In this document: positions 1 through 52,819 of the stretch, piece by piece
How the letters are laid out: each line of letters opens with the position of its first letter
Numbering within the stretch: the stretch's first letter is position 1
Source: Actinomyces succiniciruminis
GTDB taxonomy: Bacteria; Actinomycetota; Actinomycetes; Actinomycetales; Actinomycetaceae
Assembly (NCBI RefSeq): GCF_900002405.1
Contig: NZ_LK995461.1
Coordinates: forward strand, 5,361-58,179
Direction of reading: 5' to 3'
DNA: 52,819 bases
Notes under the pieces: generated by a model
What the model was told of the DNA's origin: nothing
Database searches by the model: none
What the model saw: only the letters and a program-made list of their open reading frames with translations
Position numbers and translations under genes: made by a program

Positions 1-167
1 GCAACTACCTGCCCGCCGTAGATGCGCCCGGAGATCTGGGGAAGCGAAGAACCCGTGAACGCCTCCGTCCCGTCCCCCGCGCCGACCACCTCCTCAAGAG
101 CGAGGATCCGTGTGACGGACCCGAGCGGTTCGGTGGTGGCGGGGGGAACGGGATACGGATGCGTCAA
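1..167 (-). CDS. acyl-CoA thioesterase II (TesB-like), N-terminal fragment
   Basis: This is the first part of a gene that runs off the left edge. The minus-strand frame reads LALEEVVGAGDGTEAFTG, then SSLPQISGRIYGGQVV. That matches the N-terminal hotdog domain of TesB thioesterases (a leucine-rich start, F-x-G-x-S, then R-[VI]-[FY]-GGQV). These enzymes hydrolyse acyl-CoA to free acid and CoA in the cytoplasm. The start is a TTG (165-167) that overlaps the ptsI stop as TTGA, with a GGAGGAG ribosome site 7 nt upstream inside the end of ptsI. It is therefore probably co-transcribed and translationally coupled with ptsI. About 55 codons are visible and the catalytic residues lie outside the window. 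The family call rests on the conserved N-terminal motif only. Confidence 0.7.
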   Translation of the reverse strand, partial: MTHPYPVPPATTEPLGSVTRILALEEVVGAGDGTEAFTGSSLPQISGRIYGGQVV

Positions 168-1861
168 AGACCGAGCTCCTCCAGGATGGGCAGTTCGGCG
201 CGCACCGCCTGCCGGGCCTCCTCGGCGGTCGCCGAGCTGGTCGCGATGCCGGCAAGCCGTTGGCACTCGGCCAGATCCACCGACTTCAGCACGGCGTCGA
301 CGTCGGGCAAGGCACGGGCGGTCATGGACAGGCTGGCAACGCCCAGGCCCACCAGCACCGTCGCCAGTGCCGGGTCGGCGGCGGCCTCACCGCACACGCC
401 CACCGGGCGCCCGTGCGGGGCGGCGCCGTCGCAGGCCTGCTTGATCAGGCGCAGCACGGCCGGCTGCCAGGCGGTGGAGAGGTCCGCCAGCGAGGACAGC
501 AGCCGGTCGGCGGCCATCACGTACTGGGTCAGGTCGTTGGTGCCGATGGAGCCGAAGTCGGCGTACTCGAACATCTTGTCCGCCATGATCGCCGCCGACG
601 GCACCTCGATCATCATGCCGGCCGTCTGCAGGCCGTAGGAGTGGGCCTTCTCGGTGAAGGCCTTGGCCTCCTCCGCCGTGGAGATCATGGGGGCCATCAC
701 CCATACCTTGGCGTTGGTCTCGGCCTCGGCCTTGGCCAGGGCCTCCAGCTGATGGTCCAGCACCTCCGGGTCGCGGCGGGTGGTGCGGTAGGCGCGCACG
801 CCCAGGGCCGGGTTGGCCTCGGTGGCGTCGGTGAGGAAGGGCAGTGGCTTGTCGGCGCCGGCGTCCAGCGTGCGCACCACCACCTTCTTGCCGGGGAAGG
901 CCGCCAGGACCGCCTTGTAAGCCTCGACCTGGTCGTCGACGCTGGGCTCCTCGGACTGGTCCAGGAAGCAGAACTCGGTGCGGAACAGGCCCACGCCCAT
1001 GGCGTTGGCCTCTGCGGCCGAGCGGGCGGCGGCGCCGTCGCCCACGTTGGCGAGCAACTGCACCTCGTGGCCGTCCTTGGTGGCACCGTCCCCGTTGAAT
1101 ACGCGCACGCGGCTGGCCAGCTCGCGGGCGCGCCGCAGCTGATCCTCACTGGGGTCGACGACGATGGTGCCCTTGGTGCCGTCCACCAGGACGATGTCGC
1201 CGTCGGACAGCTGATCGGTGACGGCGGAGCCGGTGCCGACGATCGCGGGGATGCCCAGGGCGCGGGCGAGGATCGCGGTGTGGGAGGTCGGGCCGCCCTC
1301 GGAGGTCACGAAGGCGACGACCTTCTCCGGGTCCAGCAGGGCCGTGTCGGCGGGGGCGAGGTCCTCGGCTACGAGCACGAAGGGCTCGGGCAGGCGGGGA
1401 ATGCCGGGCATGGGGGAGTCGGTCAGCACTGCGACGATGCGGTCGCGCACGTCCTGCACGTCGCGCGTGCGCTCGGCCATGTAGCCGCCGAGCGACTCCA
1501 ACATGGAGGCGAGCGTCCCCGCCGCTTCCCACACGGCCCGCTCGGGCACCAGGCGGCGCTCGCGGATCATGGCTTGCGCCGAGGAGGTCAGGGTCGGGTC
1601 GGCGGCCATCTGTGCGGTGGTCTCCAGCAGGGTGCGGCCGTCGCCCTTGGCCTCGGCGGCGGACAGCTCGAGGCTCTTCTTCACGGTCTGTGCGGCCGCG
1701 GCAACGCGGTCACACTCCTTCTCGGTGTCACGGCTCGGATCCAGCGTGGCGATCTCGGGCTCGGAAATGCCGGGGGCCATGCGAGCGACGGGGCCGGCGA
1801 TGAGCCCAGGGCTCACGCCAATACCGGCTAGAGAGTTGGGGTTTGCGGCGGACGGGGCCAT
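164..1861 (-). CDS. ptsI: phosphoenolpyruvate-protein phosphotransferase (PTS enzyme I)
   Basis: Enzyme I takes phosphate from PEP and passes it to HPr, the first step of all PTS sugar uptake. The 565-residue product has the usual family length. It has an N-terminal helical region that binds HPr and the phospho-His loop GGPTSH, with the active residue at His194. The C-terminal PEP-binding barrel shows LFRTEFCFLD, IGTNDLTQYV and GVCGEAA with the conserved Cys. The ATG at 1861 is chosen over an upstream in-frame codon because GAGGAG lies 6 nt before it. No ptsH (HPr) gene is visible in the window. The gene is divergent from the EIIB gene and its stop overlaps the start of the TesB-like gene. 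Confidence 0.95.
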   Translation of the reverse strand: MAPSAANPNSLAGIGVSPGLIAGPVARMAPGISEPEIATLDPSRDTEKECDRVAAAAQTVKKSLELSAAEAKGDGRTLLETTAQMAADPTLTSSAQAMIRERRLVPERAVWEAAGTLASMLESLGGYMAERTRDVQDVRDRIVAVLTDSPMPGIPRLPEPFVLVAEDLAPADTALLDPEKVVAFVTSEGGPTSHTAILARALGIPAIVGTGSAVTDQLSDGDIVLVDGTKGTIVVDPSEDQLRRARELASRVRVFNGDGATKDGHEVQLLANVGDGAAARSAAEANAMGVGLFRTEFCFLDQSEEPSVDDQVEAYKAVLAAFPGKKVVVRTLDAGADKPLPFLTDATEANPALGVRAYRTTRRDPEVLDHQLEALAKAEAETNAKVWVMAPMISTAEEAKAFTEKAHSYGLQTAGMMIEVPSAAIMADKMFEYADFGSIGTNDLTQYVMAADRLLSSLADLSTAWQPAVLRLIKQACDGAAPHGRPVGVCGEAAADPALATVLVGLGVASLSMTARALPDVDAVLKSVDLAECQRLAGIATSSATAEEARQAVRAELPILEELGL

Positions 1862-2003
1862 GCGGTTCTCCTCAACGGCGATGGAGATGAGTGTCACGGC
1901 TCATTGTGCACCGACTCGGGCGCTTGGGGAACGATTTTGCCATCGGATGAATGACGATTGACAGATAAGCGGGCCCCGCGCCCGTCCCCTGAGTGCCCCG
2001 AAC

Positions 2004-2014
2004 TGCGATAAAGT
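2004..2014 (+). promoter_or_regulatory. candidate extended -10 promoter for the EIIB gene
   Basis: TGC followed by GATAAA (2007-2012) has the form of an extended -10 element about 35 nt before the EIIB start. No good -35 box lies 16-18 nt upstream. The 186-nt gap also holds the promoter of the divergent ptsI, which I could not place. Confidence 0.3.
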
Positions 2015-2047
2015 GACGGCGAGCACGAGGAACCCCGAGGAGCACGC

Positions 2048-2278
2048 ATGAGTACTGCAGCTGAGATCGTCGCCGGCCTGGGTGGGCGCGAGAACATTTC
2101 CGACCTGGAGCCCTGCATCACCCGTCTGCGGGTGGAGGTGGTTGACCAGGACAAGGTCGACGAGGAGGCTCTGCGCGCCACCGGCGCCTTCGGCGTGGTC
2201 CGCTCTGGCCGCGTGGTGCAGGTGGTTGTCGGCCCGACCGCGGACACCCTCGCACAGGAGATCGCCGAACTCGACTGA
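2048..2278 (+). CDS. nagF: stand-alone PTS EIIB domain, glucose/GlcNAc family
   Basis: This 76-residue protein is a free EIIB domain. It takes phosphate from EIIA and passes it to the sugar bound by EIIC. The phosphocysteine motif EPCITRLR is intact with Cys23, and the GVVRSG and VVVGPTAD segments match the GlcNAc/glucose EIIB fold. CGAGGAGCACGC precedes the ATG, giving a clear ribosome site. In Streptomyces the same domain is a separate gene, nagF, that works with a free EIIC (NagE2) and free EIIA (Crr). Crr and EIIC genes follow here within 4 kb. The symbol is by analogy with that arrangement. A glucose-type partner is possible, but the EIIC looks GlcNAc-type. Confidence 0.88.
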   Translation: MSTAAEIVAGLGGRENISDLEPCITRLRVEVVDQDKVDEEALRATGAFGVVRSGRVVQVVVGPTADTLAQEIAELD

Positions 2279-2285
2279 TTCGGTT

Positions 2286-2318
2286 GGTCGGCCGCCGCTT
2301 CCTTCCCGGCGGCCGACC
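2286..2318 (+). terminator. strong stem-loop after the EIIB gene
   Basis: A perfect 12-bp stem (GGTCGGCCGCCG at 2286-2297, complement at 2307-2318) with a 9-nt loop lies 8 nt after the EIIB stop. No T-run follows, as is common in GC-rich actinobacteria. It probably ends or reduces transcription from the EIIB gene before malQ. Confidence 0.65.
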
Positions 2319-2429
2319 CGCTCGGCCGCCGGAACCCGCCCAACGCCAGCAGTGGGCGGGGGCTGAGAAGGAGCCCGGCTCGCCGTCGTCGGCGTGGGCG
2401 ACTGGCGTTGGCGCGGATCGTGTGAAACG

Positions 2430-2440
2430 CTTGCTGCAAG
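2430..2440. promoter_or_regulatory. candidate maltose-type operator upstream of malQ
   Basis: The dyad CTTGC-T-GCAAG sits in the 300-nt gap before malQ, within TGTGAAACGCTTGCTGC. LacI-family regulators such as streptomycete MalR bind CTTGCA/TGCAAG-type sites near maltose genes, so this is a plausible operator. It is a single short site, and no regulator gene is present in the window. Apart from this site and the stem-loop at 2286-2318, I see nothing else convincing in the gap 2279-2578. Confidence 0.3.
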
Positions 2441-2578
2441 AGATGTTCCCGCCTGCCGGGCCGACCGCGCGGTCGCATCGGTGCAGCCGGCGGACCATCC
2501 CTTGAAACCACCTTCCCGCGCCCCATGCAACCGGGGACGCCCTCGCGCGCACGCGCGACCGAGCACGAGGCAACCGCC

Positions 2579-4735
2579 ATGACCGACTCCAACGCCGCAT
2601 CCGACATCCCCGACGAGCGCCTGAAGCAGCTTGCCGAGGCCCACGGGGTCTCCACCGAGTACTGGGACTATCACGGCAACCTCGCCGCACCCTCCCGCAC
2701 CACCCTGGTCGCCGTCCTGGCTGCCCTGGGCGTCAAGGCGGGCGACCCGCAGGAGGTCGAGGAGTCCCTGCGTGAGGTTGATATCGCCCCCTGGCGGCGC
2801 ACCCTTCCCCCCACTGTGGTGGTGCGGGTCGGCACGCAGTCGACCATCCCCGTGCACCTGCCCGACGGCGCTCACGTCCGGGTGCACATCAAGCTGGAGG
2901 AGGGCGACACCCTGCAGCTGCTGCAGGCCGACGACTGGACCGCTCCCCGCGAGGTCGATGGTGTGCTCACCGGCCAGGCCTCCTTCGTCATCCCCGACGA
3001 TCTGCCGCTGGGTTGGCACACGATCATCGCCGACGTCGACGCCGGCCCGGACGGCGGCAGCTCCTCGGCGAGTGCCGCGTTGGCCGTCACCCCCGACCAC
3101 CTCGACCTGCCCTCCTCCTTGGGAGGCCGCGGCTGGGGCGTCATGGCCCAGCTGTACTCCATACGCTCCCACGGCTCCTGGGGCATCGGCGACGCCGATG
3201 ATCTCACCGAGCTGGTCGGCTTCCTGGGTGACGAGGGCGCCGACTTCCTGCTCATCAACCCGATGCACGCCGCCGAGCCCGTCGGCGAGATGACGCCCTC
3301 GCCCTATCTGCCGGTCACCCGCCGCTTCGTCAACCCCATCTACATCCGGCCCGAGAACATCCTGGAGGTCTCGCGCCTGTCCGGGCCGCGCCGCTCCTTG
3401 GTGCAGTGGGCGCATGAGGAGGTGGCCGAGGCCAACCTCAGCGCCGACGCCATCGACCGCGACACCGCCTGGAAGGCCAAGCGTGAGGCCCTGGAGGTCA
3501 TCTTCGCCGCCGGCCGCTCCCGCTCCCGTCAGCGCGACTTCGAGCGCTTCCGCGACGCCCAGGGCGTGGGGCTGGAGCGCTTCGCCCTGTGGTGCGCGCT
3601 GATGGAGAAGTACGGCAGCTTCGCGGACTGGCCCGACAACCTCAAGGACGCCTCCAGCGCCTTCGTCGCGAACGAGGCCCGCACGCTGGCGGACCGCATC
3701 GACTTCTACGCCTGGCTGCAGTGGATCGTCGATGAGCAGCTGGGCCGGGCCCAGGCCCAGGCCAAGGCCTCCGGCATGAGCCTGGGACTGATGGACGACC
3801 TTGCTGTCGGCGTGCACCCGCAGGGTGCGGACGTGTGGGCCGAGCCGGACGCCTTCGCTTCCGGCGTCGGGGTTGGCGCCCCGCCGGACATGTACAACCA
3901 GCTGGGCCAGAACTGGTCCCAGCCGCCGTGGGACCCGAACCGGTTGGCGGAGACCGCCTATGCCCCGCTGCGGGAGATGGTCGGCACGGTGCTGCGGCAC
4001 GCGGGGGCACTGCGCATCGACCACGTGATCGGCCTGTTCCGCCTGTGGTGGATTCCCGACGGCCTGCGCGCCGATCAGGGCGCCTACGTGCGCTATGACC
4101 ACGAGGCGATGATCGGCGTCGTCCTGTTGGAGGCGCACCGTGCCGGCGCCGTCATCATTGGCGAGGACCTGGGCACCGTGGAGCCGTGGGCCCGCGAGTA
4201 CCTGGCCAGCCGCGGCGTGCTGGGTACCTCCGTGCTCTGGTTCGAGAAGGACGAGGACGACTGGCCGCTGGAGCCGGGCGCCTATCGGCACCTGGCCCTG
4301 TCCACCGTGAACACCCACGACCTGCCGCCCACCGCCGGCTATCTGGCCGACGAGCACGTGACGCTGCGCGAGCGGCTCGGGCTGCTCACCGAGTCCGTCG
4401 AGCAGGTGCGCACCGAGGCCCGCATCGAGCGTGAGCGCATGCTGACGCGCCTGCGCGAGCACAACCTGCTGGGGGACAATCCCTCCGAACGTGAGACCGT
4501 GGAGGCGCTGTACCGCTATGTGGTGCGCACCCCCTCGGCGCTGGTCGGCGTGTCACTGGTAGACGGTGTCGGCGAGCGCCGCGCCCAGAACCAGCCCGGC
4601 ACCGACAAGGAGTACCCGAACTGGAAGATGCCGCTGGCGGACGGGTCGGGTGAAGTGGTGCTGATGGAGGACTTGCCGGAAAACGTGCGCCTGGCCAGCC
4701 TGCTGGGGGCCGTGCGCGACGAGTTCAACCACTGA
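2579..4735 (+). CDS. malQ: 4-alpha-glucanotransferase (amylomaltase, GH77)
   Basis: MalQ transfers maltosyl and longer glucan units between 1,4-glucans and releases glucose, in maltose and maltodextrin use in the cytoplasm. The 718-residue product has an N-terminal extension of about 160 residues with a beta-rich domain, as in E. coli-size MalQ, then the GH77 barrel. The catalytic residues are visible: the nucleophile Asp481 in LRIDHVIG, the acid/base Glu529 in IIGEDLGTV, and Asp581 in NTHDLPP. The ATG at 2579 is preferred to one 54 nt upstream because GCACGAGG precedes it and the 18 extra residues are not family-like. It lies between the EIIB and EIIA genes, an unusual neighbour for a GlcNAc-type PTS. 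Confidence 0.94.
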   Translation: MTDSNAASDIPDERLKQLAEAHGVSTEYWDYHGNLAAPSRTTLVAVLAALGVKAGDPQEVEESLREVDIAPWRRTLPPTVVVRVGTQSTIPVHLPDGAHVRVHIKLEEGDTLQLLQADDWTAPREVDGVLTGQASFVIPDDLPLGWHTIIADVDAGPDGGSSSASAALAVTPDHLDLPSSLGGRGWGVMAQLYSIRSHGSWGIGDADDLTELVGFLGDEGADFLLINPMHAAEPVGEMTPSPYLPVTRRFVNPIYIRPENILEVSRLSGPRRSLVQWAHEEVAEANLSADAIDRDTAWKAKREALEVIFAAGRSRSRQRDFERFRDAQGVGLERFALWCALMEKYGSFADWPDNLKDASSAFVANEARTLADRIDFYAWLQWIVDEQLGRAQAQAKASGMSLGLMDDLAVGVHPQGADVWAEPDAFASGVGVGAPPDMYNQLGQNWSQPPWDPNRLAETAYAPLREMVGTVLRHAGALRIDHVIGLFRLWWIPDGLRADQGAYVRYDHEAMIGVVLLEAHRAGAVIIGEDLGTVEPWAREYLASRGVLGTSVLWFEKDEDDWPLEPGAYRHLALSTVNTHDLPPTAGYLADEHVTLRERLGLLTESVEQVRTEARIERERMLTRLREHNLLGDNPSERETVEALYRYVVRTPSALVGVSLVDGVGERRAQNQPGTDKEYPNWKMPLADGSGEVVLMEDLPENVRLASLLGAVRDEFNH

Positions 4736-4760
4736 CGCATTGAGGTCGGCCGACGCTAAC

Positions 4761-4793
4761 GCCGAGACCGGTCGATATGGCGGCGGTTTCGGC
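4761..4793. terminator. bidirectional stem-loop between malQ and crr
   Basis: GCCGAGACCG (4761-4770) pairs with CGGTTTCGGC (4784-4793), 10 bp including one G-T pair, in the gap between two convergent genes. It is likely a shared terminator. Confidence 0.55.
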
Positions 4794-4827
4794 TGGCAAC
4801 CGGCGGCGGTCGCGCGGCCGTGGCCCC

Positions 4828-5376
4828 TCAGGCCCAGGTGAACAGGGGCATGCCGGCCTCCACGTGTCCGCCCGCGGCACCGGTGGTGACCTGCGCGCCC
4901 TCGGCCTGGAGGGCGATGACCGGCACGATCGGGTTGCGGCCACCGGCCTCGACGGCGGCCGGGCACCAGGTGACCACGGGGTCGCCGACGGCGACGGCGT
5001 CGCCCTCGGCGACGTGCAGCGTGAAGCCGGCGCCTTCGAGCTGAACCGTGTCCAGCCCCAGGTGCACCAGGACACTGCGTCCCGCAGTGCCGGTCACGAT
5101 GAAGGCGTGGGGGTGAATCTTGGCGACCGTCCCGGCGACGGGGGCGAGTGCGCTGACCTCGCCTCCGCCCGCGCGGTCGGGGTCGATCGCCACTCCGGGA
5201 CCGAGCATGCCGGTGGCGAAGACCGGGTCGGGAACATCGCCGACGGCGATCACGCGCCCGGCCAGGGGCGAGCGGACGACGGCGCTCTCCGCGTCCTCGG
5301 CGCCTGCGGCGAAGGTGCCTGCCGCATCGCCGTCCGATCCGGTCGGGATACCAACGCCGCTCGAAGCCTGAAACAT
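4828..5376 (-). CDS. crr: stand-alone PTS EIIA (glucose/GlcNAc, Crr type)
   Basis: EIIA-Glc accepts phosphate from HPr and gives it to EIIB. In many bacteria it also signals carbon status. The 182-residue product is a complete single domain. It has the two active-site histidines of the family: His90 in KIHPHAFIV and the phosphorylated His105 in SVLVHLGLDTVQLEG, with the expected 15-residue spacing. The start at 5376 is set by AAGGAGG 8 nt upstream. An in-frame upstream Met would add 48 low-complexity residues. It is divergent from the EIIC gene across a 279-nt region and convergent with malQ. With the free EIIB and EIIC it completes a split permease like that of Streptomyces. Confidence 0.92.
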   Translation of the reverse strand: MFQASSGVGIPTGSDGDAAGTFAAGAEDAESAVVRSPLAGRVIAVGDVPDPVFATGMLGPGVAIDPDRAGGGEVSALAPVAGTVAKIHPHAFIVTGTAGRSVLVHLGLDTVQLEGAGFTLHVAEGDAVAVGDPVVTWCPAAVEAGGRNPIVPVIALQAEGAQVTTGAAGGHVEAGMPLFTWA

Positions 5377-5513
5377 GTGTGTCCTCCTTGGTTTGCCGCA
5401 TGTCGGCCGTGACGGTGCGGGCCGGTCGACGGCGTGCATGGCGCCGGCGCCCAGTCGCCTGGAAGTGACCGGCGCTCCCGGCCATGGTAGCGGCAGGGCC
5501 ACACGCCCCGTCC

Positions 5514-5542
5514 TTGACAATCAGTGGCGCTGGGCTTGCACT
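5514..5542 (+). promoter_or_regulatory. candidate promoter for the EIIC gene
   Basis: TTGACA (5514-5519) is a full consensus -35. The hexamer 17 nt later, TGCACT, is a poor -10. This would give a leader of about 110 nt containing the palindrome at 5610-5631. Confidence 0.3.
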
Positions 5543-5609
5543 GGAAGCGCCGGTCCGAACGTGTTCAAGGATGAGCCTCCAGGCCGGCGATCACACGAGG
5601 TGTCCAATT

Positions 5610-5631
5610 GGTGCGGCACCGGTGCCGCACC
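5610..5631. promoter_or_regulatory. perfect 22-bp palindrome just upstream of the EIIC ribosome site
   Basis: The 22 bases are their own reverse complement, with half-site GGTGCGGCACC. They end 11 nt before the GGAGGG ribosome site of the EIIC gene. This could be the operator of a dimeric regulator, or an RNA hairpin in the leader that limits translation or transcription. It does not match the DasR site (TGGTCTAGACCA type) known for GlcNAc genes in Streptomyces. Confidence 0.55.
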
Positions 5632-5655
5632 CTCACATAACTGGAGGGATTGATC

Positions 5656-6990
5656 GTGTCTGACAAGAAGAACTCGGGTGAAGCCCTCATAGTCGCTCAG
5701 CGCCTGGGGCGTTCGCTCATGCTGCCCATCGCCACGCTTCCCGCCGCCGGCTTGCTGCTCCGGCTCGGCCAGGCGGACATGCTCGGCGCCGACGGGCTGG
5801 CCGCGCACGTGGCCTGGATGCAGCCCGTGGCAGATGTGCTGGCTGCCGCCGGCAACGCCGTCTTCGACAATCTGGCCCTGATTTTCGCGGTCGGCGTGGC
5901 CATCGGCTTCGCGAGGAAGTCGGATGGCTCCACCGCCATTGCGGGCCTGTTCGGCTACCTGGTGCTCCAGGGCGTGTTCGGCGCACTGGCACCCTACTGG
6001 GGCGCGGGCGGCGAGACGCCGGCGGAGAACACCATTAACTACGGCGTGCTCGGCGGCATCGTCATCGGCATCGTGGCGGCCAGGCTGTGGCAGCGGTACT
6101 ACCGCATCAAACTGCCCGACTGGCTTGCCTTCTTCGGCGGTCGCCGCTTCGTCCCGATCATCACCTCGGTGGCCGCGATCGGCGTCGCCCTGGTCATGGG
6201 CGCCCTGTATCCCGCCTTCAACTGGCTCATCAACGAGCAACTGGGCGGCTGGCTGATGACGGCCGGAACGGAGGGAGGCGTTGCCGCAGCCCTGGCGGCC
6301 TTCGTGTTCGGCACCGTCAACCGGCTGCTCATCCCCTTCGGCCTGCACCACCTGCTCAACTCCATCCCATGGTTCCAGCTGGGGAGCTGCACCAATGCGG
6401 CGGGCGAGACCCTCCACGGCGACCTGACCTGCTTCTTCTCCGGCGTAGACGGCACAAACGCCTGGACCGGCTCCTTCATGACCGGATTCTTCCCGATCAT
6501 GATGTTCGCCCTGCCCGGCGCGGCCCTGGCGATTTGGCGCAGCGCCCTGCCCGCCAAGCGGAAGGCCACCGGTGCACTGATGATCTCCGTGGCCCTGACC
6601 GCCTTTGTCACCGGCATCACCGAGCCGCTGGAGTACGCCTTCGCCTATGTCGCCTTCCCGCTGTACGCGGTCCACGCTGTGCTCACCGGCACCTGCCTGG
6701 CGGTGGTCAACGCCCTCGGGATCAAGGACGGCTTCGCGTTCTCGGCGGGCGGCATCGACTACCTGCTCAACTTCGGCAAGTCCGCCGAGCTGTCCGGCGG
6801 AGTATTCCAGGGCCCGATCCTCCTGATCCTCGTGGGCCTGGTTTATTTCACCATCTACTACTTCCTGTTCCGCTTCCTGATTGCCCGGTTCGGCTTCAAG
6901 ACCCCCGGCCGCGAGGCGGACGACGCCGACGCCTTTGCGGCCGCCCAGGACGCCGCGGCGAAGAACTCCGGTAAGTCCGCGGCCCGTTGA
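5656..6990 (+). CDS. nagE: PTS EIIC permease, N-acetylglucosamine type
   Basis: EIIC is the membrane channel that binds the sugar and moves it while EIIB phosphorylates it. The 444-residue product has about ten hydrophobic segments and the PTS EIIC landmarks: ATLPAAGLLLRLG near the start, GLHHLLNSIPW, FMTGFFPIMMFALPGAALA, and GITEPLEYAFAYVAFPLYAVHA. The sections HGDLTCFFSGVDGT and FKTPGRE follow the NagE pattern rather than PtsG. It has no EIIB or EIIA domain and ends in a hydrophilic tail, so it needs the separate EIIB and Crr. The GTG at 5656 lies 7 nt after GGAGGG. A TTG two codons earlier is too close to that site. GlcNAc specificity is inferred and is supported by nagA in the same window. 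Confidence 0.9.
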   Translation: MSDKKNSGEALIVAQRLGRSLMLPIATLPAAGLLLRLGQADMLGADGLAAHVAWMQPVADVLAAAGNAVFDNLALIFAVGVAIGFARKSDGSTAIAGLFGYLVLQGVFGALAPYWGAGGETPAENTINYGVLGGIVIGIVAARLWQRYYRIKLPDWLAFFGGRRFVPIITSVAAIGVALVMGALYPAFNWLINEQLGGWLMTAGTEGGVAAALAAFVFGTVNRLLIPFGLHHLLNSIPWFQLGSCTNAAGETLHGDLTCFFSGVDGTNAWTGSFMTGFFPIMMFALPGAALAIWRSALPAKRKATGALMISVALTAFVTGITEPLEYAFAYVAFPLYAVHAVLTGTCLAVVNALGIKDGFAFSAGGIDYLLNFGKSAELSGGVFQGPILLILVGLVYFTIYYFLFRFLIARFGFKTPGREADDADAFAAAQDAAAKNSGKSAAR

Positions 6991-7048
6991 CCGGTGCGCG
7001 TTGCAGCCCACGTGTTCCGGGAAATCCGCTCCCCAGAGCCGTAGAGGG

Positions 7049-7092
7049 GCCGAGGGCGTGGAACCCGAGTCTCCGGATTCCACGCCCTCGGC
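7049..7092. terminator. bidirectional terminator between the EIIC gene and pepN
   Basis: A perfect 15-bp stem (GCCGAGGGCGTGGAA at 7049-7063, complement at 7078-7092) with a 14-nt loop sits in the gap between convergent genes. Confidence 0.8.
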
Positions 7093-7118
7093 GGCACGCG
7101 CGATTGGGCCGGTGAGTA

Positions 7119-9710
7119 TCAGTCCTCGGCGGGGCGGGCGCAGGCCTGCACGCTCATCACGCGGCGCGTGTCGTCCAGGTTCTCGCTGACGATGCGGCGG
7201 AAGGCCGCGGGCGCATCCGCGTGGGCGGCCAGCCAGCTCTCCAGCGCCGCGGCCGGGGCGACGTCGGGCAGTCCCACCGTGGCGGACGACCACAGGCGCT
7301 CCAGCAGGTTCTCGGCCATGTGGAAGGTGCGAGAGTTCCAGATGCCGTCGGCCTCCTTGACGTACTCGGAGACGTAGGGGGCCAGCAGCTCGGGGTTGCG
7401 CTCCACCATGTTGAAGCCGGCGAGCATCTTCACCTGCGTCTCATTGGGCAGGCCGGCGTTGTCCACCAGCTCGCGCCAGGCGGCGGCCTTCGCCTCCGCG
7501 GTGGGGACGGCGGCGCGTGCCTGGGCGGCGCGCTCGCGGCCCGTGGTGGTGCGGTCGCGCGCCTCCTCGGCGGCGATCTCCGCCTCGCCACACCGGCCGG
7601 CGGCGACCAGCCCCACCAGCAGCTCCCAGCGCAGGTCCTGATCCACAACCAGGCCCGGCAGGGTGGCGGATCCGTCCAGCCAGGCGGCGACGACGTCGAG
7701 CTGGGGGGCGGTGACGGCGTGGGCGGCGACGGCGCGCACCAGCTGCAGCTGGGTGTCGCTGCCAGCCTCGGCCGCACGCGCCAGGTCCAGCAGCGTATCG
7801 GTAGTCGATGCGGCCGCATCCCGACGCGTGGCCGGGGGCAGATAGGCCGACAGGCAGGTCGCCACCCGCGCCAGCAGCCCCTGCACCACGCTCGAATGCG
7901 TCTCGGTGCGCAGCGCGCGCAGTGCGGCAGCCAGGAAGTCGGTGGCCGGCAGCTCGCCGTCGCGCACCATGTCCCAGGCGCTGGCCACCAGCACCGAACG
8001 CGGCAGTGAGGCGGTGAAGGCGTCCACGTGCGCCAACCCGGTGGCGAGCGAGGCGGCGTCCAGGCGCACCTTGGCGTAGGTGAGATCGTCGTCGTTCAGC
8101 AGCAGGACGTCGGGGCGGACGGTGCCGACCAGCTCGGGCACCTCGGTGCGCGCGCCGGCGACGTCGAGCTCAATGCGGCCGGTGCGCTCAAGGGTGGCCG
8201 GGGTCTGGGCGCCGAGCGTGTAGGCGCCCAGCACCGCCCGGTGGGGGCGCAGCGACGCGGGGGAGGCCGCCGGGATCTCCTGCACGATCGCCGCGGAGGT
8301 GATCACGCCGTCGGCGTTCGTGTTCAGCTCCAGGCGCAGCGTGGTCACGCCCGCCTCCTGCAGCCACACGCGGGTCCAGGCGGACAGGTCGCGGCCGGAG
8401 ACCTGCTCCAGTTCACCGAGCAGGTCGGCCAGGGTGGCGTTGGCGTAGGCGTGGGCGGCCAGGTAGTTCTTGATGCCGGCGAAGAAGGACTCGCGTCCCA
8501 CATAGGCCACCAGCGCGGACAGCACGGAGGCGCCCTTGGCGTAGGTGATGCCGTCGAAGTTGACCTCCACATCGTGCAGGTCGTTGATGTCCGCGGCGAT
8601 CGGGTGGGTGGAGGAGAGCTGGTCCTGGTTGTAGGCCCAGTTCTTCTCCAGTACCTGGAAGGTGGTCCAGGCATCGGTCCAGCGGGTGGTCTCGGCAACG
8701 GCGAGCGTGGAGCAGTACTCGGCGAAGGACTCGTTCAGCCACAGGTCGTCCCACCACTTCATGGTGACCAGGTCCCCGAACCACATGTGTGCCAGCTCGT
8801 GGAGGATGGTCTCGGCGCGGCGCTCGACGCGTGCCTGCACGGGGCGGGAACGGAAGATGTAGTCGTCGCGGTGGGTGACGATGCCGGCGTTCTCCATGGC
8901 GCCGGCGTTGAACTCGGGCACGAAGGCCTGGTCGTACTTGGTGAAGGCGTACGGGGTTCCGAACAGCTCCTCGTAGTAGGCGAAGCCGTTCTTGGTGATC
9001 GACAGGATCTCCTCGGAGTCCATGAACTCCGCCAGGCTCTTGCGGCAGTACACGCCCAGGGGGACGGTGCGGCCATCGGCGGCCGTGTAGACGTCGGTGG
9101 CCCCCACATAGGGGCCGGCCACGATCGCCGTGATGTAGGAGCTGATGCGCTCGCAGGGCTCGAAGGCGAAGGTGTGCGTGCCTGCGGCGGCCGGCGTGGG
9201 CGCGGGGGTGGGGGAGTTGGACAGCACCGTCCAGTTCTCGGGCACGGTGACGGTGAAGCGGAAGGTGGCCTTCAGGTCGGGCTGCTCGAACACGGTGTAC
9301 ATGCGACGGGCGTCGGGCACCTCGAACTGCGTGTACAGGTAGGTCTCGCCGTCGGCCGGGTCGGTGAAGCGGTGCAGGCCCTCGCCGGTGTGCATGTAGG
9401 CGCAGTCGGCAACCACGGTCAGTTCATTGTCCGCGCGCAGGTCCGCCAGCGCGATGCGGGAGTCGGCGAACACCCGCTCCGGGTCCAGGGCGGTGCCGTT
9501 GAGCGTCACCGCGTGGACGGTCGGGGCGATCAGGTCGATGAAGGTGGAGGCTCCCGGGGTGGCGGTGAAGCGGACCGTCGTAGTGGAGCGGAAGGTGGCG
9601 TTGGCGGGATCCGCGGCGCCGGACAGATCCAGGACGACGTCGTAGCTGTCGGTGGAGACGATGGCGGCGCGTGCCGCCGCCTCCTCGCGGGTGAGGTTCT
9701 GACCGGGCAC
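7119..9710 (-). CDS. pepN: aminopeptidase N (M1 family zinc metallopeptidase)
   Basis: This cytoplasmic exopeptidase removes N-terminal residues from peptides. The 863-residue length is typical of actinobacterial PepN. The substrate-binding GAMEN motif is at residues 270-274. The zinc site HELAHMW has His304, Glu305 and His308, and the third ligand is Glu327 in NESFAEY. The C-terminal half is the helical ERAP1-like domain. The start is GTG at 9710 with AGGAG 5 nt upstream; the N-terminus LTREEAAARAAIV is the usual one for this group. No signal peptide is seen. It is transcribed alone, convergent with the EIIC gene. Confidence 0.95.
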   Translation of the reverse strand: MPGQNLTREEAAARAAIVSTDSYDVVLDLSGAADPANATFRSTTTVRFTATPGASTFIDLIAPTVHAVTLNGTALDPERVFADSRIALADLRADNELTVVADCAYMHTGEGLHRFTDPADGETYLYTQFEVPDARRMYTVFEQPDLKATFRFTVTVPENWTVLSNSPTPAPTPAAAGTHTFAFEPCERISSYITAIVAGPYVGATDVYTAADGRTVPLGVYCRKSLAEFMDSEEILSITKNGFAYYEELFGTPYAFTKYDQAFVPEFNAGAMENAGIVTHRDDYIFRSRPVQARVERRAETILHELAHMWFGDLVTMKWWDDLWLNESFAEYCSTLAVAETTRWTDAWTTFQVLEKNWAYNQDQLSSTHPIAADINDLHDVEVNFDGITYAKGASVLSALVAYVGRESFFAGIKNYLAAHAYANATLADLLGELEQVSGRDLSAWTRVWLQEAGVTTLRLELNTNADGVITSAAIVQEIPAASPASLRPHRAVLGAYTLGAQTPATLERTGRIELDVAGARTEVPELVGTVRPDVLLLNDDDLTYAKVRLDAASLATGLAHVDAFTASLPRSVLVASAWDMVRDGELPATDFLAAALRALRTETHSSVVQGLLARVATCLSAYLPPATRRDAAASTTDTLLDLARAAEAGSDTQLQLVRAVAAHAVTAPQLDVVAAWLDGSATLPGLVVDQDLRWELLVGLVAAGRCGEAEIAAEEARDRTTTGRERAAQARAAVPTAEAKAAAWRELVDNAGLPNETQVKMLAGFNMVERNPELLAPYVSEYVKEADGIWNSRTFHMAENLLERLWSSATVGLPDVAPAAALESWLAAHADAPAAFRRIVSENLDDTRRVMSVQACARPAED

Positions 9711-9745
9711 AAAAGCTCCTTATATCCAGATGGGCGATGAGACGG

Positions 9746-9769
9746 CCGGTCGCCCGCAGGGGCGACCGG
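9746..9769. other. stem-loop in the upstream region of pepN
   Basis: CCGGTCGCC (9746-9754) pairs perfectly with 9761-9769 around a 6-nt loop. TGAGAC and GTCTCA on either side extend the symmetry. It lies 36 nt before the pepN start, so it may be part of the pepN leader. Between here and 9978 I see nothing else I can name. Confidence 0.45.
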
Positions 9770-9978
9770 TGCGGCGGCCAGTGTCTCACCGCAGCGGTGG
9801 CACAGGAAACTTAGCGGGACGGCCGACGGCGGCGATGTCAGACTTGGCTGCTCCAACCCTGGCGTGTGGGCTGCGGAGCTCCGTGAGTGGGGTGCTGCGT
9901 AGCGGGCAGGTGTTGGTCATCGCGACCGTCGCACACGCGCGGAAGTGCGACTAAGGTCCTAAAGGCATGCCAGATAAT

Positions 9979-10111
9979 GATCGATTCGTTCGAAAAATCG
10001 ATCGATCGAGTCGATCTGGGTTGACGTGAGTGCCTGCGTCGCACGATCATTGATCTCGCAAGAACGATCGGAACGATCGTATTGAAGTCGAAGATGATCG
10101 CATCGATCATC
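9979..10111. promoter_or_regulatory. operator array of GATC-cored dyads before the catabolic operon
   Basis: Four dyads cluster in 133 bp before the MFS gene. GATCGATT pairs with AATCGATC (9979-9986 and 9996-10003). GATC-ATT-GATC lies at 10045-10055. ACGATCG-GAA-CGATCGT is at 10064-10080. GATGATCG-CAT-CGATCATC is at 10093-10111. The last two share one layout: inverted arms ending in CGATC around a 3-nt spacer. They overlap or follow the likely -10, the geometry of repressor sites. The DeoR regulator encoded in the same operon is the natural candidate to bind them, but this is inferred. Confidence 0.6.
10021..10050 (+). promoter_or_regulatory. candidate promoter of the sugar-acid operon
   Basis: TTGACG (10021-10026) and GATCAT (10045-10050) are separated by 18 nt. 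The -10 falls inside one of the GATC dyads, so a bound regulator would block it. The predicted leader is about 75 nt. Confidence 0.45.
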
Positions 10112-10133
10112 ACTTAGATACGAGGAGGTATCC

Positions 10134-11459
10134 ATGACGACTTCAACTGGAGTACCGGTACGCCGGTCTGGCAAGACCAACTGGCGGTGGGTGGTCGCCG
10201 TCGTCTGTGCTATCGGGCTCGCCATCAACTACATCGATCGCTCTGCGATCTCGGTGTCGCTGCCCTATATGACCAAGGACTTCCACATCACGCCCGGTGA
10301 ACAGGGCCTGATCCTGTCCGCCTTCTCCTGGTCGTACGCGATCATGCAGATCCCCGCGGGCTCACTGATCGACAAGTTCGGCGAGCGCGTCATGTTCGGC
10401 GCGTCGGTGTTCGTGTGGTCGGTGTGCACCGGTGCCACCTTCCTGGTCAGTAGCTTCGCCATGCTGTTCGGGCTGAGACTCGGCCTCGGTATCGGTGAGT
10501 CGGGTGCCTACCCGGCATCTGCAAAGACCGTCTCCCGTTGGTTCCCCCAGCGGGAGCGTGCTCGCGCCACCTCCGTCTATGACTCAGGCGCGCGTATCGG
10601 CTCGGCCATCGCGACTCCTGTGATCGCCGGGATCATCGGCCTGTGGGGCTGGCGGTGGGTCTTCTTGATCGCAGGCGTGCTCGGGATCCTGTGGTCGCTC
10701 GGCTGGTGGGCGCTCTATCGCCGCCCGGAGCTTGTCGGCTCAATCGGTGAGGAGGAGATGGCGATCATCAACGAGGGGCGCGATGAGGAGGAGCGCGAAG
10801 CGGCTGCGGCCGGTACCGAGAAGGCCGTCCCGGTACTCATCCTGCTGCGCAAGCGCGCCGTGTGGGCCATGATGATCGGCTTCTTCTGCGTGAACTTCGC
10901 GGTGACCTTCTTCCTCACCTGGTTCCCCACCTACCTTGTGGACGAGCGTGGCTTCGACCTGCTCAAGCTTGGAGCCTTCGGCGCGATTCCCCCGATCTGC
11001 TCCATCATCGGCTCTTGGAGCGGTGGTCTGATCAACGACGCATTGCTCAAGCGCGGCTGGGGTGTCACCAGGGTCCGCAAGACCTGCCTGGTCGTCGGCA
11101 TGCTGCTGTGTGCCGTGATCGGTGGAGCGGCCTTCGTCCCCACAGCGGGACTGGCGCTTGCGCTCATGTCCGTGTCCTACTTCGGTTCGGCCTTCACCAT
11201 CGTGACCATCTGGTGCCTACCGGCTGACTTCGTCCCCGCCTCCACCGTCGGAGTGCTGGGCGGCACTCAGAACTTCTTCTCCAACATCGGCTCCGCGCTC
11301 AACCCGATCGTCATCGGCTTCCTGTATGGGGCTACCGGAGCCTTCGGCCTGCCGCTGCTGTTGTCCGGGGCGGTATCCGTCCTCGGCGCCCTGGTCTTCG
11401 CCTTCATGCTTCCCAAGGTCGAACAGATCGACTTCTCCAGGGACTTGGTCACCGTGTAA
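10134..11459 (+). CDS. MFS transporter, anion:cation symporter (sugar-acid) family
   Basis: This 441-residue integral membrane protein has twelve predicted hydrophobic helices. It shows the hallmarks of the ACS family (ExuT, GudP, DgoT, RhmT type): INYIDRSAISVSLP in helix 1, the LIDKFGER loop between helices 2 and 3, GIGESGAYPASAKTVSRWFP in helix 4, and a second-half YLVDERGFDLLK loop. Members import carboxylated sugars such as hexonates, hexuronates and aldarates with protons. GAGGAGG lies 5 nt before the ATG. It is the first gene of a seven-gene catabolic run, so it probably brings in that pathway's substrate. The exact substrate cannot be read from the sequence. Confidence 0.88.
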   Translation: MTTSTGVPVRRSGKTNWRWVVAVVCAIGLAINYIDRSAISVSLPYMTKDFHITPGEQGLILSAFSWSYAIMQIPAGSLIDKFGERVMFGASVFVWSVCTGATFLVSSFAMLFGLRLGLGIGESGAYPASAKTVSRWFPQRERARATSVYDSGARIGSAIATPVIAGIIGLWGWRWVFLIAGVLGILWSLGWWALYRRPELVGSIGEEEMAIINEGRDEEEREAAAAGTEKAVPVLILLRKRAVWAMMIGFFCVNFAVTFFLTWFPTYLVDERGFDLLKLGAFGAIPPICSIIGSWSGGLINDALLKRGWGVTRVRKTCLVVGMLLCAVIGGAAFVPTAGLALALMSVSYFGSAFTIVTIWCLPADFVPASTVGVLGGTQNFFSNIGSALNPIVIGFLYGATGAFGLPLLLSGAVSVLGALVFAFMLPKVEQIDFSRDLVTV

Positions 11460-11583
11460 GCGCAGCAACAGACGAGTACCGGAGGCAGAAGGGCCTCGGC
11501 CCCGCAGTTGAGAGATGCGCTCCACGTGAGTCCATTGCGGCACACGACACGAACGAACGACAACGACGAAGGGAGGTGGAACG

Positions 11584-12480
11584 ATGCGCCTAGAGACCGT
11601 CTTAAACGACCAGGGAGACACCATGGCTATCACCGTTCGCTCGAATGCGACTGCCGAGCCCCGCACCAAGGGGGATCGGCGGCGAGCCCGGCTCGTTGAA
11701 ATGCTCGGCGAGGGCACGGACAAGCGCGCGTCGGTGAACGAGCTCGCCGAGGCGCTGGACGTCTCCGTAGTCACGATCCGTCGGGACTTGGCCCTACTGG
11801 AGAAGGAGGAGGTCATTTCCCGTACCTATGGGGGCGCCTCGCTGGCCCCGGGGCGGCGCGAAATGACCATGGCGCAGCGGGAGGTCTCCAACGTCGTCGA
11901 GAAGGAGGCGATCGCTCAAGTCGCGGTGTCTCTGCTGCACGACGGCGACCTGGTGATCCTCGACGCCGGCTCCACCGCGGAACGCATTGCCGCCGCCATC
12001 GACAACCGCTTTGAACTCACCGTGGTCACCAACGGGCTGCGCTGCATCAACCGGTTGGTGGGGCAGGAGCGCGTCCGCGTGCTGGTCCTGGGCGGCAATC
12101 TGCGCGGCTTCAACGAGACGATCTGCGGCGGTGACGCCGAGATGACACTCTCCCATATTTACGGGAACATCGCCTTCGTCGGCGCCGAAGCCGTTAACAC
12201 CGAACGCGGTATCGCGTCTCGCACCTACGACCAGTCACGGCTGAAGTCGATGATGCTCCGGCAGGCCGCCCAGGTCTATGTCATCGCCGACTCCTCCAAG
12301 CTCGACGACACGAACGATTATCCCTACTGGTCTCCACTTCCCCATGAATGGGGACTCATCACCGACGCCAACGCCTCCTCGGAGCAGATCGATGCCCTTG
12401 AAGAGTGCGGCGCCACCACCATTCTGCTCGCCGGCGAGCAGATCCCCAAAGACTCACGTAATCCTAAGGAACAACCATGA
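11584..12480 (+). CDS. DeoR/GlpR-family transcriptional regulator
   Basis: This sugar-phosphate-responsive regulator, probably a repressor, has 298 residues. The N-terminal winged helix (about 35-90) contains VNELAEALDVSVVTIRRDL and then SRTYGGAS, the DeoR signature. The C-terminal domain is the DeoR sensor fold related to ribose-5-phosphate isomerase, with VILDAGSTAERIA and CINRLVG. GGGAGGTGG precedes the ATG at 11584. A second start at 11623 (MAITVRS, after GGGAGA) is also possible and would drop 13 residues. Its last codons overlap the dehydrogenase start as ATGA. It probably controls this operon through the dyads at 9979-10111, with a phosphorylated pathway intermediate as inducer. Confidence 0.9.
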   Translation: MRLETVLNDQGDTMAITVRSNATAEPRTKGDRRRARLVEMLGEGTDKRASVNELAEALDVSVVTIRRDLALLEKEEVISRTYGGASLAPGRREMTMAQREVSNVVEKEAIAQVAVSLLHDGDLVILDAGSTAERIAAAIDNRFELTVVTNGLRCINRLVGQERVRVLVLGGNLRGFNETICGGDAEMTLSHIYGNIAFVGAEAVNTERGIASRTYDQSRLKSMMLRQAAQVYVIADSSKLDDTNDYPYWSPLPHEWGLITDANASSEQIDALEECGATTILLAGEQIPKDSRNPKEQP

Positions 12481-13544
12481 CTGTCAACACGACCGTCGAC
12501 CTGAACACCGCCATGAGGAAGGCGGTACTGCACGCCCCCAACGACATGCGAATCGAGCAGGTGCCGATCCCCGAACTTGCGCCGGGGGACGTCCTGCTCA
12601 AGGTCACCGGGGCCCTTCTGTGTGGCACGGATGTGCGCATCTACACCGGCCGAAAGACCCGCAACGTGACTCTGCCCTCCACACTCGGGCACGAGTTCGC
12701 CGGGGAAGTGGTGGCCGTGAATGGCGAGCTGCCCGACGGCGTGTCCATGGGTGACCAGGTCTGTGTCTACCCGCTCGTCCCGTGCGGGACCTGCTCGGCC
12801 TGCTCCAAGGGGCACCCCAACATTTGCCGCAACCGCGTCGCCTTCGGCTACCAGCTCGACGGCGGGCTGTCCCAGTATGTGCGGGTCCCCGCCCAGGCGC
12901 GCGAGAACCTCATCCCGATCAACAACGTCTCCCCCAGGGAGGCTGCCATCGTCGAGCCCGTCTCGTGCGCCTTGAACGGCCAGAACCTGGCCAAGGTGGC
13001 CGGGGCCGACACGGTGCTGGTGGCCGGAGCGGGGCCGCTCGGCCTGATCCACATCCGCCTGGCCAAGGCGCAGGGCGTGCGCCAGGTCATCTCCGTCGAG
13101 CCCAACCAGGCCCGCCACGACATCGCCCACGCCTCCGGGGCGGACCTGGTGCTCGCGCCGTCGGACGACATCGCCGACCGCATCCGGGACTTCGCCCCCG
13201 ACGGCATCGACGTGGTGATCATGGCCATCGGCCGTCCCGAGGCCATGACCCCCTACCTCGGAGTACTGGCTCCGGGAGCTCGCATCTCGGTGTTCGCCGG
13301 CTTCAACTCCGAGGCCAAGCTCGAGTTCGTCGCCAACGACATCCACTACAACGAGTACGAGATCGTGGGCGCATCCTCCTGCCGTCTGGAGAACTTCCAG
13401 CAGGTCGCCCCAATGATCAATGACGGTCGGCTGAAGGTGGCCGATCTGATCGGCACTCAGCTGCCGCTCGATCGGGCCACGGAGGCCATCGATCTGGCCG
13501 CCTCCGGTGCCGACATGCGCGTCGGCGTCGACGTCTGGGCCTAA
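12477..13544 (+). CDS. zinc-dependent medium-chain alcohol/polyol dehydrogenase
   Basis: This is an NAD(P)-dependent oxidoreductase of the sorbitol/threonine dehydrogenase branch, 355 residues. The catalytic zinc site is visible as Cys49 (LLCGTD) with His72 and Glu73 (GHEFAGEV). The structural zinc loop holds Cys103, Cys106, Cys109 and Cys117. The cofactor site is VAGAGPLGLI. The start overlaps the regulator stop (ATGA), so translation is coupled. Enzymes of this branch include L-idonate and L-galactonate 5-dehydrogenases and polyol dehydrogenases. Next to a sugar-acid importer, oxidation of a secondary hydroxyl (for example C5 of a hexonate) is the most likely role, but the substrate is not defined. 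Confidence 0.88.
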   Translation: MTVNTTVDLNTAMRKAVLHAPNDMRIEQVPIPELAPGDVLLKVTGALLCGTDVRIYTGRKTRNVTLPSTLGHEFAGEVVAVNGELPDGVSMGDQVCVYPLVPCGTCSACSKGHPNICRNRVAFGYQLDGGLSQYVRVPAQARENLIPINNVSPREAAIVEPVSCALNGQNLAKVAGADTVLVAGAGPLGLIHIRLAKAQGVRQVISVEPNQARHDIAHASGADLVLAPSDDIADRIRDFAPDGIDVVIMAIGRPEAMTPYLGVLAPGARISVFAGFNSEAKLEFVANDIHYNEYEIVGASSCRLENFQQVAPMINDGRLKVADLIGTQLPLDRATEAIDLAASGADMRVGVDVWA

Positions 13545-13574
13545 CGCCCGGCGACGCTTCTCAACCACCCCTCC

Positions 13575-13597
13575 GACTCGCGTTCACGACGCGAGTC
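13575..13597 (+). other. intercistronic stem-loop between the dehydrogenase and aldolase genes
   Basis: GACTCGCGT (13575-13583) pairs perfectly with 13589-13597 around a 5-nt loop; TTTTT follows 15 nt later. It may be a partial terminator or an RNA-stabilising hairpin that gives the downstream genes a different dose. Confidence 0.5.
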
Positions 13598-13688
13598 CCG
13601 GCCAACGCACCCTTTTTCGACTCACTGACTCAACTTCACCCAAGTGACCCGGCGCAGGGCCAGGCCACATGACAACAAGGAGAAAACC

Positions 13689-14516
13689 ATGTCCGTCTAC
13701 TCCATCAACCCCGTCGGCACCACTCCCGCCCTGGGGCGCCAGCTGCGTATGCGCCGTCTGCTCGGCACGGACGGCCGGATGATGTCGGTGGCCCTGGACC
13801 AGGCGGTCCCGCGCGGCGTTGCACCCCGCCTGGCCGATATCAGGAACACCTTCAACCGGATCATCGAGGGCGGCCCCGACGCCTTCACCGTCTTCAAGGG
13901 GATCGCCGGCCACCTGCTGTGGAACACCGACATCACCGTCCCGCTGATCATCAAGGGATCGACCTTCTGCGTCGACTTCCACCCCACCTACGACGCCACC
14001 GTCGCGTCTGTTCACGATGCCATCCGCCTGGGCGCTGACGCCCTGGCCATCGGCATCTCCGCGGGCTCGGAGAACCAGGTCGCCATGCTGGAGATGATGT
14101 CCGCCACCACTGAGGAGGCTCACAAGTGGGGCATGCCGGTCATCTGCCACGCCTACCCCTCCGGGGAGCTGTGGGGAGACCGCAAGGGCTCCACCGAGTC
14201 CGTGGTCTACGCGGCCCGGGCCGCCGCCGAATGCGGCACCGACATCGTCAAGACCTGGTACACCGGCTCCGCCGCGGAGTTCAAGCAGGTCGTCGACGCC
14301 GTCCCCACACCCGTGGTCGCCGCCGGTGGCGCCCCCGCCCCCAAGCCCATCAACGTCCTCGAGCAGGCCGCCGCGGTGATGGAGGCCGGCGGCGTGGGCA
14401 TGACCTGCGGGCGCAACATCTGGCAGGCCGAGGACCCCGCCAAGATGGTCCGGGCCCTGCGCGCGGTGGTGCACGACGGCGTCGCCCCGTCCGAGGCCGT
14501 CAAGCTGCTGGACTGA
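13689..14516 (+). CDS. class I (Schiff-base) aldolase of the DeoC/FbaB/LsrF family
   Basis: This 275-residue TIM-barrel protein belongs to the DhnA/FbaB/LacD superfamily, which cleaves or condenses ketose phosphates. The Schiff-base lysine fits Lys188 in the strand DIVKTWYTG. The companion tyrosine is Tyr156 in HAYPSG and the conserved acid near the N-terminus is Asp37 in ALDQAV, where archaeal FBP aldolases have DHG. GGAPAPKPIN and GMTCGRNIW form the phosphate-binding loops. The ATG at 13689 follows AAGGAG by 6 nt. Set between a dehydrogenase and a kinase, it is best read as cleaving a phosphorylated keto-acid or ketose to DHAP plus a second fragment. An LsrF-like thiolase role is less likely because no other lsr genes are present. 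Confidence 0.82.
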   Translation: MSVYSINPVGTTPALGRQLRMRRLLGTDGRMMSVALDQAVPRGVAPRLADIRNTFNRIIEGGPDAFTVFKGIAGHLLWNTDITVPLIIKGSTFCVDFHPTYDATVASVHDAIRLGADALAIGISAGSENQVAMLEMMSATTEEAHKWGMPVICHAYPSGELWGDRKGSTESVVYAARAAAECGTDIVKTWYTGSAAEFKQVVDAVPTPVVAAGGAPAPKPINVLEQAAAVMEAGGVGMTCGRNIWQAEDPAKMVRALRAVVHDGVAPSEAVKLLD

Positions 14517-14562
14517 CGGCGGTCGACGTCAGCCAAGACGATAGGAAGACGGAGGTTCAATG

Positions 14563-16020
14563 ATGAGCACATTCGTCGGAATCGATTTGGGGACCTCGGC
14601 CACCAAGGCCGTCGTCGTCGACGCCGGCGGGGAGGTGATCGCGCGCGCCCGCTGCGCCCACCCGCGCTCCCGCTCCGTGCAGGGCCGCGTTGACCCCCGG
14701 GCCTGGGAGGAGTCCATCCGCGGCGCGCTGGCCGATCTGGGGACGGCCCTTGCCGGCGCCGCCGGCGTCGGTATCGACGTCCACTGCCCGGTCGCCGTTC
14801 CGTTGGATGCCGCCGGCAAGGCCTGCGGGCTGGGGGTGGTGTGGGACAACAACATCCTGCGCTACTACTTCAACCAGTATTCGGATCAGCGCTCGCCGCA
14901 GGCGTTGGCGGCTACCGGGAACCACCCCTCGCAGTCGACCTTCATGGCGTTGGCATACCCCTATCTGCGCAACCATGACACCGACGCCTTCGCGGGCATG
15001 GCCGCCTTCGGGATGGCCGGCACCTGGCTCGGCGCGCTGCTCACCGGGGAGACCGCTCTGGACCCCACGCAGGCCTCCTACTCCGGCATCTTCAACACGC
15101 TGGACCCGGCCCAGGGGTGGATCCAGGAGACGGTCGACCTGCTGGAGGTCGATCCGGGCACGCTGCCGCCGGTCAAGCACGCGGTGGAGATCCTCGGCAC
15201 GGTCACCCCGGCGGCGGCCTCCGACTTCGGCCTGCCCACCGGCATCCCCGTGTCGGTCGGCTCGGCGGACACCCCGGCTGCCTCCTATGCCCTGGGGACC
15301 AGGCCCGGCACCAAGCCCTTCTTCATCATGGGCACCACTCACGTGATCAACTCCTGCCTGGCCGCTCCGGACACCCGCGCCACCGCCCTGCAGCGCTGCG
15401 GCAACCGGCCGGGCGAATGGCTGATCAACGGGGTTACCAACGGTGGGGACGCCCTGGCCACCGGTGCGCTGGTGGCCGGCTTCGGCGAGGCCGACGGCGG
15501 CGTGGCCGGCATGATCCGCACCGCCTACGACATCTCCCGCGAGGACGCGGTCACCGCCCCGTTCTTCATTCCGCATGTCATGCGGGAACGGGGGCCGCTG
15601 TGGTTCGAGGCGCCCTGTGCCCGGCTGGTGGACATCACCCGCGAGACCAGCCGCGCACAGGTGGCCCGGGGCATCGTCGACGGCGTGCTGTTGGTGGATC
15701 GCATGGTGCTCGGATCCTGCGTGCCCAAGGGCTCGGGCTCCATCTACGTCACCGGGGCCTTCGGGGCGGACGAGGCCTTCCCTCAGATGCTCGCCGACAT
15801 CCTGGATGCCGAACTGGACCTGGTGGACGAGTCCTACCTGCCGGCCATCGGCGCGGCGGGCATGTGCGGTGCGACGGTCGCCGACGCGGTGCTTCCGGAG
15901 GTCGTCTCCCGGCGAGTGAGTCCCCGGCCGGACTGGGTGGCCATCAACGACGACCGCTGGGAGGCCTTCCGCGCCTCCTGGACCGACGCGACCGGACGCG
16001 AACCCCTGCCGGAGATCTGA
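14563..16020 (+). CDS. FGGY-family carbohydrate kinase
   Basis: This ATP-dependent sugar kinase has 485 residues, the usual FGGY length. The N-terminal phosphate-binding motif is GIDLGTSATK with Asp8. The catalytic base fits Asp236 in VGSADTPAASYALG, and the C-terminal nucleotide domain includes YVTGAFGADEAFPQMLADIL. Of two adjacent ATGs the second (14563) is chosen because GGAGG is 7 nt upstream of it and only 4 nt from the first. It lies 46 nt after the aldolase gene. The likely job is to phosphorylate the keto product of the dehydrogenase so the aldolase can cleave it. Substrate specificity in FGGY kinases is not readable by eye. Confidence 0.86.
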   Translation: MSTFVGIDLGTSATKAVVVDAGGEVIARARCAHPRSRSVQGRVDPRAWEESIRGALADLGTALAGAAGVGIDVHCPVAVPLDAAGKACGLGVVWDNNILRYYFNQYSDQRSPQALAATGNHPSQSTFMALAYPYLRNHDTDAFAGMAAFGMAGTWLGALLTGETALDPTQASYSGIFNTLDPAQGWIQETVDLLEVDPGTLPPVKHAVEILGTVTPAAASDFGLPTGIPVSVGSADTPAASYALGTRPGTKPFFIMGTTHVINSCLAAPDTRATALQRCGNRPGEWLINGVTNGGDALATGALVAGFGEADGGVAGMIRTAYDISREDAVTAPFFIPHVMRERGPLWFEAPCARLVDITRETSRAQVARGIVDGVLLVDRMVLGSCVPKGSGSIYVTGAFGADEAFPQMLADILDAELDLVDESYLPAIGAAGMCGATVADAVLPEVVSRRVSPRPDWVAINDDRWEAFRASWTDATGREPLPEI

Positions 16021-16071
16021 CCACTCCGACCACTCAACTCCATTTGTCATTCCCTCACGAAAGGCAGTTCC

Positions 16072-17076
16072 ATGACCACTTCGACAAATAGTGTGGAGGC
16101 TGTGAAGCCGACCAAGTCCGTGTACGTCGCCCGGCTACTGACCGACGCCGTCACTCGCGAGCTCAACTCCCACGCCGGGCTCAGCTTCGACATCGGCCAG
16201 GAGGCGCCGCCCGCCCGGGCGGAGCTCCTGGAACGGGTGGCCGGGAAGGACGCCGCCATTGTCACGCTCACCGAGCGCATCGACGAGGAGTTCTTCACCG
16301 CCGCCGGACCGAGCCTGAAGGTGGTGGCCAACGTGGCCGTCGGCTTCGACAACATCGACCTGGACGCCGCCGCCCGTCACGGGGTCACGGTCACCAACAC
16401 GCCCGGCGTCCTGGACGGCGCCACCGCCGATCACACCTTCGCCCTCATCCTGGCGCTCGGTCGGCGCATCGTCGAGGCCGACCGGTTCATCCGCGAGGGC
16501 AATGACTGGGTGTGGGGGCCGCGCATGTTCGTCGGCCTGGACATCTCCGCCGGCGCGACCCTGGGCATCATCGGCCTGGGCCGCATCGGCCGCGCGGTGG
16601 CCCGGCGTGCGCGTGCCTTCGACATGCGCGTCATCGCCACCGATGCCACCCGACCTCTGGGCAGCAGCGTCGACGGCGTAGAGATCGTCAGTCAGGAGGA
16701 GTTGCTGGCCACCGCCGACGTGGTCACCCTGCACGTGCCGCTGCTGCCCTCAACCCGACACCTGATCAACGCCGAGACGCTTGCCCTGATGAAGCCGGGC
16801 GCCTACCTGGTCAACTGTGCCCGCGGCGGCATCGTCGACGAGCAGGCGCTGATCGAGGCGATCGACTCCGGACACCTGCGCGGCGCCGCCATCGACACCT
16901 TCGAGGGCGAGCCGCGCGTCAACCCCGAACTGATCGCCCGGCCACAGGTCGTGCTCACCCCGCACACCGCCAGTGCCGGTGAGGCGACCCGCGACCGCAT
17001 GTGCCGCCTCGCCGTCGACAATGTCCTCGCCGTGCTGGACGGGCGTGAGCCGCTCACCCCGGTCAAAGCGTCGTGA
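16072..17076 (+). CDS. D-2-hydroxyacid dehydrogenase (hydroxypyruvate/glyoxylate reductase type)
   Basis: This NAD(P)H-dependent enzyme interconverts 2-oxo acids and D-2-hydroxy acids. The 334-residue product has both family domains. The Rossmann motif is GLGRIG at 168-173, and the catalytic triad fits Arg251 (CARGGIVDE), Glu280 (FEGEPR) and His298 (LTPHTAS). The length excludes a SerA with an ACT regulatory domain. Because a glycerate kinase follows 44 nt later, the expected reaction is reduction of hydroxypyruvate, or its isomer tartronate semialdehyde, to D-glycerate. The start follows GAAAGG with good spacing. Glyoxylate reduction to glycolate is the alternative. Confidence 0.88.
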   Translation: MTTSTNSVEAVKPTKSVYVARLLTDAVTRELNSHAGLSFDIGQEAPPARAELLERVAGKDAAIVTLTERIDEEFFTAAGPSLKVVANVAVGFDNIDLDAAARHGVTVTNTPGVLDGATADHTFALILALGRRIVEADRFIREGNDWVWGPRMFVGLDISAGATLGIIGLGRIGRAVARRARAFDMRVIATDATRPLGSSVDGVEIVSQEELLATADVVTLHVPLLPSTRHLINAETLALMKPGAYLVNCARGGIVDEQALIEAIDSGHLRGAAIDTFEGEPRVNPELIARPQVVLTPHTASAGEATRDRMCRLAVDNVLAVLDGREPLTPVKAS

Positions 17077-17120
17077 CCGGGCGGCGGGCACCGCGTACAC
17101 GAGACCGAAAGGGCAGCCCA

Positions 17121-18224
17121 ATGAAACTGGTTCTGGCACCCGACTCCTTCAAGGAGAACATGACGGCACGCGAGGCCGCACAGGCGATGCGTCGCGGCGT
17201 CCTCGACGTGTATCCCGACGCCGAGACGGTCATGGTGCCGATGTCCGACGGCGGGGAGGGCTTCGTGGACGCGGTCACCGCCGCCTGGGGCGCCGAGCTC
17301 GTGGAGGTGTCCACCGTCGACGCCCTGGGCCGGCCCATCCGCGCCACCTACGGGCTCGACGGCGATCGCGCCGTCATGGACGTGGCCAGCTGCGCCGGCC
17401 TGGAGCTCATCGCCCCCGCCGACCGCGACGTCCTGCATTCCAACACCGCCGGTCTGGGAGTACTCATCAGGGACGCCGTGGGCCGCGGGGCGCGACGCAT
17501 CATCCTGGGCATCGGCGGCTCGGCCACCAACGACGCCGGCCTGGGCATGCTCACCGCCCTCGGAGCTGGGCTGCGGGACGAACACGGAGCGCAGATCGCT
17601 CCCTACCCGGGGCGGTTTGCGCGGATCGTCGAGATCGACACCTCCGGGCTCGTCCCGCAGCTTGCCGAGACCCGCTTCCAGGTCGCCTGCGACGTGACCA
17701 ACCCACTCACCGGCCCTACCGGCGCCACCGCCGTGTTCGGACCGCAGAAGGGCGTCACCTCCGAGATGGTGCCGGTTCTGGACCGTGCCCTGGCCCACGT
17801 CGCCCGGGTATCCGGCCACGGGCCGGAGGCGGACACGCCCGGGGCGGGAGCCGCAGGCGGGCTCGGCTTCGCCCTGCGGGTCTTCCTCGGCGCGGAGCTC
17901 GAGCCCGGAGTTGAGCTGGTGGCCCAGGCGGTCGGCCTCGCCGACGCCGTCGTCGGGGCGGACCTGGTGCTGACGGGGGAGGGGTCCGTGGACGCCCAGA
18001 CCCTGGCGGGCAAGACGCCCGCCGGGGTCGCCCGCCTCGCCGCAGGGGCGGGCGTGCCCTGCGTCGTCTTCGCCGGGCGCATCAAGGCCGGGGCCGAAAA
18101 CCTGCTCGAACACGGGGTGCGCGACTTGGTGAAGGTCGGTTCCCCCGACGAGCCCCTGGAACAGGCGTTGCGCCACGGCCCGGACAACCTGCGTCGCGCC
18201 GTCGGCGACTACCTGCGGCGTTGA
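17121..18224 (+). CDS. glycerate kinase (GlxK/GarK type)
   Basis: This enzyme phosphorylates D-glycerate, normally to 2-phosphoglycerate, feeding lower glycolysis. The 367-residue product has the family signature KLVLAPDSFKENMTAREAAQAM at its start (shown here across residues 2-23), MSDGGEGFVDAV, and GIGGSATNDAGLGML with the conserved glycine-rich loop. The ATG at 17121 follows GAAAGGGCAG; an upstream in-frame start would add 16 basic residues. It is the last gene of the catabolic run. With the reductase before it, it makes a two-step exit from a C3 semialdehyde or keto acid to phosphoglycerate. Confidence 0.9.
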   Translation: MKLVLAPDSFKENMTAREAAQAMRRGVLDVYPDAETVMVPMSDGGEGFVDAVTAAWGAELVEVSTVDALGRPIRATYGLDGDRAVMDVASCAGLELIAPADRDVLHSNTAGLGVLIRDAVGRGARRIILGIGGSATNDAGLGMLTALGAGLRDEHGAQIAPYPGRFARIVEIDTSGLVPQLAETRFQVACDVTNPLTGPTGATAVFGPQKGVTSEMVPVLDRALAHVARVSGHGPEADTPGAGAAGGLGFALRVFLGAELEPGVELVAQAVGLADAVVGADLVLTGEGSVDAQTLAGKTPAGVARLAAGAGVPCVVFAGRIKAGAENLLEHGVRDLVKVGSPDEPLEQALRHGPDNLRRAVGDYLRR

Positions 18225-18260
18225 CCCCAGTAGTAGGTGCGGGGACAGCGACCCGTCGTC

Positions 18261-18309
18261 GATTTACGACCCTGGGGTCCGTTTCACGACCACCCCGGGG
18301 TCGTAAATC
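18261..18309. terminator. inverted repeat between glycerate kinase and the LCP gene
   Basis: GATTTACGACCC (18261-18272) pairs perfectly with 18298-18309. Nested, less perfect copies of the same motif (TTTCACGACC and GGTCGTAAAGC) lie inside and just after it. Convergent genes flank it, so a bidirectional terminator is the simple reading. The repeated TACGACCC words also look like a small dispersed repeat. Confidence 0.5.
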
Positions 18310-18336
18310 AGCCCCGGGGGTCGTAAAGCGGCGGTG

Positions 18337-18360
18337 CGTAACTTCTAGTGATCGCGGCGA
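18337..18360 (+). repeat. degenerate single copy of the 23-bp repeat found near nucS
   Basis: CGTAACTTC followed, after a diverged 4-nt section, by GATCGCGGCGAG matches the unit tiled at 44921-45078 except at about six positions. It sits against the 3' end of the LCP gene. Confidence 0.4.
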
Positions 18361-18361
18361 G

Positions 18362-19450
18362 TTAGTCGGCGGGAGTGCATGCCCCCGGCGTGTATCCGTA
18401 TTCCGCCAGGGTCGCATAGGTCTCGTCGGTCGGGGGCGCGGTGAAGCCGTCCCCGACCGGCCCCGCGGGGACGGTCACCAGGTTAACTCCGCCGTCCGCA
18501 TCCGTCATCGCGCCGTTGCGCACGGCACGAGCCAGACGCGCCAGGTCGAGCAGCCCGGTGCCGGCATCGGTTCCGAGGTCTCCGGTCAGCGTCCAGGCGA
18601 GTGACTGCATCGCCAGGGGATTGCGGGCCCGCTCCAATATCCCTGCCAGTACGGCGTGCATGACAACGCCGGTGAAGCGGCTGCGCCGCTCGGCTCCCTC
18701 CTGTTCCGACAGCGTCACCCACCGCCCGTCGCGCAGGACCTCTGGGTGGCGCGAGCGCACCAGTGCCAGGGCATCCACGCCGCTGAGATGCTGCATGCCC
18801 GCGGCGTCGATCTGGAGCCCGGAGTAGGCGTCGCGTACCGGCTCGTCGATCTCGACGTCGATCCCGCCCAGGGCGTCGACGATGTCCGCGAACTGGGCCA
18901 TATCGACCGTGACTACGTGGTCGGCGCCCACACCATAGGCGGAGCATAGGGAATCGACCGTGTACTGCGGTCCCTGCAGGAAGGACGTGGCCAGGCGCTC
19001 GTCGAACAGCTGGCCTTGTGACACGGTCAGGTCGCGCGGCAGCACCAGCACGTTCACGCCGGAGGCGGTCGTCTGCACCAGCGTGACGACGTCGGCGCGG
19101 GCTCCATCGCCCACGTCCGCTACGCCGCCGTAGCGGGCGGGCCCGTCGGGAAGGTTGGTGCGCGAGTCGGTGCCGATAATCAGCCAGGTCTCCGCGGTAT
19201 CCCCCACAGCGGTGGCACTCCCGGGGTCACTGCCGGGCAGATCGACGTCGAAGCGGTCCAGGCGGGCCCACAGCAGACCGAGGTCTCCCATTCCGATGAC
19301 CAGTAGTGCGGCAAGGACAGTGCAGACGGTGGCGCGCAGCGGGTGCCTGTGCCCCCATGCACGCGCCCGCGCCCACCAGGCGGAAGGCGCTTGGTGGGCG
19401 CGGGCGCGTATGCCTGCCGTAGTGGGCGAGGTCTCCGAGGAGGTCATCAC
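18362..19450 (-). CDS. LytR-CpsA-Psr (LCP) family cell-wall glycopolymer transferase
   Basis: LCP proteins attach teichoic-acid-like or capsular polymers from a lipid carrier to peptidoglycan, acting outside the membrane. The 362-residue product has a cytoplasmic N-terminus, one transmembrane helix (about 40-60) and an extracellular LCP domain. Family motifs visible are WLIIGTDSR, RADVVTLVQ with LPRDL, and DALALVRSRH near the polymer-binding Arg. The start is GTG at 19450. TAGTCT lies exactly 6 nt upstream and no ribosome site is present, so the transcript is probably leaderless; an ATG follows as codon 2. It lies downstream of the surface-protein gene on the same strand with a 20-nt gap. Confidence 0.88.
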   Translation of the reverse strand: MMTSSETSPTTAGIRARAHQAPSAWWARARAWGHRHPLRATVCTVLAALLVIGMGDLGLLWARLDRFDVDLPGSDPGSATAVGDTAETWLIIGTDSRTNLPDGPARYGGVADVGDGARADVVTLVQTTASGVNVLVLPRDLTVSQGQLFDERLATSFLQGPQYTVDSLCSAYGVGADHVVTVDMAQFADIVDALGGIDVEIDEPVRDAYSGLQIDAAGMQHLSGVDALALVRSRHPEVLRDGRWVTLSEQEGAERRSRFTGVVMHAVLAGILERARNPLAMQSLAWTLTGDLGTDAGTGLLDLARLARAVRNGAMTDADGGVNLVTVPAGPVGDGFTAPPTDETYATLAEYGYTPGACTPAD

Positions 19451-19470
19451 CCGGGCAGACTAGTCAGCAG

Positions 19471-20433
19471 TCACGCGTGACGGCGGGTGCGCAGCAGCAC
19501 GGCGCCGGAGGCGATCAGGCCGGCCGCGAGGATGACCGGGGCTAGGCCCTCGCCACCGGTCTTGGCCAGTTCCTTGTCGGAGGCCTTGGCCGGAACGGCG
19601 GCGACCGCAACGGTGGCGGAGGTGTTGTCCGCCGTCGTCGTGGTGGGGTCGTTCTGGGCGATCTCGGTGTCGTCGGAGCTGTCGTCGCGGGCGGAGAGGT
19701 TGTACGCACCGTTCGTGACGGTGATCAGGGAGGTGGAGTCGCCGCCCTCGCCGTAGCGGGAGCCGGTCAGTCGCATCACGTAGGTTCCGTCGGGGACGGA
19801 GGGGGCGGGGAAGGTGCCGTTGAAGTTGCCATCGGCGTCAACGGCGCCGGAGCCGATGGTGGCCACGGGGGTGGCGTCGGCAGAATCGGCGTCGGCCTGG
19901 CGGATCAGGGTGGCGGTGGCGGTCTCGCCCGGGGTCAGGCCCGAGGCCGTGATCGCGAAGGTCTGGGAGCCGGCTTCACCACTGAGCGTGTACTTGCCGG
20001 TGAAGTCGGTACCGTCCAGGATGATCTGCTCGCCGGCCGTGTCGCTCGTGTCGCCGTTGTAGGTGGTGCACTGAGCGGCCAGGTACCAGGGGTCTTCGTT
20101 GGGGTTGCCGCCTACCTCGGCGACGGCGGTGGACAGGTCCACGGTGGCGGTCCAGGTGCCGTCGGTACCGGCCTCAACCGTCACGGGCGTGGAGTAGGTG
20201 GAGCCGTTCACGTCGTTGGTGAGGGCGACGGCCACGGCGCCCGGGTTCTCCGAGTTGCCGCAGCCGGAGCCGGTCACGGTGATGGACGAGTTGGGGTCGA
20301 CGACGCGGCTGTCGGGTGCGTCGAGCGTGAAGCCGGAATCGGTGGTGTAGGCGAATGCCGGAGTCGATACGACGACGCCGGCGGCAACGAGCGCGGCGGC
20401 GCCGATGGTGGTGATGGAGCGTCCGAGACGCAT
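19471..20433 (-). CDS. sortase-anchored surface protein, LAKTG sorting signal
   Basis: This 320-residue exported protein has no recognised enzymatic domain. It begins with a basic segment and a hydrophobic signal peptide ending near AFA-YT (cut about residue 28). The body is Ser/Thr- and Asp-rich with beta-sandwich-like sections (ITVTGSGCG, GTWTATVDL, GTYVMRLTGS). The C-terminus has LAKTG at 289-293, a hydrophobic stretch and RTRRHA, the three-part sorting signal. LAxTG is the form used by class E sortases of high-GC Gram-positives. GGAGG precedes the ATG. It is likely a wall-anchored adhesin or envelope protein. A long repeat-rich gap lies upstream, and the LCP gene follows directly. Confidence 0.88.
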   Translation of the reverse strand: MRLGRSITTIGAAALVAAGVVVSTPAFAYTTDSGFTLDAPDSRVVDPNSSITVTGSGCGNSENPGAVAVALTNDVNGSTYSTPVTVEAGTDGTWTATVDLSTAVAEVGGNPNEDPWYLAAQCTTYNGDTSDTAGEQIILDGTDFTGKYTLSGEAGSQTFAITASGLTPGETATATLIRQADADSADATPVATIGSGAVDADGNFNGTFPAPSVPDGTYVMRLTGSRYGEGGDSTSLITVTNGAYNLSARDDSSDDTEIAQNDPTTTTADNTSATVAVAAVPAKASDKELAKTGGEGLAPVILAAGLIASGAVLLRTRRHA

Positions 20434-20683
20434 GGATCCTCCAGGTGGGATAGACGTGGTGCGGCGCGGGGTGGCACCGGACTGAGCTCAGCCTTCCTTG
20501 ATCTCGGTTTGAAGACAAGCGCCTTTTGTGTGATCTATTTGTGATTCGGGTTTTGTGCGACATCACGTGTGTCACATCAGCCTCAAGGCTGGGACCTAGG
20601 GCCCGGCCAGTCTGGCGCTTCGCGTTTGGGCGTGTGGTTGGCCGGCGGGTGGCGGGGGCTTGCCCCTGTGGGGCTGGCACCGG

Positions 20684-20803
20684 CCCGTTGGACCGCCCGC
20701 GCCCCGTTGGACCTCCCGCGCCCCGTTGGACCGCTGTAACCGGCGGCTACGGCGGTCCAACGGGGGAACAGGGGTCCAACTGGAAGAGGGCGGTCCAAGT
20801 AGG
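20684..20803. repeat. symmetric array: three direct then three inverted copies at 19-bp spacing
   Basis: CCCGTTGGACC occurs at 20684, 20703 and 20722, exactly 19 bp apart. Its complement, GGTCCAACGGG and the variants GGTCCAACTGG and GGTCCAAGTAGG, occurs at 20754, 20773 and 20792, again 19 bp apart. The centre (20734-20750) is itself a dyad (GTAACCG with CGGCTAC). The whole 120 bp could fold into one long hairpin, or bind protein on one helical face pattern. It lies in the 501-nt gap between the pepO stop and the surface-protein start. The rest of that gap holds the hairpin at 20807-20826 and an AT-richer stretch (about 20510-20580) with two TGTGA words 11 bp apart. The latter probably carries the surface-protein promoter. 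Confidence 0.75.
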
Positions 20804-20806
20804 GGC

Positions 20807-20826
20807 ACCCCCGCGCCTGCGGGGGT
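20807..20826 (-). terminator. stem-loop downstream of the M13 peptidase gene
   Basis: ACCCCCGC (20807-20814) pairs with GCGGGGGT (20819-20826) around a 4-nt loop, 108 nt past the peptidase stop. It is likely the terminator of that gene. Confidence 0.5.
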
Positions 20827-20934
20827 TGGCCCGCCCCAATGCGCGGACAGCCGCCCATCTCGGGCCCGCGCCAGCGGGACCGCCCCGCCAGGCCGGCTGA
20901 CTTCGCCTCACGCCGCCTCGCCCGGCCCGGCGCC

Positions 20935-23061
20935 TCACCAGATGCTCACGCGCTCCTCGGGCGGGAGCCACAGCGCATCGTGATCGGTGACGTTGAAGGC
21001 CTCGTAGAAGGCGTCCACGTTGCGCACAATTCCGTTGCAGCGGAACTCCGCGGGGGAGTGCGGGTCGATCGTCAGCAGCAGCTCGGCGTAGTCGTCCCGG
21101 CTCTTGTTGCGCCAAATGCGGGCCCAGGAGTAGAAGAAGCGCTCCAGGCCGGTGAGACCGTCGATCACCGGCGCCTCGGCCACCGAACCGATGCCGGCGT
21201 CGGCCAGGGCCAGCGCATAGGCCTTCAGAGCGATGCCCAAGCCGCCCAGGTCGCCGATGTTCTCCCCGATCGTGAGCTCCCCGTTGACATGGGGGACGGT
21301 GTCACCGTCCTTGCCCTCGGCCTGCGCCCGCGCCACCAGCGCCGCCGGACGGTAGGCGTCGTACTGGGCAATCAGCGCATGGGTGCGGGCCTCGAAGGCC
21401 TCCCGGTCGGCCTGGGTCCACCAGTCGGTCACCTTGCCGTGCCCGTCGAAGGTGGAGCCCTGGTCGTCGAAGCCATGGCCGATCTCGTGACCGATCACGG
21501 CGCCGATGCCGGCGTAGTTGATGGCGTCGTCGGCGTCCGGGTCGAAGAAGGGCGGCTGCAGGATCGCCGCCGGGAAGACGATCTCATTCATGGTCGGGTT
21601 GTAGTAGGCGTTGACCGTCTGCGGGGTCATGTGCCATTCGTCCCGGTCCACCGGGCCGCCCAGTTTGCGCAGGGCGCGGGCCAGCTCGAAGGCCTCAACC
21701 GAGCGCACCGAGCCGACGACGTCGCCGGGCGTGACCGTGACGGCGGCGTAGTCGCGCCACTTGCTCGGGTAGCCGATCTTCGGCGTGAACAGGGACAGCT
21801 TCTCCAGGGCGCGCTCGCGCGTGGCCGGGCTCATCCAGTCCAGGGCGGAGATCGACTGGCGGTAGGCCTCGATCAGGCGGGCGACCAGCTGCTCCATGCG
21901 CGCCTTGTGGGCGGGCGGGAAGTGCCGGGCCACGTACAGCTCGCCCAGCGCCTCCCCCAACGTTCCCTCGATCAGACCCACTCCGCGCTTCCAGCGGGCC
22001 CGCAGCTCGTCCACGCCCTGCAGCCTGTGGGAGTAGAAGTCGAAGTTCTCCTCCACGAAGTCCTTCGACAGCAGGGTGGCGCGGCCGTGCACCACATGCC
22101 AGGCCGCCCAGGCGCGCAGGTCCGCCAGCGGCGTGTCCTGCCACACCTGCGCCAGGTGCGCCAGGTAGTCGGGCTGCTCGACGATCGTGTGCCCCAGCAG
22201 GGTCCCCAACGGCGCACCCGCGGCCGCGACGGCCTCGGCCACGCCCTCGCGCCAGACCCGCCAGGGGAAGGCGGGTGCGGAAGCCGCCAGGTCATCCCAG
22301 GTCGTGGGGTTGTTGATCTTCTCAATGTCGCGGCAGGCCACCACATCCCAGTGCCCCTTGGCCAACGCCGTCTCCAACGCCATGATGCGCCCGGCGAGCG
22401 CGTCCGCGCCGGCCCCCAACTGCTCCGGCAGACCCGCCAGCTCCAGCATGCGCGCCACGTGGGCTACGTACGCCTGGCGGATCTCGGCGCGGTTCTCCTC
22501 CCGGTAGTAGGACTCGTCCGGCAGGCCCAAGCCCGACTGAGCCATCCAGGTGGTGTAGCGGTCCGGGTCGTTCAGGTCGACCTCGACGTCGATGGCTACC
22601 GGCCCGACAAAACCTGCGGCCAGGTGCGCGCCCAGGGCACGGGCAAGCGCCTCCTTGTCCGCCGCCGCAAGGACCGGTTCCAGCTCGGGTGCCAACGGGC
22701 CGGCACCGAGCTGCTCGACGTGCTCCTCATCGAGGAAGGCGGCGTACAGGGCGCCGAGCTTGCCCGCGGAGGTGGTGGGAACGTCGTCGTGCGGGGCGTC
22801 CGCCAACTCCTGGAGAATGTCGCGGCAGGCGGCCTCGGCGGCGTCGCGCAGCACCAGGAAGGAGCCGGTGGCCGGGCGGTCGGCGGGGATCCGCGTGTTG
22901 CTCAGCCAGCTCCCGTTGACGTGGCGGTACAGGTCGTCCTGCGGCCGCACGGAGGCGTCGGCGGCGGCGATCTCGTACACGCCCGCCAGTACGGCGGCGT
23001 CGGAGTCGGCGGGCGCCGTCGGGGCGTCGGCGCTGGCGGGGGAAGCAGTCGGTTCAGTCAT
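20935..23061 (-). CDS. pepO: M13 (neprilysin/PepO) family zinc endopeptidase
   Basis: This metallopeptidase cleaves oligopeptides. The 708-residue product has the N-terminal lobe and C-terminal catalytic lobe of the family. The zinc site HEIGHGFD has His525, Glu526 and His529; the third ligand is Glu600 in ENIGDLGG. NAYYNPTMNEIVFPAAIL supplies the substrate-binding strand, and the chain ends in VSIW, the conserved terminal Trp. No signal peptide is seen, so it is probably cytoplasmic, like PepO. TAGCGT lies 6 nt before the ATG with no ribosome site, so the message is probably leaderless. It is divergent from rpiB across 86 nt. Confidence 0.93.
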   Translation of the reverse strand: MTEPTASPASADAPTAPADSDAAVLAGVYEIAAADASVRPQDDLYRHVNGSWLSNTRIPADRPATGSFLVLRDAAEAACRDILQELADAPHDDVPTTSAGKLGALYAAFLDEEHVEQLGAGPLAPELEPVLAAADKEALARALGAHLAAGFVGPVAIDVEVDLNDPDRYTTWMAQSGLGLPDESYYREENRAEIRQAYVAHVARMLELAGLPEQLGAGADALAGRIMALETALAKGHWDVVACRDIEKINNPTTWDDLAASAPAFPWRVWREGVAEAVAAAGAPLGTLLGHTIVEQPDYLAHLAQVWQDTPLADLRAWAAWHVVHGRATLLSKDFVEENFDFYSHRLQGVDELRARWKRGVGLIEGTLGEALGELYVARHFPPAHKARMEQLVARLIEAYRQSISALDWMSPATRERALEKLSLFTPKIGYPSKWRDYAAVTVTPGDVVGSVRSVEAFELARALRKLGGPVDRDEWHMTPQTVNAYYNPTMNEIVFPAAILQPPFFDPDADDAINYAGIGAVIGHEIGHGFDDQGSTFDGHGKVTDWWTQADREAFEARTHALIAQYDAYRPAALVARAQAEGKDGDTVPHVNGELTIGENIGDLGGLGIALKAYALALADAGIGSVAEAPVIDGLTGLERFFYSWARIWRNKSRDDYAELLLTIDPHSPAEFRCNGIVRNVDAFYEAFNVTDHDALWLPPEERVSIW

Positions 23062-23147
23062 GGCGCAACGCTAGCCCGCGGTTGCACATCCGCCCGTATT
23101 CGCTAGCTGAGGGCGTCGGAGCTGTTCGCGTGGGGCACAATCTCCTT

Positions 23148-23612
23148 ATGCGCATTCACATCGGTACCGACCACGCCGGATTCGAGCTCAAGGGCATTCT
23201 CGTGGACCACTGGCGACAGGCCGGACACGAGGTCGTCGACCACGGCTGCTACGTCTACGACCGCATGGACGACTACCCGGAGTTCTGCATCGCCTGCGCC
23301 GAGGCGGTGGTGGCCGACCCGGGCAGCCTGGGCGTGGTACTCGGCGGCTCCGGCAATGGCGAGCAGATCGCCGCCAACCTCGTCGACGGCGTGCGCGCCG
23401 CGCTCGTGTGGAACGAGGAGGTCGCGCGGCTCGCCCGTCAGCACAACGACGCCAATGTGGCCGGGCTGGGCGCCCGCATGCACAGCACCGACGAGGCGGT
23501 GCGGATCCTGGACGCCTTCATCGCCGAGCCCTTCAGCGGCGACCAGCGCCACCAGAACCGTATCGACCAGATGGCCGCCTACGAGGCGCGCCGCAGCCAT
23601 CCCCAGGATTGA
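23148..23612 (+). CDS. rpiB: ribose-5-phosphate isomerase B (RpiB/LacAB family)
   Basis: This enzyme interconverts ribose 5-phosphate and ribulose 5-phosphate in the pentose phosphate pathway. The 154-residue product keeps TDHAGFELK with His9, and the anion-hole loop GGSGNGEQIAANLV. The active-site Cys of the E. coli type is replaced. As in the mycobacterial enzyme, Glu72 of NGEQIAAN is the likely base. CACAAT lies 6 nt before the ATG and no ribosome site is visible, suggesting leaderless initiation; an upstream in-frame start would add 22 non-family residues. It is divergent from pepO and 44 nt before the nei gene. LacA/LacB-type isomerisation is unlikely because no partner subunit is present. 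Confidence 0.9.
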   Translation: MRIHIGTDHAGFELKGILVDHWRQAGHEVVDHGCYVYDRMDDYPEFCIACAEAVVADPGSLGVVLGGSGNGEQIAANLVDGVRAALVWNEEVARLARQHNDANVAGLGARMHSTDEAVRILDAFIAEPFSGDQRHQNRIDQMAAYEARRSHPQD

Positions 23613-23656
23613 GACCAACCGCTGCGGCGCCTTAACCAGCGTGTAGCGTTCCCGGT

Positions 23657-24631
23657 ATGCCCGAAGGTCACACCGTCCACCGCCTCGCCGACGCCCTCAC
23701 CGAGTTGTACGGCGGCCAGCGCCTGGAGGTGTCCTCGCCGCAGGGGCGCTTCGCCGCCGGAGCCGCCCGCCTGAACGGGCAGATACTCCTGGGCGCGCAG
23801 GCGCACGGCAAGCAGTTGTTCCTGCCCTTCGCCCCGGCTCCCGACCTGCCCCAGGACGCCCCGGACGTGACCTGGGTGCGCATCCATCTGGGCCTGTACG
23901 GCTCGTGGACCTTCGCCGGCGACAGCTCCTTCACCGCGCCCCATTCCATTGGCGCGCCCCGCCGCAGAGTGGGGGAGCGGGGCGAGCACGCCCTCGCCCA
24001 CGGCGGCGGTTCCGCGTTGTCCGGCCTAGACGGGCGGGAGCCGGCTCCCGCCGCGTCCGGACAGTGGACCCCGCCCGAGCCACGCGGTGCCGTCCGGCTG
24101 CGGCTCGCCGGGGAGCATGGGGTGGCGGACCTGACCGGCCCGACCGCCTGCGAGTTGCTGGATGCCGACGGCGTGGCCGCGGTGCGCCGTCGCCTGGGGC
24201 CGGACCCGCTGCGCCCGGATGCCGACCCCAAGGACTTCATCACCGGTGTTCGCCGCCGCAAGCGCACCATCGGCGAGTTACTCATGGATCAATCGATTCT
24301 GGCCGGGGTTGGCAATATCTACCGCGCCGAGGTCCTGTTCCGGGTGGGGCTGTCCCCATTCCGACAGGGCAAGCGGATCAGCGCCAAGCGGCTGCAGGAG
24401 ATTTGGGACGACCTGGTGCCGCTCATGGAATACGGGGTCGCCACAGGTTTCATCACCACGGTCGACGCCGCGGAGGCGCCCGAGCCGTTACCCGAGGGCG
24501 ACGCGGAGGCCGGGCGCTGGTACGTCTACCACCGCGCGCTGCGGCCCTGCCTGCGCTGCGGCACTCGCATCGCCGAGCGGGAGGTTGGCGGGCGGCGCCT
24601 GTTCTGGTGCCCCACCTGCCAGGCCTACTGA
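23657..24631 (+). CDS. nei: Fpg/Nei-family DNA glycosylase/AP lyase
   Basis: This base-excision repair enzyme removes oxidised bases and nicks the abasic site. The protein starts MPEGHTVHRL: after Met removal, Pro2 is the nucleophile and Glu3 the acid, and the GHTVH form marks the endonuclease VIII branch. The H2TH segment includes DQSILAGVGNIYRAEVLF, and a C-terminal CxxC...CxxC zinc finger (CLRCG and CPTCQAY) closes it. At 324 residues it is longer than the usual 260-290 because of a Pro/Gly/Ala-rich insert at about residues 105-145. TAGCGT lies 7 nt before the ATG with no ribosome site, so it is probably leaderless. Confidence 0.9.
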   Translation: MPEGHTVHRLADALTELYGGQRLEVSSPQGRFAAGAARLNGQILLGAQAHGKQLFLPFAPAPDLPQDAPDVTWVRIHLGLYGSWTFAGDSSFTAPHSIGAPRRRVGERGEHALAHGGGSALSGLDGREPAPAASGQWTPPEPRGAVRLRLAGEHGVADLTGPTACELLDADGVAAVRRRLGPDPLRPDADPKDFITGVRRRKRTIGELLMDQSILAGVGNIYRAEVLFRVGLSPFRQGKRISAKRLQEIWDDLVPLMEYGVATGFITTVDAAEAPEPLPEGDAEAGRWYVYHRALRPCLRCGTRIAEREVGGRRLFWCPTCQAY

Positions 24632-24644
24632 CCGTGACTGACCG

Positions 24645-25223
24645 TTACTGCTGTCCGTCCGCCTTGCGGTGTGGCAGCAGCGCGATGATGAGCAGCGCGA
24701 CGCCGATTCCTGCCAGCAGCACAATCAGCGCGGTGACCGGATCGACTTCCACGCCCACGGCGACGGCGAGCAACAGCCCGCCCAGCACCAGCAGAATCAG
24801 TCCCCACACCAGGGTGCTGGCCCGCACGCCCCGCGGGGCGGCCGGGGCCGAGGCGGTGTTCGCGCCGTTCTTCTGCTGCGCGTCGGCGCCCTGGTTGGGC
24901 GTGCCCTTGCGCGGCGCGCTCCAGACATCGCGCTCCGGGGTGAGCGGCGGCAGGTCGTGAGGCGGCCGCGCGGCGGGGGACTCGGGCGGTTTACCGGCCG
25001 GCAGCTGCCAGGTGGTCGCCGGGTCGGGCGAGTCCGGCGCCGTCAGGGGCAGCGGGGCGGTAGGGGGCTCGTCGGGGGTGGTGGCGTCCAGCTTGCGGGT
25101 CGACTCCTCCGGGCTCGCGTCCGGGGCGACGCCGGACTCGTTACGCCCAGCGTCGGTGGTGTCCGCGACCTCCGCGGGCCGGTCATCCGGGTCTGTGGTG
25201 ATCTCACTCGTGTTCTCGTTCAT
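24645..25223 (-). CDS. small membrane protein with acidic disordered N-terminus, function unknown
   Basis: This 192-residue protein is not recognised. Residues 1-130 are Asp/Glu/Pro/Ser-rich and look disordered. Two closely spaced hydrophobic helices fill the end (LVWGLILLVLGGLLLAVAV and ALIVLLAGIGVALLIIALL), with a short basic tail. AAGGAG precedes the ATG at 25223. It lies 29 nt downstream of the PspC/LiaF-like gene on the same strand, so the two are probably one operon and may share an envelope-stress role. It is convergent with nei across 13 nt. Confidence 0.75.
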   Translation of the reverse strand: MNENTSEITTDPDDRPAEVADTTDAGRNESGVAPDASPEESTRKLDATTPDEPPTAPLPLTAPDSPDPATTWQLPAGKPPESPAARPPHDLPPLTPERDVWSAPRKGTPNQGADAQQKNGANTASAPAAPRGVRASTLVWGLILLVLGGLLLAVAVGVEVDPVTALIVLLAGIGVALLIIALLPHRKADGQQ

Positions 25224-25252
25224 GGTCTTCTCCTTAAACATCCGGCCGCAGG

Positions 25253-27520
25253 TCAGTGAGTCGGGGTAGGCGTGGGCTCCGCGGCCGACGACGAGGTCGA
25301 GGGCCCGGCCGACGGCTCATCGGAAGGCTGCGCCGAGGCCGGGGCTGACGCCTCGGCCTGCCCGTCGGCGGCGGCCCCGGCCTCCAGGGCCTCACTCACG
25401 CAGTTGTCCCAGGCCTCGCGGCCTGCACCCGTCAAGTTGGAGACGTCATACCAGTCGCCGTACCACGACTCCTGGTCCTCCCAGTCATTGGTATCCGCCT
25501 CGTCCGTATCTTCTGAATCGGAGACCTCGTCGGAGGCATCATCCAGGGCGATGGTGACGGCCTCGGCGCACGTCGTGGCGGTGTCAGTGTCAATCGCCGC
25601 GTGCGTCATGTCGGTGACGGGGAGGGACTCGTGCGACTTGCCGTGCTCATCGACCCAGAACTCCACGATCCACGCCGTGTCGTCCTGGACGCCGTACCAG
25701 GTCACCTGGTCGGGTCGCTCATCGATGTTCACGGTTCCGACGCCTACTTCGATGCCCAAGGTAATGACGGTGTTGGCCTCCTGCGCGGCTGGAGATTCGA
25801 GCGAGACCTGTTCACTGGGATGCCAGCGCTCGGAGTGGTAATAGGTCACAGGGGCGCCATCGGCCGTGTAGCGGTTCTGCTGCCAGCCGCCGTAATTGCT
25901 GATGGCTTCGCCGTCTACCAGCCAGTCGCTTGTCGTGTCGGCGTACGTGGTGCCGAGCCCCACTGTGGAGTCCACTACGAGGCTCTGCCCCGTGACCGTG
26001 CGGATCGTGACGGCGCCGGCGCCGATGCTGAGCGACGCCCGCGTGTGCGGCTCCGCGTCGGCGGGCATGTCGGTCAGGTCGAGGACGACTCGCCCGGCGG
26101 CGTAATCGCCCAGCACCACGGTCGCGTTGCCGTCGCCAGCGGTCAGCTGCGGCTCCAGGTCGGCCCAGGTCAACGTGACGGTGTTGGTGGTGCCACCGTG
26201 GGTGGTGCTGCGTGCGCTCAGGGCGCCCTCTGGCATGCTGGTGCCGATCGCCAGCACGGGCACGGCCACCATCACGGCGAGCCAGCCCGTGGCGGTCATC
26301 CAGCCGCCGCGGCGCCCACGCAGGGCACTGATGATGACGCCCGCTCCCAGCAGCGCGGTGACGGTGCCGACCATGGCGAAGCCCGCCGCCAGCGGCCCCA
26401 TGCCGCCGGTCGAACAGATCATCACGATCACGGCGATGCAGCAGCAGGCAATGCCCATAATCGCCAGCCCCAGGCGTCGACCCGGCCCGGGACGACGGGG
26501 CCGCACCGGCCGGACGGGACGGGGAGCGACGTAGGCCGGCCGGGGTGCCGCCGACGCCGGTGCGCCGGGCGCGGCCGTCGGCCTGGTCGCGGCGTGGCCG
26601 GCACCGGCCTGTGCGGGCATGGGGCGAGTGGGACCCGACGCCGTCGGGCCGGGCATGCCCGCGGGTGCGTTGTGCCCCGCGTCTGCGCGCACGGCGCCGT
26701 CTTTCCCACCGGCTGCCTGCGCGGCAGCGGCGTAGGGGGTGGCGTGTGGCGCTGGGGGCGGCGTCCTCACCTGCGGCCCCGCTGCCGGTGGAGCGGCGTA
26801 GGGCATGCCGGCGCCCGGCGTCGGTGAGCCCGGGGCGCCCGGAGTCGGCGGCTTTTGGTGCTGTCGTCGCTGGAAGACGCGGTAGGCCCAATACACCAGC
26901 CCCACCACCAGGCAGGTCCACACCACGGGCCAGAACCCGTTGTACAGGTCCGATTCGGCCAGGCCGGTGATGTACCAGGAGGGGACCAGGCCGTGGTCGA
27001 GCAGCACCCAGCCGGCGATGAAGGTGGCCAGCGCTCCGGCGAGTCCGGCGTCGAAGTCGCCGCCGACAGCCTGCTCCAGGTGGATGCGGCCGTCGGACTC
27101 CTCGGGCATGAGCGCCCAGCCCAGGCCGTACAGCACCAGCCCGATGCCGCTGAAGATGGTCAACACCAGCCAGATGCAACGCACCAGGGTGGGATCCAGG
27201 CCGAGGCGGCGGGCGACCCCGCCGGCGACGCCACCGATCCAGCGCTCATTGGTGCGCACCAGGCCGGTGCGGCGCAGAGACTCGAAGAACCCCGCCGATG
27301 CCGGCCGGTGCGGGGACACGGGCGCGCCGGCGTCGGGCGGGAAGGCTCCCTGCGGCGGCACAGTCCCAGGTGGCACAGCGCCCGGCGGCATGTCGCCCGT
27401 GGGTACGGCACCCGGCGGAGGCACCGGCCCACCGGAGGGCTCGGGTTGTCCGGCACCGGGGCTGGGCGCCCGGTCTTGCGGCTGCTCGGCGGACGGCTCG
27501 GGAGGGGGCACTTCACTCAT
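25253..27520 (-). CDS. PspC-domain membrane protein with LiaF-like C-terminal domain
   Basis: This 755-residue envelope protein is probably a sensor or regulator of cell-wall stress. It has a Pro/Gly-rich N-terminal tail (1-75) with PPGAVPPGTVPPQG-like repeats. The PspC domain follows at about 80-140 (RWIGGVAGGVARRLGLDPTL, then a transmembrane helix ending in ALMPEE). More transmembrane segments come next, a second Pro/Ala-rich linker, and about three further helices. The beta-rich region with SLSIGAGAVTIRTVTG and GIEVGVGTVNID resembles the LiaF/DUF4097 outer domain. The tail is acidic. The start at 27520 lies 137 nt from the divergent histidine kinase, which also carries a PspC domain, so the two are likely functional partners. 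Confidence 0.82.
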   Translation of the reverse strand: MSEVPPPEPSAEQPQDRAPSPGAGQPEPSGGPVPPPGAVPTGDMPPGAVPPGTVPPQGAFPPDAGAPVSPHRPASAGFFESLRRTGLVRTNERWIGGVAGGVARRLGLDPTLVRCIWLVLTIFSGIGLVLYGLGWALMPEESDGRIHLEQAVGGDFDAGLAGALATFIAGWVLLDHGLVPSWYITGLAESDLYNGFWPVVWTCLVVGLVYWAYRVFQRRQHQKPPTPGAPGSPTPGAGMPYAAPPAAGPQVRTPPPAPHATPYAAAAQAAGGKDGAVRADAGHNAPAGMPGPTASGPTRPMPAQAGAGHAATRPTAAPGAPASAAPRPAYVAPRPVRPVRPRRPGPGRRLGLAIMGIACCCIAVIVMICSTGGMGPLAAGFAMVGTVTALLGAGVIISALRGRRGGWMTATGWLAVMVAVPVLAIGTSMPEGALSARSTTHGGTTNTVTLTWADLEPQLTAGDGNATVVLGDYAAGRVVLDLTDMPADAEPHTRASLSIGAGAVTIRTVTGQSLVVDSTVGLGTTYADTTSDWLVDGEAISNYGGWQQNRYTADGAPVTYYHSERWHPSEQVSLESPAAQEANTVITLGIEVGVGTVNIDERPDQVTWYGVQDDTAWIVEFWVDEHGKSHESLPVTDMTHAAIDTDTATTCAEAVTIALDDASDEVSDSEDTDEADTNDWEDQESWYGDWYDVSNLTGAGREAWDNCVSEALEAGAAADGQAEASAPASAQPSDEPSAGPSTSSSAAEPTPTPTH

Positions 27521-27657
27521 GGCCCCATCCTCGGCGCCCCGGCGGCTCCGACGCGATGGGGGGCTCCCCTGAGTCGCCCCCGATTCCGGCCCCCGAGGTC
27601 CCTGAATTCCGTTAACGGAGCTGCCTGGAGGACGGTTCGGCGTGCCAACATGGGGGC

Positions 27658-29070
27658 ATGACCCAGACCGCCTCCGGCGCGCCCTCCGCATTCGGGGACC
27701 GGTCTGCGTCCGCGCCCTCGCAGCAGCGGCCGACGCCGACCGCTGCTCCGGTGGGCGCCGGCACGGGGACGCCGTCGCCCGGTCATCCCCCGCTGCTGCG
27801 CCCGCCCTACCGGGCCGCAGCGCCGTGCCCGTCGCGGGTCGTCGCCGGCGTATGCGCGGGGATGGCCGTTCACCTGGGGCTGCCGGTCGGCGTCGTGCGG
27901 CTGGCCATGGTGCTGGCGGCGACCATGAGCGGCGCCGGCGTCCTGCTGTACCTGCTGCTGTGGGCCTTCGTGCCCACCGGCAACCCCCTTCGCCCGGCAC
28001 CGCTGCCTCCCGCGCGAGCCCGACTGGCCGCCCGGTTGACGGGCCGCACCGCCGACCGCCCGCTGCTGACGCCCAGGCTGCGCGGCCTGGTCGGCGGCGG
28101 CTCCCTACTGCTGGCCGCCGCCATGATTGCCGCCTGGCGGGAGGGCGTGTTCACCGGTGGCGCCGGCCTGCTGCTACCGCTGATTCTGATCGCCTCCGGC
28201 GCCGCCCTGGCCTGGTCCCAGGCCGACGCCGTCACCGGCCCGGAACGGGACTCCGGCACCATCGTGCGTCTGGCCGGGGGCGTACTGCTGGCGGCGGCCG
28301 GCGTCCTGCTGCTGATCGGCGACGACGTCCCGCCGCGTGAGCTGGTCAAAGGCGCCCTGACCGGCGGCGCCCTGGTGGCGGGCATCGGCCTGGTTCTGGC
28401 GCCCCTGTGGCTGCGCACCAACCGCGCCCTGTCGGACACCCGTGCCGCCGAGGCCCGTGAGGCCGAGCGCGCCGACATCGCCGCCCACCTGCACGACTCC
28501 GTGCTGCAAACCCTCACCCTGATCCGCAAGTGCGCCGACGATCCCGAGACGGTGGCGCGTCTGGCCCGCTCCCAGGAGCGCGAACTGCGCGCCTGGCTGT
28601 ACACCGACCGCCCCGAGGCCGCCACCTCCACCGCCGACGTCCTGCGCGAGCTGGCGGCCGAGATCGAGGATCGCCACGGCGTCGAGGTTGAGCTCGTGAC
28701 CGTGGGGGACCGGCCCCCGGACGCGGCAACGGAGGTCGTGGTCGCCGCCGCCCGGGAGGCGCTGTCCAACGCCGTGCGTCACGGCGCCCCGCCGGTGAGC
28801 GCCTACGCCGAGATCGCCGCCGACCACCTGGACGTGTTCGTCCGCGACCGTGGTGCCGGCTTCGACCTGGCGGAGGTCGCCCCCGACCGTCACGGCGTGA
28901 AGGAGTCGATCATCGGGCGCATGGAACGCCATGGCGGCCACGCCACCGTGCGCTGCCGCGAGAGCGGCACCGAGGTACACCTGTCCCTGGCCACACCGGT
29001 CGGCCCGGCCACGCCCGCCTCGCCGTCGCCCGCGTCCGGAGCCTCGGCCGGGCCGGCCTCCCCGCACTGA
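27658..29070 (+). CDS. sensor histidine kinase with fused N-terminal PspC domain
   Basis: This two-component sensor has 470 residues. A Pro-rich N-terminus leads to a PspC domain (about 57-107: RVVAGVCAGMAVHLGLPVGVV, shown across that span). Several transmembrane helices follow (about 140-250). The HisKA_3 box is AAHLHDSVLQTLTLI, with phospho-acceptor His279. The HATPase region contains REALSNAVRHG and DRGAGFDL. CAACAT lies 6 nt before the ATG and no ribosome site is seen, suggesting leaderless initiation. The response regulator follows 70 nt later. Sharing PspC with the divergent membrane protein suggests it senses membrane or cell-wall stress through PspC interaction, as proposed for actinobacterial PspC systems. 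Confidence 0.9.
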   Translation: MTQTASGAPSAFGDRSASAPSQQRPTPTAAPVGAGTGTPSPGHPPLLRPPYRAAAPCPSRVVAGVCAGMAVHLGLPVGVVRLAMVLAATMSGAGVLLYLLLWAFVPTGNPLRPAPLPPARARLAARLTGRTADRPLLTPRLRGLVGGGSLLLAAAMIAAWREGVFTGGAGLLLPLILIASGAALAWSQADAVTGPERDSGTIVRLAGGVLLAAAGVLLLIGDDVPPRELVKGALTGGALVAGIGLVLAPLWLRTNRALSDTRAAEAREAERADIAAHLHDSVLQTLTLIRKCADDPETVARLARSQERELRAWLYTDRPEAATSTADVLRELAAEIEDRHGVEVELVTVGDRPPDAATEVVVAAAREALSNAVRHGAPPVSAYAEIAADHLDVFVRDRGAGFDLAEVAPDRHGVKESIIGRMERHGGHATVRCRESGTEVHLSLATPVGPATPASPSPASGASAGPASPH

Positions 29071-29140
29071 CGGCCCACGTCGTCGCCCGCCCTCGTCCAG
29101 AACGCAGCCGCCCACTCCCATCCAGAACCAGGAGTTCCCC

Positions 29141-29833
29141 GTGACCCAGCCGCCCGCCTCCGATCAGCCCGAACAGCCCCCGCTGCGTATCCTCGTCGTC
29201 GACGACCATGCCCTGGTGCGCGCCGGCGTGCGCGCCGAGCTCGCCGCCGACGCCCCGGACCTGGAGGTGATCGCCGAGGCCGACGACGTCGAGGGCGCCA
29301 TCGCCGCCGTTCACGCCCTGACCCCCGACGTGGTCCTGCTGGACGTGCACCTGCCCGGCGGCAACGGCGGGGGAGGGGCCGAGGTCGTCACCGCCTGCCG
29401 GGACGTGCCCGCCACCCGCTTCCTGGCCCTGTCGGTATCCGACGCCTCCGAGGACGTCGTGGGCGTGATCCGTGCCGGCGCTCGCGGCTACGTCACCAAG
29501 GCCATCTCCTCAACCGACCTGGCGCAGGCGGTGCGGCGCGTCGCCGCGGGGGACGCCGCCTTCTCCCCGCGGCTCGCCGGCTTCGTGCTGGACGCCTTCG
29601 GGGCCGGGGCGGGGGAGGTCGCGGTGGCCGACTCCGAACTGGATCGGCTCTCCGCCCGCGAGCGCGAGGTCATGCGCCTGATCGCCCGCGGCTACACCTA
29701 CAAGGAGTGCGCCGCAGAGCTGTTCATCTCCGTCAAGACGGTGGAGACCCACGTGTCCGCCGTATTGCGCAAGCTGCAGCTGTCCAACCGCAATGAGCTA
29801 ACCCGCTGGGCCGCCGCCCGCCGCATCGTGTAG
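29141..29833 (+). CDS. NarL/LuxR-family response regulator
   Basis: This is the DNA-binding partner of the PspC-fused kinase. The 230-residue product has a receiver domain with acidic pocket Asp21/Asp22, phospho-acceptor Asp68 in VVLLDVHLPG, and the conserved Lys in GYVTKAIS. The C-terminal LuxR helix-turn-helix (about 165-228) reads LSAREREVMRLIARGYTYKE, then SVKTVETHVSAVLRKL. The GTG at 29141 follows AGGAG by 6 nt. A Gly-rich insert (PGGNGGGGAEV) extends the loop after the phosphorylated Asp. It probably controls the pspC-like gene and envelope-stress genes. Confidence 0.92.
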   Translation: MTQPPASDQPEQPPLRILVVDDHALVRAGVRAELAADAPDLEVIAEADDVEGAIAAVHALTPDVVLLDVHLPGGNGGGGAEVVTACRDVPATRFLALSVSDASEDVVGVIRAGARGYVTKAISSTDLAQAVRRVAAGDAAFSPRLAGFVLDAFGAGAGEVAVADSELDRLSAREREVMRLIARGYTYKECAAELFISVKTVETHVSAVLRKLQLSNRNELTRWAAARRIV

Positions 29834-29901
29834 GCGACCCGGCGGACGGTAAACTGTGGTCCGTACCGCAATGCCGTGCCCTGAGCGGAAGAGGTGAGGA
29901 C

Positions 29902-30270
29902 ATGGCGGATTTCCTGGCAAGCGTGCTGTTGGCGGTTGCATGCGCCATAGGCGGACTCTTGATCACCATCATCGGCGCCAAGATGAAACGAGGCACCCTC
30001 AAACCGAACTCCTTCGCGGGCGTGCGCATCCCTCGCGCCTACCGCTCCGAGGAGGACTGGTATCAGATCCAGTCTGCCTCCGCGAACGCCACCCTGCTGA
30101 TGGGCTTCATATTCTTCGACTGCGCGGTGCTGTTCCTGATTCAGGCGTTATTGCCTGAAATCGTTCCGTTCATGTTCCCGTGCGTAGTATTCGTGCTCCA
30201 GTCGATTCTCGGCATTGCCCTGATCTGGTATGCGGCGTTGACCGCGGACAGGCACTCGGCCAAGCGCTGA
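29902..30270 (+). CDS. SdpI/YfhL-family small membrane protein
   Basis: This 122-residue protein has three hydrophobic helices (about 3-25, 64-85 and 89-112). Between the first two lies NSFAGVRIPRAYRSEEDW, the conserved loop of the SdpI C-terminal domain. In Bacillus SdpI is an immunity and signalling protein against a killing toxin, but most family members have no known function. GAGGTGAGG precedes the ATG. It stands between the response regulator and tsaC on the same strand and may belong to the envelope-stress group. Confidence 0.75.
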   Translation: MADFLASVLLAVACAIGGLLITIIGAKMKRGTLKPNSFAGVRIPRAYRSEEDWYQIQSASANATLLMGFIFFDCAVLFLIQALLPEIVPFMFPCVVFVLQSILGIALIWYAALTADRHSAKR

Positions 30271-30363
30271 ACGTTACCGAGATGCTTGGGTGGGTGACCG
30301 CTTGGACGCAACGTCCACACGCATTACGGTGCGTGCGCGCGTGACGGGGTGAATCGTGCGAAG

Positions 30364-31047
30364 ATGACGGCCGTGACCCAGCAGGCCCCTTCGGACTCGA
30401 TGCCCGAGCAGATCGCCAGGGCCGCCGCACACGTCGCCGCCGGCGGACTACTGGCACTGCCCACCGACACCGTCTACGGCCTGGGCGTGCGCGCCGACGA
30501 CGCGGACGCCGTCTCCCGCCTGCTGGCCGCCAAGGGCCGTGGCCGCAGCATGCCGCCGCCCGTGCTGATCGCCGGCGTGTCCCAGCTCGACGGCGTCGTC
30601 GCCCACGTCCCGGAGGGGGCCCGTGCCCTCATGGAGACCTTCTGGCCCGGAGCGCTCACCCTCGTACTCGACGCCGCGCCGAGCCTCGGCTGGGACCTTG
30701 GGGAGACCGGCGGCACGATCGCCGTGCGCATGCCCGACCACCCTCTGGCCCTGGCCCTGCTGCACGCCACCGGCCCCATGGCCGTCACCAGCGCTAATGC
30801 CACGGGACGGCCCCCGGCCACCGACGCCGCCGGAGTGCGCGCCGCCTTCCCGGGGCGCGTCGTCGACGCCGGGGACGCTGCCGCAGGCGGGCCCGCAACC
30901 GCGGACATACTCCTGCTCGACGGCGGCCCCACCCCAGGCTCGGTACCCTCCACCATCGTCTCCCTGGCCGGGACGGCCGCGCAGGCCCCCGCGGTGCTGC
31001 GGGAGGGTGTCATCACCCGCGCGCAATTGGAGGGCGTGGGCGCATGA
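30364..31047 (+). CDS. tsaC: L-threonylcarbamoyladenylate synthase (TsaC/Sua5/YrdC)
   Basis: This enzyme makes threonylcarbamoyl-AMP from threonine, bicarbonate and ATP for t6A modification of tRNAs that read ANN codons. The 227-residue product has the YrdC fold: ALPTDTVYGLG near residue 37, FWPGALTLVL, and GTIAVRMPDHPLA followed by PMAVTSANATGRP. It lacks the C-terminal Sua5 domain. The ATG at 30364 is preferred to a GTG 15 nt upstream; AATCGT 6 nt before it may be a weak -10 of a leaderless message. Its stop overlaps the wecA-like start (ATGA), a common actinobacterial pairing upstream of the ATP synthase operon. Confidence 0.9.
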   Translation: MTAVTQQAPSDSMPEQIARAAAHVAAGGLLALPTDTVYGLGVRADDADAVSRLLAAKGRGRSMPPPVLIAGVSQLDGVVAHVPEGARALMETFWPGALTLVLDAAPSLGWDLGETGGTIAVRMPDHPLALALLHATGPMAVTSANATGRPPATDAAGVRAAFPGRVVDAGDAAAGGPATADILLLDGGPTPGSVPSTIVSLAGTAAQAPAVLREGVITRAQLEGVGA

Positions 31048-32192
31048 GGGTCTATCTGCTCGTGCTGCTGGTCGCGGCGGCCGTCACCTATGTGGCCGTG
31101 CCGATCGTGCGTCACCTCGCCCTGGTCAGTGGTGCCCTCACCCCGGTACGGGCGCGGGATGTGCACTCCAAGCCGATCCCGCGGCTGGGGGGTGTGGCCA
31201 TGTTCGCCGGCTTCGCCACCGCGATGGTGGTCGCCTCCCAGGTGCCCTACCTGTCCCGCGTCATCGACTCCTCGGCCTGGGCGGTGGTGCTGGGGGCCGG
31301 CCTGGTGTGCGTCCTCGGGGTTATCGACGACCTGTGGGAGCTGGACTGGATGACGAAGCTCGTGGGGCAGGTGCTGGCCGCCGGCGTCATGGCGTGGCAG
31401 GGCGTGCAGCTGATCACCTTCCCCGTCGGCGGGCTGACCATCGGCTCCTCGCGGCTGTCCCTGTTCTCGACCATCATCGTGGTCCTGGCGGTCATCAACG
31501 CCGTCAACTTCGTCGACGGCCTGGACGGGCTGGCCGCCGGCATCATCGGCATCGGCGCCTCCGCCTTCTTCCTGTACGTCTACGTGCTGACCCGCCACAC
31601 CTCCCCGGAGTCCTACACCTCCCTGGCGGCCACCGTGATGGCGGCCCTGATCGGCATCTGCCTGGGATTCCTGCCCCACAACTTTCATCCCGCCACCATC
31701 TTCATGGGCGACTCCGGCTCCATGCAGCTGGGGCTGATCAGTGCCGCCGGCACCATCATCATCACTGGGCAGATTGACCCGGGCACGCTCGGGGGCCCGA
31801 CGGCGGTGCCCGTGTTCCTGCCGGTGCTCATCCCCCTGGCGGTGCTGCTGCTGCCGCTGATGGACATGATCATGGCGATCGTGCGCCGCACCCGCGCCGG
31901 CCACAGCCCCTTCCACCCCGACCGCATGCACATGCACCATCGTCTGCTCGCCGCCGGCCACTCCCACCGCCGCGCCGTGCTGGTGATGTACGTGTGGGCC
32001 GCCGTCGCCGCGTACTCCGTGGCGGCCATGGCCTTCTTCCCCCTGCGCTGGGTCCTGGCGGGCGCCGCCGTCGGTGTGGCCCTCGCCCTGGTGGTGACGG
32101 CGGACCTGATGCCCGGCGTCCGCATCGCCTGGACGCGTCACCTGGGCGCCCGCCACGCCCGCCCCCGACGCGGCAGGGGGGAGCGACGTTGA
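31044..32192 (+). CDS. wecA: undecaprenyl-phosphate glycosyl-1-phosphate transferase (WecA/TagO family)
   Basis: This membrane enzyme moves a sugar-1-phosphate, usually GlcNAc-1-P, from UDP-sugar to undecaprenyl phosphate, the first step of wall-polymer assembly. The 382-residue product has about eleven transmembrane helices. Cytoplasmic-loop motifs are IDDLWELDW, NFVDGLDGLAAG, FMGDSGSMQLG and the His-rich HMHHRLLAAGHSHRRAVL. The start overlaps the tsaC stop, and its own stop overlaps the next start (TTGA), so translation of all three is probably coupled. The product could supply the linkage unit for the LCP transferase encoded at 18.4 kb. Confidence 0.9.
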   Translation: MRVYLLVLLVAAAVTYVAVPIVRHLALVSGALTPVRARDVHSKPIPRLGGVAMFAGFATAMVVASQVPYLSRVIDSSAWAVVLGAGLVCVLGVIDDLWELDWMTKLVGQVLAAGVMAWQGVQLITFPVGGLTIGSSRLSLFSTIIVVLAVINAVNFVDGLDGLAAGIIGIGASAFFLYVYVLTRHTSPESYTSLAATVMAALIGICLGFLPHNFHPATIFMGDSGSMQLGLISAAGTIIITGQIDPGTLGGPTAVPVFLPVLIPLAVLLLPLMDMIMAIVRRTRAGHSPFHPDRMHMHHRLLAAGHSHRRAVLVMYVWAAVAAYSVAAMAFFPLRWVLAGAAVGVALALVVTADLMPGVRIAWTRHLGARHARPRRGRGERR

Positions 32193-32668
32193 AGCGGAGG
32201 CGGGGGCCGAGCCAGATGCAGTCCACTTCGCAACGGATGTCGCAGCAGTCGCTGTTCCGCCGCACCGCGGTGCGCGTCGCCTGGGTGGGCGGTGTGATTG
32301 CCGCAGTCGCGTTGATTGCCGGCGCCCTGGCTGGTGGCGGTGCCTGGGTCGGGGCGGCGTGGGGTGCCCTGACCGGGGTTCTGCTGACCGCCGTCACCGT
32401 AATCGCCCTGCTCATCCCCTGGGACCGCTTCCCCATGTTGGCCTCCGCCGGGGTAATGGTCTCCTTCGCCGCTAAGATCCTCGTGGTGATCGGCGTGGTG
32501 CTGTTGCTCGGAGCGCACCGCGATGCGCTGGCGCCGGGCTGGTTCTTCTGCGCCTTCGCCGCGGTGCTGCTGGGGGTGACCGCCGTCGAGGTCGTCTCGC
32601 TCGGCTCCGGCAGCCATGCGCCCTCCGGGCGTCCCGAGGCAGGCAACGACTCGGATGATGAGACTTAG
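32189..32668 (+). CDS. AtpI-like membrane protein upstream of the ATP synthase operon
   Basis: This 159-residue protein has a basic N-terminus and four hydrophobic helices (starting VAWVGGVIAAVALIAG, WGALTGVLLTAVTVIALL, LASAGVMVSFAAKILVVIGVV and FFCAFAAVLLGVTAVEVV), with an acidic tail. Size, topology and position before atpB fit ATP synthase protein I, which helps assemble the c-ring. Sequence conservation in this group is low. The start is TTG at 32189, overlapping the wecA stop (TTGA), with GGGGGGAG 5 nt upstream. An ATG at 32216 is the alternative. Confidence 0.7.
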   Translation: MKRRRGPSQMQSTSQRMSQQSLFRRTAVRVAWVGGVIAAVALIAGALAGGGAWVGAAWGALTGVLLTAVTVIALLIPWDRFPMLASAGVMVSFAAKILVVIGVVLLLGAHRDALAPGWFFCAFAAVLLGVTAVEVVSLGSGSHAPSGRPEAGNDSDDET

Positions 32669-32822
32669 AGACTCAGGCGCGTCGGCGTGCCGAAGCGTGC
32701 CCGGCACCGTCACCTGCATCCGGGAGGCGTGCTCCTCGACCGCCATGCAACGGAATTCGGCGGTACGGGCGTGCGATCGGCGCCGAAGCGGGGTAGGGTC
32801 ACTGCCCCATGAGGGGAGTACC

Positions 32823-32936
32823 ATGACCGCCAGGTGTCGGCGCTGGATGCGGTGGCAGATGCCATCGGGCGCTGCCGCTGCGGTGCGCCGCGGTAACATC
32901 CCGCAGTCCGCAATCGTTCCTGAGGAGGTCCGGTGA
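32823..32936 (+). CDS. possible 37-codon leader ORF coupled to atpB
   Basis: A short ORF starts at ATG 32823, 4 nt after GAGGGGAG, and ends in a TGA that overlaps the atpB GTG start as GTGA. Its product would be basic (R/W-rich start, MTARCRRWMRWQ). TAGGGT (32794-32799) upstream may be the -10 of the operon. Coupling with the first ATP synthase gene is the main argument for it being real. I recognise no family, and it may be chance. The rest of the 264-nt gap 32669-32932 shows no other gene. Confidence 0.3.
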   Translation: MTARCRRWMRWQMPSGAAAAVRRGNIPQSAIVPEEVR

Positions 32937-33757
32937 CAACGAGCGCGATCCTCGCATCCGGTCTGGCCGCGATCGTCCCGGCAGCGGACGAGGGCGGCTT
33001 CGAGCCCCCCTCGATCGACGACTTCTATCCCGAGGCCTTCGCCTTCCTGGGCACGCCCTTCGAGCTCAACCGGGTCATGCTGGTGCGCATCATCATGACG
33101 CTGGTGCTGGTGGCCCTGTTCGGCATTGGCGCGTCCCGCGCCAAGGTGGTGCCCGGGCGGATGCAGAACGTGCTGGAGATGCTGCTGGAGTTCGTCCGCA
33201 AGAACATTGCGGTGGAGATCCTCGGCGAGAAATACGGCAAGCGCTACACCCCGATCATCACCACGATCTTCCTGGGCGTGTTCTTCCTGAACCTCTCGGG
33301 CGTGATCCCCGGCCTGCAGATCGCCTCCACCGGCGTGGTGGGCATGCCGCTGGTCTTCGCCATCGTCTCCTACATCGCCTTCATTTACGCGGGTGTGCGC
33401 ACGAACGGGGTCGGGAAGTTCACCCTGCGCTCGCTGGTGCCGGCGGGCGTGCCCGGCTTCCTGTATCCCCTGATCGTCCCGGTCGAGTTCCTGTCCACCT
33501 TCGTGATGCGCCCGTTCACGCTGACCGTCCGACTCATGGCGAACATGATCTCCGGGCACCTGCTGCTGTCGCTGTGGTTCCTGGCCACCAACGCACTTTT
33601 CGTGTACGCGTCGGCGCAGCTGAAGGCCGTTGGCGTGGTCACTCTGGCGGCGGGTATCGTCTTCATCCTGTTCGAGACGTTCATCGCCGCGCTGCAGGCC
33701 TACATCTTCGCCCTGCTGTCCGCCGTCTACATCGAATCGTCGGTGCACCTGCACTGA
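32933..33757 (+). CDS. atpB: F1Fo ATP synthase subunit a
   Basis: Subunit a forms the proton half-channels that face the c-ring. The 274-residue product has five to six transmembrane helices. The essential helix contains FVMRPFTLTVRLMANMISGH, where the second Arg corresponds to the conserved channel arginine, and a C-terminal helix reads FETFIAALQAYIFALLSAVYI across its length. The start is GTG 5 nt after GAGGAGG. It is the first of eight contiguous atp genes in the standard order BEFHAGDC. Confidence 0.95.
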   Translation: MTTSAILASGLAAIVPAADEGGFEPPSIDDFYPEAFAFLGTPFELNRVMLVRIIMTLVLVALFGIGASRAKVVPGRMQNVLEMLLEFVRKNIAVEILGEKYGKRYTPIITTIFLGVFFLNLSGVIPGLQIASTGVVGMPLVFAIVSYIAFIYAGVRTNGVGKFTLRSLVPAGVPGFLYPLIVPVEFLSTFVMRPFTLTVRLMANMISGHLLLSLWFLATNALFVYASAQLKAVGVVTLAAGIVFILFETFIAALQAYIFALLSAVYIESSVHLH

Positions 33758-34015
<258 letters not shown>

Positions 34016-34037
34016 TGATCGTTACGGAGTGACCAGC

Positions 34038-34622
34038 ATGTCTGTCGGTACCGTCGTGCTGCCGGCGGCCGGGACCCCGGAAGGGATCTTCCTATTCGTG
34101 CCGCACCTGGCAGACCTGGTTTGGGGCACGATCTGCTTCCTGATCATCGCCGTCGTCCTGATCAAGTACGCCCTGCCGCGATTCAACGCGGTGCTCGACG
34201 AGCGCACCGCGAAGATCGAGGAGGGACTGGCCCTGACGGAGAAGGCCAAGGAGGAGCAGTCCGGGGCCGAGGCCCGTGCGGCCCGGCTTGTGGAGGACGC
34301 CCGCCTGGAGGCCGCCAAGATCCGCGAGAACGCTCAGGCGGAGGCGGACAAGATCATTGCCGACGCCCGTGCCGAGGCCGCCGGCGAGGCCGGCCGCGCC
34401 ATGGAGGCCGCCGAGCGGCAGATCCAGGCGGACAAGCAGGCCGCCCAGATCTCGCTGCGCTCCGACGTCGGCCTGCTGGCCACGGACCTGGCGGAGAAGC
34501 TCGTCGGTGAGCACCTGTCAGACACGGAGCTGTCCGGTCGCGTCATCGACCGCTTCCTTGACGAACTCGAGAACGCGCCGGTGAGCCCGGCCTGGTCCGC
34601 CAGAGCGGGGTCGGTCCGGTGA
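34038..34622 (+). CDS. atpF: F1Fo ATP synthase subunit b
   Basis: Subunit b is the peripheral stalk holding F1 to the membrane. The 194-residue product has one N-terminal transmembrane helix (VWGTICFLIIAVVLIKYAL). A long charged coiled coil follows, rich in Ala/Glu/Arg (from LPRFNAVLDERTAKIEE to ERQIQADKQAAQ). The ATG at 34038 follows ACGGAG by 8 nt; a GTG nine bases earlier is too close. Its stop overlaps the atpH start (GTGA). Confidence 0.94.
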   Translation: MSVGTVVLPAAGTPEGIFLFVPHLADLVWGTICFLIIAVVLIKYALPRFNAVLDERTAKIEEGLALTEKAKEEQSGAEARAARLVEDARLEAAKIRENAQAEADKIIADARAEAAGEAGRAMEAAERQIQADKQAAQISLRSDVGLLATDLAEKLVGEHLSDTELSGRVIDRFLDELENAPVSPAWSARAGSVR

Positions 34623-35443
34623 AAGCCGGAACCGCCACCACCCGCGCCCAAGCCGAGGAGGCCTGGGCGCCGGTCCTGGCCGCCGCCGGTGCGCAGGGGC
34701 AGGAACTCGGCGAACAGATCCTCACCATGGCCCACGCGATCGCCTCCAACCCGCTGCGCGGCCCCCTGACGGACCCCAATCGCGAGCCGGAGCACAAGGC
34801 CGCGCTGGCCGCCCGCCTGTTCACAGGACGTGTGGACGCGCGCGTGGTGGAACTGCTGCAGGGCATGGCGCGGGGCCGCTGGTCCCGGCCCGTCGACCTG
34901 ATCAGTGCGCTGCACGACCTGGGCATCCAGTCGATTCTGGCCGGCGCCCGGGCGGGTGGCACCCTCGACGACGTCGAGCAGGAGGTCTTCGCCGTCTCCC
35001 GCCAGGTCGCCGCCAACCGGGAGATCCGGCAGGCGCTCGAGCCGGCCCGCCGCACCAGTACCGAGGCTCGTGTGCGCCTGGCCCAGCGGCTGTTCGCCTC
35101 TCGCATCTCCCACCCCGCCATGACCCTGGTGGTCTGGTGCGTGCGACACCAGCCGGAGGTCGCCGTCGGCGGGGTGCCCTACAACCTGCGCCGCGTCACC
35201 GAGCTGGCCGCCGCCATGCAGAACCGGGTGATCGCCGACGTCGTCACGGCCGTGCCGCTGACCACCCGGCAGCAGACCCGGCTGCGCGACATCCTGGCCC
35301 GGCGGCTGGGATACGACGTCGAACTCAACCTGCAGGTCGATCCGGAGGTCATCGGCGGCGTGCGGGTCATGGTGCGCGACCTCGTCATGGACTCCACCGT
35401 GCGCCACTCGCTCGCCGGGCTGCGCACCGCACTGACCGGATGA
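34619..35443 (+). CDS. atpH: F1Fo ATP synthase subunit delta
   Basis: Subunit delta links the peripheral stalk to the top of F1. The 274-residue chain is longer than the roughly 180 residues of E. coli delta but typical of actinobacteria. The conserved C-terminal segment reads LTTRQQTRLRDILARRLGYD, then LQVDPEVIGGVRVMV. It begins with GTG inside the atpF stop, so the two are translationally coupled. Confidence 0.93.
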   Translation: MKAGTATTRAQAEEAWAPVLAAAGAQGQELGEQILTMAHAIASNPLRGPLTDPNREPEHKAALAARLFTGRVDARVVELLQGMARGRWSRPVDLISALHDLGIQSILAGARAGGTLDDVEQEVFAVSRQVAANREIRQALEPARRTSTEARVRLAQRLFASRISHPAMTLVVWCVRHQPEVAVGGVPYNLRRVTELAAAMQNRVIADVVTAVPLTTRQQTRLRDILARRLGYDVELNLQVDPEVIGGVRVMVRDLVMDSTVRHSLAGLRTALTG

Positions 35444-35524
35444 CCGCCTCCCGGCGCCGACGCCACATACAAGCCAAACGAACCGCTGCGATAACGCAGC
35501 CAGCCACAGCGAAGGAGACGACAG

Positions 35525-37156
35525 ATGGCTGATATGACCATCGCCGCGGAGGACGTTCGCTCCGCCCTGGACGAGTTCGTCGATTCCTACCGGCCGGCGG
35601 AAGTCGCCGCCGACGAGATCGGGCACGTGGTCTTCGCCGCCGACGGCATCGCCCACGTGGAGGGCCTGCCCGGGGCCATGGCCAACGAGCTGCTCACCTT
35701 CGAGGACGGCACCGCCGGACTGGCCATGAACCTGGACGAGCGCCAGATCGGCGTGGTGATCCTGGGCGACTACTCCGACATCGACGAGGGACAGGTCGTG
35801 CACCGCACCGGTGAGGTGCTCTCGGTACCGGTGGGGGACGGCTTCCTCGGGCGCGTCGTCGATCCGCTGGGCCGGCCCATCGACGGGCTCGGTGAGATCG
35901 CCGCCGAGGGACGCCGCGCCCTGGAGTTGCAGGCCCCCGGCGTGATGGCCCGCAAGTCCGTGCACGAGCCGCTGCAGACCGGCCTGAAGGCCATCGACTC
36001 CATGATTCCGATCGGTCGCGGACAGCGGCAGCTGATCATCGGCGACCGCAAGACGGGCAAGACCGCCATCGCCCTGGACACGATCCTGAACCAGAAGGCC
36101 GCCTGGGAGACCGGCGACCCGAACCAGCAGGTGCGCTGCATCTACGTGGCCACCGGCCAGAAGGGCTCCACCATCGCCTCGGTGCGCGCCACCCTGGAGG
36201 AGCGCGGCGCCCTGGAGTACACCACCATCGTCGCCTCCCCGGCCTCCGACCCGGCCGGATTCAAGTACCTGTCGCCCTACACCGGCTCGGCGATCGGACA
36301 GCACTGGATGTACGGCGGCAAGCACGTGCTGATCGTCTTCGACGACCTGTCCAAGCAGGCGGAGGCCTACCGCGCCGTATCGCTGCTGCTGCGCCGTCCG
36401 CCGGGCCGCGAGGCCTACCCCGGTGACGTCTTCTACCTCCACTCCCGGCTGCTGGAGCGCTGCGCCAAGCTGTCCGACGAGCTGGGGGGCGGCTCCATGA
36501 CCGGCCTGCCGATCATCGAGACGAAGGCCAACGACGTCTCCGCCTACATCCCCACCAACGTCATCTCCATCACCGACGGGCAGATCTTCCTGCAGTCCGA
36601 CCTGTTCAACGCCGACCAGCGCCCCGCCGTCGACGTGGGCATCTCGGTGTCCCGCGTCGGTGGTGACGCGCAGATCAAGGCGATGAAGAAGGTCGCCGGC
36701 ACGCTCAAGATCACGCTGGCCCAGTACCGCTCCATGCAGGCCTTCGCCATGTTCGCCTCCGACCTGGACTCGGCCACTCGTCAGCAGCTGACCCGCGGCG
36801 AGCGGCTCATGGAGCTGCTCAAGCAGCCCCAGTTCACCCCCTACCCGGTGCAGGAGCAGGTCGCCAGCGTGTGGGCGGGCACCAACGGTTACCTCGACGA
36901 CCTCCCCGTCGCCGACGTGCTGCCCTTCGAGCGCGCGCTGCTGGACTACCTGCGCCGCAACACCTCCATCCTGGACACCATCCGGGACACCGGCCAGCTC
37001 GACGACGACACCGAGGCGGCGTTGCGCCAGGCCGTGGAGTCCTTCCGCACCACCTACCTGTCCGGCGGGCGCATGCTGTCCGGCGAGGTCGAGGCGCCCG
37101 AGGAAGAGGTGCCCGCGGAGCACACCGCCGAGCAGATCGTGGTCAAGAGGAGCTGA
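35525..37156 (+). CDS. atpA: F1Fo ATP synthase subunit alpha
   Basis: Alpha subunits carry the non-catalytic nucleotide sites of the F1 hexamer. The 543-residue product has the beta-barrel domain, the Walker A loop GDRKTGKT (173-180), and [20 protein letters not shown] and the [20 protein letters not shown] region of the alpha/beta family. The C-terminal tail has an acidic extension ([17 protein letters not shown]) as seen in actinobacteria. AAGGAGACGAC precedes the ATG, and 81 nt separate it from atpH. Confidence 0.97.
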
Positions 37157-37161
37157 CCGCC

Positions 37162-39629
<2,468 letters not shown>

Positions 39630-39630
39630 T

Positions 39631-39978
39631 ATGCCCGGCGAGCACAGCCTGAGTGTGGAGGTGGTCTCCCGGTTCGGGGGCGAGGCCTGGGTCGGCGCAG
39701 CCACTCGGGTCTCGGTCCCGCTGCCCGACGGCGAGCTCGGCGTACTGCCCGGGCGCCAGCCGATCCTGGCGGTGCTCGGACGCGGCAACGTGCGCATCAC
39801 GCCGGTCGACGGCGAGCCGGTCGCGGTGCCGGTGGCCGGCGGCTTCTGTTCGGTCGACGGCGATGTGGTCACCGTGGCGGCCGACGTGGCCGGGGCGGAG
39901 GCCACCAAGTCCAGCGCCCAGGTCACGGACGTGATCGCCGAGACCATTGTCATCCCCGGCGTGGGTATACGGGACTGA
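39631..39978 (+). CDS. atpC: F1Fo ATP synthase subunit epsilon
   Basis: Epsilon couples the shaft to the c-ring and can inhibit hydrolysis. The 115-residue product has the N-terminal beta-sandwich (PLPDGELGVLPGRQPILAVL, then VPVAGGFCSVDGDVVTVAAD). The C-terminal helical hairpin is very short, as in several actinobacteria, which may weaken its inhibitory role. The ATG begins 1 nt after the atpD stop. Confidence 0.93.
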   Translation: MPGEHSLSVEVVSRFGGEAWVGAATRVSVPLPDGELGVLPGRQPILAVLGRGNVRITPVDGEPVAVPVAGGFCSVDGDVVTVAADVAGAEATKSSAQVTDVIAETIVIPGVGIRD

Positions 39979-39980
39979 TC

Positions 39981-40388
39981 ATGAGCATGCCGGTGTGGGG
40001 GATTGTCGGTGCGATAGCGCTGGTGGTGATCATCCTCGCCGGCCTGTTCCTCACGCGGCTGCGTCATCTGGCGGGGCGCGTCGGCGCCTTCGAGTGCGCA
40101 CTGCGTCCCACCGGCGGGCGGCACTGGATCAGCGGTATCGCCATCTTCGGCGACGACGACCTGGAGTGGCATCGGCTGGTGTCGTTATCGCTGCGGCCGC
40201 GTCAGCGGCTGCTGCGCGAAGACCTCGAGCTGGGCCCGGTGCACCACCGCGGTGAGGGCGGGCACGTCGTGGACGTGCCCTGCCGCTACCGCGGCGAGCG
40301 CTTCGAGCTGGCCATGGTGGAGGACTCCCACTCCGCGCTGGTTGCCTGGATCGAATCGGCGGCCCCCTCCCAGCCCACCCTCTTCTAG
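39981..40388 (+). CDS. DUF2550 family membrane protein
   Basis: This 135-residue protein has one N-terminal transmembrane helix (PVWGIVGAIALVVIILAGLF) and a small basic cytoplasmic domain (RLRHLAGRVGAFECALRP, then GIAIFGDDDLEWHRL). DUF2550 proteins are found next to atpC in actinobacteria; their function is unknown. It starts 2 nt after the atpC stop and is clearly in the same operon. In relatives nucS is close downstream; here a cassette separates them. Confidence 0.85.
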   Translation: MSMPVWGIVGAIALVVIILAGLFLTRLRHLAGRVGAFECALRPTGGRHWISGIAIFGDDDLEWHRLVSLSLRPRQRLLREDLELGPVHHRGEGGHVVDVPCRYRGERFELAMVEDSHSALVAWIESAAPSQPTLF

Positions 40389-40400
40389 CTCCCCCACCTT

Positions 40401-40467
40401 CGCCGAGATCGGTTGAAGTTACGTACCGAGATCGGTTGAAGTTACGTGCCGAAGTCGGTTCATGCGG
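40401..40467 (-). repeat. short array of the 23-bp repeat, inverted relative to the nucS-side array
   Basis: Two full units (40401-40423 and 40424-40446) and one decayed unit (from 40447) read GCCGAGATCGGTTGAAG and TTACG. They are the reverse complement of the units at 44921-45078. The array begins 12 nt after the DUF2550 stop. The remainder of the gap up to 40600 holds the promoter of the dikinase gene. Confidence 0.85.
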
Positions 40468-40519
40468 TTGGTGGGGCCACCAGTACGGTTCGTGAACGGG
40501 TATGGCACCGCCCTTTTGA

Positions 40520-40556
40520 CTGACCGATTGACGCGGTTTGGTCAGCCGGTCAGAAT
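40520..40556 (+). promoter_or_regulatory. promoter with TetR-like half-sites before the dikinase gene
   Basis: TTGACG (40528-40533) and CAGAAT (40551-40556) are 17 nt apart, a good promoter. CTGACC (40520-40525) faces GGTCAG (40540-40545), with another GGTCAG at 40548-40553 overlapping the -10. This arrangement suits a TetR-family repressor, and such a gene follows the dikinase. No copy of the known 19-bp rifamycin-associated element is present. Confidence 0.55.
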
Positions 40557-40600
40557 TGGTTGTGGTGTACCCCGCGCCCCGACCGCTGAATGGAGGCGCC

Positions 40601-43090
40601 ATGATTCTCTGGCTCGACGACGCCGAAGCCTCTAATCGCTCGCTGACGGGCGGCAAGGGCGCGTCCCTGGCGCAGTGTCGGCGGCTCGGTCTGCCCGTCC
40701 CCGACGGCTTCTGCGTCACCACCGAGGCATTCCTAGCCGCCAGCCGGTCGAGTGCAGTTGATGGGCAGACGAATGGCATGCACCCGCTGCCACTTCCTCC
40801 CGGGTTTGAGTCCGCCCTGCTTGACGCCTATGGCCGTCTGGGACGGCCCGCAGTCGCGGTGCGCTCCTCGGGCGCCGATGAGGACGGCCGCGAAACCAGC
40901 CTGGCCGGGCAGCACGACACTGTCCTGGGCGTGTCGGGCGCGGCCGCACTGCTCGATGCCGTACGCACCTGCTGGGCATCCGCCTTCAACGAGCGGGCCG
41001 CCGAGTACCGCCGCCGCCGGGAGATCACGGAGGCGGCGCCCATTGCCGTCGTCGTCCAAAGGATGGTGGATCCCGCAGTCTCCGGCGTGCTATTCACCCG
41101 CGACCCGGTCTCCGGGGCAGCGGATGCGGCGGTGGTGAGCGCCTCGTATGGGCTCGGGGAGAGCGTGGTCTCCGGTCACGCGGTGCCCGATGTCTTCAGG
41201 CTGAGTGCCAGCCCGCCGCGAATCCTCAGCCGAACCATGGGGTCCAAGGAGACTCGGATGGACCAGGGCCCGCAGGGCGTTGTCACCACTCAGGTCCCTC
41301 CGGCGGAGCGCAACCGACTGTGCCTCGACGACGATCAACTGCTCCGCCTGCTCGATATCGGTATGCGCCTGGAGGAGTACTACGGGTGCGCGCAGGACGT
41401 CGAGTGGGCGCTGTGCGACGGCGAGGTCGCGCTCCTCCAGGCCAGGCCGGTCACCGCCTTCGCCGGCCGGGCCGGCTCCGCCGCACCGCCTGCCGGACCG
41501 CAATCCATGCGCGCCCGAGCGGAGGAGTTGATCCGGGCGGACGTGGCTGAGCACCTGCCCTGCCCCTACCCCCTCGACTTGCGCGCCGCGCACAGGCTCG
41601 TCGAGGCCGTAGCGGCGCTGCTGTCCCGCGCCGGCTTCAATCCTCCCGCCCCGGAGGCACTGCTTAAAGGCGACGCCGACGGCGTCATACGCCTGCATGC
41701 GTCCCTGCCGCCGCAGAGTCTGTGGGGGCTCACGCGCCTGCCCGCCGTCGTGGGGCGCAGCCTGCGCCACGATCCCATGCGTTGGCGCCAAGAGGAGGCC
41801 GCCGTCCGCAGACGCCTTAGTCGTCTCACCCGGTGCATCGATCGACGCGCCGAAGCCGATTCGGCAACGCTCCTGCGACTTCTGGATCAAGCGGTCGACG
41901 CCGCCGCCCACGTCCTGCACGACCGCTACCGCAACTATCTCGTGCCTCTCGCCGTGAACCGGGCGGTCACCATGCGGCTGGCGGCGATGGCGGGCCTGGG
42001 AGACGGTGTGCAGGAGGAGGACCTCTACGGGGATCTGTCCTATGCAACCGCTGCGGCTAACGCGGGAATCTCCCGCCTCGCCGAGCGGATGCGTTCACTC
42101 GGACTGGAGCGGAGGCTGCTTCAGGACGGGCCGCGACCTTTCCTGAACGGGCTCGACGCCACGCCTGCGGGACGCAAACTTCTCGCCGAACTGCACCAGT
42201 TCCTCGATGACTACGGTGCGCGAGCCGGCTCGCCCTATCTCGCGTTCTCCGCCAGATCATGGCGTGAGCGTCCCGAGGACCTGATCGGGCTCATCGCGGT
42301 GCAACTGCGCGGAATGAACGCCTCGGCCCGCGAGCGGACGGAGATTGAGCCTCCGTCCCGGCCCGCCGTGATGCAGGACGTGACGGCCCGGTTGCCTGCG
42401 CCGCTGCGTGGCTGCTGGCACCGATCCGTGGCGCGGCAGCGCGCCCTGCACGTCGGACGGGAGGGCACCCTCTACCTGATCGAGGAGTTCTTCTTCCAGG
42501 CCCGCCGGGTCATGGATGAGATCGCCGGCAGGCTGGTGGCCGGCGGTGTGCTGGAAGAGGCGGAGGATGTGGTCCTGCTCTACGACGGCGAGATGCGTCG
42601 GGCGTTGGCTCATCCCACGGAGGTGGGGCTGACAAACCTGGTCAATCGACGCAAGAACGCCCGTGCGCGGGCCCGGGAGGCCTGGCTGCGCAGTTGCGGC
42701 GCAACAGACGCGGTTGAGTCGGTCGGCTCTCGACCTGCAGACCGATTGGCGCTGCGCGGGTTTCCGTCCGCGGCGGGCAGGGTACGCGGGCGCGCGCGGG
42801 TGATCATCGAGCCGCGGGACTTCGGGCGCTTGAACGCCGGGGAGGTACTGGTGTGCCCATTCACCGACCCGTCGTGGACACCGCTGTTCTCGCTGGCCGC
42901 CGGCGTCGTCGCGGACGCGGGAGGGCCTCTGTCGCACGCTGCGATCATCGCCCGGGAGTACGGCATACCCGCCGTGCTCGGAGTCAACGGCGCCACCGCG
43001 CGGATTAGCGACGGCGAACTGATCGAGGTGGACGGTTCGGCCGGCGTCGTCACCCGGATGTCGGCGATGGCCGAACCATCAATCCCTTAA
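40601..43090 (+). CDS. PEP-synthase-like dikinase with rifampin phosphotransferase architecture
   Basis: This 829-residue protein has an N-terminal PPDK/PEP-synthase ATP-grasp region (1-320: LTGGKGASLAQ, AVRSSGADEDG, AGQHDTVLGV, QRMVDPAVSGVLFTRDP, YGLGESVVSG, DVEWAL). A middle domain of about 400 residues follows. A C-terminal swivelling phosphohistidine domain ends it (GGPLSHAAIIAREYGIPAV, His779). The C-terminal PEP barrel of true PEP synthase is missing. The order ATP domain, middle, His domain is that of rifampin phosphotransferases, which inactivate rifamycins by phosphorylation, but the family also has members of unknown substrate. The ATG at 40601 follows GGAGG. It lies in a repeat-bracketed cassette with a TetR regulator, which suits an inducible resistance or modification gene. 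Confidence 0.8.
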   Translation: MILWLDDAEASNRSLTGGKGASLAQCRRLGLPVPDGFCVTTEAFLAASRSSAVDGQTNGMHPLPLPPGFESALLDAYGRLGRPAVAVRSSGADEDGRETSLAGQHDTVLGVSGAAALLDAVRTCWASAFNERAAEYRRRREITEAAPIAVVVQRMVDPAVSGVLFTRDPVSGAADAAVVSASYGLGESVVSGHAVPDVFRLSASPPRILSRTMGSKETRMDQGPQGVVTTQVPPAERNRLCLDDDQLLRLLDIGMRLEEYYGCAQDVEWALCDGEVALLQARPVTAFAGRAGSAAPPAGPQSMRARAEELIRADVAEHLPCPYPLDLRAAHRLVEAVAALLSRAGFNPPAPEALLKGDADGVIRLHASLPPQSLWGLTRLPAVVGRSLRHDPMRWRQEEAAVRRRLSRLTRCIDRRAEADSATLLRLLDQAVDAAAHVLHDRYRNYLVPLAVNRAVTMRLAAMAGLGDGVQEEDLYGDLSYATAAANAGISRLAERMRSLGLERRLLQDGPRPFLNGLDATPAGRKLLAELHQFLDDYGARAGSPYLAFSARSWRERPEDLIGLIAVQLRGMNASARERTEIEPPSRPAVMQDVTARLPAPLRGCWHRSVARQRALHVGREGTLYLIEEFFFQARRVMDEIAGRLVAGGVLEEAEDVVLLYDGEMRRALAHPTEVGLTNLVNRRKNARARAREAWLRSCGATDAVESVGSRPADRLALRGFPSAAGRVRGRARVIIEPRDFGRLNAGEVLVCPFTDPSWTPLFSLAAGVVADAGGPLSHAAIIAREYGIPAVLGVNGATARISDGELIEVDGSAGVVTRMSAMAEPSIP

Positions 43091-43237
43091 CCCGCACCGG
43101 CGGAGGGACCCAACGGCAACCTTGGTTGACGGCGAAGTGGGCTCGCTGGGCGGCGCCGGGCGCCCGAAGGCTCAACTTCACCGAACCGGTCCTGGGGGCC
43201 GGACAGTCGAGGCATCCAGCGGCAATATGATCGCCCC

Positions 43238-43990
43238 ATGCGCAATACCCGGCACGCATCCGACGTCGGGGTGCCGACCGCCGCTTCTGCCCTCCCCGAG
43301 CGGATCCTCACGGCCGCCGCGGAACTCGTCGATCAGCACGGCCCCCAGAAGACCACCGTCGCCGAGATCGCCCGAGCGGCCGGCGTCGGCAAGGGGACGG
43401 CCTACCTGTACTGGCCCAGCAAGGAGAAGTTGCTGCTGGCGCTGCTCGCCCACGAGCTGGTGGTGTGGATCCGATCCGTGCGCGCCGAGGTGGTGCACGA
43501 TCCCGAGCGGTTGCGCCTGTCCCGTCTGGCGGTGCTGCTGCTGGACTCTTGGCGCCATGAAGTGGTTGAACTCATTGCCTCCGACTTATACCTGCGTCGA
43601 GTCCTCGCCGCGCACCGGGGTTCTCGAGAGCTCCTGGAACGATCCATGCCGATGGAACTGTGTGTGCGTGTGCTGCCTCTGATGCGCCGGGAGGGACTTG
43701 TGCGCAGTGATACTGATGCGCACGAACAGGCCTACGTCTTCAACGCCGTGATGACCGGTTTCGTCGTAGGCAAGGTGACGGAGCGCGCGGACTCTGCGGT
43801 GATCGACCCGGCCGCCGTGTTGGCCCGCACAATCCGTCAACTGCTGGAGCCCGACACTGCGCCAACCATATCACAGTGTGAACGACTGCTGCCCGAGGTA
43901 CTCGAAGTGGTCGATCAGGCTGTAGCCAATCTGGAAGAGATGACGTACGGCGCAGCGGCGCCAGAGCGGACGGTCCGCGCACGAGGATAG
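43238..43990 (+). CDS. TetR-family transcriptional regulator
   Basis: This 250-residue regulator has an N-terminal helix-turn-helix (about 20-66: RILTAAAELVDQHGPQKTTV, then EIARAAGVGKGTAYLYWPSK). The C-terminal helical ligand domain is without assigned ligand. TATGAT ends exactly 6 nt before the ATG and there is no ribosome site, so it is probably leaderless. It lies 147 nt after the dikinase gene and likely represses it through the GGTCAG half-sites at 40520-40553. The 147-nt gap shows nothing else I can name. Confidence 0.88.
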   Translation: MRNTRHASDVGVPTAASALPERILTAAAELVDQHGPQKTTVAEIARAAGVGKGTAYLYWPSKEKLLLALLAHELVVWIRSVRAEVVHDPERLRLSRLAVLLLDSWRHEVVELIASDLYLRRVLAAHRGSRELLERSMPMELCVRVLPLMRREGLVRSDTDAHEQAYVFNAVMTGFVVGKVTERADSAVIDPAAVLARTIRQLLEPDTAPTISQCERLLPEVLEVVDQAVANLEEMTYGAAAPERTVRARG

Positions 43991-44058
43991 GGAGGGTCCC
44001 TCGGACCCCCTGTGACACGGCCTGCCTCGAGGGCGCGCCGAGGCGGACAATCGCTTTC

Positions 44059-44904
44059 ATGAGCACAAAACGTCCCGTTACTGTCCTGCTCGGCGCCGGA
44101 GCCATCGGCACCGCCATCGCCCGGCGCGTCACGAACGGCGGTCACATCGTCGTCGCCGACCTGCGGCTCGAGAACGCGCAGAAGGTCCGCGAGCAACTCC
44201 TCGACGCCGGTTACAGCGCCGAGGCAACGACGACGAACCTGGCCGACCCCGCCTCCATCCGGGCCCTGGCGGAGCACGCCGCCACGCTCGGATCGGTCAG
44301 CCGCGTGATCCTCGCCGGAGGAGTCTCGCCGTCGCAGGCCGACATCCCCACCATCCTGCGGGTAGACCTGTACGGCTTCGCCGTCGCCCTGGAGGAGTTC
44401 GGCAAGGTGATCGCCCCGGGCGGCTCCGGCGTCGTCATCTCCAGCCAGTCCGGCTACCGCATGCCCGCGCTCACCCGTGAGCAGGACGCCCTGCTGGCGA
44501 CCACCCCCGTCGACAAGCTGCTCGACCTGCCGCTGCTCGCCGACGGCGCCATCACCTCCACGCTGCACGCCTACCAGATGTCCAAGCGGGCCAACGGCCT
44601 GCGCGTGCGGGCGAACGCCGTCACCTGGGGGGAGCGCGGCGCGCGTATCAATGCGATCAGTCCCGGCATCGTCATCACGCCGCTGGCGCGCGACGAGCTC
44701 GAGGGGCCGCGCGGCGCCGGCTACCGCAAGCAGCTCGAGCTCTCCCCGGCCGGGCGCGCCGGCACGCCCGATGAGATCGCCGCGCTGGCCGCTTTCCTCA
44801 TGGGGCCGGAGGCCGGCTACATCAACGGCACGGACGTGCTGGCCGACGGCGGCGTCACCGCCTCCTGGTACTACGGGCCGCTGTCCGCGGGCGGGGCGAA
44901 CTGA
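44059..44904 (+). CDS. short-chain dehydrogenase/reductase (SDR)
   Basis: This 281-residue NAD(P)-dependent oxidoreductase has the SDR fold. The cofactor loop is GAGAIGTAIARR rather than the classic TGxxxGIG, followed by ADLRLEN. The catalytic Ser lies in VVISSQSGYRM and the Tyr/Lys pair is YQMSKRAN. NAISPGIVITPL and GYINGTDVLADGGVT complete the fold. A helical insert after the Ser strand (MPALTREQDALLATTP, then VDKLLDLPLL) is typical of a subgroup of unknown substrate. GACAAT lies 7 nt before the ATG, suggesting leaderless expression. It is the last gene of the bracketed cassette. Confidence 0.85.
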   Translation: MSTKRPVTVLLGAGAIGTAIARRVTNGGHIVVADLRLENAQKVREQLLDAGYSAEATTTNLADPASIRALAEHAATLGSVSRVILAGGVSPSQADIPTILRVDLYGFAVALEEFGKVIAPGGSGVVISSQSGYRMPALTREQDALLATTPVDKLLDLPLLADGAITSTLHAYQMSKRANGLRVRANAVTWGERGARINAISPGIVITPLARDELEGPRGAGYRKQLELSPAGRAGTPDEIAALAAFLMGPEAGYINGTDVLADGGVTASWYYGPLSAGGAN

Positions 44905-44920
44905 GCCGGATGCGCCGTGT

Positions 44921-45078
44921 CATATCAACCGACCTCGGCACGTAACTTCAACCGACCTCGGCGCGTAAGTACAACCGATCTCGGCGCGTAACTTCAACCG
45001 ATCTCGGCGCGTAACTTCAACCGATCTCGGCGCGTAAGTACAACCGATCTCGGCGCGTAACTTCAACCGACCTCGGTG
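44921..45078 (+). repeat. tandem array of a 23-bp repeat, six full units plus one partial
   Basis: Full units start at 44941, 44964, 44987, 45010, 45033 and 45056, each 23 bp and head-to-tail without spacers. A partial unit precedes them. Each has CGTAACTTC or the variant CGTAAGTAC, then AACCGA, T or C, CTCGG. The order of variants is A-B-A-A-B-A. Each unit contains the small dyad CCGA-N2-TCGG. The array ends 13 nt before the -10 of nucS. Inverted units lie at 40401-40467 and a decayed one at 18337-18360. Confidence 0.9.
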
Positions 45079-45103
45079 AGGGGGAAGCGGGTAGGCTGCC
45101 GGG

Positions 45104-45799
45104 GTGCGCGTCGTCATCGCTTCCTGCTCCGTGGACTACTCCGGCCGTCTGGACGCCCACCTGCCCCGGGCCACCCGCCTGATCATGGTCAAGGCCGACG
45201 GCTCGGTACTGGTCCACTCCGACGGCGGCTCCTACAAGCCACTGAACTGGATGAGCCCGCCCGCCCGCCTGGCGGAGGTCGCCCCGGACGAGGAGGACGC
45301 CGAGGCCGGCGTCACCGCTCGCTGGGAGGTGACCGCCGCCAAGACCGACGACCGCCTGGTCATCCGCCTGTTCGAGATCGTCTCAGATACCAGTGTGGAG
45401 CTCGGCGTCGACCCCGGGCTGACCAAGGACGGGGTCGAGGCCCACCTGCAGGAGCTGCTCGCAGAGCAGGTGGAGTTGCTCGGCCCCGGCTTCCGCCTGG
45501 TGCGCCGCGAGTACCCCACCCCCATCGGCCCGGTCGACCTGCTCGTGCGTGACGGGGCCGGCGCCGCCGTCGCCGTGGAGGTCAAGCGCGTGGGCGGCAT
45601 TGACGGCGTCGAGCAGCTGACCCGCTACCTGGACATGCTCGACCGCGACCCGTTGCTGACCCCGGTGCGCGGGGTGTTCGCCGCCCAGCAGATCAAGCCG
45701 CAGGCGCGCGTGCTGGCCGAGGACCGCGGTATCCGCTGCGTGGTGCTGGACTACGACGCCATGCGCGGCCTGGACGATCCCTCCTCCCGGCTGTTCTGA
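45104..45799 (+). CDS. nucS: mismatch-specific endonuclease NucS/EndoMS
   Basis: NucS cuts both strands at mismatches and provides the MutS/MutL-independent mismatch repair of actinobacteria. The 231-residue product has the N-terminal DNA-binding domain and the C-terminal nuclease with Asp145 (IGPVDLLV) and Glu159-Val-Lys161 (VEVKRVGG), then QLTRYLDML. The C-terminal SSRLF resembles the sliding-clamp binding tail. The start is GTG, with TAGGCT 6 nt upstream and no ribosome site, so it is probably leaderless. The repeat array lies directly upstream and may affect its promoter. Confidence 0.93.
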
Positions 45800-45903
45800 C
45801 GGGGCGGCGTAGCCCGGCGGCGCGGGACCGGGCCCGAGTCACGGCGCGTGCGGCGTTCCCTCCCCGTCGTGCCGCACCCTCGCCGGGCGCTTAGCATCTG
45901 TCC

Positions 45904-47139
45904 ATGCCCGCCACCCGCTCCGCAGCCCCGCGCGAGATGTCCTACCTGCGCATCCTCGCCCAGGGGCTCGTCCCCGCCACCATCGCCCCCGACGTAGTCG
46001 AGGCGGTGCGCCGTCAACTCGCCGTGCAGGGGCAGCAGCCCTCCGCCGTACCGCACGCGCTGATTCTGCGGGCCGACGGCGCCACGGGCTCGGCAGTCGA
46101 CGCCGCCTTCGCCTCCGGGCGCCTGGTGCGCTCCTGGCCGATGCGCGGCACGATCCACATCACCACCGCCGCCGACCACCACTGGCTGCGCGAGGCACTC
46201 ATGCACCGCTCGGACGCCTGGACGCGACAGACCGAGGCGCGTCTGGGGATTGACGACGCCGTCCTGGGGCGCGCCGCCGATGCCGCGTTGGGGCTCATCG
46301 GCCGGGAGGGGCCGGTTGCCCGCACCCGGCTGATCAGGGCCTGGCAGGATGCCGGCCTGCTCGATTCCGACCCGGCCGCCAGCGGTTCCTGGCGGCGGCG
46401 ACACCTGCTGGTGCGGTTGCAGCGTGAGGGGCTGCTGGTACAGGGGCCCCGGCGCGGCAACGAGCACCTGATCATGGACGCCCGTGACCTGCCCGGCGCA
46501 GACACCGGCCCCGGCGGCAGCGGGGGAGCCGCTCACGGCGCCGCCGGACACCGCGCCGCCTTGGCGGAGATCGCCCGCCGCTACGCCACCAGCCACGGGC
46601 CGGTGAGCGCCGCCGACCTCGCCCGCTGGACCACCCTGCCGCAGGCCGAGGCCGCCCGGGCCCTGGAGGACGCCGTCGAGATCACGAACGCCGCCGACTA
46701 CCCGGTGGACCCGGCCACGGCCCGCGTGCCGCTGGTGCGCGCTCGGACCGAGGGCGGGCTGCGGGGGAGCGTACGGCTGCTCGATGCGGGTGTCGGGGTG
46801 ACGTCCGGGCGCGACGTGCTCTACCTGCGCGCCGACCTGCCCGAGCTGCTGGAGGCGAATCGGCGCGCCGTCGCCCGCACGCTGTTCCTGCCCTCCTTCG
46901 ATGAGCTGCATGTGGGCTACAAGGACCGGTTGTGCCTGACCGACGCCGCCGGGGAGCGGCTGATCTGCCCGGCGAGTAACGGCATGTTCCGCCCGCTGCT
47001 GGTGGACCGCGGACGGGTGGTGGCCGTGCGGCCCGTGGGGGAGGGGCTGCTGTGGGCCGACGGCGCCCGCCGCTCGGCCCGGCTGGAGGCCGCGGTGGAC
47101 CGGGCGGTGCGGCGTGTGGAGCGGCGTCTGAGCCACTGA
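45904..47139 (+). CDS. winged-helix DNA-binding protein, AlkZ/YcaQ (HTH_42) family
   Basis: This 411-residue protein belongs to the HTH_42 superfamily, which includes AlkZ and YcaQ glycosylases that unhook DNA crosslinks. The catalytic QxQ motif is visible as Gln42-Gly-Gln44 (LAVQGQQPSAV). Other landmarks are GRLVRSWPMRGTIHI and LFLPSFDELHVGYKDR near the end. TAGCAT lies 6 nt before the ATG, suggesting a leaderless message. It follows nucS, another DNA-repair gene, by 104 nt. Family function is established only for a few members, so glycosylase activity is inferred. Confidence 0.8.
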   Translation: MPATRSAAPREMSYLRILAQGLVPATIAPDVVEAVRRQLAVQGQQPSAVPHALILRADGATGSAVDAAFASGRLVRSWPMRGTIHITTAADHHWLREALMHRSDAWTRQTEARLGIDDAVLGRAADAALGLIGREGPVARTRLIRAWQDAGLLDSDPAASGSWRRRHLLVRLQREGLLVQGPRRGNEHLIMDARDLPGADTGPGGSGGAAHGAAGHRAALAEIARRYATSHGPVSAADLARWTTLPQAEAARALEDAVEITNAADYPVDPATARVPLVRARTEGGLRGSVRLLDAGVGVTSGRDVLYLRADLPELLEANRRAVARTLFLPSFDELHVGYKDRLCLTDAAGERLICPASNGMFRPLLVDRGRVVAVRPVGEGLLWADGARRSARLEAAVDRAVRRVERRLSH

Positions 47140-47184
47140 GTGGCCCGGATGTGGCCGTCTCATCCGCACCAACCCCGCGAGACA

Positions 47185-47222
47185 GCAGACGTCTGATGTC
47201 TGCGTGGTTTATGCGATAGACT
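47185..47222 (+). promoter_or_regulatory. operator-like dyad and -10 of nagA
   Basis: GCAGAC (47185-47190) faces GTCTGC (47198-47203), and the core CAGACGTCTG (47186-47195) is a perfect palindrome. TAGACT (47217-47222) ends 6 nt before the nagA ATG. The dyad covers the -35 position, where a repressor would act. Confidence 0.5.
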
Positions 47223-47228
47223 CACGGC

Positions 47229-48545
47229 ATGAGCAACGCCGCCATGCCCGCCGACTCCGCGTCGGCCTCCTCCAATCCGTGCTCCACCTCGGCCTCCGCG
47301 GGCTCCGCCGCGGCACCGGTTGCCCCCTCGGCGCTGCGCGGCCGGGTCGTCACCCCGATGCAGATCATCGACGACGGCATCGTCGTCCTCGCCGAACGCC
47401 ACATCGCCTGGGTGGGTCCGGCCACGGAGGCCGCGCGGGCGGGCTGGGCGGACCTGCTCGCCACCGCCCGCAGCGCACCGGCGGGCGGCTACCTGCTGCC
47501 CGGCCTGGTGGACGTGCACTGCCACGGCGGCGGCGGCGAGTCCTTCCCCAACGCGGAAACCCCTGCCCAGGCCATGACCGCCGTCCGCGAGCACCGCCGG
47601 CACGGCACCACCAGCCTGGTCGCCTCCTGCGTCACCGCCGCCCCGGAGGTGCTCAAGGCGCGCACGCGAGTACTGGCCGACCTGTGCGACGCCGGGGAGC
47701 TCGCCGGGATCCACTTCGAGGGACCATTCGTGTCCGTCGAGCGCTGCGGCGCCCAGGACCCCACCTACATCACGGACCCCGATGCCGCCCTCGCCCGCGA
47801 GCTGATCGCACTCGGCCGCGGACACGTGGCCACCATGACGATCGCCCCCGAGAAGCCGTACATCACCGGCGACGACGGCGTGGTCGCCGCGCTGATCGAC
47901 GGCGGCGCGTTGCCCTCCTTCGGGCACACCGATGCCGAGGCCGCCCCGGTGCGCGCCGCCCTGGCCGACGCCTCCGCCCGTATCGCCGCACGCGCTGAGG
48001 CCGGCGCTCCGGTCCGCTCCGCCCGCGCCACCGCCACCCACCTGTTCAACGGCATGCGCCCCATGCACCACCGCAAGCCCGGACCCGTGCCGGAGTTCCT
48101 CGCCGCCGCCGCGGGCGGGGAGTGCATCGTGGAGCTGATCGGCGACGGCGTCCACCTGGACCCCGCCATCGTGCGCGACATGTTCGAGACGCTGGGGCGG
48201 GAGAACGTCGTGCTGATCACCGACGCGCTCGCCGCCGCCGGCGTGCCCGACGGCGACTACGTGCTCGGCTCCCAGGCCGTCACGGTTTCCGGCGGGGTGG
48301 CCCGCCTGACCGAGGGCGGGGCGCTGGCCGGCAGCACGGCGCACCTGCTCGACGTCGTGCGCACCACTTGGCGCGGCGGGGTTGACCTGGTCGACGCGGT
48401 CTTCGCCGCCTCCTGCCAGGGCGCTGAGATCCTCGGTGACGACTCCATCGGCGCACTGGAACCCGGCCTATGGGCCGACGTCGTGGTCACCGACGCGGAC
48501 CTGCGCCCGGTGACCGTGATCCGCCGCGGTGAGGTCGTGGACTGA
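47229..48545 (+). CDS. nagA: N-acetylglucosamine-6-phosphate deacetylase
   Basis: NagA removes acetate from GlcNAc-6-phosphate, the product of the GlcNAc PTS. The 438-residue amidohydrolase has VDVHCHG (His97, His99), the metal ligand Glu164 in IHFEGPF, His233 in FGHTDA, His271 in HLFNGM, and catalytic Asp332 in ITDALAAAG. The first 36 residues are Ala/Ser-rich and not part of the fold, but the TAGACT box 6 nt upstream supports this leaderless start. No nagB is next to it. It completes the GlcNAc uptake set encoded at 2-7 kb. Confidence 0.93.
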   Translation: MSNAAMPADSASASSNPCSTSASAGSAAAPVAPSALRGRVVTPMQIIDDGIVVLAERHIAWVGPATEAARAGWADLLATARSAPAGGYLLPGLVDVHCHGGGGESFPNAETPAQAMTAVREHRRHGTTSLVASCVTAAPEVLKARTRVLADLCDAGELAGIHFEGPFVSVERCGAQDPTYITDPDAALARELIALGRGHVATMTIAPEKPYITGDDGVVAALIDGGALPSFGHTDAEAAPVRAALADASARIAARAEAGAPVRSARATATHLFNGMRPMHHRKPGPVPEFLAAAAGGECIVELIGDGVHLDPAIVRDMFETLGRENVVLITDALAAAGVPDGDYVLGSQAVTVSGGVARLTEGGALAGSTAHLLDVVRTTWRGGVDLVDAVFAASCQGAEILGDDSIGALEPGLWADVVVTDADLRPVTVIRRGEVVD

Positions 48546-48612
48546 CCCGTGGGCCGGGCGGCGTGCAGCTAGTGCCGGTTCGGGCCGTCCCCATCGGGGC
48601 CGCGGGAACTGG

Positions 48613-49170
48613 TCAGCCGGGCAGGCCCAGGAGCCTGTGGGTGTAGACGGCCTGCCCGGAGTGCTGGGCGGCGTCGTCGATGATCGAGGCCAGCCGCACC
48701 CCGCGAGTGACCGGCGGCGTCCAGGCCCGGTCAATGACCTCTTCAAGCGCCTGCGGCGACAGAGAACGCAGGTAGTCGCGCGCCAGGGAGTAGGCGGCGT
48801 CGAGGTAGTCGGTCAGAACCGTCAGGTCGGCCACGCGCACGAGCGCGGCCTGAGCCGGTGTGTGGCGCCAGTCCTCGGTGTCGTCCGGCAGCGGCAGAGC
48901 GAACCGTTCCTTGAAGCCGGCGGCGGTCCACAGCATTTCGGTGCCCGCCAGGGCGGAGATCTGCATGTCGATCTCGCGGGCGGTGTGCCAGGCCAGCCAG
49001 CTGAGGGAGTCGATGCGCGGAGCGAGCTCCGGGGTGGGTTGAGTGTTCGCCTGTTCCACGGTGACCCCGTTCAGGGCGCGGTCGAAGCGCTCGCGGGAGC
49101 GATCCAGTGAGGCCTCCAGCAGGCCGAGGTAGGGATTGGTGTTCGTGGGGGAGTCGGTGTGCTCGCTCAT
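48613..49170 (-). CDS. DinB-fold (DUF664-like) protein, probable metal-dependent thiol transferase
   Basis: This 185-residue four-helix protein is of the DinB/YfiT superfamily. The three metal-binding His positions fit SLSWLAWHTAREIDM and DDAAQHSGQAVYTHRLL. In actinobacteria many members use mycothiol for detoxification; the substrate here is unknown. TACGGT lies 6 nt before the ATG with no ribosome site, so it is probably leaderless. It is convergent with nagA across 67 nt. Confidence 0.8.
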   Translation of the reverse strand: MSEHTDSPTNTNPYLGLLEASLDRSRERFDRALNGVTVEQANTQPTPELAPRIDSLSWLAWHTAREIDMQISALAGTEMLWTAAGFKERFALPLPDDTEDWRHTPAQAALVRVADLTVLTDYLDAAYSLARDYLRSLSPQALEEVIDRAWTPPVTRGVRLASIIDDAAQHSGQAVYTHRLLGLPG

Positions 49171-49310
49171 GCCCCCACCGTAGGGGCGGGCCGGGATTAT
49201 GACCAGTGACTCGTTGCCACGGAGTCAGGCCCGGGCTCTGACTCGTAGCGGGCGCGGCCGGACCGGACGGTGTGCTTGCGGGCAGAGTTGCGTGCCGACC
49301 TCGAGCGATC

Positions 49311-49856
49311 TCAGATCGGTTGGCCGCAGTGGGAGCAGAAGGTGGCGTCCTCGGTCTCCAGGTATCCGCAGGAGCGGCAGCGCAGCCGGACCACCTCGGC
49401 CGGGGCGCCCGCCGCCTTGGAAGAGCCGCCGAGTGCGGTCTGCAGGGTAGGAACCTCCTCCAGCCGCATCTGATCCTGGGCGCCTTCCGAGCGCTTCCAC
49501 GGTTCGGCGTCGCGGGCCTCTCCCTGGGGCGACAGCACCACGCCGGAGCCGGCCAGACCCTCCTTGCCGACGCGTCGGATCCACTGGCCGATCCCGATCA
49601 GGATGAAACCGACGAGTGAGACGGGGAAGGACCGGAACATGCGGCCGATGTCTTGGCCCGTGTCCGAAGTACCGAACCCGGAGAAGGCGCTGAAGCCGAT
49701 AAAGAAGACGCTGAAGAACATGATCAGTCCCACGCCCTGGAGCACGGCCCCGCCGTAGTAGGCGGCCTTGCGCCAGGTCGGCACGTCATAGCTGCGCGGC
49801 CGTCCGCCGTTGTTCGTGTACGGGGACTGCTGGTCTGGCAGGGGACCACTGGTCAT
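49311..49856 (-). CDS. membrane protein with C-terminal zinc ribbon, function unknown
   Basis: This 182-residue protein has two hydrophobic segments (about 33-58: YYGGAVLQGVGLIMFFSVFF; and about 80-98: SLVGFILIGIGQWI). A linker follows, then a zinc ribbon (RCRSCGYLETEDATFCSHCG, four cysteines). The start at 49856 is set by GGAGG 7 nt upstream; an upstream Met adds 11 basic residues. No family name can be given with confidence. Confidence 0.75.
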   Translation of the reverse strand: MTSGPLPDQQSPYTNNGGRPRSYDVPTWRKAAYYGGAVLQGVGLIMFFSVFFIGFSAFSGFGTSDTGQDIGRMFRSFPVSLVGFILIGIGQWIRRVGKEGLAGSGVVLSPQGEARDAEPWKRSEGAQDQMRLEEVPTLQTALGGSSKAAGAPAEVVRLRCRSCGYLETEDATFCSHCGQPI

Positions 49857-50037
49857 GAGAGGACCTCCGAATGGTTTGCGGCGCTTCACCCTAACCGACC
49901 GCCCACAAAATCACGAATCGGGAACGGGAGGTAATGCGAGTCTCTCAGAGGTCCGCATCCATGCTTCGAGCACGAGGACTTCGAGCACCCCCTGCGGCAA
50001 GGCGATGCCCCGGATTGGCCGACGCGGTGACACGAAA

Positions 50038-50140
50038 TGCACCACTTTCGCCGTCCCTGTAGGTGCAGATCACCGCTTGACCCGCGTGATTACGGGGTTT
50101 CCTGGTGTGGCGCGAGCGGTCCGCGCGGGAAAGTGGTGCA
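50038..50140. repeat. long-range 12-bp inverted repeat upstream of menA
   Basis: TGCACCACTTTC (50038-50049) is perfectly repeated in reverse at 50129-50140, 79 nt apart. GGTGCAGAT occurs twice in the same direction (50062-50070 and 50135-50143). These lie in the 339-nt gap between divergent genes, just before the menA promoter. The left part of the gap (49857-50037) shows nothing I can name apart from the ribosome site of the gene on the minus strand. Confidence 0.6.
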
Positions 50141-50142
50141 GA

Positions 50143-50170
50143 TTGTGACACTTTGCTCTGCGAGTAGGCT
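50143..50170 (+). promoter_or_regulatory. candidate menA promoter
   Basis: TTGTGA (50143-50148) and TAGGCT (50165-50170) with a 16-nt spacer give a transcript start about 20 nt before the menA ATG, enough for its ribosome site. Confidence 0.45.
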
Positions 50171-50195
50171 CTGCCCGTACCGGAGAAAGGAAACC

Positions 50196-51191
50196 ATGAG
50201 CGAGCGGCAGGCGTCGGAAGGCAACCGATCCACACGGCGCGGTGGTCAGAGCCCCACGGGCCCGGCCGCCACCAGTTGGATGGAGGTCGTGCGCCTGCGC
50301 ACACTGCCCGCTGCCGTCGCCCCGGTCATTCTCGGCGCCGGTGCCGCCGCGGCCCTGGGCGGTTTCTCGCTGGTGCGCACCCTGCTGGCCGCGGGCGTGG
50401 CCCTGGCGCTGCAGATCGGCTCCAACCTGGCCAACGACTACTCCGATGGCGTGCGCGGCACCGATGATGACCGCACCGGTCCGCCCCGGCTCACCGCCTC
50501 CGGCCAGGTCGCTCCGCGCCGCGTGAAGTACGCGGCCTTCGGGTGTTTCGGCCTTGGCGCGCTGTTCGGACTGGCCCTCGTGGCGCTCTCCGGTCAGTGG
50601 TGGTTGGTGGCAGCCGGCGCCGCCGCGGTCGCGGCCGCCTGGTTCTACACCGGCGGCTCCCACCCGTACGGCTACATGGGACTCGGCGAGGTCTTCGTAT
50701 TCATCTTCTTCGGGCTCATGGCCACCGGCGGCACCGTGTACGTGCAGACCGGGAGCGTGCCCGGGTGGGTGTGGCTGGCCGCGAGCGGGATCGGCCTGAT
50801 CGCCTGCTCCCTGCTGATGGTCAACAATCTGCGGGACATCGACACCGATCCGCAGCACGGCAAGCGCACACTGGCGGTGCGCCTGGGGGAGCGCGGCGCG
50901 CGGCGGGCCTTCGTCGTCATGGTGTGTACCCCGGTGGTGATGGCCGTCCTCGTGCCGGTCTGGGCGCGCGCCGACCTGACTGCGGGGGCAGCGGAGCCTG
51001 GCTCGGTGTGGAGGCTGCTCGCCCTCGTCGCGGTGCTGCTCGTGGTGCTTACCGCCATGGCTGCTCGCACGCTGCGGCCGGTGCTGGCCGGGGCCACCGG
51101 CCGGGCGCTGATCCCCGCGCTGCGCGACGCCGGTCTGTACGAGCTGGCCTACGGCGTGGTCCTGGCCGTCGCCCTGGTCGCGCTGGTGTGA
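50196..51191 (+). CDS. menA: 1,4-dihydroxy-2-naphthoate polyprenyltransferase
   Basis: MenA attaches the isoprenoid tail to dihydroxynaphthoate in menaquinone synthesis, in the membrane. The 331-residue UbiA-family protein has about eight to nine transmembrane helices. The first Asp-rich prenyl-diphosphate motif is NLANDYSDGVRGTDDDR, and the second is NNLRDIDTDPQHGKRTLAVRLG. VVRLRTLPAAVAPV is the usual MenA N-terminus. GGAGAAAGG precedes the ATG; longer upstream frames are not family-like. Confidence 0.93.
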   Translation: MSERQASEGNRSTRRGGQSPTGPAATSWMEVVRLRTLPAAVAPVILGAGAAAALGGFSLVRTLLAAGVALALQIGSNLANDYSDGVRGTDDDRTGPPRLTASGQVAPRRVKYAAFGCFGLGALFGLALVALSGQWWLVAAGAAAVAAAWFYTGGSHPYGYMGLGEVFVFIFFGLMATGGTVYVQTGSVPGWVWLAASGIGLIACSLLMVNNLRDIDTDPQHGKRTLAVRLGERGARRAFVVMVCTPVVMAVLVPVWARADLTAGAAEPGSVWRLLALVAVLLVVLTAMAARTLRPVLAGATGRALIPALRDAGLYELAYGVVLAVALVALV

Positions 51192-51217
51192 GATCGGCCG
51201 GAGTTCGGCCCGACAGT

Positions 51218-51247
51218 TTGCACGGCTCGGATCGCGAGGGCTAGCGT
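51218..51247 (+). promoter_or_regulatory. promoter of the cysteine-rich leader ORF and ABC importer operon
   Basis: TTGCAC (51218-51223) and TAGCGT (51242-51247) are 18 nt apart. Transcription would start about 7 nt after the -10, at or next to the ATG at 51255. TAGCGT at this spacing from a start codon recurs before pepO and nei. Confidence 0.6.
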
Positions 51248-51254
51248 CCGGGCC

Positions 51255-51353
51255 ATGGCTGACACTCACCTGATGACCCGGACCGCTGGCAGCGCCCAGG
51301 CGCTCGCGGTCATGTGTCAGGTGTGCATGTGTCGGTGCTGTCAGGCACGCTGA
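51255..51353 (+). CDS. leaderless cysteine-rich leader peptide (32 codons), probable cysteine-responsive attenuator
   Basis: A short ORF begins 7 nt after the -10 box TAGCGT, with no ribosome site, so the ATG is at the very 5' end of the RNA. The last thirteen residues are MCQVCMCRCCQAR: five cysteines (21, 24, 26, 28, 29) and two methionines (20, 25) just before the stop. Leaderless short ORFs with Cys runs upstream of sulfur-assimilation operons act as cysteine-responsive attenuators in mycobacteria: scarce Cys-tRNA stalls the ribosome and raises expression downstream. Here a 249-nt leader follows, then an SsuA/TauA-type binding protein gene. The role is inferred from position and composition. 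Confidence 0.7.
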   Translation: MADTHLMTRTAGSAQALAVMCQVCMCRCCQAR

Positions 51354-51433
51354 CCCTGTCCGTGAGGCGCGACGCCCGCCGCTAGCCCGACTCAACCCCA
51401 ACTCAACTCCGCGCGACTTCTGCACCATTCGGA

Positions 51434-51446
51434 GCCCCGCCGGGGC
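51434..51446 (+). other. hairpin in the leader between the Cys-rich ORF and the ABC gene
   Basis: GCCCC-GCC-GGGGC forms a compact stem-loop. It may be one of the alternative structures of an attenuator. Further on, GAGG-AGAA-CCTC folds over the ribosome site of the binding-protein gene. Base pairing is seen; a switch is inferred. Confidence 0.35.
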
Positions 51447-51602
51447 GCATACCCGACCTGGATCGAGCGCCGCGGAAACCTTGGGACGAGCCATTGCTGC
51501 CGCCGTCCGCCTGTGCCTGACAGCGATCCTCCCTTTCGGACAACGCCATTTCCGTCCGCAGCCGCGCAACGATCACGTCGATGCGCCTTGAGGAGAACCT
51601 CC

Positions 51603-52781
51603 ATGTCCACTCCCTCCAACCCCGTCAACAACCCCGAGCACACGCCCGACTCGCCCCCCGAACCCCAGGTCGGCGGCACCCCTGATCCCCAGGCCGGCGA
51701 CGTCACCGCCGAGAACGCCGCCGACATCCTCGCCGCAGACGACACCGACGCCGCGGAGTCCTCCAAAACCTCGCGCCTTACCCGGCGGCGTTTGCTCACC
51801 GTCGGCGGACTCGCCGCCGCGGCCGTGGCCGGCGGGGCTGCCTGGCTGACCCTGCGGCGCACCAACTCCGGCGTCGTCGGCGCCGCCGAGGAGCTGCCGC
51901 TGGTCATCGGCGGCGACATCTGCGCCGCCCCGCTGTACGCCGCCTACCACCAGGGCTACTTCGACGACGCCGGCCTGAACGTCACCCTCGCCCGCACCCA
52001 GCGCACCGAGGACACCAAGGACGCCCTCAGCGCCGGGAAGTACATCGGCGCCCCCGGCATCTTCTTCTCCTGGCTGGAGCCCATCTACAACGGCATCAAC
52101 GCCAAGCTGACCGCGGGCTTCCACTCCGGCTGCCTGGAACTCGTGGTCAACAACGACTCCCCGATCTCCTCCTACGCGGACCTGAGGGGCGCCACCATCG
52201 GCGTTCCCTCACTGTCCTCCTCGGCCTTCGCCTACTTCTCGATCGGCCTGGCCAAGGCCGGTATCGACGTGGACCCCGAGCACGGCGACATCACCTGGAC
52301 CACCATCGACGAGGACTCCCTGGGCACTCGCCTGACCAACGGCGACGTCGACGCCATCATGGGCTCCGACCCGGCCCCGCTGCTGCCCGTATTCAACGGC
52401 ACCGCCCACGTGATCGAGTCCAACGAGTCCGAGCCCTTCTGCTGCTCGGTGGCCCTGAACGGCGACTTCGTCGCCAACCGACCCGACGACGCCAAGGCAC
52501 TGACCGAGGCGTGGCTGAAGGGCTCGGACTACCTGGCCGCCTCCGAGGCCAACCGCAAGGAGATCGCCAAGCTCGAGGTCGACAACAACTACGTGGCCGC
52601 CGATCAGTCCCTGGTGGAGCAGGTGCTGGAGACCTACGGCTGGGAGGCCTCGGCCACCGCCTTCCGCGAGGCCATCGAGCCGGGTATCGAGGACTTCAAG
52701 CTCACCGGCTACATCGACTCCAGCATCTCCGCCGCCGAGCTCGCCGACACCGTCTACGCGGACCTGGGGATCAACCGGTGA
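51603..52781 (+). CDS. ABC transporter substrate-binding protein, NMT1/SsuA/TauA family
   Basis: This 392-residue exported binding protein delivers a small substrate to an importer. The N-terminus is long and acidic/Pro-rich, followed by a twin-arginine-like signal (TRRRLLTVGGLAAAAVAGG, about residues 60-80). The mature part shows ICAAPLYAAYHQGYFDDAGLNV, the lobe-1 start of NMT1-like proteins, DLRGATIGVPSLSSS, and DAIMGSDPA. Relatives bind alkanesulfonates, taurine, nitrate or thiamine precursors. The cysteine-rich leader ORF upstream favours a sulfur compound. GAGGAG precedes the ATG. The next gene overlaps its stop (GTGA). Confidence 0.85.
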   Translation: MSTPSNPVNNPEHTPDSPPEPQVGGTPDPQAGDVTAENAADILAADDTDAAESSKTSRLTRRRLLTVGGLAAAAVAGGAAWLTLRRTNSGVVGAAEELPLVIGGDICAAPLYAAYHQGYFDDAGLNVTLARTQRTEDTKDALSAGKYIGAPGIFFSWLEPIYNGINAKLTAGFHSGCLELVVNNDSPISSYADLRGATIGVPSLSSSAFAYFSIGLAKAGIDVDPEHGDITWTTIDEDSLGTRLTNGDVDAIMGSDPAPLLPVFNGTAHVIESNESEPFCCSVALNGDFVANRPDDAKALTEAWLKGSDYLAASEANRKEIAKLEVDNNYVAADQSLVEQVLETYGWEASATAFREAIEPGIEDFKLTGYIDSSISAAELADTVYADLGINR

Positions 52782-52819
52782 GCGCCGCATCCCGGACGAG
52801 CGTCGCGGCGGGGCAGCCC
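52778..52819 (+). CDS. start of the next ABC importer gene (probably permease), truncated by the window
   Basis: A GTG overlaps the binding-protein stop as GTGA and opens a frame of 14 codons to the window edge (MSAASRTSVAAGQP). The coupling and the operon context suggest the permease or ATPase subunit. No domain is visible yet, so the product is inferred from position only. Confidence 0.5.
   Translation, partial: MSAASRTSVAAGQP

Follow-up and report, generated by a model that had tools for sequence, protein, structure and literature searches.

A cysteine-codon leader ORF and its long-range RNA partner form a candidate attenuator upstream of an ABC importer operon in Actinomyces

Introduction

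In Mycobacterium smegmatis, the Cys codons of a leader pair at the downstream ribosome site, and, unless a ribosome is stalled, this site is sequestered by the mRNA structure. The leaderless polycysteine short ORFs of mycobacteria, which Canestrari and colleagues are said to have described in 2020, reportedly act by attenuation via the speed of the ribosome on the Cys codons. As far as the accounts in PMC9031893 and PMC13236596 go, M. smegmatis controls leaderless Cys ORFs or Cys genes by attenuation, and PMC9094748, in the part that concerns them, treats Cys-rich short ORFs as regulatory. In its section on such leaders, a survey of 2005 lists Cys-run leader peptides in Mycobacterium, in P. 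acnes (cys operon) and in B. longum (cbs), describes them there without conserved hairpins and leaves their mode of action open (PMC1262725). Elsewhere in the same text comes the LEU element, located upstream of leuA in Actinobacteria, in which the Shine-Dalgarno box is the direct pairing partner of the Leu codons and for which the authors, in that passage, doubted a role of leader translation (PMC1262725).

Here we describe a leader of this kind at the end of a 52,819-nt stretch of the Actinomyces succiniciruminis genome (contig NZ_LK995461.1; hereafter the window). Positions 51218-51602 probably constitute a cysteine-responsive attenuator that would switch the importer operon downstream on when cysteine is short. 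As in the mycobacterial polycysteine leaders, a short, predicted leaderless ORF carries near its stop codon a conserved Cys cluster, which in all 28 loci counts 2-6 Cys. The Cys leaders of the 2005 survey, as that section presents them, also share with it a short upstream ORF whose Cys codons lie close to its stop, and the lack of an intrinsic terminator (PMC1262725).

Results

A predicted leaderless ORF with clustered Cys codons precedes the importer operon

On the forward strand, a putative promoter at 51218-51247, based on sequence and conservation, consists of TTGCAC (51218-51223), 18 nt and TAGCGT (51242-51247). It lies 7 nt ahead of an ATG at 51255, at which transcription is predicted to start. 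This ATG opens a 32-codon, predicted leaderless ORF (51255-51353; MADTHLMTRTAGSAQALAVMCQVCMCRCCQAR, stop TGA) with Cys at codons 21, 24, 26, 28 and 29. After 249 nt (51354-51602) follows the first gene of the ABC operon (51603-52781, forward strand), which has a Shine-Dalgarno sequence GAGGAG at 51590-51595 and encodes an NMT1/SsuA-like substrate-binding protein (SBP) carrying, by eye, a Tat-type signal. The genes for the permease and then the ATPase lie beyond the window, 3′ of the SBP gene (about 2065-2952 and 2956-3870 of L002), and menA is the gene upstream of the locus. The promoter spacing, the 32-codon ORF and the 249-nt gap that an earlier note on this DNA had listed are all literally present in the sequence.

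Of the 484 ORFs of 15-120 aa in the window, the leader alone has at least five Cys within nine residues, and the TAnnnT box 6-7 nt ahead of an ATG is found at 8 of the 1143 ATGs of the window compared with all 28 orthologous leaders. A strict sigma-70 scan detected no promoter at the leader, so that the predicted promoter rests on conservation. The peptide matched no Pfam family and, at E<=10, no NCBIfam family, a search in which the HMMER filters may lose short peptides; this includes the Cys-rich leader peptide models that NCBIfam presumably contains. Rfam yielded no match at gathering score in the window, the best E for the segment 51150-51650 was 4.8, and no intrinsic terminator was found at 51190-51700.

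The leader is conserved wherever the importer is retained

A close SBP ortholog (E<=1e-154) was present in 28 of 49 genomes of the genus, most others having a distant match only; at E<=1e-40 the same 28 were recovered among 213 genomes of the family and none in other genera. In named records, the importer protein occurs in 17 Actinomyces loci, including A. oris, naeslundii, johnsonii, dentalis, gerencseriae and ruminicola, and shows 98% identity to the A. glycerinitolerans counterpart. Comparison of the 28 importer loci (L003-L030) located the leader ORF in every one of them, 187-327 nt from the SBP gene and 32 codons long in 20 loci, 31 in five and 39 in three. The -10 box TAnnnT was likewise present in 28/28 loci, at 7 nt from the ATG in 27 and 6 nt in one, and TTG was found in the -35 zone of 21.

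The number of Cys residues per leader was two in one locus, three in five, four in four, five in 12 and six in six; L014 is the one with two Cys only, and L027 ends in CRPY. Cys26 and Cys29 were kept in all 20 leaders of 32 codons. The earlier note had held that its idea would fail if close relatives kept the operon and lost the Cys run; this does not occur, all 28 leaders containing Cys. Cys codons were mostly TGT in the leaders (92/129) and rarely in the SBP gene (4/117, with 113/117 TGC), a bias with a Fisher p of 1.5e-31 that is computed over codons of related loci and hence not independent.

Short ORFs are abundant in such DNA, as the 484 of the window illustrate, and a Cys run could in principle arise by chance in a GC-rich intergenic region. 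Against this stand the conservation in 28/28 loci and a start geometry that has stayed fixed while the spacer has largely diverged, and we give a chance origin practically no credence. The improbability of the Cys run that had been claimed from the window alone is borne out by its uniqueness among the 484 ORFs and the retention of a Cys-containing leader in every locus. The view of a Cys-run leader of a presumably leaderless type preceding an ABC operon in an Actinomyces gains support from the same 28 loci and their start geometry.

A further alternative is a function of the peptide itself, as a small Cys-rich protein for metal or redox binding, to which RNA pairing would be secondary. The conserved Cys pattern and length are compatible with it. 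However, codon positions 1, 2 and 3 are equally variable, which indicates no clear protein-level selection on the peptide body, no Pfam or NCBIfam family matches, and the Cys count falls to 2-3 in six loci; we consider this explanation very improbable.

A profile of 25 leader peptides (three near copies omitted) recovered all 28 loci and two further places at E<1e-4. One match (G013:C15:6910-6990, termed L079; E 8.6e-7) is followed directly by the permease gene, with no SBP gene and a degraded -10 box; the importer locus of this genome is a locus in decay. A match in genome G016 (E 1.7e-5) was rejected as a leader by inspection. The pattern TGTTGYCAGGCNYKNTGA, which excludes the TGC of the window itself, gave four matches in 213 family genomes, in other genera and with chance-like placement.

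The last Cys codons are complementary to a distant element of the spacer

The earlier note had pointed to two hairpins, one at 51434-51446 (GCCCCGCCGGGGC) and one over the ribosome site (GGAG/CTCC). Both exist in the window and neither is conserved. The first was rejected as a regulator on account of its absence from L005, whose importer protein is 93% identical, and the second because CTCC is missing in L004, whose importer protein is 98% identical.

A different structure emerged from the comparison. Sixteen loci form group A, defined by a peptide ending in CQA[RLC] or CQVR; in these, a run of 10-14 nt in the segment 79-95 of the ORF is complementary to an element located 56-123 nt before the SBP start. 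In the window, the predicted strand a comprises the last Cys codons and the following nucleotides (TGCTGTCAGGCACG, 51336-51349), and its partner a′, an anti-Cys element, lies at 51512-51525 (TGTGCCTGACAGCG), both on the forward strand. This helix a was the top-scoring helix in 15 of the 16 loci and the second in L014. With L004 and L015 left out as near copies of L003, 14 non-redundant loci remained, 12 of which gave p<=0.0133 in 300 shuffles; L017 and L030 gave 0.053-0.057. RNAalifold, unprompted, returned exactly helix a for group A and no other consensus structure, and the helix was present in the thermodynamic ensemble of 14/14 loci. The window leader itself folds with a z of -2.27, two of 100 shuffles being equally good.

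Native a:a′ partners outpaired permuted ones (p 1.5e-4 for 14 loci, 0.0012 for 9 clades). For 11 of the 14 loci the own spacer paired better than all three control stretches of the same length, the exceptions being L007, L017 and L030. For a given a-arm, between 0 and 11 of the 13 spacers taken from other group A loci equalled or outpaired the own one; foreign spacers can pair as well as the own because both strands are conserved. On the alignment of this group (A2), helix a was paired in 96.4% of cells, with 7 of 12 pairs invariant, and one position appeared as G-C in seven loci, A-U in two, U-A in two and unpaired in three. Compensatory changes accompany the predicted a:a′ complementarity in the 16-locus group.

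Two additional helices may complete the structure. Helix c lies directly inside helix a and would pair AGGCG, one unpaired base and GACG (51365-51374) with CGTCCGCCT (51504-51512); its two strands differ between loci and remain complementary, L025 for instance having GCGAGGAG:CTCCTCGC, and it gave p 0.015 for 14 loci and 0.006 for 9 clades. On A2, 67.7% of its cells pair, a low figure due in part to shifts of register. Helix b would join the nucleotides directly after the stop (TGTCCG, 51357-51362) with a strand 3′ of a′ (CGGACA, 51537-51542) and would cross the stem, as a possible pseudoknot. Its GTCCG:CGGAC becomes GTCCC:GGGAC in L017 and L030, it is missing from its usual place in L009 and has a different version in L025. 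With p 0.01 for 14 loci and 0.084 for 9 clades (one locus each), helix b is suggestive only.

Taken together, helices a, b and c were paired in 83.6% of A2 cells compared with 80.6% in shuffles, and had a covariation score of 0.115 compared with 0.078, each reached by 0 of 500 shuffles in tests that leave relatedness uncontrolled. Cells changed on both sides were reached by 1/500 shuffles; both-sides-changed pairs (36/500) and further pair types (29/500) were weakly above shuffles. Slid versions of the three helices were only 32-42% paired.

The remaining loci and the exposure of the ribosome site

The other 12 loci fall into groups B and C and comprise A. oris, naeslundii and johnsonii together with the timonensis, denticolens and gaoshouyii branch. 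They retain the leader ORF, and shuffle, RNAalifold and duplex tests established no helix equal to a in them. Two of the 12 were below 0.05 in the shuffle test (L018, p 0.007; L029, p 0.027), with helices close after the stop, and a less strict duplex test, confined to the first 110 nt, yielded a combined p of 0.16 for 8 of the 9 B loci and of 0.08 for the 3 C loci. In group B, RNAalifold proposed CCTGT:ACAGG, five pairs through which the last codons would be bound to the ribosome site.

The cost of opening the ribosome site, from secondary-structure folding only, averaged 7.3 kcal/mol with the leader free and 6.7 with it masked in the 14 group A loci, 6.2 and 6.4 in group B, and 5.3 and 6.2 in group C. 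Simple Shine-Dalgarno sequestration by the leader was rejected, the folds being unsupportive and a clear masking effect being confined to L013 and L014. In these two close relatives, the leader alters start-site exposure in the folds; nt 51-62 of their leader ORF form a perfect 12-nt complement with the importer start codon region (CGCGGTCATGGG:CCCATGACCGCG).

With little sign of a general occlusion of the ribosome site in the folds, no intrinsic terminator and a C-rich spacer, Rho or RNA stability remain as the step controlled. A translation-coupled Rho version would be one form of the attenuator rather than a reading exclusive of it: a finished leader would expose the C-rich untranslated spacer to Rho, and a stalled ribosome or an altered fold would prevent termination. 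Spacers of 187-327 nt with 32-53% C and 24-34% G, the lack of an intrinsic terminator at 51190-51700 and a ribosome-site exposure that hardly shifts in the folds are in its favour, and Rho was proposed for Cys leaders in the section of the 2005 survey devoted to them (PMC1262725). Yet C-richness is ordinary in DNA this rich in GC, and the Rho model itself does not require a conserved helix. On balance we regard a Rho mechanism as possible and somewhat unlikely.

A second Cys leader precedes a sulfite/nitrite-reductase-like operon

The same genome contains a second predicted leaderless ORF with Cys codons (MTQAHPLLAAAESRGAWLRSTRVMCCQAC; 7028-7117 of L115, on G000:C55), 7 nt after a TAGGGT box. 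It precedes a sulfite/nitrite-reductase-like gene (L115:7298-9016), for which NCBIfam gives nitrite/sulfite reductases as the best matches, none of them reaching its cut-off, and close behind which lie two genes with PAPS-reductase domains. The reductase was found in 28 of 213 family genomes, all of one genus. A leader ending in MCC[QR]A, in some cases with one more residue, was present in 28/28 loci (L121-L148), 27 by pattern plus L132, with gene starts reset for L132 and L133. Its Cys codons were TGT in 53 of 60 cases, and the -10 spacing was 7 nt in 26 loci and 6 in two. A Cys leader ahead of cysK was found in none of the 30 loci scanned, of 48 genomes having cysK.

The RNA that accompanies the reductase leader is strongly conserved. 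GCGCCTGA follows the stop in 28/28 loci, CCGGCGC is present in 27 (absent from L146) and GCGTCCGG in all 28. The distal CCGGACGC is exact in 23 loci, has one change in L132 and is absent in L126, L127, L128 and L130. In 24/24 distinct sequences the Cys codons can pair with the adjoining GCCTGA. The pairing GCGTCCGG:CCGGACGC comes with matching extensions (GGAG:CTCC, GGGA:TCCC, GGTG:CACC) and is reduced to six pairs in L126, L127, L128 and L130. By eye, five strands (the Cys codons, GCGCCTGAC, CCGGCGC, GCGTCCGG and CCGGACGC) could form a relay in which 1:2, 3:4 and 5:Shine-Dalgarno alternate with 2:3 and 4:5. The reductase Shine-Dalgarno sequence was costly to open in folds (mean 9.5 kcal/mol), with little change on masking (9.0).

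Rfam returned no match of this RNA at E<=1. An RNA model built on it (R1) found all 28 reductase loci at E<=1.2e-11. When its spread beyond the genus was examined in 394 genomes of the class, under strict filters and with 10 candidates scored per genome, it recovered one genome, which is the own one. R1 gave no match to the window leader, and we rejected the view that both leaders are the same RNA. Another R1 match (E 2.6e-4), in genome G019 (L179:937-1021; G019:C14:27936-28020), is convincing: an ORF ending in MCCRP, whose start was not placed, is accompanied by CCGGCGC, GCGTCCGG and CCGGACGC and stands ahead of an amino-acid ABC ATPase gene (GlnQ/EhuA/TcyN-like, below cut-offs). This genome has neither the importer operon nor the reductase operon. 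Of 12 further weak matches, the four inspected were chance-like.

A Cys leader ahead of a reductase of sulfate assimilation speaks for the cysteine reading. It bears on the alternative that the importer leader senses another signal through the same stall, such as general translation speed or tRNA-Cys modification. Sequence reveals codons and not the signal, and the leader Cys codons are TGT-biased, which leaves room for this alternative; nevertheless, Cys codons are what is retained, and the second such leader precedes sulfate-assimilation genes. We judge another signal to be improbable.

The substrate of the importer

The SBP, permease and ATPase scored far under the curated cut-offs of sulfonate, taurine and nitrate models: 59.3 bits for the SBP against SsuA_fam (cut-off 163.5), 75.5 for the permease against SsuC (347) and 219.7 for the ATPase against the sulfonate ATPase model (395). 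Alkanesulfonate monooxygenase SsuD (TIGR03565) was found in 0/49 genomes of the genus at E<=1e-20, so that neither the cut-offs nor an SsuD partner place the importer in SsuABC/TauABC. Regarding sulfur metabolism, cysK was present in 48/49 genus genomes and PAPS-reductase domains in 27/49, the latter in 20 of 28 genomes with the importer compared with 7 of 21 without it (Fisher p 0.01, phylogeny not controlled). A sulfur compound, as predicted in the earlier note, is a plausible substrate, mainly on account of the leader. The leader thereby offers a lead towards the substrate of a conserved importer.

Discussion

Comparison across the genus shows a conserved ORF, start geometry and Cys codons in 28 loci and a:a′ complementarity in 16; that the leader senses cysteine, and in which direction it switches, we infer. 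Judging by promoter geometry, transcription would start at the leader ATG and ribosomes would initiate leaderless. When cysteine is plentiful, the ribosome would pass the Cys codons and depart; the freed strand a would pair with a′, which starts 163 nt downstream, in a stem to which helix c would add an inner extension and pseudoknot b perhaps a lock, and the importer would be expressed at a low level. When cysteine is short, the ribosome would pause at Cys26-Cys29 and cover strand a, the long-range helix would be blocked and the importer would be made. Given the size of a ribosome footprint, a ribosome at Cys26-Cys29 should prevent helix a, since the sensor codons are one of its strands; their inclusion in the helix suggests attenuator logic in which the importer is on when cysteine is short. 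The output of the helix may be importer translation or transcription through the C-rich spacer.

The two Cys leaders share the predicted leaderless type and the recurring strands GTCCG and CGGAC, and differ in layout. The reductase leader, with its MCC[QR]A end and TGTCAGGC codons facing a GCCTGAC partner, would have this partner directly after the stop and further strands leading to the ribosome site, whereas the importer leader would have a long-range partner. It is conceivable, and we put it forward tentatively, that Actinomyces possesses a ‘ribosome regulon’ for cysteine, with the sensor codons as a strand of a dedicated RNA switch whose design differs per operon: for the importer a long-range stem plus pseudoknot acting on transcription or another step that is not simple occlusion of the ribosome site, and for the reductase a five-strand relay to the Shine-Dalgarno sequence. 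With a partner strand identified by comparison in part of this genus, whose members live in mouth and gut, and with a second Cys leader in the same genomes, the mode of leaderless cysteine sensors becomes testable.

Among known systems, the most likely reading is an attenuator that resembles the polycysteine leaders of mycobacteria, has a new RNA partner and presumably responds to cysteine. Mycobacterial leaders precede genes of sulfur or cysteine metabolism; the Actinomyces leader precedes an uptake operon, plausibly for a sulfur compound. In contrast to the ribosome-site pairing of M. smegmatis, the partner of the Actinomyces Cys codons would lie 56-123 nt 5′ of the gene start (16/28 loci), and the folds give little sign of ribosome-site sequestration of the mycobacterial type (7.3 vs 6.7 kcal/mol). 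As for the new form of attenuator predicted in the earlier note, the conserved structure is a long-range one in 16 of 28 loci and differs from the hairpins named there.

As in the LEU element, as far as its description goes, sensor codons and a downstream strand would form the base stem, with a pseudoknot within (PMC1262725). Unlike in that description, the partner strand of the 16 Actinomyces loci lies 56-123 nt before the start codon and is not the Shine-Dalgarno sequence. The Cys leaders of the 2005 survey, in the section that deals with them, stand upstream of sulfur genes and show no conserved hairpins, whereas the Actinomyces leader has, in 16 of 28 loci, a covarying partner strand (PMC1262725). 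If the regulon proposed here is real, it would supply the attenuator parts that were found missing from the Cys leaders in that survey.
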